From an uncultured Veillonellaceae bacterium (GTDB taxonomy: Bacteria > Bacillota > Negativicutes > Veillonellales > Dialisteraceae), in the NCBI GenBank assembly GCA_949286115.1, contig CASEBK010000031.1, positions 1-64,000 of the forward strand: a DNA stretch of 64,000 bases, read 5' to 3'. The notes beneath the pieces are model-generated. The model saw only the letters and a list, made by a program, of their open reading frames with translations. It was not told where the DNA came from and searched no databases. Position 1 is the stretch's first letter; every line of letters starts with the position of its first letter. Of the stretch, positions 1 to 64,000 are shown piece after piece. Both the position numbers and the translations under genes were made by a program.

Positions 1-2
1 AG

Positions 3-3000
3 AACGGTTATACCGGCACTTTCGACGGTCGGGACAACCGCATCATCGGTCTTGATACGACGAAGAAATCGGATGGGACTACCCAGACGCTGACCAATGC
101 AGGTATCTTTGGTACCATCGGAACTCGCGAGGATGGTGAAGGAAAAATTCATACAGGCACCGTAGAAGATCTGCGCGTTTACTCCGGTACGTTCACCGGC
201 ACGGATAACGCGGGGGCCGTGGCGGGTGTGAACAATGGCACTATTTCCAATGTGACCGCCTTCGGCAACGTGGTGGATGTACAGAATACGTCCAACGGAG
301 TTTCCTACGCAGGCGGCATCGCGGGCACGAACAGCGGAACCATTGACAATGTGACTGTCACAGGTACGGCGACCCAGAGCAGCGAAGTGACGGCAGGCAG
401 TGCAGAGGCTGCGGCCGGCGGCATTGCCGGTCTGAATGACGGTACGATTTCCAACAGCACCGCCAACAGCGCCGTCAACTCCAGCGCGGGCGATGCGACA
501 GCCCTCGGCGGCGTGGCCGGTGTGAATGCGGGCACGCTTACCAATGTGGACAGCCTCGGCGTCACCACCGGCGTTTACAAAGTGGAAGGGAAGGATACCC
601 TGTATTCCGACAACGTAGGCGGCATCGCCGGGACGAACAGCGGCACGGTGGAGAACGCTTATAACGAAAGCATCGTCAGCGGCCGCGACAACGTGGGCGG
701 CATCCTTGGTGTAAACAATGGGGCTTCAGTCTCCAACGTGGCGAACGCCTCCAGTGTCACCGGCGAAGCAGGGACCGATGACGCCAGTGATTACGTGGGC
801 GGCCTCGTGGGTAACAACAAAGGCAGCATCACCAACGGCCGCAACAACGGCGAGATCACCGGCAACAACTACGTAGGCGGTCTCGTCGGCAATAACCAGA
901 CGGTTTCCACCCTGAAGAACCTCGTCAATGACGAATCCGCCGCCATCACCGGCGACAACTACGTAGGCGGCATCGCCGGGGCAAACGCCGGGGAAATTAC
1001 GGCTTCTTCCGTGGATGAGGATGGTCAGGTCATCGAAGGCAATGACAACCTCATCAACCGCGGCACCATCACGGGTCAGCAGTACGTAGGCGGTGTAGCC
1101 GGTGTCAATACGGGAACGATTTCTAATACGAATAACAATGTCGAATTGCATGTGAAAAATCCTGTTGCTACAGGCGATGACGCACCGAAATACTTTGGCG
1201 GCGTCGTCGGATGGAACAAACGGGCGGAAGATGAAAATGGCGATCCGGTCTATGGTGATGATGGAAAGACGATCATTGGGACGATCACTGATGCGACCAA
1301 CCATGCGAATGTCAGCGCGGACGGCGCAACATATGTAGGCGGCATAGTCGGCAAAAACGACGGCGTGCTCAGCGGCATGAACGGCAACTACGGCAACGTA
1401 TCCGGTAAAGATTATGTCGGCGGCGTGGCCGGTGAAAACAGTCAGGATCTGACTGGAGTAGAAGCGGTTAATCGGGGCGATGTGACCGCTTCGGAAGGCG
1501 GCGCAGGCGGTATCTTCGGCGAAAACAATGGCGTCATTTCCAATGTGCATCTCACCAATGAAGGCAATGTGACCGGAACGGCGACTGATAAGGAAGGAGA
1601 TACTTCCGGTACCGGCGGCATTTTCGGCATTAACCACAGTGCTATTACCGGGTCTATTCTGGAAAATCTGACGGGCGACGTATCTATCAATACGGAAAAG
1701 GGGCAGGTTGCGCAGAATGTGGGCGGCCTCATCGGCATCAATACGGGCGATGTGTCTACGTCCTCTCTCAAGAACGAAGCGAATATCACCGTGACCGCAG
1801 GCAATGGACAGACTGTGAAAAACGTAGGCGGCCTCATCGGTGACAATTCCGGTAATATCACCGGCGGGCGTGATGAAAATGACGGCTATTACAAATACCA
1901 GATTTACAATAATGGTACGATCACTGTAGATGGCAATGGTTCCAATATCGGCGGCCTCATCGGTACAAATCATCAAAAGAAAGATAATGAGGACAGCGGC
2001 AAAGTAATTGCCGGCTACAACACGGGCGCCGTCATCGCTGGCGGCAGCACGAATGTAGGCGGCATCGCTGGCACCAACTCCGGCACTCTCGGCCAGGTCT
2101 TCAACACTGTCATCACGAAGGATGGGCAGAATCAGACCATCACCGGCAGCACCAACGTGGGCGGCATCGCCGGCATTAACACTGCAACCGGTATTGTTTC
2201 CAATGCCTACAACACCACCGAAGTAGGGGGCTCATCTGATTCTACAGGCTCTATTGCCGGGACCAACAGCGGAACCATTTACAATGTCTACAACAGCAGT
2301 GAAAATGGAACGCACGTAGGCAATCCTGACGACGGTCAACTCGACAATGCCTACAACACGACCGCTACCGACGGAACGGATTGGACGACAAGCGGCAGCT
2401 ACGAAGGATTCGACTTCGATAGTACCGATGATGACGGCACTGAAAGCATATGGAAGATCTATGAAGGCAGCACCAATCCGCTCCTGAAAGTCTTCCTCAC
2501 GAAAGTGACCATTTCCGATGATGCTGACCTTGGCCTCGTATACAACGGGAAAGATCAGGATATTGATTTGGGCGATTTCACTTCGCATGATGGAATTTCC
2601 GCCGCAGATGATTTCGCCGCATATGAGCACAATCACAGCTTGATTCAGAATACGGATTTTGAGCATAAGAATGCCGGTTCTTACAGCGATTGGCTCTATT
2701 CCGGACAGATCGCCGCAAGCACAGGCGAGGACGGCTTCAATCCGAACAATCTTGGCTACGACATCGATTTCGTGCAGGATATCGACAAAGCGGTTATTAA
2801 AGTGGAGGGTAATACTGTTGACCGCACTTACGGCGATACGGCCATCACTAATGGAAGTTATGGATATCAGTTAGATGGTGGCAATTTTACGGATTTCACG
2901 GATGAGATGAAACAGGAGCTGTCGGATGCTGGCCTTGGCTTTGATGCGTCTAAGGTATCTGATACTGCGCTGACCGGGAATGACTCCGGGAGGGTGACAA

Positions 3001-3566
3001 ATGATGTGCGCGATGATTATACTTGGTCTGCCGATTTGACGCTCGGTGACGCCCTGAAAGGGAATTACACCTTTGAAGGGGTTACTGATGAAGGCACAAC
3101 CGTGAAGGTCGTCGGCGGTTCTCATGTCAACAGGAGAGACATCACGATCAATGCGAAGGATGAGTCAATCTATGAAGGTGAGATGCCGCATTATACCGGA
3201 ACGAATATCAATGACGTTCTTGTCAATGGCGATACGATTTCGAATGGCGACTACTTCTATGCACCGGAAAATCCTGATGACAGGACGAACGGTGCAGCCA
3301 TCGGTATCCATTTCGACAGCAGCTATCTGAACGATGATAGCGAGCAAAGCGCGTGGGATGCTGTAATGAAGGGACTGTTCAAGAATTACAATGTGATTTT
3401 TGATCCGGGCAAACTCACTGTGAAGGACATCCCGTCCGACGTGCCGGACATCACGCCGGGCGAGCACTGGAATTTCCTCTTCGACGACGATCCGTGGGAC
3501 AGGAACCGCGATTTCCGGGAGCGGAAGGCGGAGGTGCACTTCGTGGCGGGCGGCATGACGCTCTGA
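3..3566 (+). CDS. GLUG-repeat / MBG-domain surface adhesin, 3' part (5'-truncated by window)
   Basis: The reading frame is open from base 3, so the start lies before the window; 1187 residues are visible. About the first 800 residues are GLUG-type repeats, a recurring VGGIAGTNSGTI-like unit every 20-30 residues, which form a beta-helical stalk in large secreted adhesins. The last 350 residues hold two or three MBG-like units (VYNGKDQ, RTYGDTAI, RDITINAKD) and end in an acidic, Trp-containing tail (HWNFLFDDDPWDR). Proteins of this build are normally surface-exposed or two-partner-secreted adhesins of diderm bacteria. The secretion signal is outside the window, so the export route is inferred. 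An intrinsic terminator follows directly. The repeats explain the long false reading frames on the opposite strand. Confidence 0.85.
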   Translation, partial: NGYTGTFDGRDNRIIGLDTTKKSDGTTQTLTNAGIFGTIGTREDGEGKIHTGTVEDLRVYSGTFTGTDNAGAVAGVNNGTISNVTAFGNVVDVQNTSNGVSYAGGIAGTNSGTIDNVTVTGTATQSSEVTAGSAEAAAGGIAGLNDGTISNSTANSAVNSSAGDATALGGVAGVNAGTLTNVDSLGVTTGVYKVEGKDTLYSDNVGGIAGTNSGTVENAYNESIVSGRDNVGGILGVNNGASVSNVANASSVTGEAGTDDASDYVGGLVGNNKGSITNGRNNGEITGNNYVGGLVGNNQTVSTLKNLVNDESAAITGDNYVGGIAGANAGEITASSVDEDGQVIEGNDNLINRGTITGQQYVGGVAGVNTGTISNTNNNVELHVKNPVATGDDAPKYFGGVVGWNKRAEDENGDPVYGDDGKTIIGTITDATNHANVSADGATYVGGIVGKNDGVLSGMNGNYGNVSGKDYVGGVAGENSQDLTGVEAVNRGDVTASEGGAGGIFGENNGVISNVHLTNEGNVTGTATDKEGDTSGTGGIFGINHSAITGSILENLTGDVSINTEKGQVAQNVGGLIGINTGDVSTSSLKNEANITVTAGNGQTVKNVGGLIGDNSGNITGGRDENDGYYKYQIYNNGTITVDGNGSNIGGLIGTNHQKKDNEDSGKVIAGYNTGAVIAGGSTNVGGIAGTNSGTLGQVFNTVITKDGQNQTITGSTNVGGIAGINTATGIVSNAYNTTEVGGSSDSTGSIAGTNSGTIYNVYNSSENGTHVGNPDDGQLDNAYNTTATDGTDWTTSGSYEGFDFDSTDDDGTESIWKIYEGSTNPLLKVFLTKVTISDDADLGLVYNGKDQDIDLGDFTSHDGISAADDFAAYEHNHSLIQNTDFEHKNAGSYSDWLYSGQIAASTGEDGFNPNNLGYDIDFVQDIDKAVIKVEGNTVDRTYGDTAITNGSYGYQLDGGNFTDFTDEMKQELSDAGLGFDASKVSDTALTGNDSGRVTNDVRDDYTWSADLTLGDALKGNYTFEGVTDEGTTVKVVGGSHVNRRDITINAKDESIYEGEMPHYTGTNINDVLVNGDTISNGDYFYAPENPDDRTNGAAIGIHFDSSYLNDDSEQSAWDAVMKGLFKNYNVIFDPGKLTVKDIPSDVPDITPGEHWNFLFDDDPWDRNRDFRERKAEVHFVAGGMTL

Positions 3567-3578
3567 GGCAAATAAAAA

Positions 3579-3601
3579 GGCAGGGGAGACCCTGTCTTTT
3601 T
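3579..3601 (+). terminator. Intrinsic terminator after the adhesin gene
   Basis: GGCAGGG, a GAGA loop and CCCTGTC are followed by five T. It starts 12 bases after the adhesin stop codon. Confidence 0.85.
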
Positions 3602-3651
3602 GTGTGGAAAAATGGGCAATAAAAAAGCACGGACGGACCGTGCTGTGGAGA

Positions 3652-4131
3652 TCATTTGCCGCGGCTCTTCTGGATGAAGTGGACCACTTTTTTGCCGGCG
3701 GCGTTGATCTGGTGGCCGGTGCGTTTCACTTTGCGCATGGCGGTGGATTTGGACTGGATCTTCGGCTTGAGGTCGAGGTCGGTGTCGATGTTGCCGCGCT
3801 TCACGGAGGTGGCGCGGATCTTGTCTGGGTGGAGGTATTCCCGAAGGACCGTCATGGCAAGGGTCGGGGAAACGGCGGTGTCGAAGAGGTAGATGTCGAT
3901 GGCGGCGTAGTTCGGCTCGGGGTAGGTGTGGATGCAGAGGTGGCAGTTCTCGCCGAAGCCGGAGACGGTGATCTCTTTTTCGCCTTCGTGGTAGAAGGTG
4001 TCGTAGAGCTCGATGCCCAGGCTCTGGGCGGCGGAGTTGATGAGGGGGATGAGCAGGTCGGCGGAGTCGATGACGCCTTCGCGGCAGCGGTAGCAGTCGA
4101 TGAGCAGGTGTCGGCCGATGTAGTTTTCCAT
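3652..4131 (-). CDS. S-adenosylmethionine decarboxylase-like (SpeD/SpeH family) protein with altered active site
   Basis: 159 residues; RBS GGAGG precedes the ATG. The fold signature of prokaryotic class 1B AdoMet decarboxylase is clear around residues 57-80 (SGFGENCHLCIHTYPEPNYA, compare the family's ESHLSIHTWPE). AdoMet decarboxylase self-cleaves to make a pyruvoyl group from Ser63 and uses His68 and Cys83. Here His68 is kept, but position 63 is Cys (preceded by Asn instead of Glu) and position 83 is Phe. The last 45 residues form a Lys/Arg-rich tail absent from ordinary SpeD. No speE lies nearby. It may be a paralogue with another substrate, or one that no longer processes. The family call is firm, the activity is open, so no gene symbol is given. 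Confidence 0.75.
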   Translation of the reverse strand: MENYIGRHLLIDCYRCREGVIDSADLLIPLINSAAQSLGIELYDTFYHEGEKEITVSGFGENCHLCIHTYPEPNYAAIDIYLFDTAVSPTLAMTVLREYLHPDKIRATSVKRGNIDTDLDLKPKIQSKSTAMRKVKRTGHQINAAGKKVVHFIQKSRGK

Positions 4132-4183
4132 GGTGTGCCTCCATTGATAGAATATATTTTCGATATGACGCGGGAGCGACTGT

Positions 4184-4453
4184 TTATTTCTGATAGATGT
4201 CCCGTCTGTGACCGATGGTGAGGGCGAGGATGACGCATGTATCGTCGTGGATGAGACAGATCATCCGGTAGTCACCGATGCGGTAGCGCCAGAGGTCGGC
4301 GAGGGGACCTGTGAGGGCTTTGCCGCTCGCGCGGGGGTCTTCAGCGTCGATGAGGTGTTTCGTGAGCCACGCTTTGAGCATGCGCTGGGTGCAGCGGTCG
4401 AGCTTTCGGAACGCTTTGTCAAATTTTGGCGTTGTCTCAAAACGGTATGTCAC
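4184..4453 (-). CDS. RelE/ParE-family toxin
   Basis: 89 residues counted from a GTG that overlaps the antitoxin stop (GTGA). A longer start at 4471 is possible but would lie inside the antitoxin gene. The sequence has the RelE fold pattern: an N-terminal FDKAFRKLD helix, then LWRYRIGDYRMICLI and a C-terminal TIGHRRDIYQ. The Arg-rich beta-strand and the terminal His-Arg-Arg-x-x-Tyr match mRNA-interferase toxins of the RelE/YafQ/YoeB type that cleave mRNA in the ribosomal A site. It is translationally coupled to the antitoxin upstream. Confidence 0.85.
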   Translation of the reverse strand: MTYRFETTPKFDKAFRKLDRCTQRMLKAWLTKHLIDAEDPRASGKALTGPLADLWRYRIGDYRMICLIHDDTCVILALTIGHRRDIYQK

Positions 4454-4671
4454 AGGTCCAGCTCCTTCCACAGTTCGGAGATGGGGCGGGACTGACAGCC
4501 GCTCTTTACGTAGTCTTTGTAGGCTTCTTCTGCAAGAGAGATGTCATATTCGTCTTCGATCTTTTCGAAGAGGGCGGCTTTGAAGGCTTCGCCCACGGAC
4601 ATGGAGTGCAGGCGGGCGTAGCTCTCGGCCATCTGTTTTTCTTTGTCGTTCAGTCGGATGGAAAAGCTCAT
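4450..4671 (-). CDS. RelB/DUF6290-type antitoxin
   Basis: 73 residues starting MSFSIRLNDKEKQMAE, an N-terminal ribbon-helix-helix DNA-binding segment; the C-terminal half (SLAEEAYKDYVKSG, then ELWKELDL) is the region that usually wraps the toxin. The frame runs open further upstream, but the ATG at 4671, preceded by GGAGTG, fits the family start. Antitoxin first and toxin second with a 4-base overlap is the classic order. The imperfect palindrome just upstream is a likely autoregulatory operator. Confidence 0.85.
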   Translation of the reverse strand: MSFSIRLNDKEKQMAESYARLHSMSVGEAFKAALFEKIEDEYDISLAEEAYKDYVKSGCQSRPISELWKELDL

Positions 4672-4685
4672 GGGATCACTCCTTT

Positions 4686-4706
4686 CTGTACTACATTGTA
4701 TTACAG
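4686..4706. promoter_or_regulatory. Palindromic operator candidate for the RelBE pair
   Basis: CTGTACTAC and TTGTATTACAG form an imperfect inverted repeat (8 of 9 matching arm positions) 15 bases before the antitoxin ATG, a usual place for a ribbon-helix-helix repressor site. It is inferred from symmetry and position. Confidence 0.5.
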
Positions 4707-4736
4707 AAGAAAACGGGGCGCAAGCGGCGGGATTTC

Positions 4737-4765
4737 TTGACAGAGCACGGCGCATCCTGTATAAT
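4737..4765 (+). promoter_or_regulatory. Sigma-A promoter of rplU-prp-rpmA
   Basis: Consensus TTGACA (4737-4742), a 17-base spacer and TATAAT (4760-4765). It leaves a leader of about 100 bases before rplU. Confidence 0.9.
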
Positions 4766-4771
4766 GCATAA

Positions 4772-4874
4772 GTCATTGTACAGGGTGCTGTGACGCAACC
4801 GCACGGGACGGGCTCTGGAGAAATGCCGGAAGGCTGCCTGTCATCGGCGAGTATAGTGAAGAGGAGGTGCACAC
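4772..4874 (+). promoter_or_regulatory. Untranslated leader of rplU (possible L21 autoregulatory leader)
   Basis: About 100 untranslated bases with GC-rich segments able to pair (around 4780-4850) lie between promoter and RBS. Firmicutes rplU operons often carry an L21 leader RNA bound by the ribosomal protein. The position fits; the specific structure was not verified. Confidence 0.4.
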
Positions 4875-5183
4875 ATGTACGCTATCATTAAGACGGGCGG
4901 AAAGCAGTACTGCGTAGAAGAAGGCAAGAAGATTTCCGTGGAAAAGCTCGACGCAGAGGTCGGCGCTGAAGTGACGTTTGACGAAGTCCTGCTGGTCGCA
5001 GGGGATGAATGCAAGGTCGGACAGCCCACCGTGGCCGGTGCGAAGGTGACCGCGAAGGTCCTGGAGCAGGGCAAGGGCAAGAAGATCCGCATTTTCAAGT
5101 ATAAGGCGAAGTCCAACTATCGCCGCCGTCAGGGTCATCGTCAGCCGTTCACGAAAGTGGAAGTGACGAAGATCGAAGGCTGA
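4875..5183 (+). CDS. rplU: 50S ribosomal protein L21
   Basis: 102 residues, full length for the family. It starts [17 protein letters not shown] and carries the C-terminal [17 protein letters not shown] signature that contacts 23S rRNA. RBS GAGGAGGTG. It is first in the conserved L21-Prp-L27 cluster, and its stop overlaps the start of prp by one base (TGATG), so translation is probably coupled. Confidence 0.98.
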
Positions 5184-5509
5184 TGATCACAGCGAAAGCG
5201 GTGGTCGGCCGGACGGGGCTCCTCAGCGGGTACCGCATCTCCGGGCACGGGGATATGGATACGGAGGAGCTGGGCTATGATATCGTATGCGCGGCGGTGT
5301 CGGCGGTGACGCTCACGGCAGCGCTGGGGCTTCGGGATGTGCTCGGCGCATCGGGCTCGTATGAGTCGGAGAGCGGGCTGCTCGAGGTGGATATCAGCGG
5401 CTCGGAGAGCGCGGAGACGGAGGCGGTGATCGCCACGATGTTCCGCGGGCTCGAAGAAATACGGAACCAATATCCGGACAGGATCCATATAGAAGAGTAC
5501 AGGAGGTGA
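5183..5509 (+). CDS. prp: Ribosomal-processing cysteine protease Prp
   Basis: 108 residues. It has the catalytic pair of the Prp/YsxB family: His in SGHGDMD (residue 22) and Cys in [10 protein letters not shown] (residue 35). Prp removes the N-terminal leader of ribosomal protein L27 in Firmicutes and relatives. The gene lies between rplU and rpmA, and the L27 encoded next carries the matching leader, so substrate and protease are neighbours here. The stop codon lies within the rpmA ribosome-binding site (AGGAGGTGA). Confidence 0.95.
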
Positions 5510-5514
5510 ATTTC

Positions 5515-5799
5515 ATGCTTCAGTTTGATCTCCAGTTATTCGCTCATAAGAAGGGCGTATCCAGCACGAAGAATGGCCGTGATTCTCATTCTCAGCGTCT
5601 GGGCACGAAGATGCACGACGGTCAGCTCGCCAAGTGCGGCAACATTCTGGTCCGCCAGAGAGGCACGCACCTGCATCCGGGCACGAACGTAGGCATCGGC
5701 AAGGATGACACGCTCTTCGCTCTGGTAGACGGCCGTGTAGCTTTCGAACGTCTGGGCAGAGATAAGAGACAGGTCAGCGTATATCCTGTAGCTGAATAA
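5515..5799 (+). CDS. rpmA: 50S ribosomal protein L27 with Prp-cleavable leader
   Basis: 94 residues from the ATG at 5515, chosen because AGGAGG stands eight bases upstream; a GTG at 5506 would sit inside that RBS. The start [17 protein letters not shown] contains the LQLFA/HKKG site where Prp cuts to expose the N-terminus that reaches the peptidyl-transferase centre. The rest ([36 protein letters not shown]) is standard L27. A strong terminator follows. Confidence 0.98.
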
Positions 5800-5805
5800 G
5801 CAATG

Positions 5806-5836
5806 AAAAAGACATCCCGCGGGGTGTCTTTTTTTT
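5806..5836 (+). terminator. Terminator of the rplU operon
   Basis: AAGACATCCC and GGGGTGTCTT form a perfect stem with a two-base loop, followed by eight T. Confidence 0.92.
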
Positions 5837-5853
5837 CGCGCCAGCCCGCGCTC

Positions 5854-5882
5854 TTGCGCGCCGGTGTCAGGCATTGTATAAT
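5854..5882 (+). promoter_or_regulatory. Promoter of the putative antitoxin RNA
   Basis: TTGCGC (5854-5859), a 17-base spacer and TATAAT (5877-5882), pointing toward the shared terminator at 5924-5953. No reading frame lies downstream on this strand, so it would make a short RNA. Confidence 0.65.
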
Positions 5883-5888
5883 AAGATA

Positions 5889-5955
5889 TCATTACACGGA
5901 GTAATGACCCTTCAAGACCATCGAAAAAGGACGAGCGGCAACTCGTCCTTTTTCA
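5889..5955 (+). ncRNA. Candidate antisense antitoxin RNA (Fst/par RNA II-like)
   Basis: A good promoter and a strong terminator bracket about 65 bases with no open frame, the size of RNA II in the enterococcal par (Fst) system. Bases 5894-5921 repeat, with 22 of 28 identities, bases 6051-6078, which on the other strand are the toxin start codon and first codons. Because the two transcripts converge, this RNA would be complementary both to the toxin translation start and to the shared terminator arm. This is inferred from sequence layout; transcription is not shown. Confidence 0.6.
5924..5953. terminator. Bidirectional terminator shared by toxin mRNA and antisense RNA
   Basis: AAAAAGGACGAG, loop CGGCAA and CTCGTCCTTTTT form a perfect 12-bp stem with A and T tracts on the two sides, so it can work in both directions. 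Confidence 0.88.
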
Positions 5956-5973
5956 TTGCTGTTTTGATTCCGG

Positions 5974-6078
5974 CTATTTTTTGTTCAGCCAGTACGTATA
6001 GGTGGCAATAATGATGCCAACAAGTACGGGAGCCAGCAATGAGCTCCAAAACACGGAGTAGAACCCCTCCAAAACCAT
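5974..6078 (-). CDS. Fst-like type I toxin, small membrane peptide
   Basis: 34 residues: a short polar start, one hydrophobic helix (LLAPVLVGIIIATYTYW) and a charged end WLNKK. The APxxVG...WL pattern matches the Fst/par family of type I toxins, which insert in the membrane. RBS AAGGGGGTGA stands directly upstream, with a weak -10 (TACAAT, minus strand, 6114-6119). The gene is convergent with a short RNA that shares its terminator and contains a copy of its translation start. A holin-like toxin of another family is the main alternative. It was found by reading the gap, since it is too short for ordinary gene calling. Confidence 0.7.
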   Translation of the reverse strand: MVLEGFYSVFWSSLLAPVLVGIIIATYTYWLNKK

Positions 6079-6279
6079 TCACCCCCTTTCGTAGAAAATA
6101 AGGGGATGTCTATATTGTATCACGAATTGGTGTGGATATGACGAACGCATTTTCTGTATATTGAGCATTGAAGGCACAGTATAAATGGGGATTGTATATC
6201 CGGAGGGAAAGGGCAGCATCCTTTCTATTCCACATGACAGCCCTCTAAATTTCGCGGGAATTTGGCCTTCAGGAGCGCG
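6079..6279. other. Intergenic region upstream of the Fst-like toxin
   Basis: AT-rich stretch holding the presumed toxin promoter and leader. No further open frame or clear structure was seen apart from the terminator that begins at 6280. Confidence 0.5.
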
Positions 6280-6320
6280 AAAAAACGGCGGAAGATAAAC
6301 ATATATCCTCTGCCGTTTTT
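6280..6320 (-). terminator. Terminator of the DUF4127 gene
   Basis: AAAAACGGC and GCCGTTTTT arms with flanking pairing, just past the DUF4127 stop. On the minus strand the stem ends in a T run. Confidence 0.75.
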
Positions 6321-6336
6321 CTGTGGCTGTATGGGG

Positions 6337-8082
6337 TCAATTCTGCGGGGGCTGCACGGGCTGAGCGGGCTGCGCGGGAGCAGGGGCCGGTGTGGGCGCG
6401 GGCTGCGGCGCGGGGACTGCGGAGGCATTTCCTCCCTGTGCTGCGGCGGCTTGCCGGGCCTTTTCTTCCGCTTCTTTTTTCGCTTTCTCAGCGGCGATGC
6501 GCTGCTTTTCCGCGCGGGTCTGGAGGACGGGGTAGCGCGGCGTGGGGCTTACTTTCGCGTCGATCTCAAAGAGGCGGCCCCATGGGAAGTCGCCGGAGAT
6601 GGTGGCCGGGTCGAGGCCGAGCTTCTTCTTGCCGAAGTCCTGCAGCTGGGCAATCATTTCTTCCGTCACTGCGGCGGAGACGGGCTTCGTGGGATCATCT
6701 CCGAGCGTCTGCTGGAGGCGGTAGAGATCGTTTCTGATATTGGCCTGATAGGCCCAGTTGTCCAGGTACTGCATGGTGAGCATGTCTTTGTGGTCCTGCT
6801 CGGTCATTTCAGGGGCGAGGACAGCCTGCGCGATGGAGTAGCCGATGGTGTTGCTGGCGGTGTTCCAGCCGTTGTAGGCGGCGACGGAGTAGAGCATGTC
6901 TTTCTCGGAGAGAAGCTTCATGAGGGTATTGTCCGCGCCGTTGGCGAAGTACACGTCTACGATGGCCACGGGGATGCCCTCGTCGTGAGCGGCTTCGACG
7001 CGGTCCATGAAGTCGGAGGTGCTCTCTTTCATCATGCCGAAGTTGCTGAACTGGCCGGATTCGCCGGTGGTGGCAAGGGGCGTATTGACAGCGAGGAGGA
7101 TGTCCGGCTCTTTCGTGGTCATGACGCCGCCTACGGCGGTGACGTGCTGGGCGATGGTCTGGCCGATCTCCTGGCTCTCATAGCTGGGGACCGTGTCTTC
7201 CGCACGGCCCAGCGGGTAGAGGGCTTCGAAGGTGGGCGTCATATGGTTCGAGTCCACGTGGTAGCGCGCGATGAGGAGGAGGGCCAGCTGATCGGCGCCT
7301 GGGAAGGAGCCGTATACTTTGTCGGAGAGGCCCTTCGCATCGTCTTTGAGGTAGCGCGTCTCGAGGGCGGACTGGGAGTTTTTGCTGCTGTCGTCGAAGC
7401 CGAGGCAGAAGTAGGTGAAGACGCCGTCTTTCGTGTCCTGGATGAGGCGCTTATTGATGATGGTGTTCTTCGTGCGCCGCTTGAACCAGTCCTGGAGGTA
7501 TTCGGAGGGTACGGAGAGCTTCAGGGAGAGGAGCTCCGCCGATTCGGAGGGGGTGATGGTGCCTGCGTCCATCTTGTCCTGCAGAGCAGAGATGCGGTAG
7601 ATGGAGGGGCCGTAGTTCGCATAGTAATAGGGCTCCACGCCGCCGCTGGAGGCATAGGGGGTGCGCATGATGGTGCCGAAGGCGTAGATGGGCACGTTCG
7701 GATGGGCCCGGTGAAGCGCGCGGAGGCGGCTCTCACGGTTCGTGAGGACGTCCAGCGATTCATTGTGCTTGCGGGAGTCCACGAGGCCTCCGTAGATGAG
7801 GGTATCCGTGGAGAGGACGGCCGCATCGGCGCGGCTCATGTTCTGCTGCACCCAGTACCACACGCGGTCGGGCGCGCCCTGATAGTCGCTGCCGGAGAGC
7901 ATGTACGCCGGTGGGGTGATGACGGTGTAGCCTGCCTTTTCTGCAGTGTCGGCGGTGTAGGCGAGGCTCACGGGCCGGTCGTCCTGCGGGACGAGCAGGA
8001 TGGTCTTCGCGGAGGCGGTGAGGCCGGCGAGGGAAAGCGCGCAGCAGACGGCGCAGGTGGTGAGGGGCTTAGACCATTTCAA
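6337..8082 (-). CDS. DUF4127 family exported protein
   Basis: 581 residues from a TTG start with AGGAGG seven bases upstream (8082); longer ATG starts lack an RBS. An N-terminal signal peptide (KPLTTCAVCCALSLAGLTASA) precedes the family opening TILLVPQDDRPVS. DUF4127 proteins are about 500 residues, of unknown function, and found mainly in Firmicutes. After residue 530 the protein ends in an Ala/Lys/Glu-rich helix and a Pro-Ala-Gln tail (PAPAPAQPAQPVQPPQ) like those that span or bind the cell wall. It is probably periplasmic. It stands 36 bases after the TRIC-like gene and may be cotranscribed with it. Confidence 0.85.
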   Translation of the reverse strand: MKWSKPLTTCAVCCALSLAGLTASAKTILLVPQDDRPVSLAYTADTAEKAGYTVITPPAYMLSGSDYQGAPDRVWYWVQQNMSRADAAVLSTDTLIYGGLVDSRKHNESLDVLTNRESRLRALHRAHPNVPIYAFGTIMRTPYASSGGVEPYYYANYGPSIYRISALQDKMDAGTITPSESAELLSLKLSVPSEYLQDWFKRRTKNTIINKRLIQDTKDGVFTYFCLGFDDSSKNSQSALETRYLKDDAKGLSDKVYGSFPGADQLALLLIARYHVDSNHMTPTFEALYPLGRAEDTVPSYESQEIGQTIAQHVTAVGGVMTTKEPDILLAVNTPLATTGESGQFSNFGMMKESTSDFMDRVEAAHDEGIPVAIVDVYFANGADNTLMKLLSEKDMLYSVAAYNGWNTASNTIGYSIAQAVLAPEMTEQDHKDMLTMQYLDNWAYQANIRNDLYRLQQTLGDDPTKPVSAAVTEEMIAQLQDFGKKKLGLDPATISGDFPWGRLFEIDAKVSPTPRYPVLQTRAEKQRIAAEKAKKEAEEKARQAAAAQGGNASAVPAPQPAPTPAPAPAQPAQPVQPPQN

Positions 8083-8118
8083 GATAAAACCTCCTGTCAA
8101 TGTGGTGTGATGCAAAGG

Positions 8119-8784
8119 TCAGTCCCGGGGGAGCCGCCATTTTCTGTGGGGTCCGGGATGGGGATGATAGAGCTGCCAGTGGAAATACAGCGCGGCGGCG
8201 CGGAGGGCGAGCACGAGGACAAAGCCGATCCACGATGCGGCCGCGCCGGAGAGATGCTGCCACGCGGCGCACACGGCGATGCCCCCTGCGATGGAGGCGA
8301 GGGCATAGACGTCGGTGCGGAGCACGAGAGGCACCCGCTGAGCCATCATGTCTCGGATGATGCCGCCGCCGATGGCGGTGATGAGGCCGAGCATGACGGG
8401 CATGACATACGCTTCTTCAGGATGGGCGTAGAGGCTGGTGAGCGCGCCGGTGACGGTGAAGGCCGCCAGACCGCACGTATCGGACACGGCGTAGAGCAGG
8501 GTGATCCATTTTTTGCTCCGCCGCGAGATGGGCACGAATTCGTAGAGGATGGACACCGCAAGGGCTGTGGCGATGGAGAGAAGGAGCCCGGTGGGGCTCT
8601 TCAGCGCTGAAGGCGGCGTGAGGCCCGCCAGGACGTCCCGCACCATGCCGCCTCCGATGCCGGTCATCACCGCAAGCACGGTGACGCCGAATACGTCCAT
8701 CCTCCGGGAGAGGCCGGTGAGCGCGCCGGAAAATGCGAATGCGATGGTCCCCATCGTTTCAAAGATGAGCCATGTGATGGACAT
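8119..8784 (-). CDS. TRIC / UPF0126 family membrane channel protein
   Basis: 221 residues with about seven hydrophobic helices and an internal repeat marked twice by GIGGGMVRD (residue about 45) and AIGGGIIRD (residue about 130). This inverted-repeat architecture belongs to prokaryotic trimeric intracellular cation channels (UPF0126, YadS-like), which conduct monovalent cations as homotrimers. The C-terminal 25 residues are basic and cytoplasmic-looking. The promoter is on the minus strand (8818-8845), and DUF4127 follows in the same direction. Confidence 0.85.
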   Translation of the reverse strand: MSITWLIFETMGTIAFAFSGALTGLSRRMDVFGVTVLAVMTGIGGGMVRDVLAGLTPPSALKSPTGLLLSIATALAVSILYEFVPISRRSKKWITLLYAVSDTCGLAAFTVTGALTSLYAHPEEAYVMPVMLGLITAIGGGIIRDMMAQRVPLVLRTDVYALASIAGGIAVCAAWQHLSGAAASWIGFVLVLALRAAALYFHWQLYHPHPGPHRKWRLPRD

Positions 8785-8817
8785 AGGTCACTCCCTTTAT
8801 CGTATTGATTTCTCTTC

Positions 8818-8845
8818 ATTATAGCATGACTGGCGGAGGGGTAAA
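8818..8845 (-). promoter_or_regulatory. Promoter of the TRIC-like gene
   Basis: On the minus strand, TTTACC, a 16-base spacer and TATAAT, with an AAGGGAG ribosome site closer to the ATG. Confidence 0.7.
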
Positions 8846-9377
8846 GACAAAAGCACAGGGAGGGCCTGCAAAAGGTCGGAAAGGGCAAGCGATGGCTGGG
8901 CGCTCTCCAGATCGGCGAGGGGGCACAGAGACAGACGGCCTGAAGAGCATCGCACGATCCGACGGAGGCAGTGCGTACGAAAAAGGTCGGACGACAGGAA
9001 GATCACCGTACGTTTCAAAAGGGGCAGACGACAGGTCAGTCATCACACGGGTCTATAGAGGCATTGACCGCTAAAACAGGCGGGGGCAGTGTGTGCCGCA
9101 GAAAAGGGGAGCGCCTGCTGAGGCGGCGAAAAGATGGGGAGCCGTCTTTTAAGGGCTGGCTGCTGCGTTTCTACAGCCCATGGGAGAGGTATACGCCGCA
9201 TTTTTGGACAGAAATAGCCCGAATAAAATAAAAACCAAAATCTCCGAAAATTCAATAAATGACAAAAATAGTCCAGTTCGCGCGGAGGCTATCGGGGCGG
9301 GCGGCGGCTTTTGTTTTCCCTGCCGGCGATATGTTACAATGAGACACACGGCCGAAGGGCCGAAGGAAGGAGCTTTT
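8846..9377. other. Long intergenic region with imperfect repeats
   Basis: About 530 bases without a convincing gene. Short related units occur near 8870, 8980 and 9015 (AAAAGGTCGGA, GGTCGGACGACAGG, GGGCAGACGACAGG). The last 70 bases hold a plausible trmK promoter (TTGTTT, 18 bases, TACAAT ending near 9339). Frames in both directions translate to low-complexity Arg/Gly/Ser-rich peptides with no family likeness. Confidence 0.5.
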
Positions 9378-10088
9378 ATGATCGTACTATCCCCTCGCCT
9401 GGCGGCGGCGGCAGACTTCGTGCCCCCGTGCCGCGTCATGGCGGACATCGGCACGGACCACGCTTATGTGCCGCTCTATCTCTGGCAGACGGGCCGCATT
9501 TCCCGCGCCATCGCCTCGGACATCCACGAAGGGCCGGCTGAGCGGGCGCGGGAGCACTGCGCTAAGGTCAGCGCAGAGGCGGCCATTTCCGTCCGCGTGG
9601 GGCCAGGTCTTACGACGCTTCAGCCGGGCGAGGCGGAAGGGGCGGTCATCGCCGGTATGGGAGGCCTGATGATCCGGGAGATCCTCGCGAAAGGCGGCAT
9701 GACCGCGGAAGCGATGGACTGGTTCGTGCTTCAGCCGCAGAATCATGCGGCCGAGTTGCGCCGATGGCTCTGCGCGAACGGCTATGTCATCTGCGGGGAG
9801 CGGCTCGCGGCGGAAGACCGTCAGCTCTATCAGATCCTCTTCGTGCGCCGCGGAGAAGCGCCGCCCATGGAGGAGATCGAAGCAGAGACAGGGCTTTTGC
9901 GGTATCGGAGAGAGGACCCGCTCTTTCCTCTTTTTCTGCGGCAGCTCATCCGTCGGAGGGATCTCACCATCGACGGCGTGGCGGCCGATACGGCCAATGA
10001 AGTGAACCGGGCGAAACGGCTCCGGGCAGAACGGGAAAAACAGGAATTGGAGGCGCTGTTATGGAAATACGGGCAAAAGACATCATGA
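9378..10088 (+). CDS. trmK: tRNA (adenine(22)-N1)-methyltransferase
   Basis: 236 residues from the ATG at 9378 (RBS GAAGGAAGGAG); the frame is open further upstream but without an RBS. The Rossmann-type AdoMet motif is MADIGTDHAYVPLYL near residue 20, with IASDIHEGP after it and AGMGGLMIREIL near residue 95 as in TrmK/YqfN. The enzyme methylates A22 in the D-stem of tRNA. It overlaps the following Nif3-family gene by 28 bases, a pair also common in Bacillus (yqfN-yqfO). Confidence 0.93.
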   Translation: MIVLSPRLAAAADFVPPCRVMADIGTDHAYVPLYLWQTGRISRAIASDIHEGPAERAREHCAKVSAEAAISVRVGPGLTTLQPGEAEGAVIAGMGGLMIREILAKGGMTAEAMDWFVLQPQNHAAELRRWLCANGYVICGERLAAEDRQLYQILFVRRGEAPPMEEIEAETGLLRYRREDPLFPLFLRQLIRRRDLTIDGVAADTANEVNRAKRLRAEREKQELEALLWKYGQKTS

Positions 10089-11179
10089 AGCTGATGGATG
10101 AATGGGCTCCGCCCTCTCTGGCGGAAAGCTGGGATCATCCGGGCCTGCAGGCGGGCGATCCGGAGCAGCCGGTGCATACGGTGCTGGCGGCGCTCGATCT
10201 GACGCGGGCGAATCTGGACTACGCCATGGCACACGGCATCGAGATGATCGTCACCCATCATCCGTTTCTTTTCAAAGGGATGAAGACCATAGACCTTCGC
10301 ACGCAGAAGGGGCAGATGCTGGCAGATCTCCTGTCTCATCGCATCTGTGCCTTTGCGGCGCATACGAATCTCGACACGGCGGACGGCGGCGTGAATGACG
10401 CGCTCGCGGAGGCACTGGGCCTTACGCACTGCACGGGCCTCGTACCGGTCCACCAGAAGAAGAGGTATAAGATCGCGGTCTATGTTCCCGTTTCTTACGA
10501 AGAAGCGGTGCGTCAGGCTGCGGCAGACGCGGGCGCGGGCGTCATGGGCGCGTACCGCCGCTGTTCTTTCTCGTGCCGCGGGACGGGCCGCTTCCTGCCG
10601 GGCGATGGCGCAGCGCCTTTCCTCGGCGAGGCGGGTCGGGAGGAGGCGGCTGAAGAAGTACGCCTTGAGACGTTCTGCACGGAAGATGAGGTCGCGCCGG
10701 TACGGGCGGCGATCCTTCGCGCGCATCCCTATGAGACGGCGGTGTGCGACGTGTATGAGCTCGCAGGCGGCGCGGGCTGGGATAAGATGGGCCGCGTGGG
10801 CGATCTGCCCCGGCCCATGAGCAGCGAAGAGGCGGCGCTCTATGTGAAGGAAAAGCTGGGCCTTGTCACAGCGAAATGCGCCGGGCCGATGAAGGGGACT
10901 GTACGCCGCGCGGCGGTGCTCGGCGGAGCCGGAGCGGAATTCATGGGCCTTGCGAAAGCGGCGGGAGCCGATCTCTATGTGACGGGAGACGTGAAGTATC
11001 ACGAAGGGCAGGAGGCGGAAGCGCTGGGGCTCCTCGTGATCGACGGCGGCCATTTCCACACGGAGAAAGTGATCATTCCCCGCATCGCTTCCCGCATCCG
11101 GAAAGCGGCGGCTGAGCGGGGCTGGGACCTTGCCGTGATGGAAGACCCCGCGCCGACGGACGTATTTTCCTGGTGCTGA
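10061..11179 (+). CDS. Nif3-like dinuclear metal-centre protein (YqfO type)
   Basis: 372 residues. Metal-binding motifs of the Nif3/GTP cyclohydrolase I type 2 family are present: VTHHPFLFKGMK (residues 65-76), AHTNLDTADGGVND (residues 104-117) and the C-terminal GGHFHTEKV. The extra central domain (residues about 130-240), which resembles a PII/CutA-like insertion, is typical of the long YqfO form. The exact substrate of the family is unsettled. It overlaps trmK and is probably translated from the same mRNA. Confidence 0.9.
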   Translation: MEIRAKDIMKLMDEWAPPSLAESWDHPGLQAGDPEQPVHTVLAALDLTRANLDYAMAHGIEMIVTHHPFLFKGMKTIDLRTQKGQMLADLLSHRICAFAAHTNLDTADGGVNDALAEALGLTHCTGLVPVHQKKRYKIAVYVPVSYEEAVRQAAADAGAGVMGAYRRCSFSCRGTGRFLPGDGAAPFLGEAGREEAAEEVRLETFCTEDEVAPVRAAILRAHPYETAVCDVYELAGGAGWDKMGRVGDLPRPMSSEEAALYVKEKLGLVTAKCAGPMKGTVRRAAVLGGAGAEFMGLAKAAGADLYVTGDVKYHEGQEAEALGLLVIDGGHFHTEKVIIPRIASRIRKAAAERGWDLAVMEDPAPTDVFSWC

Positions 11180-11184
11180 CGCCG

Positions 11185-11213
11185 TTGTATTTCCAAAGGC
11201 CGTATGATATACT
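11185..11213 (+). promoter_or_regulatory. Promoter of rnpB
   Basis: TTGTAT (11185-11190), a 17-base spacer and TATACT (11208-11213), about eight bases before the RNA start. Confidence 0.8.
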
Positions 11214-11218
11214 GTAGC

Positions 11219-11569
11219 GCGTGAGCACGAAAGATGATTGCGGGCCCTTCGGGGTCTGAGGAAAGTCCGAGCTTCGCAGGGCAGGATGCCGGATAACGTC
11301 CGGCGGGGGCGACCCCAGGGAAAGTGCCATAGAAAAGGAGACCGCCGCGCAAGCGGTAAGGGTGGAAAGGTGCGGTAAGAGCGCACCAGCAGTCAGGTAA
11401 CTGGCTGGCTTGGTAAACCCCATCTGAAGCAAGGCCGAATAGGGAAGGGTTGAGGTTGCCCGCTGACCTTCCGGGTTGTTGCCGCTTGAACAGGGGAGCG
11501 ATCCTCTGTCTAGATAGATAATCATCGCCACGTATGTGGAACAGAACTCGGCTTATTGACTGCTCACCA
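11219..11569 (+). ncRNA. rnpB: RNase P RNA, bacterial class A
   Basis: Catalytic RNA that trims tRNA 5' ends. The end helix P1 is formed by GTGAGCA (11221) and TGCTCAC (11561). Conserved blocks are present: GAGGAAAGTCCGAGCTTCGC in P4/CR-I, the GGTAAACCCC region, and AGATAGATAATCATCGCC with ACAGAACTCGGCTTA near the 3' end. It has its own promoter and terminator. The size of about 350 bases and the layout fit the ancestral A type of Negativicutes rather than the Bacillus B type. Confidence 0.95.
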
Positions 11570-11570
11570 C

Positions 11571-11609
11571 AAAAAGAAAAGACTGCTTTTTCGGCAGTCT
11601 TTTCTTTTT
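11571..11609. terminator. Bidirectional terminator between rnpB and putP
   Basis: AAAAGACTGC and GCAGTCTTTT form a perfect stem extended by A and T tracts on both sides. It serves rnpB and the convergent putP. Confidence 0.9.
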
Positions 11610-11667
11610 GTGGCTTTTTCGGGCAAACGAAAAGACCGGCGCAGGGCCGGCCGATCGGATCGATGAT

Positions 11668-13155
11668 TTAATGACGCGCGCGGGCGATGGCTTCGTCAAA
11701 TTCTTTCTGGATCTTTTCAGAGGGTTCCTTGTCCATGAGGGAGAAGACGATGATGGCCAGCGCCGAGAGGATGAATCCCGGCACCAGTTCATACAGGCCC
11801 AGCCAGGCGAACTGCTTCCACACGAGGACGACCACGCCGCCGGTGATGATGCCCGCATAGGCCCCCTTGAGGGTCATGCGCTTCCAGTAAAGAGAGAGGA
11901 GCGTCACCGGACCGAAGCAGGCGCCGAAGCCGGCCCAGGCGTAGGAGACGATCTGGAAAATGTAGCTGTTCGGATCGGAAGCCAGATAGAGCGCGCAGAG
12001 AGAGACTGCGAGCACCGTGAGGCGGGATACGAAGATGAGCTCTTTTTCGCTGGACTCCTTATGGATGAAAGGCTGGTAGAGGTCGCGGGAGACCGCCGAC
12101 GCCGTGACGAGAAGCTGCGACGACGCGGTGCTCATGATGGCCGCCAGGACCGCCGACCAGATGAGGCCGGTGATGAAGGGGGCGGAGAGATCGGCCGCCA
12201 TGATGATAAAGACGCGCTCCGCATCGGCGTTCTCCAGAGGCGTCGCCAGATAGGCTTTCCCTACGATGCCGATGGCGATAGCGAAGAGCAGGGAGATGAT
12301 GACCCAACCCATGGCAATGCGCGTGGATTTCTTCAGTTCCTTCGCATCGCTGATGGCCATGAAGCGCACGAGGATGTGCGGCTGGCCGAAGTAACCGAGC
12401 CCCCAGCCGATGGAGGAGATGAACATGATGAAATTCGCAAAGCCTCCGGCAGACTGCGGCAGGAGAGAGAAGAAGTCCGGCCCTTCGCCTGCGAGGATCT
12501 CGAGAGTCGGTGCGGGACCGCCGAGAGCGAGCGACGCGGCGATGGGGATATAGAGCACAGTGAAGAACATCATCGTGCCCTGGATGAAGTCTGTCCAGCA
12601 GACGGCGCTGAAGCCGCCGAGGAACGTGTAGAAGATGACGACGAACGCGCCGATGAGGAGCGCCGTGGTGTAGGGCAGGCCGAAGATGGTATTGAAGAGC
12701 TTGCCTGCAGCGACGAAGCCCGACGAGGTGTAGATGATGAAGAAGAGGATGATGCACACCGCGCAGATGAAGCGCAGGCCGTTTCTGTGATCTTCAAAGC
12801 GGTTCGCCAGGTAATCCGGGATGGTGAGACTGTTGCTCGCCACTTCCGTATAAGTGCGGAGGCGCTTGGAGATGAAGACCCAGTTCAGCCATGTGCCGAC
12901 GATGAGGCCAATGCTCGTCCATATGGCGGAGAGACCGTGGAGATAGGCAAAGCCCGGCAGCCCCATGAGCATCCATCCGCTCATGTCCGACGCTTCGGCG
13001 CTCATGGACGTGAGCCATGGGCCGAGCTTGCGGTCGCCCAGAATATACTGAGACAGGTTTTTCTGTTTTCTCGAATAGTAGATACCGATGGCCATCATCA
13101 GGAGCAAGTACAGCGCAAAGGCCAGGATGATGCCAAATTCTCCGTTATAGGTCAT
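11668..13155 (-). CDS. putP: Sodium/proline symporter
   Basis: 495 residues from the ATG at 13155 (RBS GGAGGCGG); the longer frame start has no RBS. It shows the SSS-family pattern of about 13 membrane helices. The first segment leads into YYSRKQKNLSQYILGDRKLG, and the sodium-site helix carries SAEASDMSGWMLMGLPG, the hallmark of PutP. GWGLGYFGQPHILVRFMA and the STASSQLLVTASAVSRD region are also typical. It imports proline with sodium at the inner membrane. The leader contains a terminator-like hairpin, so expression may be controlled by attenuation. Confidence 0.95.
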   Translation of the reverse strand: MTYNGEFGIILAFALYLLLMMAIGIYYSRKQKNLSQYILGDRKLGPWLTSMSAEASDMSGWMLMGLPGFAYLHGLSAIWTSIGLIVGTWLNWVFISKRLRTYTEVASNSLTIPDYLANRFEDHRNGLRFICAVCIILFFIIYTSSGFVAAGKLFNTIFGLPYTTALLIGAFVVIFYTFLGGFSAVCWTDFIQGTMMFFTVLYIPIAASLALGGPAPTLEILAGEGPDFFSLLPQSAGGFANFIMFISSIGWGLGYFGQPHILVRFMAISDAKELKKSTRIAMGWVIISLLFAIAIGIVGKAYLATPLENADAERVFIIMAADLSAPFITGLIWSAVLAAIMSTASSQLLVTASAVSRDLYQPFIHKESSEKELIFVSRLTVLAVSLCALYLASDPNSYIFQIVSYAWAGFGACFGPVTLLSLYWKRMTLKGAYAGIITGGVVVLVWKQFAWLGLYELVPGFILSALAIIVFSLMDKEPSEKIQKEFDEAIARARH

Positions 13156-13181
13156 GAAGCCGCCTCCGATGGCTCCCGCAG

Positions 13182-13231
13182 AAATAAAAACACCGGAATC
13201 TGCCGGTCGCTGGCGTGGCAGCATTCCAGTG
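13182..13231 (-). terminator. Terminator-like hairpin in the putP leader (possible attenuator)
   Basis: On the minus strand, CACTGGAATGCTGCC pairs with GGCAGATTCCGGTG and is followed by a T-rich tract. It lies 27 bases before the putP ATG and downstream of the only good promoter, so transcripts must pass it. Confidence 0.6.
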
Positions 13232-13271
13232 CGTTTCCCGCATGGGAGCTTTGATTTTGATTTATTTTTCT

Positions 13272-13300
13272 ATGATAAAAGACGAGCGGCGATTTGTAAA
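13272..13300 (-). promoter_or_regulatory. Promoter of putP
   Basis: On the minus strand, TTTACA, a 17-base spacer and TATCAT. It places the start about 110 bases before the putP ATG. Confidence 0.65.
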
Positions 13301-13319
13301 GACTTTTGACAGGAAGCGT

Positions 13320-14477
13320 TTATAGGATGACCGGCGAATGGCGGTAGTCGGAGCCTCCGCCGCGTTCCTCTTCTCCGTGAAAACAGTATGTCTGGATGTC
13401 CGTGGCGCGGCGCTCAAGGAGGAGGAACTCCTTCGCTTCAGGAGAGAAGAGCCGCTCGGCCCGGGCAAAGCTCGTCACTACGGGGAGGCGCGCCCGGCGG
13501 AGGAGCCAACTCGCGTCTTTGCGAAGCGCAAGGAGCCGTGCATAGGGCGCGCGCTGCGGCCGGGCCATGAGCGAAGGCCGCCCTGCGGGGGAGAGGAGGA
13601 GCGAGGCGCCGATGCGGCGGAGACGGCTGTAGAGGTAGCGTCGGCTCTTGATGGCGGCCAGCATGTCCGAATAGGTCCCTCGCGCGCATTCTCTGGCCCA
13701 TTTGTTTTCCAGTCCCTCGGAAAAGAGGCCGGACATTTTGAAGTCCTTCTTCTGCATCAGCCGAAACGCGAGAAGGCAGGCGTCATCATAGCGGCGATAG
13801 TCCACATAAGCGCCCCGCTTGAGAAGAGACGAAAGGCCTTCGATCTCTTCGGAAGGAATGCGGGACAGCGGGAGGCCCGCAGAGATTTCTTTGCGGATCG
13901 CCGTGGCTGAAGCGGGACTTGAGGCGTCCCTGCGGTAAGGCAGGATGTCCATGGGCAGATGATGAGCAGCGATCGTGCGGGCATACTGGATGCCGAGCAG
14001 ATTGTTTGGCCGCGTGAGGTCGTCGGTCAGATGAGGGAAACGGAGCGCGGCGGCGCGGGCGGCCGATGCGGCGTAGGGCTGGCCTTCGCGGAGCCCTTCC
14101 CGGAGCGCCTCCGTGAAAGCGGGATCGAGAGTCCATGCAGCGACGGCGTGGATCTCGTCGGCAGTCAGGGTCTCTGCCCCAAAGGCCACATGGGTGCAGC
14201 CGAGATCGGACAGAAGAAGGACGCCCGCCTCGGCGAAGCGGTCGGCGCTCTGCAGTACGCACGCCGCCGGGAGCTCCACCGCAAGGGAAAGTCCGCTTCG
14301 GACCGCCCAGACCGCACGGGACCATTTGTCCACGATCGCCGGTTCGCCCCGCTGGACGAAAGCGCCGCTCATGGCGCAGGCGACGGGCGCGTCGGGGTAA
14401 GCTTCGCGAAGGGATGCGATGAGCCGGGCGTGTCCTTCATGAAAGGGATTCCATTCCGCTGTGATTCCGATGTACAT
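13320..14477 (-). CDS. tmcAL: tRNA(Met) cytidine acetate ligase
   Basis: 385 residues. The nucleotidyltransferase signature is at the N-terminus (GITAEWNPFHEGH, residues 4-16, HxGH), followed by MSGAFVQRGEPAIVDKW and GAETLTADEI. TmcAL (YlbM) activates acetate with ATP and makes N4-acetylcytidine at position 34 of elongator tRNA-Met. The length fits the family. The start codon has RBS GGAGG. It is divergent from the lipoprotein gene and upstream of putP on the same strand. Confidence 0.93.
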   Translation of the reverse strand: MYIGITAEWNPFHEGHARLIASLREAYPDAPVACAMSGAFVQRGEPAIVDKWSRAVWAVRSGLSLAVELPAACVLQSADRFAEAGVLLLSDLGCTHVAFGAETLTADEIHAVAAWTLDPAFTEALREGLREGQPYAASAARAAALRFPHLTDDLTRPNNLLGIQYARTIAAHHLPMDILPYRRDASSPASATAIRKEISAGLPLSRIPSEEIEGLSSLLKRGAYVDYRRYDDACLLAFRLMQKKDFKMSGLFSEGLENKWARECARGTYSDMLAAIKSRRYLYSRLRRIGASLLLSPAGRPSLMARPQRAPYARLLALRKDASWLLRRARLPVVTSFARAERLFSPEAKEFLLLERRATDIQTYCFHGEEERGGGSDYRHSPVIL

Positions 14478-14602
14478 AAGACCTCCTGCAGAGACGTTCT
14501 TTTTGCATTATAGCATGGCCGGCTGCAATCGCCTGCCGGTGTGATATAATAGCGACAGACTGAAGGGCCCTCCGGAAGGCGGGCATTTTTGTGAGGACAT
14601 CT

Positions 14603-15169
14603 ATGAAATTTCGCATGGCATTGACGGCGCTCCTTGCGGCGGCCGTGCTGGCAACGGCAGGCTGCGGGCAGGAATCGCTGGACGATCAGTTCATCTTTGG
14701 CAGGAACCGCATCACCTGCGCTAACGAGACCATCACGCTCGACGTGCCGTTTGAGATGGGCGTCGGCGGGGAGATGGCAGACCTTGCGCCGAAGGACAGC
14801 CCGAAGGTGAATGCCGAAGGGCACAACCGGTACATGCAGATCCTCGTGACAGGGGAGGCGGGCTCTGGCAAGACGGCGGAGAGCCAGGCCGCGGCGGCTT
14901 CTGCAATGATGCAGAGCGAGGAGACGGTGACGAATCTTCGGGAAACGAGGGAGGCCGTCAGGATCGGCGATGCGGACGGCGTGCGGCTCACCTTCTCTTT
15001 TGACGATATCTCCCACGGCGCGCCGACGGGGCTCACGGTGAAGGAGTATATCTTCCCGCAGGGGCACACGCTGTGGCGGGTGATCTATCAGTACCGCACA
15101 GGCGATCCCGTGGGGAAAGCGCTGGCGGAGCGCGTGGAAGGGCGCATCGTGCCGGGAGCGACATTCTAA
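14603..15169 (+). CDS. Predicted lipoprotein of unknown function
   Basis: 188 residues from the ATG at 14603 (GAGGA five bases upstream). It has a short basic start, a hydrophobic signal and the lipobox ATAGC, giving a lipid-anchored Cys near residue 21. The mature part has a mixed alpha/beta pattern without a family I recognise. It includes an Ala-rich helix with ESQAAAASAMMQSEE and a C-terminal part (TVKEYIFPQGHTLWRVIYQYRTGD) reminiscent of small substrate-binding lipoproteins of the PsbP/DUF1795 kind. A promoter with TATAAT lies near 14544. DUF4321 and maf follow in the same direction. Confidence 0.75.
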   Translation: MKFRMALTALLAAAVLATAGCGQESLDDQFIFGRNRITCANETITLDVPFEMGVGGEMADLAPKDSPKVNAEGHNRYMQILVTGEAGSGKTAESQAAAASAMMQSEETVTNLRETREAVRIGDADGVRLTFSFDDISHGAPTGLTVKEYIFPQGHTLWRVIYQYRTGDPVGKALAERVEGRIVPGATF

Positions 15170-15184
15170 AGGGAAGGCGGACAC

Positions 15185-15454
15185 ATGAGAGTGAGCAGAC
15201 CGCATGGCGTATTGTCATTGATCTTATTTCTGGCAGCGGGGGCGCTCATCGGGGGCATCCTCGGCCAGCTCCTCGGGCAGGTCAGTCTGGCGGGCATCAT
15301 GCCCTACGTGACCGAGCCGTTCGAGATATTTAATTTTCAGGATATCTACCTCAATCTGGCCATCATGGAGATCCATTTCGGCATCCGATTCGCGCCGAAC
15401 CTCATCAGTATCCTGGGGATCCTGATCGCGGCATGGATCTACAGCCGATTCTGA
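15185..15454 (+). CDS. DUF4321 domain membrane protein
   Basis: 89 residues with an N-terminal Gly-rich helix (LILFLAAGALIGGILGQLLG), a middle amphipathic segment and a C-terminal helix (NLISILGILIAAWIYSRF). This matches DUF4321, a small two-helix inner-membrane family that in Firmicutes commonly sits just before maf and radC, as here. Function is unknown; the neighbourhood suggests a link with cell division or the envelope. Confidence 0.8.
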   Translation: MRVSRPHGVLSLILFLAAGALIGGILGQLLGQVSLAGIMPYVTEPFEIFNFQDIYLNLAIMEIHFGIRFAPNLISILGILIAAWIYSRF

Positions 15455-15510
15455 CAGAAAGATTCTCTTTGCGAAGAGAGTCTTTTCCTTTGGAGAAAGG
15501 GGGTTTTGGC

Positions 15511-16074
15511 ATGATCGTTCTGGCGTCGCAGTCGCCGCGAAGGAAAGAGATCCTTGAAGAGCTCGGCATTTCTTTCTGCGTGGTGCCGAGCGGCTATGAA
15601 GAGCACAATGACCGGGAGGCCGCGCCGAAAGAGCTGGTGCGCCTGCAGGCGGAAGGAAAAGCGAGGGACGTATATGAACGCATTGGAGGCGGTGCCTCTG
15701 TCCTTGGGGCGGATACGCTCGTCGTGCTGGACGGGAAAGTCTTGGGGAAACCGGCTGACGAGGCCGATGCGGCGAAGATGCTCGGCGCGCTCTCCGGGCG
15801 GACTCACGAAGTGATGACCGGCGTGGCGGTCGTTTCTCATGGACAGGTGCGAAGCGGCGTCGCCGTGAGCAAGGTGACCTTTCGAACGATCGCTCCCGAG
15901 GAGATCCTCGAGTACATCCGCACGGGCGAGCCCATGGACAAGGCGGGCGCCTATGCGGTGCAGGGCATAGGGCGGAAATTCGTCACATCGCTCAAGGGCT
16001 CTCTTTCCAACGTGATCGGTCTTCCGAAGAAACTCACGATGGAGCTCCTCCGGGAGGCGCAGGAAAGGGAGTGA
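15511..16074 (+). CDS. maf: Maf nucleotide pyrophosphatase
   Basis: 187 residues from the ATG at 15511 (RBS GAAAGGGGG). It has the Maf opening LASQSPRRKEILEELG, the catalytic GADTLVVLDGKVLGKP and the later DKAGAYAVQGIG. Maf proteins hydrolyse dTTP, UTP or modified nucleoside triphosphates and slow septum formation when overproduced. It sits five bases before radC, in the usual DUF4321-maf-radC order. Confidence 0.95.
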   Translation: MIVLASQSPRRKEILEELGISFCVVPSGYEEHNDREAAPKELVRLQAEGKARDVYERIGGGASVLGADTLVVLDGKVLGKPADEADAAKMLGALSGRTHEVMTGVAVVSHGQVRSGVAVSKVTFRTIAPEEILEYIRTGEPMDKAGAYAVQGIGRKFVTSLKGSLSNVIGLPKKLTMELLREAQERE

Positions 16075-16078
16075 TCCC

Positions 16079-16762
16079 ATGGGCGTGCTTCGTGATATGA
16101 CCGAAGAGGAGCGGCCCCGAGAGAAATTTGCCGCGTCTCCTTCGCAGGCAAGCATGGTGGACCTTGTGGCGATCCTTCTCCGCACGGGGCGGCAGGGATG
16201 CTCTGTGGTGGAGCTCGCGCGGCAGGTGGTACGGCGTCTCGGCGAAGGAGGCGTCCACTGGTATGAAGATCTGGACTGGCGGGACCTGCAGGATATCTCC
16301 GGCATCGGCAAGGATAAGGCCATCACCATCTGCGCGGCCATCGAGCTGGGAAGGCGGCTCACCCGGTATCACGACCGGCGGGAGCTCCTGCATTTGAGTT
16401 CGCCGGACAAAGTGGCCGGTTTCTTTATGGAAAAGCTGCGTCATGAGACGCAGGAGCATTTTCACGTATGCTATCTCAACGTGAAAAACCGCATGCTCGG
16501 CGAGCGGGAGATCTCCGTAGGGAGCCTTCATACAGTGGAGGCGGACCTTAAGGAAGCGATGAAGTGGGGCATCCGCTACAAGGCGCACGGCCTTATCCTG
16601 ATCCACAACCATCCGTCCGGCGATCCGGAGCCGTCCCGCGATGACATTCGCATGACGAGGCACTTCGCCAGGGCGGCGGAGCTCCTCGACATGGAAGTAC
16701 TGGATCACGTCATCATCGGCGACGGCGTATACACGAGCCTTCACGACAGAAACGTGGTCTGA
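16079..16762 (+). CDS. radC: RadC family protein (JAB/MPN domain)
   Basis: 227 residues: a helix-hairpin-helix segment near residue 80 (LQDISGIGKDKAITICAAIELG) followed by the JAB1/MPN metalloprotease-like fold with the metal motif LIHNHPSGDPEPSRDD (residues about 176-191). RadC is widely annotated as a DNA-repair protein, but its biochemical activity is not established. It probably belongs to the maf transcription unit. Confidence 0.93.
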   Translation: MGVLRDMTEEERPREKFAASPSQASMVDLVAILLRTGRQGCSVVELARQVVRRLGEGGVHWYEDLDWRDLQDISGIGKDKAITICAAIELGRRLTRYHDRRELLHLSSPDKVAGFFMEKLRHETQEHFHVCYLNVKNRMLGEREISVGSLHTVEADLKEAMKWGIRYKAHGLILIHNHPSGDPEPSRDDIRMTRHFARAAELLDMEVLDHVIIGDGVYTSLHDRNVV

Positions 16763-16827
16763 CCGGTGCAAAAGCGGGCGGGATGCATTATAATAAGGGA
16801 AATTCATGAAATAAGGAGGGCATTTTT

Positions 16828-17166
16828 ATGGAAATGGAACCCGGCAAGAGATATTCTGCCGCCTCGAAAGGGTATAACGATAAAATCTACGAGATCCGGT
16901 TCATTCCCGTGATGGAGCGTCCGGAATATCAGGAAGGGCCGGTGAGAGAAGCACTGACCCGGCTGAAGGACCTGATGACGGAAGAAGATTTTGAGAAATA
17001 TGTGAACAACGGCCTGATCCGCATCACGTACGACGGCAGCCGTCTCATGCTGATCACGAAATCGGAGCTGTACCGCACGATGCTGTCGATGCGGTTCTTT
17101 GAACCGATCTGCCAGGCTTTTGGCGTGGGCAACTTCCGCGTCGTGAGCGAAGTGAACGGGTACTGA
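16828..17166 (+). CDS. Small protein resembling the DnaA N-terminal domain
   Basis: 112 residues, not firmly assigned. From residue 38 the pattern ALTRLKDLMTEEDFEKYVNN, then LIRITYDGSRLMLITKSELYR, then FEPICQAFGVGNFRVVSE resembles the DnaA-N fold (helix, short strands, a 'vpn'-type strand end, helix, final strand). It lacks the AAA+ and DNA-binding parts of DnaA. A TATAAT box near 16791 and an RBS AAGGAGG stand upstream, and a strong terminator follows, so it is a stand-alone gene. The resemblance is by eye only. Confidence 0.55.
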   Translation: MEMEPGKRYSAASKGYNDKIYEIRFIPVMERPEYQEGPVREALTRLKDLMTEEDFEKYVNNGLIRITYDGSRLMLITKSELYRTMLSMRFFEPICQAFGVGNFRVVSEVNGY

Positions 17167-17182
17167 CCGCTGCCGCAGGGCG

Positions 17183-17223
17183 AAGAGCAAAAACAGGGGA
17201 TTCTCCTTTGTTTTTGCTCTTTT
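17183..17223 (+). terminator. Terminator after the DnaA-N-like gene
   Basis: AAGAGCAAAAACA and TGTTTTTGCTCTT are perfect 13-bp arms followed by T. Confidence 0.88.
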
Positions 17224-17262
17224 GTGTATACGGGCAGAGGAAGAGCGAAAAGAAAGGGGCGT

Positions 17263-17862
17263 ATGATGAGCGAGCTGTGGCATATGTTTCAGGCGGGAGG
17301 CTTTATGATGTGGCCGCTTCTCCTGTGTTCTCTGGCGGCTGCGGCGGTCGGAGCGGAACGGTTTCTTTACTACCGGGGACGGCGCTCGGATATGGCGGCC
17401 CTGGAAGAGGGTATGAAAGCGGGGCGGTCCGCATTTCTTGCGGCGCTTCGTCAGGATGGCGGAAGCGCGGCGAAGGTGGTGCTGGCGGCAGCAGAGGCGG
17501 GCGGCCCACAGGCGGCGCAGACTTTCCGTCTGGAGAGCGCTGCTTCCATGGAGCAGTCCCGCCTTCTGGCGCATCTGCCGCTCCTTCGGCTCATCGTGAC
17601 GCTCGCGCCGCTTCTGGGGCTCCTCGGTACGGTCATCGGGATGATCCGCTCTTTTCGAGTCCTGTCCGCCGCGGGAAGCGCGCCTTTTGCCGTGACGGGG
17701 GGCGTGGCAGAAGCGCTGGTCTGCACGGCGTTCGGCCTCTTTGCGGCGATCGTGGCGCTCCTCCTGCATTCGTATCTTTCGCAGCAGGCGGAGGCGATCG
17801 AGGCGGAAACGGAACAGCTGGCCAATGAATATCTCGCGTCGCTTGCGGAGAGCGGATCATGA
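17263..17862 (+). CDS. exbB: ExbB/TolQ/MotA-type proton channel subunit
   Basis: 199 residues from the tandem ATGs at 17263/17266 (RBS AAAGGGG). Three membrane segments are seen: residues about 10-28, 113-135 (PLLGLLGTVIGMIRSF, the family signature) and 150-172. ExbB pentamers use the proton gradient to energise TonB at the inner membrane of diderm cells. It overlaps exbD by four bases (ATGA) and begins the exbB-exbD-tonB operon. Confidence 0.9.
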   Translation: MMSELWHMFQAGGFMMWPLLLCSLAAAAVGAERFLYYRGRRSDMAALEEGMKAGRSAFLAALRQDGGSAAKVVLAAAEAGGPQAAQTFRLESAASMEQSRLLAHLPLLRLIVTLAPLLGLLGTVIGMIRSFRVLSAAGSAPFAVTGGVAEALVCTAFGLFAAIVALLLHSYLSQQAEAIEAETEQLANEYLASLAESGS

Positions 17863-18266
17863 AGCTCTGTACGCGGCGGGAAGAGAAAGAGCCGCAGATC
17901 ATGATCATCCCCATGATCGACATCATCTTCTTCCTGCTCGTCTTTTTCATGATGAGCATGCTCTCTATGACGATGGACCGCTCTGTGCCGCTTGCTCTGC
18001 CTTCCGCCAGGACGGCGCAGGCTGCAGAGGGGACGCCGGTGGCGGTGAGCGTCACGGCAGACGGAAGGCTCTTCGTGGAGAAAGAGCCCGTCGCCCGGGA
18101 GGATTTCGTGCGGCGCATGGCCATTGAGAAAGCGCGGCGGGGAGACCTGTCAGCGCTCCTGCGGGCCGATGCGGACGCGCGGCACGGGGACGTGCTCTTT
18201 GCGCTCGAAGGGCTGCGGGAAGCGGGCGTCACCCAGATCGGCATTGCCGCCGAGGCCTCGCGGTGA
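17859..18266 (+). CDS. exbD: ExbD/TolR biopolymer transport protein
   Basis: 135 residues: a short cytoplasmic start, one membrane helix with the conserved Asp in IPMIDIIFFLLVFFMM (Asp21), which is the proton-binding residue, and a periplasmic domain with the family's VSVTADGRLFV strand. It works with the ExbB pore. Both ends overlap the neighbours by four bases, so the three genes are translationally coupled. Confidence 0.92.
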   Translation: MKLCTRREEKEPQIMIIPMIDIIFFLLVFFMMSMLSMTMDRSVPLALPSARTAQAAEGTPVAVSVTADGRLFVEKEPVAREDFVRRMAIEKARRGDLSALLRADADARHGDVLFALEGLREAGVTQIGIAAEASR

Positions 18267-18940
18267 AGGCGCGCACAGGGCGGGCCCGGTGGTGCAGGGC
18301 GTTTGGCGCGGCCGTCCTCTTTCACGGATTTCTTGCTCTTGGCGCGGCGGCGCTACTTCCTTCGTGGCTGTCCATGCCGACGCCGCCCGTCATCGAGGTG
18401 GAGCTGGTGGGGGAAAGCTCCGGCGGAGGCCGAGGCGGTGAGAGCAGCCCATCCGGGGCGGCGTCTTTTGACGATGCGTTTCCGATCCTCCGCGGGGGGG
18501 AAGAGGGAGCGCTCAGGGAAGCTGTGGCCGATGCAGACTCCACTGCGGCCGGAGGAGCCGCGCCGGGGACCGGGGAAGGGACCGGCAGCGGTACAGGAAC
18601 TGGCAGCGGGGCCGGGGAAGGCGATGGCACAGGCGCCGGGCATGGCAGCGGAGAGGAGGAAGGGCCCGTAGAAGGGCCGCAGCTCCTGTCCGCCGTGCAG
18701 CCGCAGTATCCCGAAGGAGCTCGGCGTGATTCGGTCGAAGGAACGACCGTGGTCGGGCTGGTCATTTCTGCGGAAGGCGCTGTTACGAGCGCCTGGGTGG
18801 AAGAAACCTCCGGTGACAGCCGACTGGACGAAGCCGCGGTAGTGGCCGTTTACGGATGGCGCTTCGTACCGGCCCGGCAGGGAGGCGCCGCGGTGGCATC
18901 CCGCTCCCGCGTGCCCGTGGTCTTTCAGCTGCGGGGGTAA
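18263..18940 (+). CDS. tonB: TonB family energy transducer with Gly-rich linker
   Basis: 225 residues from a GTG overlapping the exbD stop (GTGA). It has an N-terminal membrane helix (residues about 12-33), then a periplasmic linker of about 90 residues that is Gly/Ser/Thr/Glu-rich (GTGEGTGSGTGTGSGAGEG) rather than the Pro-Lys-rich linker of enterobacterial TonB. The C-terminal domain starts at QPQYPEGARRDSVEGTTVV and ends in the RFVPARQGG strand. It should couple the ExbBD motor to TonB-dependent outer-membrane receptors. The corrinoid genes that follow make a B12-type receptor a reasonable but unproven partner. Confidence 0.9.
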   Translation: MKARTGRARWCRAFGAAVLFHGFLALGAAALLPSWLSMPTPPVIEVELVGESSGGGRGGESSPSGAASFDDAFPILRGGEEGALREAVADADSTAAGGAAPGTGEGTGSGTGTGSGAGEGDGTGAGHGSGEEEGPVEGPQLLSAVQPQYPEGARRDSVEGTTVVGLVISAEGAVTSAWVEETSGDSRLDEAAVVAVYGWRFVPARQGGAAVASRSRVPVVFQLRG

Positions 18941-19019
18941 GAATCCTGTCTGCCGGTTCATTCCTGAAGGCAAATAGGGTATAATGAAACGGTCAGATAT
19001 TCTTTTGAGGAGGATGTAA

Positions 19020-19730
19020 ATGAAAAAAGGGAAACTGTACGGCATCGGCGTGGGCCCCGGAGATTCCAAGCTGATGACGGTCAAGGCGGTGGAGATCCTG
19101 CGGAAGGCAGACATGATCATCACGCCGAAAACGGAAAAGAAGGACGGGTCTGTAGCGTGGCACATCGCGTCGCCGTATATTCCGGAGACGACGGAGGTCC
19201 TGCCTCTGGTCTTTCAGATGAATAACGACATGGCGGCCGTGGAGCGGCAGTGGGAAGAAAATCGCCGGATCATCATGGAAAAACTGGATGAAGGGAAAGA
19301 TCTGGTCTTTCTGACGCTGGGCGATCCTATGCTTTACAGCACGTACATGTATATCTTCCGCGCCCTTGAAGGGACGGACTATGAAGCAGAGACCATTCCC
19401 GGCATTCCTGCCTTTCTCGGCATCGCCTCTCACATCGGCATGCCGGTGGCGGAATGGGAGGAGACGGTGCTCATCCTTCCGGCGACGGCAGAGCCGGAAA
19501 AGATCGATCGGGCGCTCGCCGCGGCAGACCACGCCGTCATCATGAAGGTGTATAAGAACTGGGCGTTCATTCAGGAAGAGCTCCGCAGGCATCACCTCAT
19601 CAAAAATGCGGTGATGGTCTCCCGCGCAGGGCTTCCGGATGAAGTCATCCAGCGGGACCTGGACAGTCTGCCCGCAGACTATAAGCCGAACTACCTCAGC
19701 ACCATCCTGACGAAGAGGGACGACCTGTGA
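19020..19730 (+). CDS. cobI: Precorrin-2 / cobalt-factor-2 C20-methyltransferase
   Basis: 236 residues with RBS GAGGAGG. The corrin methyltransferase opening YGIGVGPGDSKLMTVKAVEIL, the LTLGDPMLYSTYMYIF motif and ETIPGIPAFLGIAS are diagnostic of CobI/CbiL. The enzyme adds the C20 methyl group in corrin ring synthesis using AdoMet. A promoter (TTCATT, 17 bases, TATAAT) precedes it. Whether it is the cobalt-early (CbiL) or cobalt-late (CobI) form cannot be read from the sequence. Confidence 0.9.
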   Translation: MKKGKLYGIGVGPGDSKLMTVKAVEILRKADMIITPKTEKKDGSVAWHIASPYIPETTEVLPLVFQMNNDMAAVERQWEENRRIIMEKLDEGKDLVFLTLGDPMLYSTYMYIFRALEGTDYEAETIPGIPAFLGIASHIGMPVAEWEETVLILPATAEPEKIDRALAAADHAVIMKVYKNWAFIQEELRRHHLIKNAVMVSRAGLPDEVIQRDLDSLPADYKPNYLSTILTKRDDL

Positions 19731-21112
19731 TGACCGGGCAGCATCGTCCGCGGATCGTGCTGGCCGGCGTCAGCAGCGGCGTGGGGAAGACCACCATCGT
19801 GACGGGCCTTACGGCGCTGCTCCATGCGCGGGGACTCACGGTACAGCCCTTCAAGGTGGGCCCCGACTATATCGATCCGGGATTTCACGCCAAGGCGGCG
19901 GAGCGGGATTCCTATAACCTGGATACGTGGCTCTCACCGGAGGAACGGCTGGCCGCCAATTTTGCACTTCTCTCCGAAGGGGCAGACATCTCTCTCATCG
20001 AAGGCGTGATGGGGCTCTACGACGGCGGCGGAAAAGGCGTGAGCAGTACGGCACAGATCGCCAAGCTCCTTCATGCGCCGGTGGTGCTCATCATCAACTG
20101 CCAGTCCATCGGGACGAGCGCCGCAGCCATCGCCATGGGGTATAAAATGTATGATCCGGACGTGCATTTTGCAGGGGTCATTCTGAATAAACTCGGCTCG
20201 GACAAACACGAAGCGATGATCCGTGAAGCGATGGCTGACGCAGGAATTCCCGTGCTGGGAGCGCTGCACCGGGATATGGAGCTCAAAACGCCGGAGCGGC
20301 ATCTGGGCCTTACGCCGGTGACGGAGATCGAAACGACGGAGCTCATCGGTCACATGCGGGAGGATGCCGGGCGCTGGCTCGACGTGGAGGCGCTGCTGAA
20401 AGCGGCGGAAGGCGCGCCGGACCTTGCTTGCGGGGAAGACAGAGAGGCGAAATACAAAGCCTCCGTGCGCATCGGCGTCGCCCGGGACGAAGCGTTCACC
20501 TTTTACTATCCCACGAGTCTGGCGGCACTTTCCGCGCGCGGCGCGGAGCTCGTTCCGTTCAGCCCCATGCGGGATGAGACGATCCCTGACGTGGACGGTC
20601 TTGTTTTCGGCGGGGGCTTCCCGGAGATGTTTCTGAAAGAGCTTTCGGGCAATGCGTCCATGAAGGCGTCCATCAAAAAGGCGGCAGAGGAGGGCATGCC
20701 TGTCTACGCCGAGTGCGGCGGGCTCATGTATCTCTGCCGAGATATCGTAGGCTTTGAAGAAGAGCGCTATGCCATGGCGGGGCTCGTGCCGGCGGTGTGC
20801 CGCATGCAGAAGAAGCTGCAGCGCGTGGGATACGTGACGGCCCGGGCCTTGCGGAAGAGCATTCTCGCAGAAGAGGGAGACACGATCCGCGGCCATGAAT
20901 TCCATTTCTCTACGATGGAACCGCTCGAAGCGGATTTCCCATGGGCCTACGAGATGCAGGGCATCCGCCAGAAGGAGCCCCATCGGGAAGGCTACGCAAA
21001 GGGACAGGTGATCGCCTCCTACCTTCATATGAATTTTGGCGGCAGTCCCCGTGCGGCGGATGCGTTCATCCGAAGCTGTGAGAACTGGCGCAGAAAGAAA
21101 GAGGGCCGGTGA
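19730..21112 (+). CDS. cbiA: Cobyrinic/hydrogenobyrinic acid a,c-diamide synthase
   Basis: 460 residues from the ATG that overlaps the cobI stop (TGATG); a GTG one codon earlier is also possible. The N-terminal ATP-grasp-like dethiobiotin-synthetase fold carries the P-loop GVSSGVGKTT and PFKVGPDYIDPGFH. The C-terminal class I glutamine amidotransferase domain carries the nucleophile Cys in VYAECGGLMYL (residue about 330) and its partner His near the end (ASYLHMNFGG). It amidates the a and c side chains of the corrin ring. Confidence 0.94.
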   Translation: MTGQHRPRIVLAGVSSGVGKTTIVTGLTALLHARGLTVQPFKVGPDYIDPGFHAKAAERDSYNLDTWLSPEERLAANFALLSEGADISLIEGVMGLYDGGGKGVSSTAQIAKLLHAPVVLIINCQSIGTSAAAIAMGYKMYDPDVHFAGVILNKLGSDKHEAMIREAMADAGIPVLGALHRDMELKTPERHLGLTPVTEIETTELIGHMREDAGRWLDVEALLKAAEGAPDLACGEDREAKYKASVRIGVARDEAFTFYYPTSLAALSARGAELVPFSPMRDETIPDVDGLVFGGGFPEMFLKELSGNASMKASIKKAAEEGMPVYAECGGLMYLCRDIVGFEEERYAMAGLVPAVCRMQKKLQRVGYVTARALRKSILAEEGDTIRGHEFHFSTMEPLEADFPWAYEMQGIRQKEPHREGYAKGQVIASYLHMNFGGSPRAADAFIRSCENWRRKKEGR

Positions 21113-21660
21113 TGGAACAGAGAGGGCTCGTGCTCATCAATACGGGCAACGGCAAAGGAAAGACCACCGCGGCACTTGGCACGGCCATTCGGGCCTGGGG
21201 GGACGGTCAGCGCGTACTGATCCTCCAGTTCATCAAGGGCGCCTGGCGGTACGGCGAGCTGGAGGCGGTGCGCGCACTGGGCGGCCTCAATGGCAAGCTG
21301 GAGATCCGGTCCATGGGAGACGGCTTCGTCTTTCATGGGAAGAAGGAAGACGAAGCGGAATACGAGAGGAAGAAGCAGCTGGCCCGGGACGCCTGGGCAG
21401 CGGCGGAGAGAGAGATCATGAGCGGTGCCTGGGACCTCGTGGTGCTCGACGAGATCCTGTACGCCATCCATTTCGGCATGGTCTCAGAAGCGGAGACGGC
21501 GCGGCTCATCGAAGAACGTCCGGCAAAGCTCAATCTCATCTTCACGGGGCGCTATGCGACGGAAGGACTCATCGCGCTGGCCGATACGGTGACGGAGATG
21601 CATCCGGTGAAGCATGCCTTTGAAAAGGGTATCCGCGCGCGAAAGGGCATCGAATATTGA
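21112..21660 (+). CDS. cobA: Cob(I)yrinic acid a,c-diamide adenosyltransferase
   Basis: 182 residues from the ATG overlapping the cbiA stop. The Walker A loop is GNGKGKTTAALG (residues about 11-22), and FIKGAWRYGELEAV and VVLDEILYAIHFG (Walker B-like) follow, as in CobA/BtuR. It transfers the adenosyl group of ATP to reduced cobalt, giving the coenzyme form. It closes a three-gene corrinoid operon; the rest of the pathway is not in the window. Confidence 0.94.
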   Translation: MEQRGLVLINTGNGKGKTTAALGTAIRAWGDGQRVLILQFIKGAWRYGELEAVRALGGLNGKLEIRSMGDGFVFHGKKEDEAEYERKKQLARDAWAAAEREIMSGAWDLVVLDEILYAIHFGMVSEAETARLIEERPAKLNLIFTGRYATEGLIALADTVTEMHPVKHAFEKGIRARKGIEY

Positions 21661-21831
21661 GAGCAGAGATACAGAAGGCGGAGACTTTCTGTATTTTTGC
21701 GTCACAGGGCATAAAAACGCTTTCTTTACATACCGGGCGGGGCATGATAAAATTTTGAATGGATTTTAACAAATTTTAGGAAAGCGGCGCAGACGTTTTC
21801 GGCCGTTTTTCTGCGAAAATGAGGGAGTACC

Positions 21832-23061
21832 GTGGCTTTATATGTAAAGAAATTCGGCGGCAGTTCTGTAGCCACGCCGGAGAAAATGAGAAATATCGCC
21901 CGCCGCATCCTGAGCGAGCGGCAGCCCGGCGACCAGATTGTCATCGTCGTGTCCGCCATGGGCGACAGTACGGACGACCTCCTGGCGCTGGCCAGTCAGG
22001 TAACGAAAGATCATTTCGGCCGCGAAATGGATATGCTTCTCACGACGGGCGAGCAGGTGTCCATCGCTCTCATGGCGCTCACGTTCCAGGCCATGGGCGT
22101 GCCGGCCATCTCGCTCACCGCGGCGCAGGCAGGCATCATCGCCGAAGGCGCGTTCAGCAAGGCGGATATCGTAGATGTGCGGCCTGACCGGGTCTTCCGG
22201 GAGCTCGATGCGGGAAAGATCGTCATCGTGGCGGGCTTCCAGGGCGTGACCAGCGAAGGAGACGTGGTGACGCTTGGCCGCGGCGGCAGCGATACGACCG
22301 CAGTGGCGCTGGCCGGTGCGATGAAAGCTGACATGTGCGAGATCTTTACCGACGTGGACGGCGTATATTCCGCAGATCCCCGCTACGTACCGGATGCGGT
22401 AAAGATCGACGAGATCACCAATGAAGAGATGCTCGAGATGGCGCGTCTCGGCGCGGGCGTCATGCAGCCGAAGAGCGTGGAGATGGGCATGCGCTACCAT
22501 ATCCCGATCCATGTGCGCTCTACGTTTACAAAAGAAGCCGGTACGATCATTCGGGAGGAAACAACGATGAACCATACACAATTTGCAGTGCGCGGCGTCG
22601 CGCAGGACGCGCACATCGCCAAGATCGCCGTCCTGGGCGTGCCCAACGTGCCGGGCATGGCATACAGCGTATTCAATGCGCTCGCGGAAAATCACGTGAG
22701 CGTCGATATGATTGTTCAGAGCATCCGCAGCGCGGATACAGACAAGACGGACATCATCTTTACGATCGACAACAACGATCTGGACGAAGCGAAAAAAGTG
22801 CTGGAAGCGCTGAAACAGGAAGGGGGCGTGCCCGACGTCATCTACAGTGACGACAAGGCAAAAGTCTCTATCGTCGGCGCAGGTATGCTCGGCGCGCCGG
22901 GGATCGCGGCCCGCATGTTCGGCGCTCTGGGACGGTCCGGCGTCAATATCGACATCATCAGCACGTCGGAGATCAGCATTTCCTGTCTCATTCCCAGAAC
23001 GGATCTGACAAAAGCCGTGCAGGCGATCCATAAAGAATTTTTCGGGAGCGAACAGGCTTAA
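21832..23061 (+). CDS. lysC: Aspartate kinase (with ACT domains)
   Basis: 409 residues from a GTG with GAGGGAG upstream. The kinase domain has VKKFGGSSVATPEKMRNIA at the start, FTDVDGVYSADPRYV near residue 170 and the conserved LGAGVMQPKSVE. Two ACT domains (residues about 260-405) serve feedback control by lysine and threonine. It makes aspartyl phosphate for lysine, diaminopimelate, threonine and methionine, and dapF further along uses the same route. A promoter (TTTACA, 17 bases, TAAAAT) lies near 21723-21751. The leader of about 80 bases is too short for a lysine riboswitch. Confidence 0.96.
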   Translation: MALYVKKFGGSSVATPEKMRNIARRILSERQPGDQIVIVVSAMGDSTDDLLALASQVTKDHFGREMDMLLTTGEQVSIALMALTFQAMGVPAISLTAAQAGIIAEGAFSKADIVDVRPDRVFRELDAGKIVIVAGFQGVTSEGDVVTLGRGGSDTTAVALAGAMKADMCEIFTDVDGVYSADPRYVPDAVKIDEITNEEMLEMARLGAGVMQPKSVEMGMRYHIPIHVRSTFTKEAGTIIREETTMNHTQFAVRGVAQDAHIAKIAVLGVPNVPGMAYSVFNALAENHVSVDMIVQSIRSADTDKTDIIFTIDNNDLDEAKKVLEALKQEGGVPDVIYSDDKAKVSIVGAGMLGAPGIAARMFGALGRSGVNIDIISTSEISISCLIPRTDLTKAVQAIHKEFFGSEQA

Positions 23062-23072
23062 GGCATCATTCG

Positions 23073-23101
23073 AAGCACAGGGCTTCCCTGTGCTTTTCTT
23101 T
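23073..23101 (+). terminator. Terminator of the aspartokinase gene
   Basis: AAGCACAGGG, loop CTT and CCCTGTGCTT are followed by a T-rich tract. Confidence 0.88.
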
Positions 23102-23159
23102 TTGGCAGGAAGAGGGCCCGCAGAAAAGCAGGCGTCGTTAACGAAGAAAGGATCAATCT

Positions 23160-26087
23160 ATGAAATGGAATGAAGGAGCCGTCGTACACGGCTTCAGGGT
23201 GCTCCGCACATCCCGCATTCAGGAAGTGGAATCGGACGCCTATCTCATGGAGCATGAGAAGTCCGGAGCGCGGCTTTTGTATTTGGACAATACCGACGAC
23301 AACAACGTGTTTTATATCTGTTTCCGCACGACGCCGGACAATTCCAAGGGGACGCCTCATATCATGGAGCACTCCACCCTGTGCGGCTCGCGGAAGTTTC
23401 CTCTGAAAGAACCGTTCGTAGAGCTTGCGAAGGGGTCGCTCAATACTTTCCTGAACGCGATCACCTGGCCGGATAAGACGATGTATCCTGTGGCCAGCCG
23501 AAATGCGCAGGACTTCCACAATCTGATGGACGTCTATCTGGACGCCGTCTTCTATCCGAACTGTCTGAAGGACCCGCAGATCCTCATGCAGGAAGGCTGG
23601 CACTATGAGCTGGAAAGCAAAGACGCCCCCATCATCTACAAAGGGGTCGTATACAACGAGATGAAGGGGGCGCTCTCTTCTCCGGAGGCGATCATGGAGG
23701 ACTGCGCCATGGCCAGGCTCTTCCCAGATACCACGTACGGCGTGGAGTCCGGCGGAGACCCGGACGTCATCCCGTCTCTCTCTTTCCGGGAATTTACAGA
23801 GTTCCATCGCCGGTTCTATCATCCGTCGAACAGTTACCTGTACCTCTATGGGGATATGGACATCGAAGAAACACTGCGTTTTATCGATGAAGAGTATCTG
23901 TCCCATTTCGGCCGCCATGCCGTCGATTCGGCCGTGAAGACGCAGTCTCCCTTTGCGAAGCGGCAGACCATGGAGCGAAGCTATGGGATCGCTGCGGCCG
24001 ATGAGGAAGCGAATAAGGCCATTCACAGCCTGTACATCGCGATGAACGACCACATGACTACGGCGGAATCGATGGGCCTCAAGATCCTGAATTACACGCT
24101 CATCGAAATGGATGGCGCTCCGCTCAAAAAAGCGGTGGTCGATGCGGGCATCGGAAACGATCTCTCCGGCAGCTACAGCGACAGCTACAAGCAGCCCGTG
24201 TGGGAGATCGAGACGACCGGATCAGAACCGGACCGGCAGGAGAAGTTTGCTCAGGTACTGGACAGCACGATGCGTTCTCTCGTTCTGAACGGGCTTGATC
24301 GGGATATGCTCTCCGCAGCGCTTGACCGGACAGAATTTATGCTGCGGGAGAGCGATTATCAGGGGCGTCCGAAGGGGCTCTTCTACGGCGTGCGCGTCAT
24401 GGACATGTGGCTCTACGACCGTGATCCCCTGGAAGCGCTCCGCTATGCCGATGACCTGAAGATCCTCCGGGAGGGCCTTGCGAAGGGATTCTTTGAAAAT
24501 CTGCTCCTGAAGTATGTCCTCAAAAATACGCATCAGGTGCTCATCACCATGAAAGCGGAAAAGGGCTTGACAGAAAAGAAGAATCGCGAAACGGAAGAAA
24601 AGCTCGCCGCGTATAAACACAGTCTCACCGAGGAACAGCTCGAAGAGATCATCGAAAATACGAAGGCGCTCAAAGAGCGGCAGGCCTCCATGGAGACGCC
24701 GGAGGCACTGGAGACGATCCCCATCCTGTCCCGGAGCGATCTCAACCGCAGGATCAAAGACGAGACATTGGAGGAGAGCCGGGCAGAAGGCGTGACGCAT
24801 CTTCATTATGCGGCGCACACATCGAGCATTTCCTACGTCAATCTCTTCTTTACTCTTTATGGCCTTGAAACGGAAGATATTCCCTATGCCTACCTGCTGG
24901 CGAGCCTCCTCTCCGGTATGGATACGGACAGCCATACCTATCAGGAGCTGACGCGACTCTCCAATGCCTATACGGGCGGACTCACGTTCGCCGTCACTTC
25001 ATACAGCCGTGCGGATGACGATTCTTCCTATGTGCCGGTCTTCATCGCCCGGGGCAAGGCGCTTACGACGCGGCTCGAAGAGCTGATGGATCTCATGGGC
25101 GATATCGTGAACCATACGCGGTTCACGGACCTGGCGCGTCTCAAGGAGATCCTGATGGAAGAAAAGGCGGACTGGGACATGTCTGTCTTCAGCCGGGGCC
25201 ATACGCTCGTCATGCACCGCGTCCTGTCGTATTTCTCGGAAGTGGAGAAGTTCCGCGAAGCGGGAAGCCTTTCTTTCTATTATTTCCTGTCGGATCTGGT
25301 GAAGCGCTTCGATCAGGACGGAGAAGCCATCGCAGTGCGTCTTTCGAACGTGGCCTCGAAGATCTTTACCAGAGCCAATCTGACGCTCCAGACGGTGGGC
25401 GAAGAGGAAGAGCGCTCCAAAGCGGCAGAGCTCCTGTCCCGCGTGACGGAAGATATGCCGGAAGGGGAGAGAGCCGATGCCCTCTCGTTCCATTTCCCAG
25501 CGCCGGCAAAGAATGAAGGGATCCTTACGTCCGGCAAAGTGCAGTATGTGGTGAAAGGCGGCAATTTCCGCCGTCACGGATTCAATTACACCGGAGCGCT
25601 TCAGGTGATGGAAACGATCCTCCGCTATGAATACCTGTGGAAGAAGATCCGCGTACAGGGAGGAGCTTACGGCGCGTTCACGCAGTTTGCCCTGAACGGC
25701 AATTCGCTTCTCTGTTCGTATCGGGACCCGAATCTTAGGGAGACGGTGGACGCCTATCGCGAGACGGCGGATTATCTGCGTCATTTCACTGTCTCCGACA
25801 GAGAAATGACTAAGTACGTCATCGGCACTATGGCTCCTGCGGAAATGCAGTACACGCCGTTCATGAAAGGGGAGCAGGCCATGATGTTCCGCCTCTGCGG
25901 CATCACGAAGGAAGACCGGCTCCGTGTGCGCCGGGAGATCATCGAGTGCACGCAGGAAGATATCCGGAAGCTGGCTGATCTCATGGCAGACGTCATGGAT
26001 GAGCCCTATCTCTGTGTGATGGGCGGCGAAGAAAAGATCCGGGCAGAAAAAGATCTTTTCGAGCACCTCGTATCGCTGCCGGAATGA
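23160..26087 (+). CDS. M16C zinc peptidase (presequence-protease / insulinase type)
   Basis: 975 residues, the length of the PreP/falcilysin group. The inverted zinc motif HxxEH is HIMEH (residues 67-71), with a later Glu in the VYNEMKGALSSPEAIMED segment (residues about 162-178). Four M16 half-domains with a charged linker helix (TEKKNRETEEKLAAYKHSLTEEQLEE, residues about 470-500) form the closed chamber that degrades peptides. No signal peptide is seen, so it is probably cytoplasmic. It overlaps gluQ by four bases. Confidence 0.93.
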   Translation: MKWNEGAVVHGFRVLRTSRIQEVESDAYLMEHEKSGARLLYLDNTDDNNVFYICFRTTPDNSKGTPHIMEHSTLCGSRKFPLKEPFVELAKGSLNTFLNAITWPDKTMYPVASRNAQDFHNLMDVYLDAVFYPNCLKDPQILMQEGWHYELESKDAPIIYKGVVYNEMKGALSSPEAIMEDCAMARLFPDTTYGVESGGDPDVIPSLSFREFTEFHRRFYHPSNSYLYLYGDMDIEETLRFIDEEYLSHFGRHAVDSAVKTQSPFAKRQTMERSYGIAAADEEANKAIHSLYIAMNDHMTTAESMGLKILNYTLIEMDGAPLKKAVVDAGIGNDLSGSYSDSYKQPVWEIETTGSEPDRQEKFAQVLDSTMRSLVLNGLDRDMLSAALDRTEFMLRESDYQGRPKGLFYGVRVMDMWLYDRDPLEALRYADDLKILREGLAKGFFENLLLKYVLKNTHQVLITMKAEKGLTEKKNRETEEKLAAYKHSLTEEQLEEIIENTKALKERQASMETPEALETIPILSRSDLNRRIKDETLEESRAEGVTHLHYAAHTSSISYVNLFFTLYGLETEDIPYAYLLASLLSGMDTDSHTYQELTRLSNAYTGGLTFAVTSYSRADDDSSYVPVFIARGKALTTRLEELMDLMGDIVNHTRFTDLARLKEILMEEKADWDMSVFSRGHTLVMHRVLSYFSEVEKFREAGSLSFYYFLSDLVKRFDQDGEAIAVRLSNVASKIFTRANLTLQTVGEEEERSKAAELLSRVTEDMPEGERADALSFHFPAPAKNEGILTSGKVQYVVKGGNFRRHGFNYTGALQVMETILRYEYLWKKIRVQGGAYGAFTQFALNGNSLLCSYRDPNLRETVDAYRETADYLRHFTVSDREMTKYVIGTMAPAEMQYTPFMKGEQAMMFRLCGITKEDRLRVRREIIECTQEDIRKLADLMADVMDEPYLCVMGGEEKIRAEKDLFEHLVSLPE

Positions 26088-27031
26088 CGGTCCGTACGAG
26101 GTTTGCTCCCAGTCCGACGGGCTATATCCATCTGGGAAATGTGTGGGTGGCTTTTCTGAACTGGCTGTGGACGAGGCAGCATCAGGGGACGATCGTTCTC
26201 CGCATCGAAGACATCGACCGTCAGCGCTGTCGGCCGATCTATGCAGAGGCGCTGCAGGAAGATCTGACCTGGCTGGGGCTCGACTGGGACGAGGGGCCCG
26301 GTGCCTCTTATGCCTATGGGTCCGCCGTGCAGAGCGAACGCCTTGACACGTATCAGGCGATCCTGGACCGCTGGAAGCGCGAAGGGCGCATCTATCCCTG
26401 CTATTGTACGAGAGCGCGGCTCAGGCAGATCGCTTCGGCCCCGCACCCTGGAGAGGAAGCGCCCGGCTATGATGGTCACTGTAGGGACCTTTCTCCGGAA
26501 GAGCGGGCAAAGGAAACGAAGACGCCGTCGTGGCGCTTTCGGATGGAGACGGAGGCCGTCGCGTTTACCGATCTTCTCTGCGGGCCGCAGCGGCGGACGC
26601 TTTATGCAGGTCGGGATGACTTCGTCCTCCTTCGGGCGGATGGTATGATCGCTTATCAGCTGGCGGCATCGGCCGATGATGGCGCCATGGGGATCACCCA
26701 TGTCTTTCGCGGCAGGGACCTTTTATCTTCCACCGCGGACCAGATCTGTCTTCTGCAGAAGCAGGGCGGTTCCGTACCGGTCTATGGGCATGTGCCGCTT
26801 CTGGTGGACGCGGATGGCGTGCGCCTGTCCAAGAGGCAGCATGGCATCACCGTCCGCGATCTGCGGGCTGCCGACGTATCTGCGGAGAAGATTTTGGGGA
26901 AACTCCTTTTCTGGGCGGGGGCGGTGCCGGAAGGCACGGCGCTCTCAGCGCAGGAAGCGCTTCGCTCTATTGGATGGGAAGACTGTCGGGCACTTTCAAA
27001 GCCTGCGATCCAGGCCGACTTTTCCTTTTAG
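26084..27031 (+). CDS. gluQ: Glutamyl-Q tRNA(Asp) synthetase
   Basis: 315 residues. It is a catalytic-core-only relative of glutamyl-tRNA synthetase: RFAPSPTGYIHLGN at the start (HIGH motif as HLGN, residues 16-19) and RLSKRQHG as the KMSKS motif near residue 247. It lacks the anticodon-binding domain. A Cys/Tyr/Cys zinc-site region lies near YPCYCTRARL and GHCRDL. The enzyme attaches glutamate to queuosine in tRNA-Asp. It is coupled to the M16 gene by an ATGA overlap. Confidence 0.93.
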   Translation: MTVRTRFAPSPTGYIHLGNVWVAFLNWLWTRQHQGTIVLRIEDIDRQRCRPIYAEALQEDLTWLGLDWDEGPGASYAYGSAVQSERLDTYQAILDRWKREGRIYPCYCTRARLRQIASAPHPGEEAPGYDGHCRDLSPEERAKETKTPSWRFRMETEAVAFTDLLCGPQRRTLYAGRDDFVLLRADGMIAYQLAASADDGAMGITHVFRGRDLLSSTADQICLLQKQGGSVPVYGHVPLLVDADGVRLSKRQHGITVRDLRAADVSAEKILGKLLFWAGAVPEGTALSAQEALRSIGWEDCRALSKPAIQADFSF

Positions 27032-27043
27032 ATCAGGCAATAC

Positions 27044-27083
27044 AAAAGCAGGACCTATGCCAATGCAGGGGTCCTGCTTTTAC
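27044..27083. terminator. Bidirectional terminator between gluQ and rqcH
   Basis: AAAAGCAGGACC and GGTCCTGCTTTT are perfect arms with a 14-base loop, between convergent genes. Confidence 0.88.
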
Positions 27084-27094
27084 TGTGCCCGTTT

Positions 27095-28825
27095 TCATCG
27101 TCTGCTTTCCTCGGGAGATGCGGGAACGGCGACGATTGTCTTCTGGTGGGTATAGCTCACGAGGCCGGGCGGGGCGTTACGGATCTTTTTTACATAGCGG
27201 ATGCGGGTGCAGTCCACATCTACCTTGCCGGAATGTTTGCCCCGGCTGTACCAAGCAGCCCAGGAGGCGGCACGCTCCACGACATCGTCAGGCACGGTGC
27301 TGTCTCCGGTCTCGATGACTACATGAGAGCCGGGGATCTTCTGCGCGTGGAGCCAGAGATCATTTTTGTCTGCGCGGTGCAATGTCAGAAGTTCATTTTG
27401 ACGGCTATTGCGACCGATCCACACACGGAACCCGTCCAGCATATGGACTTCCGGTTCGTCCGCGGAGGAATCCTTTTTCTTTTTTCTGCGCTCCTGCCGT
27501 CCATATTTGTCGATGCCGGTGTCTTTCAGCTCTTCCGTAAGGGCGAGGAGCCCCTTTCGATCGTTGACTTCTTCGGCAAAATAGGCTGCATTTTCCAGAT
27601 AGTCGATCTTCATGCGGCACTCGTCCAGTTTTTCCTGCCCGATGGCCAGCCGCGTTTTCATGCGATTGTATTTTTTGAAATAGATCTGACTGTTGCGGAT
27701 GAGGCTGTACTCCGGCAGTAGAGGGATGGTCTCCTGTCCGCCCGATTCGTCAAAGGGGTTGTCTACGGTGATCTCCTTCTCGCCGATGGTCTTTTGATAG
27801 GCATAGATGGAAAGAAGATTGCCCCAGAGCCGGTATTTCTCCAGAAGGGCCGTTTCTTTGAGTTCTTCCCGGATCTTCTTTTCTTTGCGCTCTTCTTTCT
27901 TGATGAGACTATGGATGCGCTTTTTCAGCTCCTGTACGGAGGCGGAGATCATATTTCCATTTTGTCCGGCGAACTGAGCAAGCCATTCCGAGATCGACGG
28001 GATATGACGTCCCTCCGACAATGGCAGGGGAATGAGCGAAACGGTCTCCTTTTTCTCTGTGGGATACAGATAGAGGCCGGAGGCAGCGCGGATCTCTTCG
28101 CTGAGGAAGGAGAGTGCTTCGCCCGTGCGGAGAAGGTCGTCATCCGAAAAAGAAGCGGCCGGCGCATCGGCAGAGACCGCGGCGCGGCGGGCGGCTTCTG
28201 CGACGAGCGGCGTGCTGAGACCGTTGAAGCGGGCGAAGAGAAGGTCCCGGAGAGTGCCTGTATCCCGGTCTCCGTAGCGCAGGATATCCCGCAGCTCCGT
28301 CGGGGAGAACTGCATGAAGTCGAGGCGGTCGCCGCCCTCGGGGAGGGCATACTCTTTTTGATTGGCCAGCTCTCTGTGCTGCCTGCGGCTTCGGATGAGC
28401 ACATCCAGGATGCGGCCGTTTTCTGTAAGGATCAGATTCGGTGCCGATGGGATGAGCTCGGCGTAGAGGTCTTTCGTGACGATCTCGCCGCCCGTCTCGA
28501 TGCGGTCAAAGGAAAGGCATACGATGCGGTCCATCTGGATCTGACGGATGTCCGAGAGACGGCTTCCCTCCAGATGTTTCCGCAGGGTCATGCAGAAGGT
28601 CTGAGAGTCGATGTATTGCTGTTTCTTTTTTTCGCCGCAGGAGGCGTAGAGATAGGGAGGATTCTGCACGCACAGGATGAGATGAGCCGGAGAGGCCATG
28701 GGGCGGTACAGCTCGATATCGAGGACCCTTGCGTCCGTCTGATGGATCTGCTTCACCTGAGAGGAGAGCAGCTGCTCTTTCAATTCTTTTACAAGACCGT
28801 ATACGATCACGCTGTCGATGAACAT
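27095..28825 (-). CDS. rqcH: Rqc2 homologue RqcH (NFACT family)
   Basis: 576 residues from the ATG at 28825 (RBS AAGGAG). It has an N-terminal NFACT-N domain beginning MFIDSVIVYGLVKELKEQL, a long coiled coil (residues about 300-430, KKRIHSLIKKEERKEKKIREE) and the C-terminal NFACT-R domain with RNSRQNELLTLHRADKNDLW and AQKIPGSHVVI. RqcH binds stalled 50S-peptidyl-tRNA complexes and recruits tRNA-Ala to add C-terminal alanine tails for degradation. Older databases call it a fibronectin-binding protein. Confidence 0.95.
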   Translation of the reverse strand: MFIDSVIVYGLVKELKEQLLSSQVKQIHQTDARVLDIELYRPMASPAHLILCVQNPPYLYASCGEKKKQQYIDSQTFCMTLRKHLEGSRLSDIRQIQMDRIVCLSFDRIETGGEIVTKDLYAELIPSAPNLILTENGRILDVLIRSRRQHRELANQKEYALPEGGDRLDFMQFSPTELRDILRYGDRDTGTLRDLLFARFNGLSTPLVAEAARRAAVSADAPAASFSDDDLLRTGEALSFLSEEIRAASGLYLYPTEKKETVSLIPLPLSEGRHIPSISEWLAQFAGQNGNMISASVQELKKRIHSLIKKEERKEKKIREELKETALLEKYRLWGNLLSIYAYQKTIGEKEITVDNPFDESGGQETIPLLPEYSLIRNSQIYFKKYNRMKTRLAIGQEKLDECRMKIDYLENAAYFAEEVNDRKGLLALTEELKDTGIDKYGRQERRKKKKDSSADEPEVHMLDGFRVWIGRNSRQNELLTLHRADKNDLWLHAQKIPGSHVVIETGDSTVPDDVVERAASWAAWYSRGKHSGKVDVDCTRIRYVKKIRNAPPGLVSYTHQKTIVAVPASPEESRR

Positions 28826-28966
28826 AAGGACTCCTTCTGCCGGCGGTCCGGCGCTGTCTGTCATTTCCTATTCGATGATGTTACAATAAATTATATCAGA
28901 TGAGGGGTAGTCCCCTTTTGAAGTGACAGCGGGCCCTGCGGAGGCGGGGCACTGCGAGGAGGCATC

Positions 28967-29809
28967 ATGCATTTTACAAAATGGCAGGGCTGCGGCAATG
29001 ATTTCGTGTTCGTCAATGCGATGGAGCAGCCCCTTGAACCCATCATGGAGAAGTGTACTGCGATCTGTGATCGTCATTACGGCGTCGGCGCGGACGGCGT
29101 CATCTGCATCCTTCCGTCGGATAAGGCGGAACTGCGCATGCGCATCTTCAACGCAGACGGCAGCGAGGCGGAGATGTGCGGTAACGGTATCCGCTGCTTC
29201 GCTCTGTGGGCCCGGGAGCTTGGGCTCGTATCCTCTTCTGTATTTTCCGTAGAGACCGGTGCCGGTATCCTCTATCCGGAGATCCTGCCGGGAGGAGAGG
29301 TGCGCGTCGATATGAACGTGCCTCATCTGTCTGCGGAGGAAGTGCCGGTCGCAGGGCTGGGAGAAGGCCCCGTGGTATCGCAGCCGATGACGGTCGAGGC
29401 GCTTGGCGAGACCTGGCCCGTGACATGCGTTTCCATGGGCAATCCCCACTGCGTCATCTTCGTTCCGGACATCGCGCAGATAGATCTGTACCGGGTGGGA
29501 CCGGCCATCGAACATGACAGCCATTTTCCCCGGAAGACAAACGTGGAGTTCGTACAGAAACTGGATGACAAAACGCTTCGCATGCGCGTGTGGGAGCGCG
29601 GGGCGGCCGTGACGCTCGCCTGCGGGACAGGGGCCTGTGCGACGCTTACCGCCGCCGTCCTGAACGGTCTTATCGATCGTGAAGCGGATATCCTTCTCGA
29701 TGGCGGCCGGCTCCATGTGGCATGGGATGGCAAAGAAACCGATCATGTCTTCATGACGGGCCCGGCGGTCAAGGTGTACGAAGGGGAGTACCCTCTTGGA
29801 GGCAAATGA
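28967..29809 (+). CDS. dapF: Diaminopimelate epimerase
   Basis: 280 residues. The active-site cysteines lie in EMCGNGIRC (Cys71) and in the C-terminal ACGTGACAT near residue 220; MHFTKWQGCGNDF is the family start. It converts LL- to meso-diaminopimelate for peptidoglycan and lysine. It is divergent from rqcH, and yicC begins three bases after its stop, so dapF and yicC are likely cotranscribed. Confidence 0.97.
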   Translation: MHFTKWQGCGNDFVFVNAMEQPLEPIMEKCTAICDRHYGVGADGVICILPSDKAELRMRIFNADGSEAEMCGNGIRCFALWARELGLVSSSVFSVETGAGILYPEILPGGEVRVDMNVPHLSAEEVPVAGLGEGPVVSQPMTVEALGETWPVTCVSMGNPHCVIFVPDIAQIDLYRVGPAIEHDSHFPRKTNVEFVQKLDDKTLRMRVWERGAAVTLACGTGACATLTAAVLNGLIDREADILLDGGRLHVAWDGKETDHVFMTGPAVKVYEGEYPLGGK

Positions 29810-29812
29810 GCG

Positions 29813-30706
29813 ATGGCAGTAAGTATGACGGGATACGGCCGCGGCGGCGCATCCACTTCTCTGGGAACTGTGACGGCGGAGATCCGGAGCGTGAACAGCC
29901 GTTTTCTGGAACTGAATTTCCGCTCTGACGGCGTATCGCCTGCGATGGAAGACATGGTGCGGACGCTCGTAAAAGAAACGATCATCCGCGGGAAAGTATC
30001 AGTCTCATTGAAATTTGCAGCGGCGATGGAGGGCAGGGCTGTCCAGGCGGAGGTAGACACGGCACTTCTGTCCGCACAGCTCGAAGCGCTCCGAAAGGCG
30101 CAGAATCTTCCGGGCGTAAAAAAGGAAAAGCTGTCTGCGGCCGATCTGCTGGCCGTTCCGGCCCCGTGGCTCCGCGTGTCCTGCGATCCCGTATCGGATG
30201 AAGAACTGGCACCTCTGGTGCGGCAGGCAGCGGAGGAAGCCCTTGCTGGTCTTCGTACCATGCGTGAGAAAGAAGGGCGCAACCTGGCAGAAGACCTACT
30301 GGGGCGGCTCCGCCTCCTGCGGGAAGGCCTGCAGCTTCTGAAAGATCGGCAGCAGCCTATCATCGAGCAGTACGAGGCGCGGCTCCGCAGTCGTATCGAG
30401 GCACTCCTCGCATCGGCCGGCGCTCAGGCTGACGAAGGCCGTATCCTGGAAGAAGTAGCGGTCTACGCAGAGAAGACGGATTATACGGAAGAACTGGTCC
30501 GTTTTGAGAGCCACCTGGACCAGTTTGAAAAGACCCTCGCCGGCAGCGGTCCTGTGGGGCGAAAGCTTGACTTCCTTCTTCAGGAGATCAATCGGGAGAT
30601 CAATACGGCCGCGTCCAAAGCGAGCGATCTTGCGGTGGTGGACTGCGTCATCCAGATGAAGACGGAGCTGGAAAAGATCCGGGAGCAGGTGCAGAACCTC
30701 GAATGA
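29813..30706 (+). CDS. yicC: YicC/YloC family endoribonuclease
   Basis: 297 residues with the N-terminal signature MAVSMTGYGRGGAS, EIRSVNSRFLELNFR and the C-terminal REINTAASKASD and MKTELEKIREQVQN. Family members form a hexameric clamp that cuts RNA. In Firmicutes the gene regularly stands before remA-gmk-rpoZ, as it does here, although a separate promoter lies between yicC and remA. Confidence 0.95.
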   Translation: MAVSMTGYGRGGASTSLGTVTAEIRSVNSRFLELNFRSDGVSPAMEDMVRTLVKETIIRGKVSVSLKFAAAMEGRAVQAEVDTALLSAQLEALRKAQNLPGVKKEKLSAADLLAVPAPWLRVSCDPVSDEELAPLVRQAAEEALAGLRTMREKEGRNLAEDLLGRLRLLREGLQLLKDRQQPIIEQYEARLRSRIEALLASAGAQADEGRILEEVAVYAEKTDYTEELVRFESHLDQFEKTLAGSGPVGRKLDFLLQEINREINTAASKASDLAVVDCVIQMKTELEKIREQVQNLE

Positions 30707-30773
30707 CCTTCCTGCTTCCTCATCAGGACAAGGGCGGGAAATTCGCAAGATCTGCCGATATTTGGGAGATTTC

Positions 30774-30802
30774 TTGAGAAAAGGGCCGATCTGATATATA
30801 CT
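30774..30802 (+). promoter_or_regulatory. Promoter of remA-gmk-rpoZ-coaBC
   Basis: TTGAGA (30774-30779), a 17-base spacer and TATACT (30797-30802), 70 bases before remA. Confidence 0.75.
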
Positions 30803-30871
30803 TAGGTATCAATACACCATATCCATTCCGGCTGCAGGCAAAGTGCCGGAAAGTCATGCAGGGAGCACGTT

Positions 30872-31150
30872 ATGGCATTTTCACTGATCAATATCGGATT
30901 TGGCAACATGGCGGCCGCCGCCCGGGTGATGGCCATCATCAGTCCGGAATCGGCGCCGGTGAAGCGCATGATCCAGGAATCGAGAGACCGGGGCGAGCTG
31001 ATCGACGCGACGTATGGGCGAAAGACCCGGTCTGTCCTTGTGATGGACAGCGGACAGATCATCCTTTCGGCGGTGCAGCCGGAGACCATTTCGCATCGGC
31101 TCACGGACAGGGATATTCTTGGAGCCGACAAAACGGGCGGGGAGGCGTAA
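30872..31150 (+). CDS. remA: RemA family regulator (DUF370)
   Basis: 92 residues with the RemA core [27 protein letters not shown] and [29 protein letters not shown]. In Bacillus subtilis RemA forms an oligomeric DNA-wrapping regulator of matrix and osmoprotection genes. Across Firmicutes the family sits before gmk, and here it leads the operon. Regulatory targets in this organism are unknown. Confidence 0.93.
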
Positions 31151-31151
31151 A

Positions 31152-31799
31152 TTGAGTCAGGAATTGAAAGATGAAGGGATCCTACTCGTCGTGTCCGGTC
31201 CGTCTGGCGCGGGAAAGGGGACCATCTGCAGTGCGGTCCGTCAGCTCTATCCGGACCTGGAGTATTCCATCTCCATGACGACCCGCGCGCCCCGCAATGG
31301 GGAAACGGAAGGCGTGAGCTACTTCTTCCGCACTGACGAAGAATTTAAGAAGCTCGTCGAGGAAGACGCGTTCCTCGAATACGCCCGAGTGTACGACCAC
31401 TATTACGGCACGCCGAAGCAGTATGTGCTGGATAAGATTAAAGAAGGCCGCTCGGTGCTGCTGGAGATCGATATCCAGGGGGCCATGCAGGTGAAGAAGC
31501 GCTATCCGAAAGGCGTCTTCGTCTATATCGTGCCGCCGTCTCTTGAGATCCTCTCCCAGCGTATCCACGCCCGCGGAACGGATTCGGAAGAAGTCATCCA
31601 GAACCGTCTGGCGCAGATCACGAGCGAGCTCTCCATGATGCACCAGTACGATTACGTGGTAGTGAACGACGTACTGGATGTGGCGGTGAAAAAGACCTGC
31701 GCCATCATCGAAGCAGAAAAATGTAAGCTCTCCCGCAACGAAGGGCAGATTCAGACCGTATTCAAGCAGTATATCAATAAGGAGGTCCCGTTCAAATGA
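31152..31799 (+). CDS. gmk: Guanylate kinase
   Basis: 215 residues from a TTG start (31152) with GGGGAGG six bases upstream; the open frame begins earlier inside remA without an RBS. It has P-loop GPSGAGKGT, the GMP-binding SMTTRAPRNGETEGVSYFF, and the LEIDIQGAMQVK and IHARGTDSEEVIQNRL segments. It phosphorylates GMP to GDP. It overlaps rpoZ by four bases. Confidence 0.96.
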   Translation: MSQELKDEGILLVVSGPSGAGKGTICSAVRQLYPDLEYSISMTTRAPRNGETEGVSYFFRTDEEFKKLVEEDAFLEYARVYDHYYGTPKQYVLDKIKEGRSVLLEIDIQGAMQVKKRYPKGVFVYIVPPSLEILSQRIHARGTDSEEVIQNRLAQITSELSMMHQYDYVVVNDVLDVAVKKTCAIIEAEKCKLSRNEGQIQTVFKQYINKEVPFK

Positions 31800-32023
31800 T
31801 GTGTTTTCCGTCTATCGACAGCTTGGTAAAGGATGTAGATACCAAGTATACGCTGGTCACGCTGGCGGCGCTCCGCGCAAGAGAGCTCACCGACGGCATG
31901 GAGCCCCTCATTCCTGACGCGGAAGGAAAGAAGCCCGTCACGGTGGCGCTTGAGGAAGTCTACTATGGAAAGATCACTTATGAACGGAGCGATAGAAAAC
32001 AGGATGCAGAAGTTCATGTTTGA
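31796..32023 (+). CDS. rpoZ: RNA polymerase omega subunit
   Basis: 75 residues. It shows the omega pattern PSIDSLVKDVDTKYTLVTLAALRARELT, which binds the beta-prime C-terminus and helps assembly of RNA polymerase. The gene lies in the conserved gmk-rpoZ-coaBC order. Its start overlaps the gmk stop (ATGA) and its end overlaps coaBC. Confidence 0.95.
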   Translation: MMCFPSIDSLVKDVDTKYTLVTLAALRARELTDGMEPLIPDAEGKKPVTVALEEVYYGKITYERSDRKQDAEVHV

Positions 32024-33209
32024 GGGCAAACATATCGTCGTAGGAATCACCGGGGGCATTGCGGCGTATAAAGCGGCGGAGCTGGTGAGTCAGCTGCGGC
32101 AGCGCGGCGCGGATGTGCACTGCATCATGACGACCCATGCGGCCAAACTCGTCTCGCCGATCACGTTCGGCGAATTGTCCGGTCATGATGTGACTGTCGA
32201 TATGTTTGCGAACATCTCTCATTGGGATGTGGAGCATATCGCGCTGGCGCGGCTGGCCGATCTTTTCCTCATCGCGCCGGCGACGGCCAATATTATCGGC
32301 AAGGTGGCCTGCGGCATCGCAGACGACATGCTGAGCACGACCGTCATGGCGACGAAAGCGCCGGTCCTTGTCGTGCCGGCGATGAATACGAACATGTATG
32401 AAAATCCCATCGTGCAGCGCAACATCCAGACGCTCCGTGAGGTGGGATACACGGTGATGGAGCCGGAAGAAGGACATCTGGCGTGCAATACGTCCGGCAA
32501 GGGACGATTCCCGAAAACAGAGGCGATCTTGGCCGCGGCGGAGAAGCTTCTTTTCGGCAGGCATCTGCTCCGGGGAAAGAAAGTCATCGTGAGCGCCGGT
32601 GGCACGCAGGAAAATATCGATCCGGTCCGCTATATCGGCAATCGCTCCAGCGGCCGGATGGGATACGCTATCGCCCGGGCCGCGGCGATGGAAGACGCCG
32701 ATGTGACGCTCGTAAGCTGTACGAAGGAACTCCCCGTGCCGGAGGGCGTTTCGGTCTGCTACGTGCAGAATGCCCGCGAGCTCAAGAAAGAGATGGATGC
32801 CCGGTTTGAAGACTCGGATATAGCGATCATGGCCGCCGCCGTCTCTGACTACCGCACGAAGACGGAAGCAAAGCAGAAGATCAAAAAAGAAGCGCACGAT
32901 GCGCTTCAGATCGAGCTTGAGCTCAATCCGGATATTCTCTATGGCCTTGGGCAGAAGAAGACCCATCAGTTCCTCGTAGGGTTCGCAGCGGAGACGAATG
33001 ATGTGATCGAGCACGGCAAGGAAAAGCTGGTGCGCAAGAATCTGGACATGCTCGTCGCCAACGATGTGAGTCAGAAAGGCGCGGGCTTCAATGTGGAGAC
33101 GAATATAGCTTCTATCCTGTATAGAGACCACACCATGGAACAGTTCCCTATCATGACGAAGGAGGAACTGGGCCGGGTGATCGTAGAAAAGATCGCGGAA
33201 CGACTGTGA
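32016..33209 (+). CDS. coaBC: Bifunctional phosphopantothenoylcysteine decarboxylase / phosphopantothenate-cysteine ligase
   Basis: 397 residues if started at the ATG of 32016 (MFEGKHIVVGITGGIAAYKA, matching the family start MLKGKKI); in-frame ATGs at 32004 and 31980 are alternatives. The N-terminal flavoprotein CoaC has the catalytic His in NISHWDVEHIALA and the PAMNTNMYENP motif. The C-terminal CoaB synthetase begins at GKKVIVSAGGTQENIDPVRYIGN. Together they carry out two steps of coenzyme A synthesis. Confidence 0.94.
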   Translation: MFEGKHIVVGITGGIAAYKAAELVSQLRQRGADVHCIMTTHAAKLVSPITFGELSGHDVTVDMFANISHWDVEHIALARLADLFLIAPATANIIGKVACGIADDMLSTTVMATKAPVLVVPAMNTNMYENPIVQRNIQTLREVGYTVMEPEEGHLACNTSGKGRFPKTEAILAAAEKLLFGRHLLRGKKVIVSAGGTQENIDPVRYIGNRSSGRMGYAIARAAAMEDADVTLVSCTKELPVPEGVSVCYVQNARELKKEMDARFEDSDIAIMAAAVSDYRTKTEAKQKIKKEAHDALQIELELNPDILYGLGQKKTHQFLVGFAAETNDVIEHGKEKLVRKNLDMLVANDVSQKGAGFNVETNIASILYRDHTMEQFPIMTKEELGRVIVEKIAERL

Positions 33210-33212
33210 GCA

Positions 33213-33243
33213 GAAGGTCCTGCAAAAGGCAGGGCCTTTTTGA
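33213..33243 (+). terminator. Terminator of the remA-coaBC operon
   Basis: AAGGTCCTGC, loop AAAAG and GCAGGGCCTT are followed by T. Confidence 0.88.
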
Positions 33244-33250
33244 TTTCATC

Positions 33251-33279
33251 TTGAATTCCTGTGGGAAACCGGATATAAT
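33251..33279 (+). promoter_or_regulatory. Promoter of the SAM riboswitch-metK unit
   Basis: TTGAAT (33251-33256), a 17-base spacer and TATAAT (33274-33279), about 12 bases before the riboswitch. Confidence 0.88.
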
Positions 33280-33290
33280 GCAGGAGTATG

Positions 33291-33416
33291 CTCATCAAGA
33301 GTAGCGGAGGGACTGGCCCTGTGATGCTACAGCAACCATTCTTCGGAAGCGGTGCTAATTCCAGCAGGAAACTGAGAGATGAGGGACGCTTCCCTCTGAT
33401 GGGGAGGCTTTTTTAT
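33291..33416 (+). promoter_or_regulatory. SAM-I (S-box) riboswitch with terminator, upstream of metK
   Basis: Aptamer 33291-33383: P1 arms CTCATC and GATGAG, the conserved AGCGGAGGGACTGGCCC, the GCAACC block and GGTGCTAATTCCAGCA. It is followed by a terminator hairpin (GCTTCCC with GGGGAGGC, then six T; 33388-33416). Binding of AdoMet stabilises the aptamer and favours termination, so metK is shut down when its product is abundant. Confidence 0.96.
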
Positions 33417-33462
33417 TGACATGGAAAGCATTGGATTTTGTATAGATTCTGAGGAGGTACTC

Positions 33463-34647
33463 ATGGCGAAAAAAGCTTTCTTCACATCTGAATCGGTCAC
33501 GGAAGGACATCCGGATAAGATCTGCGACCAGATCTCCGACGCCATCCTGGACGCCATCCTGGCGCAGGACCCGAATGGGCGCGTCGCCTGCGAGACCATC
33601 GTCACGACAGGTCAGGTACACGTATTTGGGGAGATCTCCACGAGCTGCTATGTGGATATCCCGAAGGTGGTCCGCCAGACGGTCAAAGACATCGGCTATA
33701 CCCGGGCGAAATACGGCTTTGACGGCGACACCTGCGGCGTGCTCATCTCCATTGATGAACAGTCCCCGGACATCGCGATGGGCGTTGACCATTCTTTGGA
33801 AGCGAAGAAAAATGAAGCGGACGCCTATGATATCGGTGCAGGCGATCAGGGCATGATGTTCGGCTATGCCACGAACGAGACGCCGGAATATCTGCCGTTC
33901 CCGATCGCGATGGCGCACCGCCTCTCCCGCCGCCTGGCTGAAGTCAGAAAGACTGGCGAGCTTTCATATCTTCGTCCTGACGGCAAGACCCAGGTGACGG
34001 TTGAATACGATGACGGCAGACCCGTCCGCATCGACACCATTGTCGTGTCTTCTCAGCACGATCCGGAGATCGATCACGAACAGATCGAAAAAGATATCAT
34101 CGAGCATGTGGTGAAAGCGGTCATTCCGGCAGAATACCTGGATGACAGGACGAAATATTACATCAATCCTACGGGCCGTTTCGTCATCGGCGGGCCGCAG
34201 GGCGACGCCGGTCTTACCGGCCGCAAGATCATCGTCGATACGTACGGCGGCATGGCCCGTCACGGCGGCGGCGCATTTTCCGGCAAGGACCCGACGAAGG
34301 TCGACCGTTCTGCGGCCTATGCAGCGCGCTACGTGGCAAAGAATCTCGTTGCCGCGGGCATCGCTGACAAGTGCGAGATCCAGCTGGCTTATGCGATCGG
34401 CGTGGCCCAGCCGGTCTCCATTCTGGTCGATACTTTCGGCACGGGAAAACTGGATGACGACAGGATCGTCGAGCTCGTTCGCAAAAACTTCGAGCTCCGT
34501 CCGGCAGGTATCATCGATATGCTTGGCCTCCGCCGCCCGATCTACAAACAGACCGCAGCATATGGTCACTTCGGACGCACGGATGTCGATCTTCCGTGGG
34601 AGCACACCGACAAAGCGGCGGCGCTCCGGGAACAGGCTGGTTTATAA
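33463..34647 (+). CDS. metK: S-adenosylmethionine synthetase
   Basis: 394 residues from the ATG at 33463 (RBS GAGGAGG). It has [22 protein letters not shown] at the start, [12 protein letters not shown] (residues about 125-136) and the P-loop-like [22 protein letters not shown]. It makes AdoMet from methionine and ATP. Regulation by the S-box just upstream is direct, and AdoMet is the source of the MTA and SAH recycled by the cluster at 46-51 kb. Confidence 0.98.
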
Positions 34648-34653
34648 GCTGAA

Positions 34654-34688
34654 AAGGGGGGCGGTCCAAGAGGCCGTCCCTCTTTTTT
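34654..34688 (+). terminator. Terminator of metK
   Basis: AGGGGGGCGG and CCGTCCCTCT arms around an AT/GC loop, then six T. Confidence 0.85.
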
Positions 34689-34749
34689 GATGCAGGTATG
34701 CTAAAATAGGGAAACAGCCCGCAGGATATGCAGGGGAAGGGAGGAAGAC

Positions 34750-37119
34750 ATGGGACGCATCGCAGAGATCCTGATCAATCGTCCATCCAAGCATCTGGAT
34801 AGGACGTTTACTTACCGTCTGCCAGATTCTCTCTCCTTCGTGACTGCCGGATGGCGGTGCGTCGTGCCCTTCGGCAGCCGGACGGAAGAGGGCATCGTGC
34901 TCGCCGTGCGGGATGAGACAGAGGGACCCGCGCCTTACCGGCTCCGCGATGTGTCGGCCGTAGTAGATGATTTTCCTTGGTTCACACCGGAAATGCTCTC
35001 TCTCGCCCGGTGGATCGCAGCCTATTACATGTGCACGTATATCGATGCGCTGCGGCTCTTTCTCATCGATAAAAAAGGCATCCGCACCGAAGTGAGCTAC
35101 TCGATCTGTTGGGAAGCCGTGCCGGGAGAACACCCGCTGCGCGGCCTGGTTGACGAGTCTATTTCTACACTTTCGGAGGAGGATGCGGCGCTTCTCTGGG
35201 ATGCTGATACGATCGCCTCCTATGTACGGCAGGGGCTGCTGAAAAAACGGGAATCAGTACAGGCCGTGTATCATCCGCCGCTCGAAAAATGGCTGGCTGC
35301 CAGTGCAGCACCGTCGAAAAACCAACGCGCCCGGCGCAGCCGCCAGCTGGCGCTGTGGGAGTATCTTCATCAGCAGGGCGCTCGGCCGGTGCACGTGCTG
35401 GAATCACAGGGGTTTTCCCCGGCGGTCATGCAGGCATTCTGCAAAAATGGGCTGGGGAATGCGTTCTTTCGGCCGAAAGAGACCTATTCTCTCGTAGGTC
35501 CGCAGAAAGACTTCGCAGGCAGAGAACTTACAGAAGAGCAAAAGCGGGTGTTGTCATCCGTCTGTGCGGCCATCGACGAGGGAGCATACAAAGGACAGCT
35601 TCTGATGGGCGTCACCGGAAGCGGAAAGACCGAAGTCTATCTGAGGGCGGCGGAACATGCCATTGAGCGCGGCGGTACGGTCTTGATCCTCGTGCCGGAG
35701 ATCGCCCTGACGATCCAGATGGTGGATTATTTTTCGGCTCGCTTCGGGGAAGACGTGACGTTTGTTCACAGCAAGCTCAGCCGGGGCGAACGATACAATA
35801 ACCGCCTCCGGGTGGAACGAGGGGAGAGCCGCATCGTCATCGGCTCCCGGTCAGCGCTCTTTCTGCCTTTCCGTGATCTGAAGCTCATCATCGTGGACGA
35901 AGAGTACGACGCTTCGTACAAGCAGGACGAGACGCCGTTTTATAACGGAAGGGACGCCGCAAAAAAACTGGCCGTGATCCATAACTGCCCCATCGTGCTG
36001 GGCGCGGCCACGCCGTCTGTCGCTACATATGCCGCTGCCCAGGCCGGGACGATCGAACTGCTGGAGATGAAAAAGCGGGTATATCAGGTGCCGCTGCCGG
36101 AGGTCCATGTGGTGGACATGCGGAGCGAAACAGGGGAGGCCGGTCCTTATTCCCGTCCGCTCCTGGACAGTCTGGCAGAGACCGTGAGCGCAGGGAAGAA
36201 AGCCATTTTATTTTTGAATCGGCGGGGCTATGCGACGGTGCTTCAGTGCCGCCGCTGCGGCTATGTCTTCAAGTGCCCGAACTGCGACGTATCACTGGTC
36301 TATCATAAAGCCCGTCATTTGCTGCATTGTCATTACTGCGAATGTGTTTTTCCCGTGCCGGAACGCTGTCCCCAATGCGGGGGCGAGGCCATCGCGTATC
36401 TGGGACACGGTACCGAAAAAGCGGAAGAGGAATTGGGAGAACTTCTGCCGGACGTCTCCTGTGGACGGCTCGATCTGGACAGTACTTCCCGCAAGCACTC
36501 CGCCGCGCAGATCTTGTCCGATTTTCGTGAAGGACGGTTCAACGTGCTCCTTGGCACGCAGATGGTCGCCAAAGGCCACGACATCCCCGGTGTGCAGATT
36601 GTGGGGATCCTTTCTGCGGATTCCATTCTGAATCGGCCCACGTATCTGGCCACCGAGCAGGGGTTCATCCTCATCACACAGTGCGCAGGGCGTGCAGGAC
36701 GCGGCGAAGAGCAGGGGCAGGTGGTGCTTCAGACTTACGATCCAGAGCACTATGTCATCCGAGCAGCGGTGAAGCAGGACTATCGCGCTTTTTATGAAGA
36801 AGAGATCCGTTTCCGCCAGGCGCTCCGGTACCCGCCATATACGCGGATGATGAAGATCACCTGCTTCAGCAAGCGATATGAAGAGGCGAGGACAAAGGCA
36901 GGGGATATCTCTTCCTGGCTGGATAGAGTCCTTCCCGGGCTCTCGCCAAAAGTTTCTGCAACGCCGCCTTACGATGAGCCTATCAGGAAAGTGCGGAATG
37001 TTTATTATGTATCGATCATGATCAAGGGGTCCTCTCTCCTTGCGCTGAAAACTGCAATGAGAAGAGCACCAGTCTTTCAGACCAATGGAGTCCTGATCGA
37101 TGTGGACCCGCTCTCGTGA
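34750..37119 (+). CDS. priA: Primosomal protein N' (replication restart helicase)
   Basis: 789 residues. It has an N-terminal 3'-DNA-binding domain (residues 1-105), the helicase core with Walker A GVTGSGKTEVYL (residue about 285), and a zinc-binding insert with four Cys pairs (CRRCGYVFKCPNCDVSL, then CHYCECVFPVPERCPQCG, residues about 500-545). The Walker B box reads VDEEYD where PriA normally has DEEH. PriA reloads the replisome at collapsed forks. It is followed by def-fmt-rsmB-rlmN, a common Firmicutes order. Confidence 0.95.
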   Translation: MGRIAEILINRPSKHLDRTFTYRLPDSLSFVTAGWRCVVPFGSRTEEGIVLAVRDETEGPAPYRLRDVSAVVDDFPWFTPEMLSLARWIAAYYMCTYIDALRLFLIDKKGIRTEVSYSICWEAVPGEHPLRGLVDESISTLSEEDAALLWDADTIASYVRQGLLKKRESVQAVYHPPLEKWLAASAAPSKNQRARRSRQLALWEYLHQQGARPVHVLESQGFSPAVMQAFCKNGLGNAFFRPKETYSLVGPQKDFAGRELTEEQKRVLSSVCAAIDEGAYKGQLLMGVTGSGKTEVYLRAAEHAIERGGTVLILVPEIALTIQMVDYFSARFGEDVTFVHSKLSRGERYNNRLRVERGESRIVIGSRSALFLPFRDLKLIIVDEEYDASYKQDETPFYNGRDAAKKLAVIHNCPIVLGAATPSVATYAAAQAGTIELLEMKKRVYQVPLPEVHVVDMRSETGEAGPYSRPLLDSLAETVSAGKKAILFLNRRGYATVLQCRRCGYVFKCPNCDVSLVYHKARHLLHCHYCECVFPVPERCPQCGGEAIAYLGHGTEKAEEELGELLPDVSCGRLDLDSTSRKHSAAQILSDFREGRFNVLLGTQMVAKGHDIPGVQIVGILSADSILNRPTYLATEQGFILITQCAGRAGRGEEQGQVVLQTYDPEHYVIRAAVKQDYRAFYEEEIRFRQALRYPPYTRMMKITCFSKRYEEARTKAGDISSWLDRVLPGLSPKVSATPPYDEPIRKVRNVYYVSIMIKGSSLLALKTAMRRAPVFQTNGVLIDVDPLS

Positions 37120-37224
37120 TCAGCGCAGCATCCGGCCGCACGGCAGAATATGATACAATAGCGATACAGCATAACGTCCGCGGAGATCATGCGGATTTTT
37201 GAAATACAGAAAGAAGGAATCACT

Positions 37225-37692
37225 GTGAGCCATATCATCACGGCAGGGAATCCGATCCTGAAGGAGACGGCAAAGCCGGTCACTGTGTTTGATAAAAAGT
37301 TGAAATTTCTGCTGGAAAATATGAAGAAGACGCTCTATGAAGCCAACGGGGTAGGGCTGGCTGCGCCGCAGATCGCCGTATCGCTGCGCATCTTCGTCGC
37401 AGACGACGGTGTATCCGGCTATGAGGAATACATCAATCCGGAATGGGTGCCGGTCGGGGAAGAAAAGACGATCGATGTGGAAGGCTGTCTTTCCGTACCG
37501 GATCTGTACGGTGAAGTGGAGCGCTACAGCGAAGTCCTGGTGAAATATCAGGACCGCCATGGCAAGAAAAAACAGAAAAAGGCATCCGGTCTTCTGGCGC
37601 GGTGCATCCAGCACGAGACAGACCATCTGAACGGCGTCCTTTTCATCGAAAAGGCCCTGTCGCTGCATAAGGGGAAAGATGTCGATGAGTGA
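37225..37692 (+). CDS. def: Peptide deformylase
   Basis: 155 residues from a GTG at 37225 (AAGAAGGAA upstream); an earlier in-frame ATG at 37189 lacks an RBS. It has the three deformylase motifs GVGLAAPQI, EGCLSVP and QHETDHLNG. It removes the formyl group from nascent N-terminal methionine, using a metal held by the Cys and two His residues. It overlaps fmt, which adds the formyl group to the initiator tRNA. Confidence 0.96.
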   Translation: MSHIITAGNPILKETAKPVTVFDKKLKFLLENMKKTLYEANGVGLAAPQIAVSLRIFVADDGVSGYEEYINPEWVPVGEEKTIDVEGCLSVPDLYGEVERYSEVLVKYQDRHGKKKQKKASGLLARCIQHETDHLNGVLFIEKALSLHKGKDVDE

Positions 37693-38635
37693 GCCGCTTC
37701 GCATCGTATTCATGGGAACGCCGGATTTTGCCGTGCCGGCGCTGCATCTGCTCTGCGAAAATGGCCATACGCCGGTCGCGGTGTACACGCAGCCTGATAA
37801 GGTGAATCGCCGCGGCGGTAAGATCTCTTTCTCACCGGTCAAGACGTATGCGCTGGAGAAGGGGATTTCCATCCATCAGCCGCTTACGTTCCGCACGGAA
37901 GAAGCGGAAGCAGAGCTGCGGGCCCTTGTACCGGATCTGCTCATCGTCATTGCTTACGGCCGCATCCTGCCGCAGGTGATCCTCGACATTCCCACCTACG
38001 GCGCTGTCAATATCCACGCTTCGCTCCTGCCGAAGTATCGCGGCGCGGCTCCGGTGCAGCGGGCTATCATCGATCAGGAAAAGGAGAGCGGCGTCACGCT
38101 CATGCATCTCGATGCAGGCATGGATACGGGCCCCATCATCAGTCAGGTGAAGGTCCCGCTGACGCTGTCCATGACGGCGGGAAGCCTTCTGGAAACACTG
38201 GCGCTCGCAGGAGCCGGAGAACTGCTGCGCATTCTGGATCATCTGCCTGAAGCGTTGGCAAACGCCGTACCGCAGGATGCAGAAAAAGCGACCTATGCGG
38301 AAAAGATCACGAAAGACATGGGACATATCGACTGGGGAAAAGACGCTCTGACGATCCACGCGCTGGCCAGAGGCATGTACCCCAATCCGGGCACGTACAC
38401 ATTTTTCCGGGGGAAACGGGTCAAGATCCATCAAACCGTACTTCCGGAAACGACGGCGGCGGAGGACGGCGCTGCCGGAGAGATCGTGTCTCTTGCTTCA
38501 GGCATCATCTGGGTGCAGACAGGACGCGGTGTGCTGGGGCTTGCAAAGATCCAGCCGGAAAACCACAAGCAGATGAATGCGGCCGATTTCATCAATGGCT
38601 ATCAGGTGAAAGTCCATGATGCGTTCACGGATTGA
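37679..38635 (+). CDS. fmt: Methionyl-tRNA formyltransferase
   Basis: 318 residues (an ATG two codons later is an alternative start). The formyl-transferase domain has RIVFMGTPDFAVPAL, the folate-site NIHASLLPKYRGAAPVQRAI and HLDAGMDTGPI. A C-terminal OB-like domain binds tRNA. It formylates Met-tRNA for initiation. It overlaps def by 14 bases and rsmB by 20. Confidence 0.97.
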   Translation: MSMSEPLRIVFMGTPDFAVPALHLLCENGHTPVAVYTQPDKVNRRGGKISFSPVKTYALEKGISIHQPLTFRTEEAEAELRALVPDLLIVIAYGRILPQVILDIPTYGAVNIHASLLPKYRGAAPVQRAIIDQEKESGVTLMHLDAGMDTGPIISQVKVPLTLSMTAGSLLETLALAGAGELLRILDHLPEALANAVPQDAEKATYAEKITKDMGHIDWGKDALTIHALARGMYPNPGTYTFFRGKRVKIHQTVLPETTAAEDGAAGEIVSLASGIIWVQTGRGVLGLAKIQPENHKQMNAADFINGYQVKVHDAFTD

Positions 38636-39971
38636 ATCGGCTCCGCCGGCGCGCCGGGCGGCGTATGAAGCGCTGTATGCCATTTTTGAAAAGGACGCCT
38701 ATGCCAATCTGACGCTTCAGCAGATGTTTCGCCGGTGGTCATGGAAGCAGGAAGAGCGGCGCTTTTTGACAGAGCTCGTTTACGGTGTGTGCCGCCGATA
38801 TAATGCGCTTCTCTGGATCATTGGACAGTTCAGTACGCGGCCGGTGAAGAAACTGGATCCCTCAGTGAGGCTCCTTCTTTGTCTCGGTCTGTACCAGCTC
38901 GTCTATCTGAATGCCGTGCCGGATGCGGCCGCAGTGAATGAGACGGTGAATACGGCAAAAAAGGTCACTCATGCGGGCGGCGCTAAATTCGTTAATGCAG
39001 TCCTTCGGAACTATCTCCGCCAAAAAGAGACACTGCGCTTTCCTTCTGAAGAGAAAGACGCAGTGCTTCATGATGCATTGACATATAATGAGCCGGAGTG
39101 GCTCGTCCGTCGGTGGGTCGGTGCCTGGGGGCGGGAAAAGGCACAGGCCGTCTTCGCAGCGCTCAATGAGATCGCCCCTACGGATATCCGGTGCAACACG
39201 CTGAAAACGACGCGGGAAGCGCTCATGCAGCAGCTGTGTGAAATGGGAGCGAAGCCAAAGGCGATCCCCTTTGCGGAAGAAGGCATCGCTCTGGGAGAAA
39301 GTATGCCCTTTTTCCGTTCTGCGATGCTGCGGGACGGTCTGGCCTATGTGCAGAATCGGGCGTCCATGGTCCCGGTGCAGATCCTTGCGCCGAAGCGGGG
39401 CGAACGGGTCCTCGATATGTGCGCCGCCCCGGGAAGCAAGACGACGCAGATCGCGGCGATGATGCAGGATGAAGGACACATCGACGCATGGGATCTGTAC
39501 CCGCACAAGATCCGCCTCATTGAGGAGAACTGCCGGCGGCTCGGCATCCGATCCGTCCGCGGAGAAGCGCGGGATGCTTCGACACTAAAACAGGAAGCGA
39601 AAGAGCGGTATGACCGTGTGCTTCTCGATGCGCCCTGTTCCGGACTTGGCGTCCTTGGACGGAAGACAGAAATGCGCTGGCGGAGAAAGGAGCAGGACCT
39701 CGCGGAATTTCCCGTGTTGCAGAAAAAACTTCTCCGTTGTGCGGCGGAATACGTCAAGCCGGGAGGACGTCTGGTCTACAGCACGTGCACGCTGGAGTGG
39801 GAAGAAAATGAGGCTGTGGTCGAAGCCTTTCTCAAAGAACATCCGGGATTTCAGCTCATGCCATTTTCTCTGCCCGGTATTGAAGGAGAGACAGGCATGT
39901 GCACGCTTTGGCCGGATGTGCATCACAGCGACGGCTTTTTTGCCGCGTGCCTGACAAGGAGGACTTTATGA
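38616..39971 (+). CDS. rsmB: 16S rRNA m5C967 methyltransferase
   Basis: 451 residues: an N-terminal NusB-like RNA-binding domain (residues 1-140), then a Rossmann methyltransferase with the AdoMet loop DMCAAPGSKTTQIA and the two catalytic cysteines in DAPCSGLGVLGRK and VYSTCTLEWEENE. It methylates C967 of 16S rRNA. It overlaps rlmN (ATGA). Confidence 0.95.
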   Translation: MMRSRIESAPPARRAAYEALYAIFEKDAYANLTLQQMFRRWSWKQEERRFLTELVYGVCRRYNALLWIIGQFSTRPVKKLDPSVRLLLCLGLYQLVYLNAVPDAAAVNETVNTAKKVTHAGGAKFVNAVLRNYLRQKETLRFPSEEKDAVLHDALTYNEPEWLVRRWVGAWGREKAQAVFAALNEIAPTDIRCNTLKTTREALMQQLCEMGAKPKAIPFAEEGIALGESMPFFRSAMLRDGLAYVQNRASMVPVQILAPKRGERVLDMCAAPGSKTTQIAAMMQDEGHIDAWDLYPHKIRLIEENCRRLGIRSVRGEARDASTLKQEAKERYDRVLLDAPCSGLGVLGRKTEMRWRRKEQDLAEFPVLQKKLLRCAAEYVKPGGRLVYSTCTLEWEENEAVVEAFLKEHPGFQLMPFSLPGIEGETGMCTLWPDVHHSDGFFAACLTRRTL

Positions 39972-41014
39972 AATGGAACGTATGGGGCCATTCGCTGGAA
40001 GAAACGGAACAATTCCTCCAGGAAGGAGGCTTTCCGCGCTTCCGGGCAAAACAGCTTCACGATTATCTGTATAAGCGATTCGTCTACGATTTTGCGGCCA
40101 TGACGCAGTTTCCGACCGCGATGCGGGAGTGGCTCACAAAACATGCGGTCATCGAAAAACCGGAAGTCATCCGGAAGCAGCAGTCAAGCGACGGCGATAC
40201 GACGAAACTTCTCCTCCGGCTGTCGGACGGCTCGCTGATCGAGACCGTATGCATGCATCACGACTACGGTAATTCCATCTGCGTTTCCACACAGGTGGGC
40301 TGTGCCATGGGATGCATCTTCTGTGCCTCCACCCGTCAGGGGATGGAGCGGAACCTTCTTCCCGGAGAGATGCTCGCTCAGGTCTATGCCTTCCGCATGC
40401 TGTATGATATTCCGGTCCATTCCATCGTTTTGATGGGAAGCGGAGAACCGCTCCGCAATTATGACAACGTATTGAAGTTCCTGCATCTGTGCCATAATGC
40501 AGACTGCCTCAATCTGTCATACCGAAGCATGACGCTCTCTACCTGCGGCATCGTACCGGCCATTTATGACCTGGCGAAAGAAGGACTTCCGATCACACTG
40601 GCGATCTCACTCCATGCGCCGAATGATACGATCCGAAACCGTATCCTTCCCGCGAGCCGCCGTTATCCCATCGGGACACTGATCGATGCGGCTGTCCATT
40701 ATTTCAACGTCACCGGACGGCGTGTGACCTTCGAATATATTCTGATCCAGGGCATCAATGCGGAGCTGGCCCACGCGGAAGAGCTCTGCCGCCTCGTGGG
40801 TCCGCTGGCGTGCCACTTCAATCTGATCCCCATCAACGGTACCGAACATATTCAGTTCTACCCGCCGAGCAGGCAGCAGACGGAGCGGTTTGCAAAGATC
40901 CTTGAAAAACACGGAAAAAGCGTTACCGTCCGCCGACAGATGGGTGACGAGATCCAGGCAGCCTGCGGTCAGCTGAAGCGGCGCTACTTGAACGATCAAA
41001 CAAAACATTCCTGA
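39968..41014 (+). CDS. rlmN: Dual-specificity RNA methyltransferase RlmN
   Basis: 348 residues from the ATG overlapping the rsmB stop. It is a radical SAM enzyme with the cluster motif CAMGCIFCAST (CxxxCxxC), the resolving Cys in RRQMGDEIQAACGQLK near the C-terminus, and MGSGEPLRNYDNV in the core. It methylates C2 of A2503 in 23S rRNA and A37 in some tRNAs. It is last in the def operon, with a terminator after it. Confidence 0.96.
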   Translation: MKWNVWGHSLEETEQFLQEGGFPRFRAKQLHDYLYKRFVYDFAAMTQFPTAMREWLTKHAVIEKPEVIRKQQSSDGDTTKLLLRLSDGSLIETVCMHHDYGNSICVSTQVGCAMGCIFCASTRQGMERNLLPGEMLAQVYAFRMLYDIPVHSIVLMGSGEPLRNYDNVLKFLHLCHNADCLNLSYRSMTLSTCGIVPAIYDLAKEGLPITLAISLHAPNDTIRNRILPASRRYPIGTLIDAAVHYFNVTGRRVTFEYILIQGINAELAHAEELCRLVGPLACHFNLIPINGTEHIQFYPPSRQQTERFAKILEKHGKSVTVRRQMGDEIQAACGQLKRRYLNDQTKHS

Positions 41015-41022
41015 CAGAAAGA

Positions 41023-41046
41023 AGACCTGATAAAGGTCTCTTTTTG
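41023..41046 (+). terminator. Terminator of the def-fmt-rsmB-rlmN unit
   Basis: AGACCT, loop GATAA and AGGTCT are followed by CTTTTT. The stem is short but well placed. Confidence 0.75.
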
Positions 41047-41185
41047 TTTTCCTGTGCCCGAACCGTGAAGCAGTTCTCTTTTCCGCAGTGTCTGTGGTAC
41101 AATGAAACCGTATGAAATTTTCTCTGGGAGGAGGAAGTCCTTTTCCCTGCGCCGTCTTGTGGCGGCGCGGCAGGGGAGACAGCGT

Positions 41186-41935
41186 ATGATCAGGAGCTAC
41201 GGGATGTCCGAGGCGGGACTGGTGCGTCCGGTCAATGAAGACTGCATTTTTATGGGCAGCGACCTTTTCGTCCTGGCAGACGGCATGGGCGGCTATGAAG
41301 GAGGACAGCTCGCGAGCACGACGGCTGTCGAGGCGGTGCGAAGATTCTTTGCAGATCGTGAAGGAGACTGCACGGAGGACGCGGTGCGCGAAGCGGCTCT
41401 TTCGGCGAATCGTGCCATCCTCCGCCGTAAGATGGACTCCAATGCGTATCAGGAGATGGGGACGACGCTCATTCTTGCTGCCGTGTCGAAAGGCGCTCTC
41501 TATTGGGCTCATGTAGGCGACAGCCGCCTCTATGTGTGGACGGAAGGCCGTCTTTCCCAAATCACAAAGGATCATTCTTTCGTCATGACTCTTGTAGACG
41601 AAGGAAAAATCACCCGTGAGGAAATGCGGGATCATCCGCGAAAGAACGAGATCACCCGGGCGGTGGGCATCCAGCCTGCGCTTGACGTTGATACAGGCGT
41701 TCTTGCGCTGAAGGAACCGATGATCATCCTCATCTGTTCCGATGGACTCAGTACGCTTGTGGATGACGATGCCATCGGTACGGCGCTCCGTGCCTGCGAT
41801 GACGGAAGCTCCGCACTGCGGGACTGTGCGGAGGCGCTCTTCCAGGAGGCTTATGACGCGGGAGCGACGGACAATATTTCTGCGATCTTCATTCAAAATA
41901 TCCCTGAGCATGGACATAATGGAGCTGAATCATGA
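41186..41935 (+). CDS. stp: PP2C-family serine/threonine phosphatase (PrpC/Stp type)
   Basis: 249 residues from the ATG at 41186 (RBS AGGGGAG). Metal-binding PP2C motifs are present: RPVNEDC, VLADGMGGYEGG, HVGDSRLYVW and DAGATDNISAIF. In Firmicutes this phosphatase reverses the phosphorylations made by the PASTA kinase encoded next, with which it overlaps by four bases. A TACAAT box at 41098 probably belongs to its promoter. Confidence 0.95.
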   Translation: MIRSYGMSEAGLVRPVNEDCIFMGSDLFVLADGMGGYEGGQLASTTAVEAVRRFFADREGDCTEDAVREAALSANRAILRRKMDSNAYQEMGTTLILAAVSKGALYWAHVGDSRLYVWTEGRLSQITKDHSFVMTLVDEGKITREEMRDHPRKNEITRAVGIQPALDVDTGVLALKEPMIILICSDGLSTLVDDDAIGTALRACDDGSSALRDCAEALFQEAYDAGATDNISAIFIQNIPEHGHNGAES

Positions 41936-43812
41936 CTGGAAAATTACTTGATAATCGCTACCAGCTGGTCAAAAAGATCGGGTCCGGCGGCATGGCGGAT
42001 GTATATATGGCAAAAGACATCCTCCTGGACCGGGTCGTAGCGGTAAAAATCCTCCACAGCAATTTTGCAGAAGACAATGAATTTGTGGTGCGGTTCCGGC
42101 ATGAAGCCCAGTCGGCCGGTAAACTGAGTCATCCGAATATCGTCGGCATCTATGACGTAGGATGTGATCAGGGCGTATACTATATCATTATGGAATATGT
42201 GGAAGGGACGACGCTCAAGCAGTATATCCAGACCCATCCCAATATTCCCATCGATACGGCCGTCAAGATCGCCATTGAGATTGGAAGCGCCCTGGAGGAA
42301 GCTCACCGTAACGGCATCATCCATTGCGACATCAAGCCTCACAATATCCTTCTGACCGATGCAGGAAAAGTGAAGGTAACGGATTTCGGCATCGCCCGAG
42401 TGATCAATTCCTCGACGATCATGAATCGGGAATCTATCCTGGGGTCTGTCCATTATCTGTCGCCGGAACAGGCGGCCGGAGATAAAGTGACGGAAAAGAC
42501 GGATATCTATTCTCTGGGCATCGTTCTTTATGAAATGCTCACGCATCATCTGCCTTTTGACGGAGATACGGCAGTGAGCATCGCGCTCAAGCATATCCAA
42601 AACGAGATCCCGCGGCCAACCAGATTCAATCCGGCAATCTCGCCGATGCTGGAAGAATGCCTTCTGACAGCGCTTCAGCGGGACCCGGACAAGCGGTATG
42701 ATTCAATCTCGGATTTTATCTCTGAGCTGAAGATCGCTCAGGGATTCACTACATCCATTTATAAACCGGCTCATCCGGATTTTGCAGCGGTGCCAAAGCC
42801 GGCGGCACCCCGACCGAAGAAAAATGATCCTCCGCTCAAAGTGCGTGAGAGGTATCTGGCTTATGTCATCACTCATCTGCCGCAGAAATACATCTGGATC
42901 GCCATGGTGCTTCTTTTCCTGGGAGCGTTCATCTGGGCATTTTTCAGCTTCGGCAATTTCTGGAGCTCGAAAAATATCACCGTACCGGATGTGGTAGGGA
43001 AGTCCGTTTCTACTGCGGAAGCCACGTTGAAATCGGAAAATCTTCGCGTTTCTATTGATGAGATCGCCAGCGATACCGTCCCCGCGGGGGAAGTCATCTC
43101 CCAGACGCCGCAGGCAGGCATGGACGTGAAGGAGCAGCGCATCATCCACCTCACCGTCAGCAAAGGCGGCGTGGTCATTCAGGTGCCGGACCTCAAAGGC
43201 ATGACGCTCGAGCAGGCACAGGAGCAGATCCGGCGGATGAATCTGAAGCTCGGTGCTGTGGAAAAGGGCGATGACAGCTCCATGCCGTCGGATGTCATTC
43301 TATCGCAGACACCGGCTCCGGGCTCTAACGCAGAAAAAGGGACGGTCATCAATGTGACGATCAACGGAAAACAGTTCCAGGCACCGGACGTGGTGGGCAT
43401 GACGCTGGCTGATGCGCGAAAGGCACTTTCTGCCGTGCAGCTCGCCGTGGGACATGTGACGAGCAGAGATCCCTCTGTGAAGGCTGATGATCCGGAAAGC
43501 ATCGTCACAGAACAGATGCCTCAGGCAGGAAGCGCCGTCACAAACGGCAAAGTCGACCTGGTCGTAGAAAAAGCCAAAGCCGCTTCGAATGGAAGCAGCG
43601 CAGAGAAGCGCGGTTCCGTCAACATTTCCATTCCGAAGGAAGGCAAAGCCCGCCATGTGGAGATCATCGTGATGGATGACGATGGCCGCCATACCGTCTA
43701 CAGCAGTGAGGCGGAACCGGGGGCTGTCATCACGAAAGATGTATCCGGCAAAGGAAAGGTGCGCGTGCAGGTCCTTGTGGATGATTCCGTGATCCAGGAT
43801 CGGGAACTCTGA
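41932..43812 (+). CDS. prkC: PASTA-domain serine/threonine protein kinase
   Basis: 626 residues: a Hanks-type kinase domain (residues 10-275; ATP Lys39, catalytic HCDIKPHN with Asp133, DFG near 155), a juxtamembrane region, one membrane helix (residues about 322-345) and three PASTA repeats (about 350-415, 416-484, 485-553), each opening with a VPDVVG-like motif. The C-terminal 70 residues form an extra domain. Such kinases sense muropeptides or lipid II and control growth and germination. It is in an operon with stp and rsgA. Confidence 0.96.
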   Translation: MTGKLLDNRYQLVKKIGSGGMADVYMAKDILLDRVVAVKILHSNFAEDNEFVVRFRHEAQSAGKLSHPNIVGIYDVGCDQGVYYIIMEYVEGTTLKQYIQTHPNIPIDTAVKIAIEIGSALEEAHRNGIIHCDIKPHNILLTDAGKVKVTDFGIARVINSSTIMNRESILGSVHYLSPEQAAGDKVTEKTDIYSLGIVLYEMLTHHLPFDGDTAVSIALKHIQNEIPRPTRFNPAISPMLEECLLTALQRDPDKRYDSISDFISELKIAQGFTTSIYKPAHPDFAAVPKPAAPRPKKNDPPLKVRERYLAYVITHLPQKYIWIAMVLLFLGAFIWAFFSFGNFWSSKNITVPDVVGKSVSTAEATLKSENLRVSIDEIASDTVPAGEVISQTPQAGMDVKEQRIIHLTVSKGGVVIQVPDLKGMTLEQAQEQIRRMNLKLGAVEKGDDSSMPSDVILSQTPAPGSNAEKGTVINVTINGKQFQAPDVVGMTLADARKALSAVQLAVGHVTSRDPSVKADDPESIVTEQMPQAGSAVTNGKVDLVVEKAKAASNGSSAEKRGSVNISIPKEGKARHVEIIVMDDDGRHTVYSSEAEPGAVITKDVSGKGKVRVQVLVDDSVIQDREL

Positions 43813-44687
43813 TGAAGGGCAGGATCATAAAAAACCAAAACGGGTATTTTTCCATCATCGGAGAAGCGGGAGAACTGCACCTGTGCCGCTCCCGAGGACG
43901 GTTGAAACGAATGACAGACGTCCTGGTGGGAGATCTCGTGGAATATGAACTTCCAAAAGCTTCTTCGGAAGCGGTCATCACCCATGTGTGTGAGCGGCGC
44001 AGTCTGCTTTGCCGCCCGCTGGTGGCCAATGTGGACCGCATCGTGCTCACGTCGGCAGTGCGGATGCCCGATGTCAACCGGTACACGCTGGATAAGATGA
44101 TCCTTCTGGCGGAAGATGCAGGGCTGGATATCCTGCTCTGTTTCAATAAGGCAGATCTGGCTTCGGCGGAAGCGGAAACGCTTCGGCAGGATTATGAAAA
44201 AGTTGGATATCCCGCGGTGTGCACGTCAACTTTTGACGGGCGGGGGCTGGAGGCTCTCGCTGCTGCGCTCAGAGGGCACATCATCGCGTTTTCCGGACCA
44301 TCCGGCGTGGGGAAGAGCAGTCTGCTCAATCATTTCCTGGGGCGCACGGTCTTTGAGTCGGGAAGCATCAGCCGACGGACTGGACGGGGCAAGAATACCA
44401 CTCGCCATGCGGAACTCATTCCCTTTGGTGAGGATTCTTTTCTGATGGATACGCCGGGATATACGGCCCTTGCTCTGGACACCATCCATCCGGAAAACGT
44501 GGGCTATCTGTTCCGGGATTTTCGCCCTTATCTCAGTCAGTGCCGCTTCACGGACTGCATGCATTTGAAAGAGCCGGACTGTGCCGTACGGGCGGCAGTC
44601 GCACGGGGAGATATCCTTTCCTCGCGGTACCAGTCCTACTGTCAGGCCCTGCAGGAGATCCGGGAAAATCGGACAAAGTATTATTAG
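43812..44687 (+). CDS. rsgA: Ribosome small-subunit GTPase RsgA
   Basis: 291 residues: an N-terminal OB-fold, then a circularly permuted GTPase in which the G4 motif FNKADL precedes G1 (GPSGVGKSSLLN) and G3 (DTPG), and a C-terminal zinc-binding helix domain with CRFTDCMHLKEPDC. It helps mature the 30S subunit. It overlaps the prkC stop by one base (TGATG), an arrangement common in Firmicutes. Confidence 0.96.
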   Translation: MKGRIIKNQNGYFSIIGEAGELHLCRSRGRLKRMTDVLVGDLVEYELPKASSEAVITHVCERRSLLCRPLVANVDRIVLTSAVRMPDVNRYTLDKMILLAEDAGLDILLCFNKADLASAEAETLRQDYEKVGYPAVCTSTFDGRGLEALAAALRGHIIAFSGPSGVGKSSLLNHFLGRTVFESGSISRRTGRGKNTTRHAELIPFGEDSFLMDTPGYTALALDTIHPENVGYLFRDFRPYLSQCRFTDCMHLKEPDCAVRAAVARGDILSSRYQSYCQALQEIRENRTKYY

Positions 44688-44699
44688 CGGGAGGTCTTT

Positions 44700-45344
44700 A
44701 TGAAAATCGCTCCTTCTTTATTGTCTGCAGACTTTGCTCATTTGGCGGAGGAAGTGCAGGATATCAGCCGCGGCGGGGCCGATCTGCTTCATCTGGACGT
44801 GATGGATGGCCATTTTGTACCGAATCTGACGTTTGGCGCGCCGGTGATCCAGGTGCTTCGAAGCACAACGGAGATCCCCTTTGATGCGCATCTCATGACT
44901 TATCACCCGGAAGCCTATTTTGGGCCGCTGGAAAAAGCGGGCGTGGCGATGATCTCGTTCCATGCGGAAGCCGCCGTTCACCACGACAGGCTCATCCATG
45001 ATATCCGCGAACGGGGGATTCAGGCGGGGCTGGCCCTCAATCCGGGGTCGCCGCTGTCTCTTGTGGAAGAAGTGCTGCCCATCTTGGATTTTGTGCTCAT
45101 CATGTCCGTCAATCCCGGTTTCGGCGGACAGAAATTTATTTCCTATACCCTGGATAAGATCCGCCGGCTGCGCCGTCTGGCCGAGGAAAAGGGGAATCCG
45201 GCCCTTCAGATCGAAGTAGACGGCGGCGTGACGTCGGACAATGCCGGGGCACTTGCTGCGGCCGGTGCAGACATTCTCGTAGCCGGTTCAGCTGTCTTTG
45301 GGAAAAAGGACAGAGCAGCGGCGATCGCAGCGCTTCGCTGCTGA
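44700..45344 (+). CDS. rpe: Ribulose-phosphate 3-epimerase
   Basis: 214 residues, a TIM barrel with the family landmarks KIAPSLLSADFAHL, HLDVMDGHFVPNLTFG, MSVNPGFGGQKF and VDGGVTSDNAG. It interconverts ribulose- and xylulose-5-phosphate in the pentose phosphate pathway. It closes the stp-prkC-rsgA-rpe unit, and a terminator follows. Confidence 0.97.
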   Translation: MKIAPSLLSADFAHLAEEVQDISRGGADLLHLDVMDGHFVPNLTFGAPVIQVLRSTTEIPFDAHLMTYHPEAYFGPLEKAGVAMISFHAEAAVHHDRLIHDIRERGIQAGLALNPGSPLSLVEEVLPILDFVLIMSVNPGFGGQKFISYTLDKIRRLRRLAEEKGNPALQIEVDGGVTSDNAGALAAAGADILVAGSAVFGKKDRAAAIAALRC

Positions 45345-45351
45345 TCTTATG

Positions 45352-45380
45352 AGCCCACATTCGCTGTGGGCTTTCCTTTT
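45352..45380 (+). terminator. Terminator after rpe
   Basis: AGCCCACA, loop TTCGC and TGTGGGCT are followed by TTCCTTTT. Confidence 0.85.
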
Positions 45381-45400
45381 CAAAAAGAAAGGATCTTACT

Positions 45401-46270
45401 TTGCAGACCAATACCATTCAGCACTATCTCAGTCATAACGGAATACGCCTCACCGTAGCCGATACTTCCAGCGCAGCAGCAGAGGCAGAATCCATCCATC
45501 ATCTGCCGCGTATTTCCGCGGCGATCCTCTCCAAAGCGATGACCGGTGCCGCAGTTCTGGCAAATGACTTCAAAAATCATGAAGGAGTCTCTTTCAAGTG
45601 GATCACCGGAAGTCCTTTGGGGAATATCCATGTGGATGCCTATGACGGTCATTTTGTGCGCGGTTATATCGATCACCCCGAAGCCGGCGCGGGCATTCCT
45701 TATACGCCGGAAAATGAAGCGATGCTTGCCGCCGCCAGAGGACAGCTCTTCGTGACGCGCTATTCTCTTTTGAAAATGCCCTATACGAGCACAGTCAATC
45801 TCAGTCGCGGGGAAGTCTCGGCAGGACTTACAGAATACCTCAATACGTCGGAACAAACTCTGTCCGCTGTGTCTTTGGCTCTTAAAATGGACGAAGACGG
45901 TACGATCGTCCGTTCGGCCGGATTCCTCGCGCAGCTCATGCCGGAAGGCGATCTTCAAGCATTTGCTGCAGATTTCGGGGATATCGAAAAATGGGACCTC
46001 ACCGCAGAGAAGTCTTCGCCGAGGTCGCTGGAGACGCTTCTGGCAGAGGGGGGCTTTGAGCTCCTGGAAGAGATGCCGCTTGCCTTCCGCTGTACCTGCT
46101 CGGAAGAGCGCATCAGGGATACGCTCCTGACACTGCCTCCGGCAGAACGGGAAGGACTCCTGACAGAGCCTTCCATCGAGATCGTCTGCCATTACTGCGG
46201 CAAAAAATATGAGATCAGGAGAGAAGTTCTAAAAAAATGGTTCAATGAAGAGAAAAAGGGGGTCCAATAA
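45401..46270 (+). CDS. hslO: Hsp33 redox-regulated chaperone
   Basis: 289 residues from a TTG start (AAAGGA eight bases upstream; no nearby ATG gives the full domain). The N-terminal chaperone domain has ISAAILSKAMTGAAVLAN, and the C-terminal redox switch carries FRCTCSEERI and VCHYCGKK, the CxC and CxxC zinc ligands. Oxidation releases zinc and activates the holdase. It precedes mtnP by one base. Confidence 0.95.
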   Translation: MQTNTIQHYLSHNGIRLTVADTSSAAAEAESIHHLPRISAAILSKAMTGAAVLANDFKNHEGVSFKWITGSPLGNIHVDAYDGHFVRGYIDHPEAGAGIPYTPENEAMLAAARGQLFVTRYSLLKMPYTSTVNLSRGEVSAGLTEYLNTSEQTLSAVSLALKMDEDGTIVRSAGFLAQLMPEGDLQAFAADFGDIEKWDLTAEKSSPRSLETLLAEGGFELLEEMPLAFRCTCSEERIRDTLLTLPPAEREGLLTEPSIEIVCHYCGKKYEIRREVLKKWFNEEKKGVQ

Positions 46271-46271
46271 C

Positions 46272-47066
46272 ATGAGTCGTTTGGCTTTTATCGGCGGGAC
46301 CGGCGTTTACGATCCGGGGATCCTGCAGAACATCTCCTCCCATACCATCGAGACACCCTATGGGACGGCCAGCTATGAGTCGGGCTTTTTCGGCGATCGG
46401 GAGATCATTTTTCTAGCCCGCCACGGAGTGCATCATACCATTCCGCCGCACAGGATCAATTATCGGGCGAACATCTATGCGCTGAAGATGCTGGATGTGA
46501 CAGCTGTGGTATCGACGACTGCCGTGGGTTCGCTCAATCCGGACTATAAGCCCGGCGACCTGGTGCTGGTCGATCAGTTCATCGATATGACGAAATCCCG
46601 GATCGGTACTTTTTTCGATGGAGAGCGATACGGCGTGGCCCATCTGGATATGACCCATCCTTACTGTGAAACGCTTCGTCAGGCAGTCCTGGCTGCAGGA
46701 AAAGAAGCGGGCATCACGATTCACCCGCACGGCACCTATATCTGTACCGAAGGGCCGCGTTTCGAGACGCCGGCGGAGATCCGGGCGTTCCGGATGTGGG
46801 GCGCCGACGTGGTGGGCATGACAAATGCCCCGGAGTGTCAGCTCGCCCGCGAGGCGGAGATCTGCTATGCGACGATTTCCATGGTCACCAATTTTGCGGC
46901 CGGGATATCGAAGACGGAACTGACGCACAAAGAAGTGGTGGACTGCATGGCCCAGAATATTTCGAGCTTCCGAAAGATCATCACGATCCTGTCCGGCTCG
47001 TATGATCCTGATACGGACTGTGTCTGCCGCCATGCCGCAGCAGCTTTCGGAGGATTCCATTTATGA
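46272..47066 (+). CDS. mtnP: Methylthio-nucleoside phosphorylase, MTAP family, with 6-oxopurine-type pocket
   Basis: 264 residues. It is a class I nucleoside phosphorylase with IGGTGVYDPGIL, RHGVHHTIPPHRINYRAN and TEGPRFETPAEI. The purine-pocket segment reads MVTNFAAG with Asn207 and Ala209. From family knowledge, methylthioadenosine phosphorylases have Asp at both places, while methylthioinosine phosphorylase of Pseudomonas has Asn and Ala. With an MTA/SAH deaminase encoded in the same cluster (mtaD), this enzyme may act on methylthioinosine rather than MTA. The symbol marks the family, not the tested substrate. Confidence 0.85.
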   Translation: MSRLAFIGGTGVYDPGILQNISSHTIETPYGTASYESGFFGDREIIFLARHGVHHTIPPHRINYRANIYALKMLDVTAVVSTTAVGSLNPDYKPGDLVLVDQFIDMTKSRIGTFFDGERYGVAHLDMTHPYCETLRQAVLAAGKEAGITIHPHGTYICTEGPRFETPAEIRAFRMWGADVVGMTNAPECQLAREAEICYATISMVTNFAAGISKTELTHKEVVDCMAQNISSFRKIITILSGSYDPDTDCVCRHAAAAFGGFHL

Positions 47067-48118
47067 AAGAAACGCTTCGTTCGCTCTGCTGGGAAGGGGA
47101 TGCGCTCCGGATCATCGATCAGACGAAACTTCCGGAAGCGCTATCATATCGGCGCTGCAGGACCTCCCGCGAAGTGGCGGATGCGATCCGTATGCTGGCT
47201 GTACGGGGCGCTCCGGCGATCGGAGTGGCGGCGGCGTATGCCTGCGTGCTGGCTTTCAGGGAAGCTGCCGCCGGGACATGGGAAGAGACTGCGGCCAGAT
47301 TCCATGCGCTCTGCCGTGAGCTTGAGGAGGCGCGGCCCACAGCGGTGAACCTCTCCTGGGGTGTCGCGCAGATGGAGCGCACATTTGAAAGTGCATCGCC
47401 GGAAAATGCGGAAACGATGCTTCTGGCACGGGCAAAGGCTATCGAAGCGGAAGACGTGGACACGTGCCGGCGTATCGGGGCAAACGGCGCGGCGCTCTTT
47501 GCGGGGCGGAAAGGACTGCGCATCCTGACGCACTGCAATACGGGAGCGCTCGCGACCGCCGGGATCGGGACCGCTTTTGGCGTCCTCGCGACGCTCGCTT
47601 CGCGCGGTCAGATCGAATGTGTCTACGCAGATGAGACGCGGCCGCTCCTGCAGGGGGCGCGCCTTACGGCGACAGAGCTCGTGGCTGATGAGATCCCGTG
47701 CTGCCTCATCGCGGATACTATGGCGGCGGCCGTCATGCGGGGCAAAAAGATCGATGCGGTCATCGTCGGAGCAGACCGCATCGCTGCCAATGGCGATACA
47801 GCCAATAAGATCGGCACCTATGGCCTGGCGGTGCTGGCCGCCTATCATCACATCCCGTTTTATATCGCAGCGCCGTTTTCTACTTTCGATTTTTCCATCC
47901 GGAGCGGGAAGGAGATCGTGATCGAAGAACGGAATGCGGACGAAGTTCGCCGTTTTGGAGGCATATACACCGCGCCCAAGACCGTGCCGGTATACAATCC
48001 TGCGTTTGATGTGACACCGGCGGCACTCATCCGCGGTATCATTACAGAGAGAGGCGTGCTCGTTCCGCCTTATGCAGAAAGCATTGCCCAGTATGAAAGG
48101 AGTTTGTCTCATGAATGA
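47063..48118 (+). CDS. mtnA: S-methyl-5-thioribose-1-phosphate isomerase
   Basis: 351 residues. It has IRMLAVRGAPAIGVAAAYA near residue 50, CNTGALATAGIGTA with the catalytic Cys near residue 160, and GADRIAANGDTANKIGTY with the catalytic Asp near 240. It isomerises the product of the phosphorylase to methylthioribulose-1-phosphate. It overlaps mtnP by four bases and ahcY by eight. The later genes of the classical methionine salvage pathway are not present here. Confidence 0.94.
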   Translation: MKETLRSLCWEGDALRIIDQTKLPEALSYRRCRTSREVADAIRMLAVRGAPAIGVAAAYACVLAFREAAAGTWEETAARFHALCRELEEARPTAVNLSWGVAQMERTFESASPENAETMLLARAKAIEAEDVDTCRRIGANGAALFAGRKGLRILTHCNTGALATAGIGTAFGVLATLASRGQIECVYADETRPLLQGARLTATELVADEIPCCLIADTMAAAVMRGKKIDAVIVGADRIAANGDTANKIGTYGLAVLAAYHHIPFYIAAPFSTFDFSIRSGKEIVIEERNADEVRRFGGIYTAPKTVPVYNPAFDVTPAALIRGIITERGVLVPPYAESIAQYERSLSHE

Positions 48119-49355
48119 TTCCATGATCCGGGATATTTCCCTCGCTGAGGAAGGGATGCAGCGCATCCGCTGGGTAGAAAACTTTATGCCCGCGCTGAAT
48201 CATCTGCGGGAAGATTTCATCAAAGAGCAGGTCTTCAAAGGCAAGACCATCGTCATGTCCATTCACCTTGAAGCGAAGACTGCCTATCTTGCGCTGACGC
48301 TCAAAGCGGCCGGCGCGGATGTGATCGTCACGGGGAGCAATCCGCTTTCCACTCAGGATCCCATCGCAGCCGGCCTCGTCAGTCAGGGCGTGACGGTCTA
48401 TGCTTGGCATGGCTGTACGGATGAAGAATATACGATGTTCCTGAACAAGGCGCTGGATCATAAACCGCACATCATCATCGACGACGGCGGCGACCTGGTG
48501 AATCTCCTACACACCACGCGGAAGGATGCGCGGGAACGGCTCATCGGCGGTTCGGAAGAGACTACGACAGGGATCCATCGTCTGAAAAATCTGGAACGGA
48601 ACGGACGGCTCGCGTTCCCGATGATCGCAGTGAATGATTCGTACTGCAAGTATCTTTTCGATAACCGGTATGGCACCGGTCAGTCTGCATGGGACGGCAT
48701 CATCCGCAGCACTAACCTCACCGTGACGGGCAAGACCGTCGTCATCGCAGGATATGGCTGGTGCGGCAAAGGCTGCTCCATGCGGGCCAAAGGCCTCGGC
48801 GCTCATGTCATCGTGACTGAAGTCGATCCCATCAAGGCCATCGAAGCAGTCTTTGACGGATTCGATGTCATGCCCATGGACGAGGCGGCTCCTCTGGGAG
48901 ATATCTTCCTCACCGTGACCGGTGATATCAACGTCATCGTAGAGAAACATTTCCTGAAGATGAAAAACGGTGCTATCTGTGCGAATGCCGGGCATTTCGA
49001 CGTAGAAGTCAGCAAAAAAGATCTGGACCGCATCTGCACGTCACACTATGAAGCACGGAAAAATATCGAGGGCTATGTGCTGCCCAACGGTAAAACGGTG
49101 TATCTCATGGCGGAAGGCCGTCTCGTCAATCTGGCGGCCGGGGACGGACATCCCGCAGAGATCATGGATCTTTCCTTTGCCATGCAGGCGCTCGCCGCGT
49201 CGTACCTCTGCCAGCATGCAGGAGAGCTCAGACCGCATCTGTACCTTTTGCCGCGTGAGCTGGATCGGCGCATCGCGGAGATCAAACTGCGCTCCATGGG
49301 CTATGCCATCGATACGCTCACACAGGAGCAGCAGGATTATCTGAATCAGGAATAA
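48111..49355 (+). CDS. ahcY: S-adenosylhomocysteine hydrolase family protein (short archaeal/Thermotoga type)
   Basis: 414 residues from the ATG at 48111 (RBS AAAGGAG). It has the NAD-binding loop GYGWCGKGCSMRAKGLGA, the substrate-side segments SIHLEAKTAYLALTLKAAGADV and DDGGDLVNLLHT, and the C-terminal helix typical of AhcY. It is about 415 residues, the short form without the eukaryote-type insertion. Short forms paired with an SAH deaminase are known to act as S-inosylhomocysteine hydrolases in methanogens. Because mtaD follows directly, that activity is a real alternative here. Confidence 0.88.
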   Translation: MNDSMIRDISLAEEGMQRIRWVENFMPALNHLREDFIKEQVFKGKTIVMSIHLEAKTAYLALTLKAAGADVIVTGSNPLSTQDPIAAGLVSQGVTVYAWHGCTDEEYTMFLNKALDHKPHIIIDDGGDLVNLLHTTRKDARERLIGGSEETTTGIHRLKNLERNGRLAFPMIAVNDSYCKYLFDNRYGTGQSAWDGIIRSTNLTVTGKTVVIAGYGWCGKGCSMRAKGLGAHVIVTEVDPIKAIEAVFDGFDVMPMDEAAPLGDIFLTVTGDINVIVEKHFLKMKNGAICANAGHFDVEVSKKDLDRICTSHYEARKNIEGYVLPNGKTVYLMAEGRLVNLAAGDGHPAEIMDLSFAMQALAASYLCQHAGELRPHLYLLPRELDRRIAEIKLRSMGYAIDTLTQEQQDYLNQE

Positions 49356-49368
49356 AAGGAGGCGCGCC

Positions 49369-50658
49369 ATGAAGAAGCTGATCACCAATGTGGCGGTCTA
49401 TGCCGACGGAAAGGTATCGGAAGGGAAAAATATCCTCATCGATGGGAAGCGCATTGTTTCCTTCCCGGGGCACCCGGAAAAGATAGAAGATGCAGAGCAG
49501 ATCGATGGGGCAGGGATGCTCGCACTTCCGGGGCTGGTCAATACGCATACTCACGTGGCAATGACGCTGTTCCGCAGCTATGCGGATGACCTGGCGCTCA
49601 TGGACTGGCTGCAGAACATGATCTGGCCTGCGGAAGCTCATCTCGACGATGACATCGTCTACTGGGGGAGCACACTCGCTTTCGCAGAAATGATCCGCGG
49701 AGGGACTACGGCCTTCTGTGATATGTACATGTTCATGGATTCCTGCGCCAAGGCTGCCGAAGCGGCAGGGATCCGCGGCAATATTGCCAGAGGACTGGCA
49801 GGCGTCACACCGAACGGCATGAAATCGCTGGAGGAGAACGTTGAACTTTTCCGGAAATGGAACAACGCCTGCGACGGACGTATCCGCGTGATGCTCGGTC
49901 CTCACGCGCCGTATACCTGTCCGCCGGACTATCTCAAAAAAGTGCGGGATACCGCAGAGAAATACAGCATTCCCATCCATATCCACCTGTCGGAAACGAA
50001 AGGGGAGGTGGACACCTGCCGGGAAAAATTCGGCGTGACGCCTATCGCGCTGATGGATCAGATCGGTCTCTTTGACTGCCCAACGCTGGCGGCGCACTGC
50101 GTGCACGTCACCGACGAGGACATTGAGATCATGGCTAAAAAGCATGTGTGCGTGGCACACAATCCGGGAAGCAACCTGAAACTGGCCTCGGGCATCGCAC
50201 CGGTGCCGAAGATGCAGAAAGCAGGCATCACCGTCGGCCTCGGCACAGACGGTGCCTCCAGCAATAACAAACTGGATATGTTTGCGGAAATGCGCCTGGC
50301 TGCGCTGATCCACAAAGCAGCAACGCTCGATCCCTTCGCTGTCAAAGCAGACGATGCGCTCCGCATGGGGACCAAAGACGGGGCGAAATGTCTCGGCTAT
50401 GATGATCTGGGAGAACTGAAAGAAGGGTATCTTGCAGATCTCATTCTGGTCGACCGGAGCGAATGGCACTGGAAACCGCGCTTCAACAGCATCTCTCTGG
50501 CCGTCTATGCAGGAAACTCCATGGACGTCGACACCGTCATGGTCAACGGGGAGCTTCTCATGCGCCACAAAGAGCTCCTTACCATCGACACGGAAAAACT
50601 CAATTACGAGGTCGAGAGAGTCACGAAAAAACTGTACGCGTTCAAACACGAAAACTAA
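49369..50658 (+). CDS. mtaD: 5'-methylthioadenosine / S-adenosylhomocysteine deaminase
   Basis: 429 residues, amidohydrolase fold. Metal ligands lie in NTHTHVAMTLFRSYADD (residues about 62-78), the substrate helix is IHIHLSETKGEV (about 203-214), and the second-metal region is GLGTDGASSNNKLDM (about 288). It deaminates MTA and SAH to the inosine forms. The RBS AAGGAGG stands 14 bases after the ahcY stop, so it is the last gene of the salvage operon. Confidence 0.93.
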   Translation: MKKLITNVAVYADGKVSEGKNILIDGKRIVSFPGHPEKIEDAEQIDGAGMLALPGLVNTHTHVAMTLFRSYADDLALMDWLQNMIWPAEAHLDDDIVYWGSTLAFAEMIRGGTTAFCDMYMFMDSCAKAAEAAGIRGNIARGLAGVTPNGMKSLEENVELFRKWNNACDGRIRVMLGPHAPYTCPPDYLKKVRDTAEKYSIPIHIHLSETKGEVDTCREKFGVTPIALMDQIGLFDCPTLAAHCVHVTDEDIEIMAKKHVCVAHNPGSNLKLASGIAPVPKMQKAGITVGLGTDGASSNNKLDMFAEMRLAALIHKAATLDPFAVKADDALRMGTKDGAKCLGYDDLGELKEGYLADLILVDRSEWHWKPRFNSISLAVYAGNSMDVDTVMVNGELLMRHKELLTIDTEKLNYEVERVTKKLYAFKHEN

Positions 50659-50991
50659 ACTTGGGCAAACAAAAAAGCAGGGGACATGCCTCTGCTTTTT
50701 GTCATTCCTTTTCCAAGTCCAAACCGCTTCCGCTTGGCCGCTGCAAATTCTTCATTCGTGAGCGCTCCGGCAGCATAACGTCGCCACAAAGCTTGACTCA
50801 CCTTCTATGGGAACTGTATCTGCATGAAAAAAGGAGACACCCATTCGTATCGATGCAGACACGGCCCTATCAGAATCATAATACCTATCAACGTCTGTAT
50901 GGATCGTCTTGCTCTCATCCATGAGGTGGGCTAATTCCTTTATACCGGCTGTGTCAATAGACAGCTTCAGGACATGTATAAAATTGAAAGC
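50655..50991 (-). pseudogene. Frameshifted remnant of a SHOCT-domain protein
   Basis: On the minus strand one frame gives about 60 protein-like residues (KLSIDTAGIKELAHLMDE, then RYYDSDRAVSASIRMGVSFF). After a one-base shift near 50790-50800 the frame continues ALWRRYAAGALTNEEFAAAK, the hallmark of the short C-terminal SHOCT domain, then runs to a stop at 50655. The N-terminal part is cut by a stop at 50992. It is a decayed gene end at the border of the prophage, and its tail overlaps the mtaD terminator. Confidence 0.6.
50671..50701 (+). terminator. Terminator of the salvage operon
   Basis: AAAAGCAGGGG and CTCTGCTTTTT arms, then T. It lies within the 3' end of the SHOCT remnant on the other strand. 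Confidence 0.8.
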
Positions 50992-50994
50992 CTA

Positions 50995-51238
50995 AAAGGA
51001 CCGGAATATTTATAAAAGTCCTTGCTCCTTTTTATTACTTCCGATAACATTAAATTATCGGAAGTAAAGTTTTTGCTCGTTTTATCTATTTTTACCTCGT
51101 TTTTATTTGCTGAAAAAACTCGCAAAAAGCCCTATTTTATCGTGTTTTTGCGAATACCTCTTCGTACTTATCTATAGTTAGCATTTGTGTGGATTTCGCC
51201 CTGACTGCGGCAAAATCTGCGGCAAACTATTTTCAAAA
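50995..51238. other. AT-rich junction between host genes and prophage
   Basis: About 245 bases, much richer in A and T than the flanks, without an open frame. It holds a perfect 11-bp inverted repeat with a 7-base loop (ACTTCCGATAA at 51037 with TTATCGGAAGT at 51055) and a second pair TCGCAAAAA/TTTTTGCGA (51120-51153). It is a candidate site for the prophage attachment core, but the other end lies outside the window, so no direct repeat can be shown. Confidence 0.4.
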
Positions 51239-51280
51239 AATAAAGAGAGGGCCGATGTTTTTCGGCCCCCTCTTTATTTC
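51239..51280. terminator. Terminator at the end of the prophage late operon
   Basis: AATAAAGAGAGGGCCGA and TCGGCCCCCTCTTTATT form a long stem with T and A tracts on both sides. It overlaps the last codons of the spanin-like gene. Confidence 0.9.
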
Positions 51281-51639
51281 AATAAAGCAAAAATCATAAT
51301 CAAAGCAGAAACTGCAGCCCACGTGTCCCGCTGTCTTTTCAGCCGGTCATGTGTCTTCCTCTGCTCCTCCGCGGATTGCTGCAAGGATTGATTCGCCTTG
51401 CTCAATGAGGTCTGCGATTGTTTGATTGCTGTTTCCGAGTCGGTCAGCTGTGTCTTGAGCGTCTCGATTTGCTGCGCCTGCTCCTGCTGCTGCGTCTTGA
51501 GCTGCTGAAATATGGTCTCCAGCTGTGTCAATTGAGTCTCCGTTACGGTGTACGTCGGCTCGGCCGCCGAGATAGTAACCGGCGCAGAAAATAACAGCAG
51601 CAAAGCAGCAATATATAATCCCTTTCTTAATCGTCTCAT
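51274..51639 (-). CDS. Spanin-like protein (signal peptide, coiled coil, C-terminal membrane helix)
   Basis: 121 residues: a basic start and hydrophobic segment with a possible cleavage at TISAA, then a Gln/Thr-rich coiled coil (TQLETIFQQLKTQQQEQAQ to about residue 100) and a final hydrophobic helix (AAVSALIMIFALL). This topology is that of unimolecular spanins, which fuse inner and outer membranes at lysis, except that no lipobox Cys is seen. It overlaps the DUF2829 stop (ATGA). Another plausible gene fills almost the same bases in a different frame. Confidence 0.6.
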   Translation of the reverse strand: MRRLRKGLYIAALLLLFSAPVTISAAEPTYTVTETQLTQLETIFQQLKTQQQEQAQQIETLKTQLTDSETAIKQSQTSLSKANQSLQQSAEEQRKTHDRLKRQRDTWAAVSALIMIFALLK

Positions 51640-51643
51640 TCAT
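51347..51643 (-). CDS. Overlapping small membrane protein, candidate second spanin component
   Basis: 98 residues in another frame of the preceding gene. An N-terminal membrane segment (GIIYCCFAAVIFCAGYYLGG) is followed by a soluble Ala/Asp-rich helix ending DLIEQGESILAAIRGG. The ATG is six bases after GGGAGA, a better-spaced ribosome site than that of the overlapping gene, whose ATG lies four bases further on. Rz/Rz1-type spanin genes are often nested like this. It could also be the only real gene of the two, or a chance frame. Confidence 0.45.
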   Translation of the reverse strand: MNETIKKGIIYCCFAAVIFCAGYYLGGRADVHRNGDSIDTAGDHISAAQDAAAGAGAANRDAQDTADRLGNSNQTIADLIEQGESILAAIRGGAEEDT

Positions 51644-51899
51644 TCACGATCTCCCAGTCATCGGCGAGCATGTCGCTCTGAGACGCAAGCCACCCGACGA
51701 GCACAGCTTTTCTCCGCGTGGAATCATGAGTGCACATGGCTATCGAAGGAAGGGCAATAGTATTATCCGGCATTGGGGCTATCGCCTTTTTGATGTCTTC
51801 ACCGGTCAGCAGGAAGACGTACATCCCCTTCCCGTTCCATCCTTTTCTGGACAGCTTTTTACCTGCTTTCATTTCTTCGAGTGCTTTTGAGAAATTCAT
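51636..51899 (-). CDS. DUF2829 (Tad2-type) phage protein
   Basis: 87 residues: NFSKALEEMKAGKKLSRKGWNGKGMYVFLL at the start, LPSIAMCTHDSTRRKAVLVGWLASQSDMLADDWEIV at the end. These two blocks are the signature of DUF2829. Some members, named Tad2, block the bacterial Thoeris defence by binding its cyclic ADP-ribose signal. Here it stands among the lysis genes of the prophage. The family is certain; the anti-defence role is inferred from relatives and not every member need have it. RBS AAGGAGG. Confidence 0.85.
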   Translation of the reverse strand: MNFSKALEEMKAGKKLSRKGWNGKGMYVFLLTGEDIKKAIAPMPDNTIALPSIAMCTHDSTRRKAVLVGWLASQSDMLADDWEIVNE

Positions 51900-51912
51900 A
51901 GTTTCCTCCTTT

Positions 51913-52011
51913 TCATATACCTAATATGAAGATGAACACAAAGCGGAAGGCCAACATTACGCAAACGATAACAAGCAACCGAAACATAATCCTATAAAAT
52001 TCTTCATCCAT
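51913..52011 (-). CDS. Putative 32-residue single-helix membrane peptide
   Basis: Starts MDEEFYRIMFRLL and is then almost wholly hydrophobic. AAGGAG lies about 11 bases upstream of the ATG, a somewhat long spacing. It lies between the amidase and DUF2829 genes, where holin or antiholin peptides are often found. No family is recognised, and the coding call rests on the ribosome site and composition. Confidence 0.4.
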   Translation of the reverse strand: MDEEFYRIMFRLLVIVCVMLAFRFVFIFILGI

Positions 52012-52026
52012 CTCATCTGCATCTCC

Positions 52027-52593
52027 TTACACCCCCTGCTGCTGGTAGAAAAGCGCCTTGCCTCTGATGGTATCGCCGCCGGTCATCCAGTCATCGTCAC
52101 CAGAGAGCACGGCGAGATCCCACCGCTCGCAGGTGTGCGCCGGGCCGTATGGGTCGCAGGGATAGAGTCCGTCCAGATTGTCCGCCGCTTCGGCGTGTGT
52201 CATGACGTGCTGGAGATTGATGGGGATATCCAGCGCCCCGGCGATGACGGCGACGACCTGCGCCAGGCATTCGATCTGCGCCGATGTGGGCGGGTAGTTC
52301 CCCAGATTGCACCCGCCGCCCGCATAGGCAACGGCGTCGGCGCAGCAGTCGAGCGCCGCGGCCACGGAGCCACTGTTGCGCATGTAAGTGGCCGCCACGG
52401 CGCTGTCAAAATCATGCGTCTTCTCAACGGAGCCGTCTGCGTGGATGGAAAAATGGTAGTCCGGGTAGTCGGCGTCATAGGCACAGCCTGTCCAGTGCAG
52501 GTAGATTTTCGGGTCTCGGTTCATAGCAATAGCTTCGACCCACAGATTATCTTTTGCCTCCGTAACGGTCTGTCTGATTTCTTCCAGTGTCAT
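52027..52593 (-). CDS. N-acetylmuramoyl-L-alanine amidase (phage endolysin)
   Basis: 188 residues of the amidase-2/PGRP type. Zinc ligands are probably the His of IYLHWTGCAYD (residue about 33) and the His of VMTHAEAAD (residue about 146), with CERWDLAVL as the closing motif; DSAVAATYMRN is the substrate-side helix. It has no signal peptide, so it should be released through a holin. It cleaves peptidoglycan between N-acetylmuramate and L-Ala. RBS GGGAGA. A terminator hairpin stands just upstream. Confidence 0.85.
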   Translation of the reverse strand: MTLEEIRQTVTEAKDNLWVEAIAMNRDPKIYLHWTGCAYDADYPDYHFSIHADGSVEKTHDFDSAVAATYMRNSGSVAAALDCCADAVAYAGGGCNLGNYPPTSAQIECLAQVVAVIAGALDIPINLQHVMTHAEAADNLDGLYPCDPYGPAHTCERWDLAVLSGDDDWMTGGDTIRGKALFYQQQGV

Positions 52594-52610
52594 TTTTATT
52601 CTCCCATAGC

Positions 52611-52643
52611 AAAAACGGCTTCTTCCTTCATCAGGAAGAGCCG
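52611..52643 (-). terminator. Terminator directly upstream of the endolysin gene
   Basis: On the minus strand, ACGGCTCTTCCT and AGGAAGAAGCCGT with a short loop, then TTTTT, ending about 20 bases before the amidase ATG. Read-through would be needed for lysis expression. Confidence 0.75.
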
Positions 52644-52683
52644 TATTCGCTGTACTGACAAAACCTCTGATATTTGCTACTTA

Positions 52684-52752
52684 TCAGTTGAGCAGATACA
52701 CGAGCCCGAAGAAGAATACGAGCGAGCCGCCGATGATCCATACGTACTTCAT
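52684..52752 (-). CDS. Putative 22-residue membrane peptide
   Basis: A start MKYVWIIGG leads into one hydrophobic helix and ends YLLN. An excellent ribosome site (AAGGAGGTGAGAGAA) stands directly before the ATG, and a terminator follows. It is probably a phage lysis-module peptide of unknown role. Its translation signal is the best of all the small frames in the prophage. Confidence 0.55.
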   Translation of the reverse strand: MKYVWIIGGSLVFFFGLVYLLN

Positions 52753-52771
52753 TTCTCTCACCTCCTTTCAA

Positions 52772-52984
52772 TTAAAAAGCCCATCCGCCAATGATCATGG
52801 CGAATGAGCGAAGCTCTGGAAGGTTTGGCTTCCCGGTTTCCTTCCAGTCCCATATGAATAACCCCAGATATAGGGCTACCACCAGAATAAGGATGACTTT
52901 GTATACGGTACGATAGTTTAATCCGAAGTCGTTGGAGAATTTCTTCACCGCGTCTTTGATGTATCCTCTGATCTTCTCTTTCAC
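52772..52984 (-). CDS. Small phage membrane protein, holin candidate
   Basis: 70 residues: an amphipathic basic N-terminal helix (KEKIRGYIKDAVKKFSNDFG), a membrane helix (residues about 29-48, VILILVVALYLGLFIWDW), a short loop and a second weaker hydrophobic end (SFAMIIGGWAF). Size, topology and place just before the endolysin fit a small holin, but no family is recognised. It overlaps the next gene upstream by four bases. Confidence 0.5.
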   Translation of the reverse strand: MKEKIRGYIKDAVKKFSNDFGLNYRTVYKVILILVVALYLGLFIWDWKETGKPNLPELRSFAMIIGGWAF

Positions 52985-53301
52985 TTTGTCACCTCCGGTG
53001 ACTTCATCGGCAGTTCCATTACCCGCTCGACCAACGGCGGTATTGTCCCATTCCCGCCAAGGCGCGTGTAAATATCAAACATATGATTGATGTTGTCTCT
53101 CATTTCTTGACTGCAAAATCCTCCGTCAAGACATTTTTCTATCTTGTGTAGCAGACGATCTCTTACCAGCGCGCACAGCGCCTCCTGTTCAAGATCGTCT
53201 TTTTCCCGTTTCTTTTTCAGCATGCGAATGGCATATCCGAGCGCAAACCCCATGGACGCATATAGGGCTTCCCCTATGTAGTGTATGATGATCTCTTCCA
53301 C
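52981..53301 (-). CDS. Phage late protein with N-terminal membrane helix
   Basis: 106 residues. The first 28 form a membrane segment (HYIGEALYASMGFALGYAIRML), followed by a basic stretch KKKREKD and a helical cytoplasmic-looking domain with two Cys. Function is not recognised. The position between tail genes and the lysis module, with four-base coupling to the following gene, makes a holin-related or superinfection role possible. Confidence 0.55.
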   Translation of the reverse strand: MEEIIIHYIGEALYASMGFALGYAIRMLKKKREKDDLEQEALCALVRDRLLHKIEKCLDGGFCSQEMRDNINHMFDIYTRLGGNGTIPPLVERVMELPMKSPEVTK

Positions 53302-53304
53302 GGT

Positions 53305-53592
53305 TTACTCCAGAATTTTTTCTACTTCTTCTTTCGTGTACCCCAATCGATTCATGAGGCAGTCCGGGTTTTCTTTCCATTCAAGCTGGTACTTCTTCCC
53401 TGTCTCGTCATCGGGCACGACTTTGTGCGTATCGTCAGTTACTCCGTCTCCGGCTGCCTCTCCGATGTTGAACCATCCGCATCGCGTGTCCAGGAGCGAC
53501 TGGAAGGATTTCTCCCACATCTCCTTCGGGAAGTTTTCTCTTACATACTCATAGTCTGCTTTACTGTTTAATCTTTTCGGGTATCCTTTCAT
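53305..53592 (-). CDS. Conserved-looking phage protein of unknown function
   Basis: 95 residues from the ATG at 53592 (RBS GAGGAGG); the longer frame start lacks a ribosome site. Acidic, soluble, with GYPKRLNSKADYEYVRENFP at the start and a C-terminal YTKEEVEKILE helix. No signal or membrane segment. It lies 10 bases downstream of the DGR-linked 98-residue protein and is presumably cotranscribed. Confidence 0.65.
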   Translation of the reverse strand: MKGYPKRLNSKADYEYVRENFPKEMWEKSFQSLLDTRCGWFNIGEAAGDGVTDDTHKVVPDDETGKKYQLEWKENPDCLMNRLGYTKEEVEKILE

Positions 53593-53602
53593 GTTTACCT
53601 CC

Positions 53603-53899
53603 TCACGAAAAAGTATAGTAGCTTCCACGTTTTCGGATGACCGTGGAGAACGGCATGTGCTCTTTATACTGTTCTGCCTGCCTCATGAGCACTTCTGAGT
53701 TGGAGAACAGGATGTACAGCCTGTCTTCTCCGGCATGCCGGTATTGGAGCTGCAAGCATTTCTTACCTTTTACCGCCTTCGACGGCATGATCCGGTAGGC
53801 CAGCACTTCGATTTCTTTGTTGAAGAGATTAGATATCTCTTCTTTGTCTCCGTCGAGCCTACAGTCTTCGGCTTCCGCGAATGCGGAAAATTTTTCCAT
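53603..53899 (-). CDS. DGR-linked small protein of unknown function
   Basis: 98 residues, overlapping the 3' end of the reverse transcriptase gene by 41 bases in another frame. Predicted beta-rich: EVLAYRIMPSKAVKGKKCLQ, then RLYILFSNSEVLMRQAEQY and a basic end FSTVIRKRGSYYTF. It does not look like Avd, the usual four-helix accessory protein of such retroelements, and no avd-like gene is seen here. It may be an alternative accessory factor or an unrelated phage protein. Confidence 0.6.
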   Translation of the reverse strand: MEKFSAFAEAEDCRLDGDKEEISNLFNKEIEVLAYRIMPSKAVKGKKCLQLQYRHAGEDRLYILFSNSEVLMRQAEQYKEHMPFSTVIRKRGSYYTFS

Positions 53900-54917
53900 T
53901 TTCTATCGCCTCCTTTGTTTCGTTGAGTTCTATGGCCATTTGAAGGTTGTGAGAGTTTGCGTGGATGAGCCACCCTCTGATACTGGCTACGGTTGATAAG
54001 GCCTTCCCCTTTGTCGTCTTTCCGTTTCGCAGCATGTATGGGATCTCACGCACTGTTTTCTTCATGCGCTTCGCAGTTCTCTTTCTCACGAGGATGTATC
54101 CTCCCGGAAAATGCCTGTACCCCAGAAAATCTATGCCGCGCGATGTGGGGAATAGGTCGAATCTGCTGAAATTGAGGAGAAGCCCCTCTTCCACAAATCG
54201 CCTGATCTTCTCTCCAGCGGCGCGCAGCTCTTCTTTTTCGCCGAATAGGACGAAGTCGTCACAATATCGAATGTACCCTTTGATATGGAGTGTCTGCTTG
54301 ATATAGTCATCCAGCTCTCCCAGATAAAGATTCCCGAACCACTGCGACGTGAGATTTCCTATCGGGGCATTCTTTCTTCCAGGGAAGCTGTCTATGATGA
54401 GGTCAAGCACCCGGAGCACGCGCCGGTCTTTCAGCTTGCGGCGCAGGACAGTTTTCATCAGATCATGATCCATAGACGGGTAGAATTTGGATATGTCGCA
54501 CTTGAGGCAGTATGGATACCGTCTCACATATTCCATGCACCTTTTGCTTCCAGCATGCTGTCCTTTCCCCGGTCTGCATGAATAGGTATCGTAAATCATG
54601 AGCTTGTCCCATGTTTCTTGTAATACATCCACCACGGCATGATGGAGCACCCGATCCGGATAGAATTTGGCGATGTAGATCGTCCTCTTTTTCGGCTCGT
54701 AGATCACCCGTTCTTTGTACGGAGAGGGGCGCCACGTGTCATTTTCTAAGATGTATTGAAGATATCTAATGCAGTCATCGAGATGCTCCCCCGCTCTCCT
54801 GATCGCTGTCTTTGTGGCGCGGGATTTCTTGTTTTTGCTCCGGCACGCCGCGTGGTAGGCGCGGCGCAGGTTTTCTTCGGAGATCACCGTCTCCCAGAAG
54901 TTTCCATAGCGTTTCAT
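53859..54917 (-). CDS. Reverse transcriptase of a diversity-generating retroelement
   Basis: 352 residues. Reverse-transcriptase motifs are in order: KCDISKFYPSMDHDL (motif with catalytic Asp, residue about 140), IGNLTSQWFGNLYL (residues about 186-199; the SQ form characteristic of DGR enzymes rather than group II introns), IRYCDDFVLFG (YxDD box as YCDD, residues about 216-226) and a thumb-like basic C-terminus. No maturase or HNH domain is present. It copies the template-repeat RNA with errors at adenines. The template lies 119 bases before its start codon and the target gene just upstream. Confidence 0.95.
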   Translation of the reverse strand: MKRYGNFWETVISEENLRRAYHAACRSKNKKSRATKTAIRRAGEHLDDCIRYLQYILENDTWRPSPYKERVIYEPKKRTIYIAKFYPDRVLHHAVVDVLQETWDKLMIYDTYSCRPGKGQHAGSKRCMEYVRRYPYCLKCDISKFYPSMDHDLMKTVLRRKLKDRRVLRVLDLIIDSFPGRKNAPIGNLTSQWFGNLYLGELDDYIKQTLHIKGYIRYCDDFVLFGEKEELRAAGEKIRRFVEEGLLLNFSRFDLFPTSRGIDFLGYRHFPGGYILVRKRTAKRMKKTVREIPYMLRNGKTTKGKALSTVASIRGWLIHANSHNLQMAIELNETKEAIENGKIFRIRGSRRL

Positions 54918-55035
54918 TTCATGGCGGCGGAAATTTCAAGAAAGTCTTTACTATCCCCGCCTGCCTCCCTTTTCGTGTTTTGCTGTAATAGCATGGCCTG
55001 CCCGCCCAGCCGAGGGATTTGGCACAGCCCCCGTA

Positions 55036-55147
55036 TCAGCTGCCGCGCGCCCGGCGTTGTTCGCATTGCGGTAGGCCGCCGATTGATTCCCATTGACCGC
55101 ACGCGACCCGCAATAGCCGCCATTGCTCCAGTTACCACCGGCGCAGG
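55036..55147 (-). repeat. DGR template repeat (TR)
   Basis: 112 bases that match 55224-55335 at 101 positions (offset 188). All 11 mismatches are at coding-strand adenines of this copy, out of 21 adenines in the repeat. Most are in AAY codons (Asn) that would spread over many amino acids. It is non-coding in practice: only a short frame crosses it. Transcribed with the reverse transcriptase, it gives the RNA template for mutagenic homing. Confidence 0.96.
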
Positions 55148-55156
55148 CTTCGGCAG

Positions 55157-55198
55157 ACAAGCCAATTTTTCGCGGGCGACTTGCGGCCCGCGGCTTGT
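55157..55198. repeat. Inverted repeat next to the variable gene (possible DGR cruciform)
   Basis: Inner arms CGCGGGC (55171-55177) and GCCCGCG (55186-55192), outer arms ACAAGCC (55157) and GGCTTGT (55192). On the minus strand it follows the target stop codon by a few bases and lacks a T tract, so it is not a terminator. A hairpin just past the variable repeat assists target recognition in Bordetella phage. Confidence 0.6.
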
Positions 55199-55201
55199 GA
55201 T

Positions 55202-56311
55202 TTACAGGTTTACGACCCTCGGCTCAGCCGCCGCGCGCCCGGCGCAGTTCGCATCGCGGTAGGCCGCCGAAAGAAGCCCACCGACCGCACGCGACCCGCA
55301 ATAGCCGCCATTGCTCCAGTGACCACCGGCGCAGGGTAACCATAGCGTCCCGTAAGCGCGACCGTACCCGGAGCCGCCATCAATGGTACTATCGAAATTC
55401 GATGACCCCCATCCGCTTCCTCCTGCCATACCGTAGTTGTTGCTCCACTGCCACAGGCACCCGGCACAGTCTTCACAGCCGATGCTCGACACAATGCGCG
55501 TGCCGTTAGAATTGACGTGCCCGCCGGTGGTATTAGGATCAGCAGCGCCCTTGATCGCAATGTTTTCTTCGATTCCCTTGAAGGCGTTGAAAAATTCATG
55601 CAGGTACGGATTTCTCATGCCCAGCTTCGCCAGCTCTTCTGTGAATTTCAGTCCGTGATACGGCGGGGTTGACGAGCCGTCAAGAATCACGCCGCCGTAC
55701 ACAGAAGCAGGTACGCCATCCAGTTCAGACAAGAGGTAGATGGAGATCCACACGTCATCGGCTTTGCTGTAGACCATCCCTTCGTTTTCTGACTTCGCCC
55801 GATGAAGCAAGTCCCACGCAGACGCCGGCAGAATTTCCCCCGCGAGCCACCCGGAGAGATCGTTTCCTTCGATCGTCCCCACATCCATGCATTCGCAGTG
55901 GAACCCCCCGATCTTCCGGCTGTTGTTTTCATTTTTTCCGGCCGGGACTGTAGAGTTTCCTGACAGTACGATTTCCGGCACGGTTCCGGATGCAGGCTGG
56001 CATGCATAGATGTAGAAGTCTTTCCCGGCGCGGTTCGATGCCGTTGCATTGGCTCCGTCGTCCCATGCGGCGGCCTCGTCGATGTTGATCACTTGATCCT
56101 CGATGGTCTGATACAGTCCGTCTCCGATGTTGGCCGTCGTCCACGCCGGGATAGTGACGCTCCGTTTCCCCGGCGTCCACAGGCCTGTCCGCGAGTAATG
56201 GTGCGGCCGCGTGAAGATCCGCACGCCGGACATCGTTACCTCTGGCGCAATCTTGTCCGATACCCTCGCGTCTTTGACCTCAAACACAGCTGTCCCGTCT
56301 GTTATCTTCAT
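55202..56311 (-). CDS. DGR variable protein, C-type-lectin-fold phage tail/receptor-binding protein
   Basis: 369 residues from the ATG at 56311 (RBS GGGAGGAAG); the longer frame start lacks a ribosome site. An N-terminal KITDGTAVFEVKDARV tag resembles that of the preceding tail module. The C-terminal 100 residues have the lectin/FGE-type pattern GCLWQWSNNYG, YGRAYGTLW and a final CAGG-x-WSNGGYCGSRAV, where the variable residues lie. Such proteins are displayed at phage tail tips and bind host receptors, and variation changes host range. It starts within the stop codon of the preceding gene. Confidence 0.9.
   Translation of the reverse strand: MKITDGTAVFEVKDARVSDKIAPEVTMSGVRIFTRPHHYSRTGLWTPGKRSVTIPAWTTANIGDGLYQTIEDQVINIDEAAAWDDGANATASNRAGKDFYIYACQPASGTVPEIVLSGNSTVPAGKNENNSRKIGGFHCECMDVGTIEGNDLSGWLAGEILPASAWDLLHRAKSENEGMVYSKADDVWISIYLLSELDGVPASVYGGVILDGSSTPPYHGLKFTEELAKLGMRNPYLHEFFNAFKGIEENIAIKGAADPNTTGGHVNSNGTRIVSSIGCEDCAGCLWQWSNNYGMAGGSGWGSSNFDSTIDGGSGYGRAYGTLWLPCAGGHWSNGGYCGSRAVGGLLSAAYRDANCAGRAAAEPRVVNL
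55224..55335 (-). repeat. DGR variable repeat (VR) at the end of the target gene
   Basis: The 112-base partner of the template repeat, encoding most of the last 44 residues of the lectin-like protein. Compared with the template, Asn codons have become His, Gly, Leu, Asp and Cys, Gln has become Leu, and one change is silent. The downstream end (GCGCGGCGGCTGA on the coding strand) is G+C-rich and identical but for one adenine position, as expected for the initiation site of homing. Confidence 0.96.
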
Positions 56312-56839
56312 GTCTTCCTCCCGTTCTTTGTCTTGACTCCATAAATAGAAGTCAATGTTCTTCCGTTTGCTTTCACATGCTCCCAAATGGTATCTGTACA
56401 GTTATTCACGTCCCATACGATGATGTAATCGCTGGTGTTTTTCAGATAGATGTACTTGATCCATTCCTTCTCTTTTGCCCAGTGCCTCCGCGAAAAGCCG
56501 CTTGATCTTCGATACTTCGATACGGTCTATGCACAGCCACCTGTCACCGTCGTATCCGACAAATTCCAGATAGTCATAGTCCGTATAGGGATGGGCCAGA
56601 GTTACCTTATCCGATGCTCCTATATCTGTTACATCTGTTGTTTTGGACAAATCCACCCCGGCGAGAAGATCCCGTTGAATTTCCACGCTGTCAGCAAAGG
56701 AATATAGGTCAGAGATCTTTGCTTCTGCGGCTTCAATATCCGCCTTTGCCGATTCAATCTCTTTGTTGGCTTCCGAGATATCTTTCTCATTCTGCCTCAT
56801 ATCCTTCACGGTGAATGTCGCTGTTCCATCAACTATCAC
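56308..56839 (-). CDS. Tail module with an internal frameshift
   Basis: From a GTG at 56839 the frame codes for a DGTATFTVKDMRQNEKD start, a coiled coil (EANKEIESAKADIEAAEAK) and a globular part (YDYLEFVGYDGDRWLCI), then runs to a stop at 56402. After the run AAAA near 56473-56476, the next frame continues sensibly (EKEWIKYIYLKNTSDYIIVW, then NCTDTIWEHVKANG) and ends at 56308 in a four-base overlap with the variable gene. Removing one A joins the two into about 176 residues. It is a recent mutation, a sequencing error or a programmed shift. Probably part of the tail tip. Confidence 0.65.
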
Positions 56840-58058
56840 CCCCCCGTGTCTTCACTTCGCTAAAGTCTGGTTCCTCTGCTCCAGTGGTTCCTGCCGTGAT
56901 GCATTCGAGGTAGTTGTACGACGGTAAGGAAGCGCTGTAAGCGATGTCTCCCACCTTGTATTCCTTATTGCGCTGTAGGATGTTGAGGCCTGCCCAGAAC
57001 TCATTTTTCTTACCGTTGGCCGTTTCTACCGTGACTTTCCCGTTCTGCTCTTCCACCTTAATGACCGGATCGCCCACGCCTCCTGCGGCTTGTTCTGCTT
57101 TGGCCGCACTTTCTGCCGCTGCCGCTTCGGAGTTGGCGGCGTTCTCTTCGGACGTGGCTGCATGCTGTTCGGACAGGGCCGCCGCGTTGGCCGAGGCAAG
57201 GGCGAGCTCCTGCGACTTTGCCGCTGCCTGCGCGGATGCCGCGGCGCTTTCTTCAGATCCGGCCGCGTTGGCCTCGCTCTGCGCCGCTGCCTCTTCGCTT
57301 GCCTTTGCTGCGCTTTCCGATGCGGCCGCCGCGTTCTCGCTGGCCTTTGCGTTGGTCTCGCTCGTCTTCGCCGCGTCTTCGGAAATGGCTGCTGTTTCCT
57401 CCGACTGCGCCGCGGCGTCTTCCGACTCTTTCGCCGCGGTCTGCGACGCCATGGCGGCCTCTTCGCTGGCCTTTGCCGCTTCCTCGCTCCTCCGTGCCGC
57501 GTTCTCGCTGGCAAGAGCCGCAGCCGCCGAGTCGGCCGCCTGACCGGCCGCGATGTTCGGATTAGGTCCGGTAACGAGCTTTTTCCCTGTCTCGTCCCAG
57601 AAGAAGGAGGAGTTTGGCGTCGGCATGGGGAGCATGGTGTCTACCCCTTCCGCTTCTACGGATAGGATCAGATGCCGCTTTGCGTCTGTTGCGAGATCCT
57701 GCGCGATCATTGTGAGCTTGTCCAGTGCTTCTTCTGATACGTTGAACGGCCATTTGTCTCCGAGCGATGTCTCCTGATTGATGACGGTATTTCTCTGGAT
57801 CACGAGATACCATCCCGTCGGGAGTATCTCCGGACGCTCCGTTTCGGCCGGTTCCTCTCCTGTTGGATATCCAGGATACATTACGGCCTTCTTGTCCATA
57901 TCCACGTAGTAGTCCTTCTCCAGCGTTGTCCGGTTCCCGTCGGGATCCACGAGAGTGACAGATATATCTCCTCTGTCCAATGCCGTGAACGTGAACGGAA
58001 ATTCAGTGGTCTTTCCGTCTCCGAGATAGACCGCCCTGTTCGTTTCGACTCCGATCAT
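56829..58058 (-). CDS. Phage tail fibre protein with heptad-repeat shaft
   Basis: 409 residues. The N-terminal domain (residues 1-110, ETNRAVYLGDGKTTEFPFTFTALDRGDISVTL) is of the T7-type tail-fibre attachment kind. Residues about 170-320 are an almost perfect seven-residue repeat of the form ASExAAK, which should be a trimeric coiled-coil shaft. The C-terminal 80 residues (VEEQNGKVTVETANGKKNEFWAGL to the stop) make a small tip domain. It overlaps the upstream large gene by four bases and the following module by 11. Confidence 0.85.
   Translation of the reverse strand: MIGVETNRAVYLGDGKTTEFPFTFTALDRGDISVTLVDPDGNRTTLEKDYYVDMDKKAVMYPGYPTGEEPAETERPEILPTGWYLVIQRNTVINQETSLGDKWPFNVSEEALDKLTMIAQDLATDAKRHLILSVEAEGVDTMLPMPTPNSSFFWDETGKKLVTGPNPNIAAGQAADSAAAALASENAARRSEEAAKASEEAAMASQTAAKESEDAAAQSEETAAISEDAAKTSETNAKASENAAAASESAAKASEEAAAQSEANAAGSEESAAASAQAAAKSQELALASANAAALSEQHAATSEENAANSEAAAAESAAKAEQAAGGVGDPVIKVEEQNGKVTVETANGKKNEFWAGLNILQRNKEYKVGDIAYSASLPSYNYLECITAGTTGAEEPDFSEVKTRGGDS
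57080..57545 (-). repeat. Repeats coding for the heptad shaft
   Basis: About 21 degenerate copies of a 21-base unit coding for ASExAAx-like heptads in the tail fibre gene. A stretch like this can change length by slippage. It also produces long spurious frames on the opposite strand. Confidence 0.75.
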
Positions 58059-61000
58059 TTTTTACTCCTTTCCACATCTCTGTCAAAAATAAGGCTGGAA
58101 ACAATCTCCGTGAGCGTCTTGTCCGTGTCCTCCGTTACGAGCTTTATGAGGCTCCAGAATCCGTCTGTCATGGTGTCCGACATTTTCCATACGCGGTTCC
58201 CCATGCGCGTGGCGTCCTTAGCCGTGTCCACCCATGTCTTCTTGTCCGATGTGATGTCTTTGTAGACCTTGAGCCCCTGGTCGATCACGGATAGAGCCGA
58301 AGCTTCAGATTTCCCGTCGCCCCGGTATACGCCCATGGCGTCGGCCGCCATATAGGGAATGATATCCCGGGCAAAGGGAATGCCCCCCACAGGACCGCTT
58401 CCCGCCATCGAGGCGGCGAGTCTCTGCCAGTAGTCTTCCTCATCGTCTCCCGTGGCGCGGGCCATTCCTTCCCGGATAGCCGCTTCCATGATGGACGGCA
58501 GGAACCACCAGAAGAGTGTCGCCATCACGAGGGGCCGCATGGCTCCGGATGTCGCGGCGCGGAAGGCGCTCATCCCGCGCCCCTTTTCTTGAAAGTCGTA
58601 TCCGGCGCGGATGAATTGATTCATCACGAGTGATGTATAGGAATAGAACGGCAGAAACTGCGAGATGTATTTCCCTTTCACCACGGCGGGGCGGTCTTTC
58701 ATTTCCCCGCTGCCGAAGGTCTCCCGCACAGCTTTGTCCGCGCGCCGCACCGCTTCCTTGTCGATCTCCTCTGCCGTCATATTTTCCCCGGAGAGCTCTG
58801 CCCGCGCCATGCGGTAGGTGTACATCCACTGCGGCAGGGACAGGGCGAAGTCTGTTTCCACGATCATGGCATAGCCGAATTTGTTCACCTCTTCCGCCAT
58901 GCCCTGTACGGCAGCCGTTGCCTTCCATGTGTTCTGGTCCACCGGGAGCCTCCTTTCCTGCATGAGATCCCGGTCGATGTTTATGCGTCGTCCCCGCATG
59001 AAGGAAGATTTCTCCATCACGAAGGCCCGCTGCCTGACGTAGTCTCCCCCGAGGTACATGTCCCCGAGCGCCCGCACGGCGTTCATGGCGCCCATGCGCT
59101 CCATCATGGGGAAGATGTTCGTCGCGTTGAGCAGCGCCGTGGAGGCGCGGAACGCCATGGCAGCGAAGGTCATTTTCTTCCGCTGCCGCATCAGGAAGCG
59201 TTCCATATTGTTCATCTTGTCGATGGGAGAATGCCACTGATCGGCCGCCCACTGTTTGAGGATGTTGTATTCATCCACGCCGATGCGGGCCACGAGGGCG
59301 TCTTTTACATCTCTGCTTGTGATGAGTTTGTACACGTCTACCGTGGCTTCGCGCATGGTGATGTGATGGACCGCTTCCTGGACGTGCTCAAGGTAGACGT
59401 CCAGATCCATACGTACATTTTGTCCTCCAGACGAGATGGCCCGCCGCTTAGTGGATCCCATGCCCAGCGTAAAGGTAGAGACGCCCTGCATGGCCTGCTG
59501 CGCGATCTCATTGGCGGCCAGCTCTGCCGTGCGTACGGAGGTGTCCTGGTCGTATTTGATGGGATAGTACATGCCGCGGATCTTTCGCCCGGATGAGAGC
59601 GTGATGTCGATGCCTTCCGTCTTTCCGAGCGGCACCCCGTATAGGTGATCCTGTACGGCATTTCTCTGGCTCCAGTAGGAGTCGATATGTGCCCACACGC
59701 CTTCCACGAAGTCCCAGTCTTTCTCTGTGAGATTCTGGAAGAGGAAATCTTCGATAACGCTCTCCCGTTCTCCCATGGTCTCTGCCAGCCGGGACCGGTT
59801 CGTCCGGTTCCCCCAGTTGAGCGCCATGGCAAGGAGGTTCTCTTTCGTGTACCGTACGGCCGCTCCGTTCTCGTCTTTTCCCAGCACGTAGATCTTTTCG
59901 CTGCGGATCTGCTGCCATTCTTTTCGGGTGTACAGGTTGACGTTCTTCAGTATCTCATCGTTGGCTTTTTCCGCCATGGTCCGCTCTTCCCCGGCCGCCC
60001 GGTCTATGGTCTCATAGAAGAGTTCATACCATTCCGGCCCCAGCCGTTCAAAGAGGATCTCCGGCAGGGTCAGCTCGTTCACGGCTTTTCCCAGTGCTTT
60101 GGTGATCCGTTCCTTTGTCCCGGCGCGGAGCTTCTCCAGGCGGGGATTTTTCAGTGCGCCGGTCCAGGTCGTTGTGACGAGCGTCTCCACGGCTTTCTCC
60201 ATGGATACGGGCTTCCCGTTCAGCCGGAGCGTGTTTCCTTCGTATTCACGCCGTCCCGTGGTGTAGGCGGCCTTTATGGCCTGCACGATATCTTGAAACT
60301 GCGCGTAGGTGAGTCGGCTCACCAGAGTCTTGTTCCTGTCTTCAAAGAGTGCCTTGAGCCAGCCTGCGATGACGTCGTCTCCGAGATAGACGCCGCCCGC
60401 TTCTTCCGCCGCCATGGCCTGCGTGGGGTTGAGCTCCATCGCAAAGTCTTTCCACGTGAAGGGGACGGGCTGTCCGTTCCCATTGACCGGCTGTATGGCG
60501 TCCTTCGTGGTGAGCCCCAGCTGGTAGGCCATGTGCTGTACGAAGTATCTCGACATGTCCTTCATGAGTACGGGATCCTCTTTGCGCCCGATCCGGTTCA
60601 CGATCCCCAGGATCCCGTAGCGCGCCGCCCCGTACCGGTCCGTTTCCGGCGTGGTCTTCGGATCTCCGCTGAGTGCCTTCTTCACGTTCTGCTCGTTTTC
60701 GCGGGCCACTCGAGACATCATGGCGTAGCGTATCTCGTTGTACTTCTCCTGCGCCGCGCCCTGCCAGTCGTTCTTCTCCACAGCCTGTGCCGCGCGCCGT
60801 GTCGCTGCCTGCGCTTTGTTGTCCCACCACTTCCAGTTGGTCGCCTTGCTTACAGGCTGATCTGACAGCTGCCACTCTGCCTGTGTTCGCAGCGCCCTTT
60901 TATCGTATCTGAGAGTCCTTCTCGCTTCTTTGAGTCCCTTCATGAGGTCTGTGAGCTGCCCGCGGAGTTTCTCCTTCTCCGCTTCGGCGCTGGCTGCTCT

Positions 61001-64000
61001 TTCTTCGGCCGCGCCTTTCTCCGTGCGGTGCTTCTCTTCTTCCGTTAGCAGCCCGTTCCGTTCGCGGATGTCGCGGGAGATCTGTTTGATATCAGCATCG
61101 CGGTCCAGCTGCATCATGGAGACGGTCGCTGTGCGGATGTACTGGTTGATCCTCCGCTTCATCATGGACGCTTCCATGTCGGCGATGAGGCCTCTTCCTT
61201 CCGGCGAGGCCAGCTGCGCTTCCGCGATCTGACGGATCGTGTCCGGGGTGAGCGCCGATTCGGCAAACTGTTTCTTCGCGTCCTCTTCCATCCGGTCCAG
61301 CCGGGCTTCCAGCGGGCCGCCTTCTTTCTGCAGCGCCTCTTCGAAGGTCTTCTCGTCGTAGCCGACGCCTGCAAGATAGGTCCTCCATTCTCCGTCTGTC
61401 GCAAAGAGCCCCCGCAGGCTCTCGATCTGGTAGACCGGGCTCTTTGCGAGGAGCTCTTCCCGCCACTGCGGGCGCATGGTCCGAAGGCTCTCCTCAAACT
61501 GCCCCTCCGCGTCTCCAGTGGCTTTCGCCATGAACTGCTGGAGCGCCTTTTCTTTGGCAGCCTCTTTCACCTCCTTTGCCCATTTCTGGATGTTCTCCTT
61601 CTCTGTCTTGCTATAATCCAGATCAAGATCCGTCGCCGCGAGTCGCTTCTCCGCCGCCCACGCGTCGATCTCTTCCTGCGTGGCTACCATCTTGTCAAAA
61701 ATGGCCGCTACGTCCTCCGGAGGATCCGCCAGCCCCAGCCGCTTCATTTCCTGATAGATCTTCGTGAGCCACGCCTTGAACCGGCGAAAAGCGCCCTTCA
61801 GCTCTTTCGTCGGCGCCTTCCCTGTCATGAGGTATCGCTCGAAACCGCGTGCGAAGCGCTCCTGGATGAACCGCTCTTCCGCTGCCCGTTTCTCTTCCGG
61901 CGTCTTTGCGTCCTTGATAGCGTCTGCGTGCTTTGCGAACTCGTGTTCGATATCCGTGCCCGCGTACTCTGCCATATGTTCGTCCGAGAAGCCCGCCCAT
62001 TTCCGGATGGTCTCCAGATCTTCGATAGCCTCCCGCGTGGCCCATCCCGATCCGGCCACGTCCTCCAACGTGGACAGGTAGAAATGTGCTGCCTCGTGGA
62101 TCACTGTGGACTGGTCCGCCGCATCGAAGAGGTGGATCACGTTCTCTCCGGCATTGTAGGCTCCGCGGTACTGACTGCGCGCCGCTTCCTGATTGAACCG
62201 GTCAATGATCGCCACGGCCTGATCATCGAAGACGACGAAGCAGCGGCCGTCTCGCCTCCCCTCATAGGTAATTCCCTTGATCCCGTGTTTGTTCAAATAC
62301 AAGGATGCCTCGCGTGCCCCCGCGCCTCTTCCCGCTGTCAGTGTTCTTCCAAGGCATTCATATGCGCTCTCTCCTGTTATCTTCGTTTCCGCTGCAAATG
62401 CCTTCATCGGATCTTCTTTCGCTTTCCTGATTTTCCTTGTTTTTCGATCGAAACCCTCCCGGAAATACAATTTATGCCAAAATGTTTCCTGCTCGTCTTC
62501 TGAAAGGTCTTCTATTGCTTTCGTAAACAATTCCAAGACATGATGATCCTGTTCACTCATCGTCTTCTGTTCATCCAGCAGAACATCATTTTCTGGTATT
62601 TCTACCTTGAACAGCGTAGAACTCTTTTTTGCGCGGAAGTCTCCGATTCTCAGCAAAGCAATAGCTCCATTCAGCCATTCCCTATATCTGTTTGCCGGTG
62701 GTGTTTCCTTCCCCTTGATTCTGTCTACACTTTTCTGAATATCTTCTATAGCTGCCTGTATGCTCCCTTTTTCCATGAACTTGTCAATCGCAAGACTCTC
62801 TGGATCGCCATATGCAAAAGTGATATCCCCCGACGTCCAATCGCCCTCTTCATTCAGATGGTATTCCTTCCCGTTATAAATGACCGAGTCCGTGTCGGCT
62901 CTTAAAACTTCTTTGTATGCTTGCGATATTTCCCGGTTTTTTGCAAAATACAGTCCCCATCCATGGGCGGCGTTTCCTTCCCCGCTTCCGATTTTTCCGA
63001 GGTCGAATTGGTCGAAAGAATATGGACTCCCGTGCCATGCGGTCTGGAAGTATACCTTCGCCCGCGTCGCGGCGCGCTGTGTTTTCTCCTGCCGGTCTCC
63101 GTCCTTCTCCGGATCGTACCGCACGATGGACAGCCCCTGCGACTTGAGGAAATCCGTTACTTCCCGGCTCGTCCCTTTCGGAACGACGGCGGCGGAGAAC
63201 TCGCTGAATCCCACGGCCCGCTGCGGTTTGGCTTCGAAGTAGTCCGTGGTTACTTTCTCTGCCGCTTCAATGGCTTTTATTCCCCATTGAACGGACCCGC
63301 TGTTTGCTGTCACACGGAATCCCGCCTTTTTCATGACCGCAGCGATGGAAGCTGCCGATCTTTTCCCGCTTGCCGCCGCCTTCGCCAGAGCCGCATTCGC
63401 TTCGTCCATAGCGTCCCACGAGTCCCCGTTATAGTCCTTCGCCGCCTCTTTCCTGTATTCTTCCATGGCATTTTTATATGCGCTGTATCCCGGGGCCGTT
63501 TCGTCATCGGCTTCCAGCATATCCCGCATGCTTTTCATATCATCGATCGACGTGAATTTTCTGGCCATGACCGCCAGTACGGCGTTGTCCGTCAGGAATC
63601 CGTCCGTTTCTTTTCCCGCCCCCCGTTTCTTTTTCATGGCGGATACGATGTTTTCAAGCGTAGCTGGTTCCATCTTGTTTCCGATTTTTACATACGGATC
63701 CCCGAAGACTTCGTCCAGCTTCTCCTTCACCCATTCTTTATATCCATCCATATATTTATCCAGCGTTTTTCTCAGTTTTGCCTCGTCAACGATCTGTTCT
63801 TTTGCCTTCCTCACCTCTTCATACAAACGTTCTACCGTCTCCTGCTTCAGGATTTCGTTTTCATCAAAATATTTCTTCCTGTCATATTCTGCTCTCTCAA
63901 GCTCCCTTTCCAAATATTCGGTTCTTCGGCTCGTTTTCATCTTACGTTTCAGGGCCGCTATCCAGTCGTCCATCTTCTCTCCGATCTTTTCGGAGAGCTT
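58055..64000 (-). CDS. Giant phage polyvalent protein with ADP-ribosyltransferase-like and zincin-like segments (possibly 5'-partial)
   Basis: At least 1972 residues from an ATG at 63973; the frame stays open to the window edge, so the true start may be outside. In order: coiled coil (1-80); an ADP-ribosyltransferase-like segment (about 310-600) with WHGSPYSFDQFDLGKIGSGEG, GWGLYFAKNREISQAY and GIKGITYEGR; a metalloprotease-like helix STVIHEAAHFYL (HEAAH, about 623-627); a long helical middle; hydrophobic stretches near 1610 and 1810 (LVMATLFWWFLPSIMEAAI); and a Gly-rich PVGGIPFARDII segment. This is the build of large polyvalent proteins ejected with phage DNA. Specific targets are unknown. 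Confidence 0.8.
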   Translation of the reverse strand, partial: KLSEKIGEKMDDWIAALKRKMKTSRRTEYLERELERAEYDRKKYFDENEILKQETVERLYEEVRKAKEQIVDEAKLRKTLDKYMDGYKEWVKEKLDEVFGDPYVKIGNKMEPATLENIVSAMKKKRGAGKETDGFLTDNAVLAVMARKFTSIDDMKSMRDMLEADDETAPGYSAYKNAMEEYRKEAAKDYNGDSWDAMDEANAALAKAAASGKRSAASIAAVMKKAGFRVTANSGSVQWGIKAIEAAEKVTTDYFEAKPQRAVGFSEFSAAVVPKGTSREVTDFLKSQGLSIVRYDPEKDGDRQEKTQRAATRAKVYFQTAWHGSPYSFDQFDLGKIGSGEGNAAHGWGLYFAKNREISQAYKEVLRADTDSVIYNGKEYHLNEEGDWTSGDITFAYGDPESLAIDKFMEKGSIQAAIEDIQKSVDRIKGKETPPANRYREWLNGAIALLRIGDFRAKKSSTLFKVEIPENDVLLDEQKTMSEQDHHVLELFTKAIEDLSEDEQETFWHKLYFREGFDRKTRKIRKAKEDPMKAFAAETKITGESAYECLGRTLTAGRGAGAREASLYLNKHGIKGITYEGRRDGRCFVVFDDQAVAIIDRFNQEAARSQYRGAYNAGENVIHLFDAADQSTVIHEAAHFYLSTLEDVAGSGWATREAIEDLETIRKWAGFSDEHMAEYAGTDIEHEFAKHADAIKDAKTPEEKRAAEERFIQERFARGFERYLMTGKAPTKELKGAFRRFKAWLTKIYQEMKRLGLADPPEDVAAIFDKMVATQEEIDAWAAEKRLAATDLDLDYSKTEKENIQKWAKEVKEAAKEKALQQFMAKATGDAEGQFEESLRTMRPQWREELLAKSPVYQIESLRGLFATDGEWRTYLAGVGYDEKTFEEALQKEGGPLEARLDRMEEDAKKQFAESALTPDTIRQIAEAQLASPEGRGLIADMEASMMKRRINQYIRTATVSMMQLDRDADIKQISRDIRERNGLLTEEEKHRTEKGAAEERAASAEAEKEKLRGQLTDLMKGLKEARRTLRYDKRALRTQAEWQLSDQPVSKATNWKWWDNKAQAATRRAAQAVEKNDWQGAAQEKYNEIRYAMMSRVARENEQNVKKALSGDPKTTPETDRYGAARYGILGIVNRIGRKEDPVLMKDMSRYFVQHMAYQLGLTTKDAIQPVNGNGQPVPFTWKDFAMELNPTQAMAAEEAGGVYLGDDVIAGWLKALFEDRNKTLVSRLTYAQFQDIVQAIKAAYTTGRREYEGNTLRLNGKPVSMEKAVETLVTTTWTGALKNPRLEKLRAGTKERITKALGKAVNELTLPEILFERLGPEWYELFYETIDRAAGEERTMAEKANDEILKNVNLYTRKEWQQIRSEKIYVLGKDENGAAVRYTKENLLAMALNWGNRTNRSRLAETMGERESVIEDFLFQNLTEKDWDFVEGVWAHIDSYWSQRNAVQDHLYGVPLGKTEGIDITLSSGRKIRGMYYPIKYDQDTSVRTAELAANEIAQQAMQGVSTFTLGMGSTKRRAISSGGQNVRMDLDVYLEHVQEAVHHITMREATVDVYKLITSRDVKDALVARIGVDEYNILKQWAADQWHSPIDKMNNMERFLMRQRKKMTFAAMAFRASTALLNATNIFPMMERMGAMNAVRALGDMYLGGDYVRQRAFVMEKSSFMRGRRINIDRDLMQERRLPVDQNTWKATAAVQGMAEEVNKFGYAMIVETDFALSLPQWMYTYRMARAELSGENMTAEEIDKEAVRRADKAVRETFGSGEMKDRPAVVKGKYISQFLPFYSYTSLVMNQFIRAGYDFQEKGRGMSAFRAATSGAMRPLVMATLFWWFLPSIMEAAIREGMARATGDDEEDYWQRLAASMAGSGPVGGIPFARDIIPYMAADAMGVYRGDGKSEASALSVIDQGLKVYKDITSDKKTWVDTAKDATRMGNRVWKMSDTMTDGFWSLIKLVTEDTDKTLTEIVSSLIFDRDVERSKK

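Follow-up and report, generated by a model that had tools for sequence, protein, structure and literature searches.

A tailed AdoMet decarboxylase paralogue of the Negativicutes is probably a class-wide pseudoenzyme with a selected basic tail

Introduction

What can be the function of an AdoMet decarboxylase homologue in which the residue that makes the cofactor has been replaced? This question is raised by a gene in a 64,000-nucleotide stretch of DNA from an uncultured Veillonellaceae bacterium (contig CASEBK010000031.1, positions 1 to 64,000, forward strand), which we call the window. An initial annotation described the product as a protein resembling AdoMet decarboxylase with a cysteine at the position of the pyruvoyl-forming serine, and it suggested a new substrate, a different cleavage chemistry or a non-enzymatic role.

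Relatives of AdoMet decarboxylase that have lost or changed their activity have been described. According to the accessible parts of PMC5201418 and PMC6221367, trypanosomatids have dead AdoMet decarboxylase relatives, the prozymes. The available text of PMC10407285 reports a Victivallis fusion in which a dead C-terminal SpeD domain is joined to an active one, with no basic tail mentioned in that text. It also presents SpeDC, an ornithine decarboxylase, and SpeDA, an arginine decarboxylase, as neofunctionalised SpeD proteins, for which its authors expect S63, H68 and C83 to be conserved; Gln, Thr, Phe and Tyr residues are diagnostic of SpeDC, and absence of the gamma Pro is diagnostic of SpeDA.

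A tailed homologue of AdoMet decarboxylase

The gene lies on the reverse strand at window positions 3652..4131 and encodes a protein of 159 amino acids with an ATG start. A probable ribosome binding site, GGAGG, is present on the same strand at 4138..4142, six bases 5' of the ATG. The product matches PF02675 at 84.3 bits (Pfam cut-off, 25) and the T. maritima AdoMet decarboxylase with an E value of 2.5e-11, and it falls below the cut-off of TIGR03330, the NCBIfam equivalog for bacterial AdoMet decarboxylase (72.8 versus 75.65 bits). In the alignment with T. maritima, its motif reads ENCHLCIHTYPE...IYLFD. The pyruvoyl-forming Ser63 is replaced by cysteine (codon TGC, 3943..3945, reverse strand), His68 is kept (CAC, 3928..3930, reverse strand), and Cys83 of the enzyme is phenylalanine (TTC, 3883..3885, reverse strand). 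The profile match and this alignment thus confirm the combination of Cys63 and Phe83 with a retained His68 that the initial annotation had pointed out. A sequencing error had been named as a possible cause. Identical residues are present in two further genomes of the genus, and because all three agree, we rejected this explanation as unlikely.

Behind the core, the protein carries a tail that had correctly been called basic, with 14 K/R residues against 3 D/E after Arg112-Gly113. It begins with a conserved linker of low entropy (residues 111-124; 3760..3801, reverse strand), which follows the pattern RGDFGS..DMKPK in the family and has the divergent form RGNIDT..DLKPK in the window protein, and it ends in a basic helix (residues 138-158; 3658..3720, reverse strand), modelled as a helix by AF2 at low confidence. 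A tail profile matches the window protein at 4.8e-10, and the amphipathicity of its tail gave a p value of 0.035 against shuffled sequences. The protein has the order of parts by which we define a tailed SpeD: a PF02675 core, then the linker, then the basic helix. We assign the gene to a family of class-1b AdoMet decarboxylase paralogues in the Negativicutes, which would be marked by the conserved linker, a basic amphipathic helix and repeated loss of the pyruvoyl-forming serine.

The AF2 model of the window protein has the AdoMet decarboxylase fold (mean pLDDT, 84.7). Its core scores mostly 95-97 by blocks, and its tail, one strand and one helix, about 63-68. For a relative with an intact Ser63 (L092; mean, 86.0), the tail was also modelled as a strand and a helix, at low confidence (67, 75, 56, 58 and 47 by blocks). 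The best Foldseek matches of the window model were T. maritima AdoMet decarboxylase structures, including the non-processing S63A mutant (TMt 0.83-0.85, 29% identity, E 2.9e-9, all for a predicted model). The tail showed no credible likeness to solved structures (best E value, 0.018). Compared with the class-1b enzyme (T. maritima TM0655; PDB 1tlu, 1tmi and 1vr7; TIGR03330), the window protein is alike in fold and in His68 but differs, by alignment, in the changes of Ser63 to Cys, Cys83 to Phe and Ser55 to Thr and in the loss of F49, and it has the added linker and basic helix.

Distribution and conservation of the family

By taxonomy, the group to which the window belongs is Veillonellales, class Negativicutes. 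A tailed protein was present in 58 of 60 relatives, and a 27-member profile found the family in 283 of 300 sampled genomes of the class, or in 223 of the 227 of good quality. When 398 genomes of the phylum were searched with a profile of the tail only, 14 class genomes and 2 genomes outside the class matched; at least 20 genomes were listed as non-matching, all of them outside the class. Both outside matches contain stop codons, and credible tail matches were found within the class only. NCBIfam recognized all 39 members scanned, and only as AdoMet decarboxylase. A single-protein query, which reaches close relatives only, found no viral relatives. The family is unreported in the open-licence PMC literature that was searched, and the accessible part of PMC5491611 does not name AdoMet decarboxylase.

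We aligned 100 fetched sequences. Of these, 98 are tailed members, drawn from the 283 matching genomes, and the remaining two, both ordinary class-1b SpeD proteins, served as outgroup. Among the 58 members that have lost Ser63, the tail is better conserved than the core: mean column entropy is 1.07 bits for the linker (111-124), 1.67 bits for the helix (columns 130-150) and 2.25 bits for the core. All 58 share Asp12, Cys16, Arg112 and Pro123, and the last two are found in all 98. Within the genus, dN/dS ranges from 0.018 to 0.159 for the core and from 0.070 to 0.103 for the tail, which shows purifying selection. The best 18-residue stretch of the tail is more amphipathic than shuffled sequences (p<=0.05) in 60 of the 98 members and misses this level in 38.

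Catalytic residues have been lost at many positions, as would be expected of a decaying pseudogene or a chance remnant of a SpeD duplication. We regard this explanation as extremely improbable, since the 58 matches in relatives are without internal stops, dN/dS is at most 0.16, the gene is present in nearly every good genome of the class, and the two tail residues are retained in every member aligned.

Variation at the catalytic positions

Position 63 is occupied by S in 40, G in 42, C in 5, T in 4, A in 3, F in 2, V in 1 and H in 1 of the 98 members. His is found at position 68 in 94 members; at position 83, 64 members have Cys and 22 have Phe. The Ser/His/Cys triad is intact in 25 members, all in lineages outside the order of the window, and these may still be enzymes, as judged from their residues. 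The class-1a SpeD proteins served as a control: in all 21 examined, one from the window genome and 20 from relatives, Ser/His/Cys is kept. The initial annotation had proposed a search for other homologues with Cys63; this residue occurs in the genus of the window, in two members of another family of the order and in one distant lineage. Val, Ala or Phe is also seen at position 63 within the order of the window. On a tree from which columns 55, 63, 68 and 83 were omitted, parsimony requires at least 12 changes between S and non-S at position 63 and at least 10 changes at Cys83; the tree was quickly built and is imperfect, 40 of its 97 forks being open. Because position 63 varies in this way, Cys63 is, on the aligned residues, one of several replacement states. 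Gly63 replaces Ser in whole, large clades of the tree, a clade-wide fixation that would not be simple drift.

Other positions change together with Ser63. F49, presumably the adenine-stacking residue, is retained in 23 of the 25 intact members versus 11 of the 58 that have lost Ser63, and E72, which we take to be an AdoMet pocket residue like F49, in 23 of 25 versus 21 of 58. D12, C16, H64, H68 and D79 are each kept in at least 94 of the 98 members, and this suggests that the pocket still matters. The idea that Cys63 points to a new substrate or cleavage chemistry did not hold up against these data, as position 63 is variable, whole clades carry Gly63, and F49 and E72 degrade alongside.

A cysteine could in principle support slow self-cleavage. 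It is conceivable that the window protein is still a self-processing pyruvoyl enzyme, cleaved through a Cys63 thioester and decarboxylating AdoMet or, like SpeDC and SpeDA, ornithine or arginine. The protein retains His68 and His64 together with residues near them, a quarter of the relatives aligned (25/98) have an intact triad, and two SpeD homologues per genome are, in the accessible text of PMC10407285, a sign of neofunctionalised SpeD. The tailed protein resembles SpeDC and SpeDA in being a second SpeD homologue in its genome whose original activity appears to be lost, but of the three residues Ser63, His68 and Cys83 that the available text of PMC10407285 leads one to expect, the window protein keeps only His68. 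We consider the retention of pyruvoyl chemistry unlikely. The window protein has Phe at position 83 and Thr at position 55 and has lost F49, and some relatives within its order carry Val, Ala or Phe at position 63, which are unable to form a pyruvoyl group. In addition, all 8 tailed proteins sampled from good genomes that have no SpeE match and no other PF02675 match are without Ser63. Most likely, to judge from these residues, the window protein neither self-processes by the normal route nor decarboxylates AdoMet.

Relation to spermidine synthesis

The genome of the window also encodes a normal class-1a SpeD (contig C47), with the motifs DKSHITVHTYPE and STCG intact, and has a match to SpeE (contig C16), so the ordinary spermidine enzymes are present besides the tailed protein. 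This raises the possibility of a prozyme-like activator of the kind known from Trypanosoma brucei, a dead paralogue that would regulate the real SpeD of the genome by pairing with it. Apart from the SpeD and SpeE of the window genome, this is favoured by the two PF02675 matches found in 56 of 60 relatives and by T. brucei AdoMet decarboxylase and prozyme chains among the Foldseek matches, although their TM-score is low. We nevertheless find such a role quite doubtful. In 71 good genomes, the tailed protein is present with a single PF02675 match, and wherever positions were compared, this match was the tailed locus itself; among these genomes, SpeE is matched strongly in 37, weakly in 2 and not at all in 32. 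One of the proteins without a second PF02675 match, that of genome G022, has Ala63. Moreover, in the 21 genomes of the order that were checked, the SpeD is of class 1a and thus a distant paralogue, and the most conserved added feature of the family is the tail. With the T. brucei prozyme, as described in the accessible part of PMC5201418, the tailed family would share the presence of a paralogue, probably dead to judge by its sequence, beside an active one; it differs in being kept in genomes where no active partner was found and in its class-specific tail. That the tailed protein is kept in genomes with a single PF02675 match argues against an obligate prozyme role.

The same genomes bear on a role as the housekeeping enzyme. 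Altogether 56 genomes were without SpeE, at least 20 of them listed as such and the rest inferred from their absence among the matches. No SpeE match was obtained in 34 of the good genomes (227 minus 193). In 32 of them the tailed protein is still present and accounts for the single PF02675 match; from the remaining two, G200 and G268, both this protein and any other PF02675 match are missing. Among the genomes with an intact-triad tailed protein, 24 of 25 have another PF02675 match, and the exception is 65% complete. The persistence of the family without SpeE and the second PF02675 protein beside intact copies both argue against a role as housekeeping AdoMet decarboxylase. The job of the tailed family is probably other than that of a polyamine-making enzyme.

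Some observations on SpeE itself were made in these genomes. The 37 good genomes with a strong SpeE match and no AdoMet decarboxylase match except the tailed protein belong mainly to families f14 and f18. The SpeE score is lower in some genera (g23, about 1e-84) and not in others (g72). In G022, SpeE (TIGR00417, over its cut-off) is present without a recognisable SpeD. Its speE cluster (locus L197, 1705-7508) encodes an Orn/Lys/Arg decarboxylase, an agmatinase, a saccharopine-dehydrogenase-type protein with carboxynorspermidine synthase as its best NCBIfam match, and an nspC-like decarboxylase, and is of the carboxyspermidine type; the last two proteins are below their NCBIfam cut-offs.

Proposed function of the scaffold and the tail

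In our view, the tailed SpeD is probably a class-wide pseudoenzyme derived from AdoMet decarboxylase, with a selected function that lies in its scaffold and basic tail and not in AdoMet decarboxylation or SpeD activation. Of the possibilities first put forward, a non-enzymatic role therefore remains as the best reading and a normal AdoMet decarboxylase is very unlikely, whereas the deduction from Cys63 of a changed substrate or cleavage chemistry was not upheld. The known AdoMet decarboxylase enzyme is a dimer. The same fold may act here as a dimeric scaffold from which the basic helices would reach an anionic partner. On account of the charge and amphipathicity of the tail, the surface of the inner membrane and RNA/DNA are the partners that we consider most likely. 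A small ligand may be held by the retained His64, His68, Asp12 and Cys16. The repeated loss of Ser63 would be tolerated or even favoured because, as we propose, the uncleaved chain suffices. Several observations weigh against this reading: 40 of the 98 members retain Ser63 and 25 the complete triad, pocket residues are largely kept, Gly63 is fixed in large clades, both models show the tail at low confidence, and 38 members miss the level set for amphipathicity.

In a class of diderm Firmicutes, a gene present in almost every genome is thus recognized by NCBIfam, in the members scanned, as AdoMet decarboxylase only, although 58 of 98 members do not have the cofactor-making residue. With a corrected annotation, such genes would no longer lead to wrong predictions of spermidine synthesis, and attention would turn to a function that is unstudied and specific to the class. 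Self-processing would also have been lost repeatedly here within one family of pyruvoyl enzymes, of which intact and lost members are available for direct comparison.

Genomic neighbourhood

The tailed gene is preceded on its own strand by a relE-like gene, at a distance of 52 bases, and co-transcription of the two is conceivable. The relE-like gene is part of a RelBE-type toxin-antitoxin pair just upstream (4184-4872, reverse strand; ParE_toxin, 47 bits; RelB antitoxin NF046040, 83 bits), and past it rplU, prp and rpmA follow on the other strand. The earlier statement that no polyamine gene is nearby agrees with our profile scan of 11 neighbour proteins, up to window position 13.2 kb, in which none was found. 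Nor was a polyamine operon seen in the family neighbourhoods examined, where most genes were not named by profile.

These neighbourhoods bear on a further explanation. Negativicutes have an outer membrane anchored to polyaminated peptidoglycan, according to the accessible part of PMC10628300, and the tailed SpeD could be a missing component, specific to the class, of the apparatus that joins polyamines to this peptidoglycan, or a polyamine-sensing membrane protein controlling it. The protein would be bound to the membrane through its tail, and the retained pocket would bind cadaverine or putrescine. The restriction of credible tail matches to the class and the persistence of the family without SpeE are consistent with this, but such phyletic overlap is common to many class-specific genes, and in the neighbourhoods that we examined, polyamine genes were not seen linked to the family. 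We also know of no AdoMet decarboxylase fold that forms amides, which we count against this explanation. We hold a role in peptidoglycan to be very improbable; if true, it would recast the AdoMet decarboxylase fold as a polyamine-binding envelope protein seated in the membrane.

Returning to the tailed SpeD as a probable pseudoenzyme, we rejected the gene neighbourhood as a guide to its function, as no neighbour is constant throughout the 41 family loci compared. CtsR-type genes occur in 16 of the 41, always upstream and on the opposite strand at varying distance, ClpB/ClpC-type genes in 19, and a rubrerythrin-type gene lies downstream on the same strand in 7. Tested by profile, the single cluster representatives of CtsR and rubrerythrin exceed their Pfam cut-offs and that of McsA is below its cut-off; for the McsB representative, one McsB model passes. 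Control by CtsR was also rejected: its box is not clearly enriched upstream, being found with 3 mismatches in 2 of 98 upstream regions versus 1.55 expected from shuffles, and with 4 mismatches in 13 of 98 versus 8.1.

In one family of the order (L117-L121), a ClpB-type gene is located upstream on the same strand in 5 of 6 loci, directly in 3 and further away in 2, and its identity as ClpB was confirmed by models in both loci tested. This adjacency can be read as synteny and is a weak lead. In the same family, a gene resembling an HD/c-di-GMP-phosphodiesterase is found downstream of the tailed gene in six of six loci. Elsewhere in the window, a large open reading frame near the contig start (219-3566, forward strand) contains nine GLUG-motif stretches and is perhaps the C-terminal part of an adhesin, RNase P RNA is encoded at 11222-11570, and a SAM riboswitch (RF00162, 82.8 bits) is present at 33289-33385 on the forward strand.
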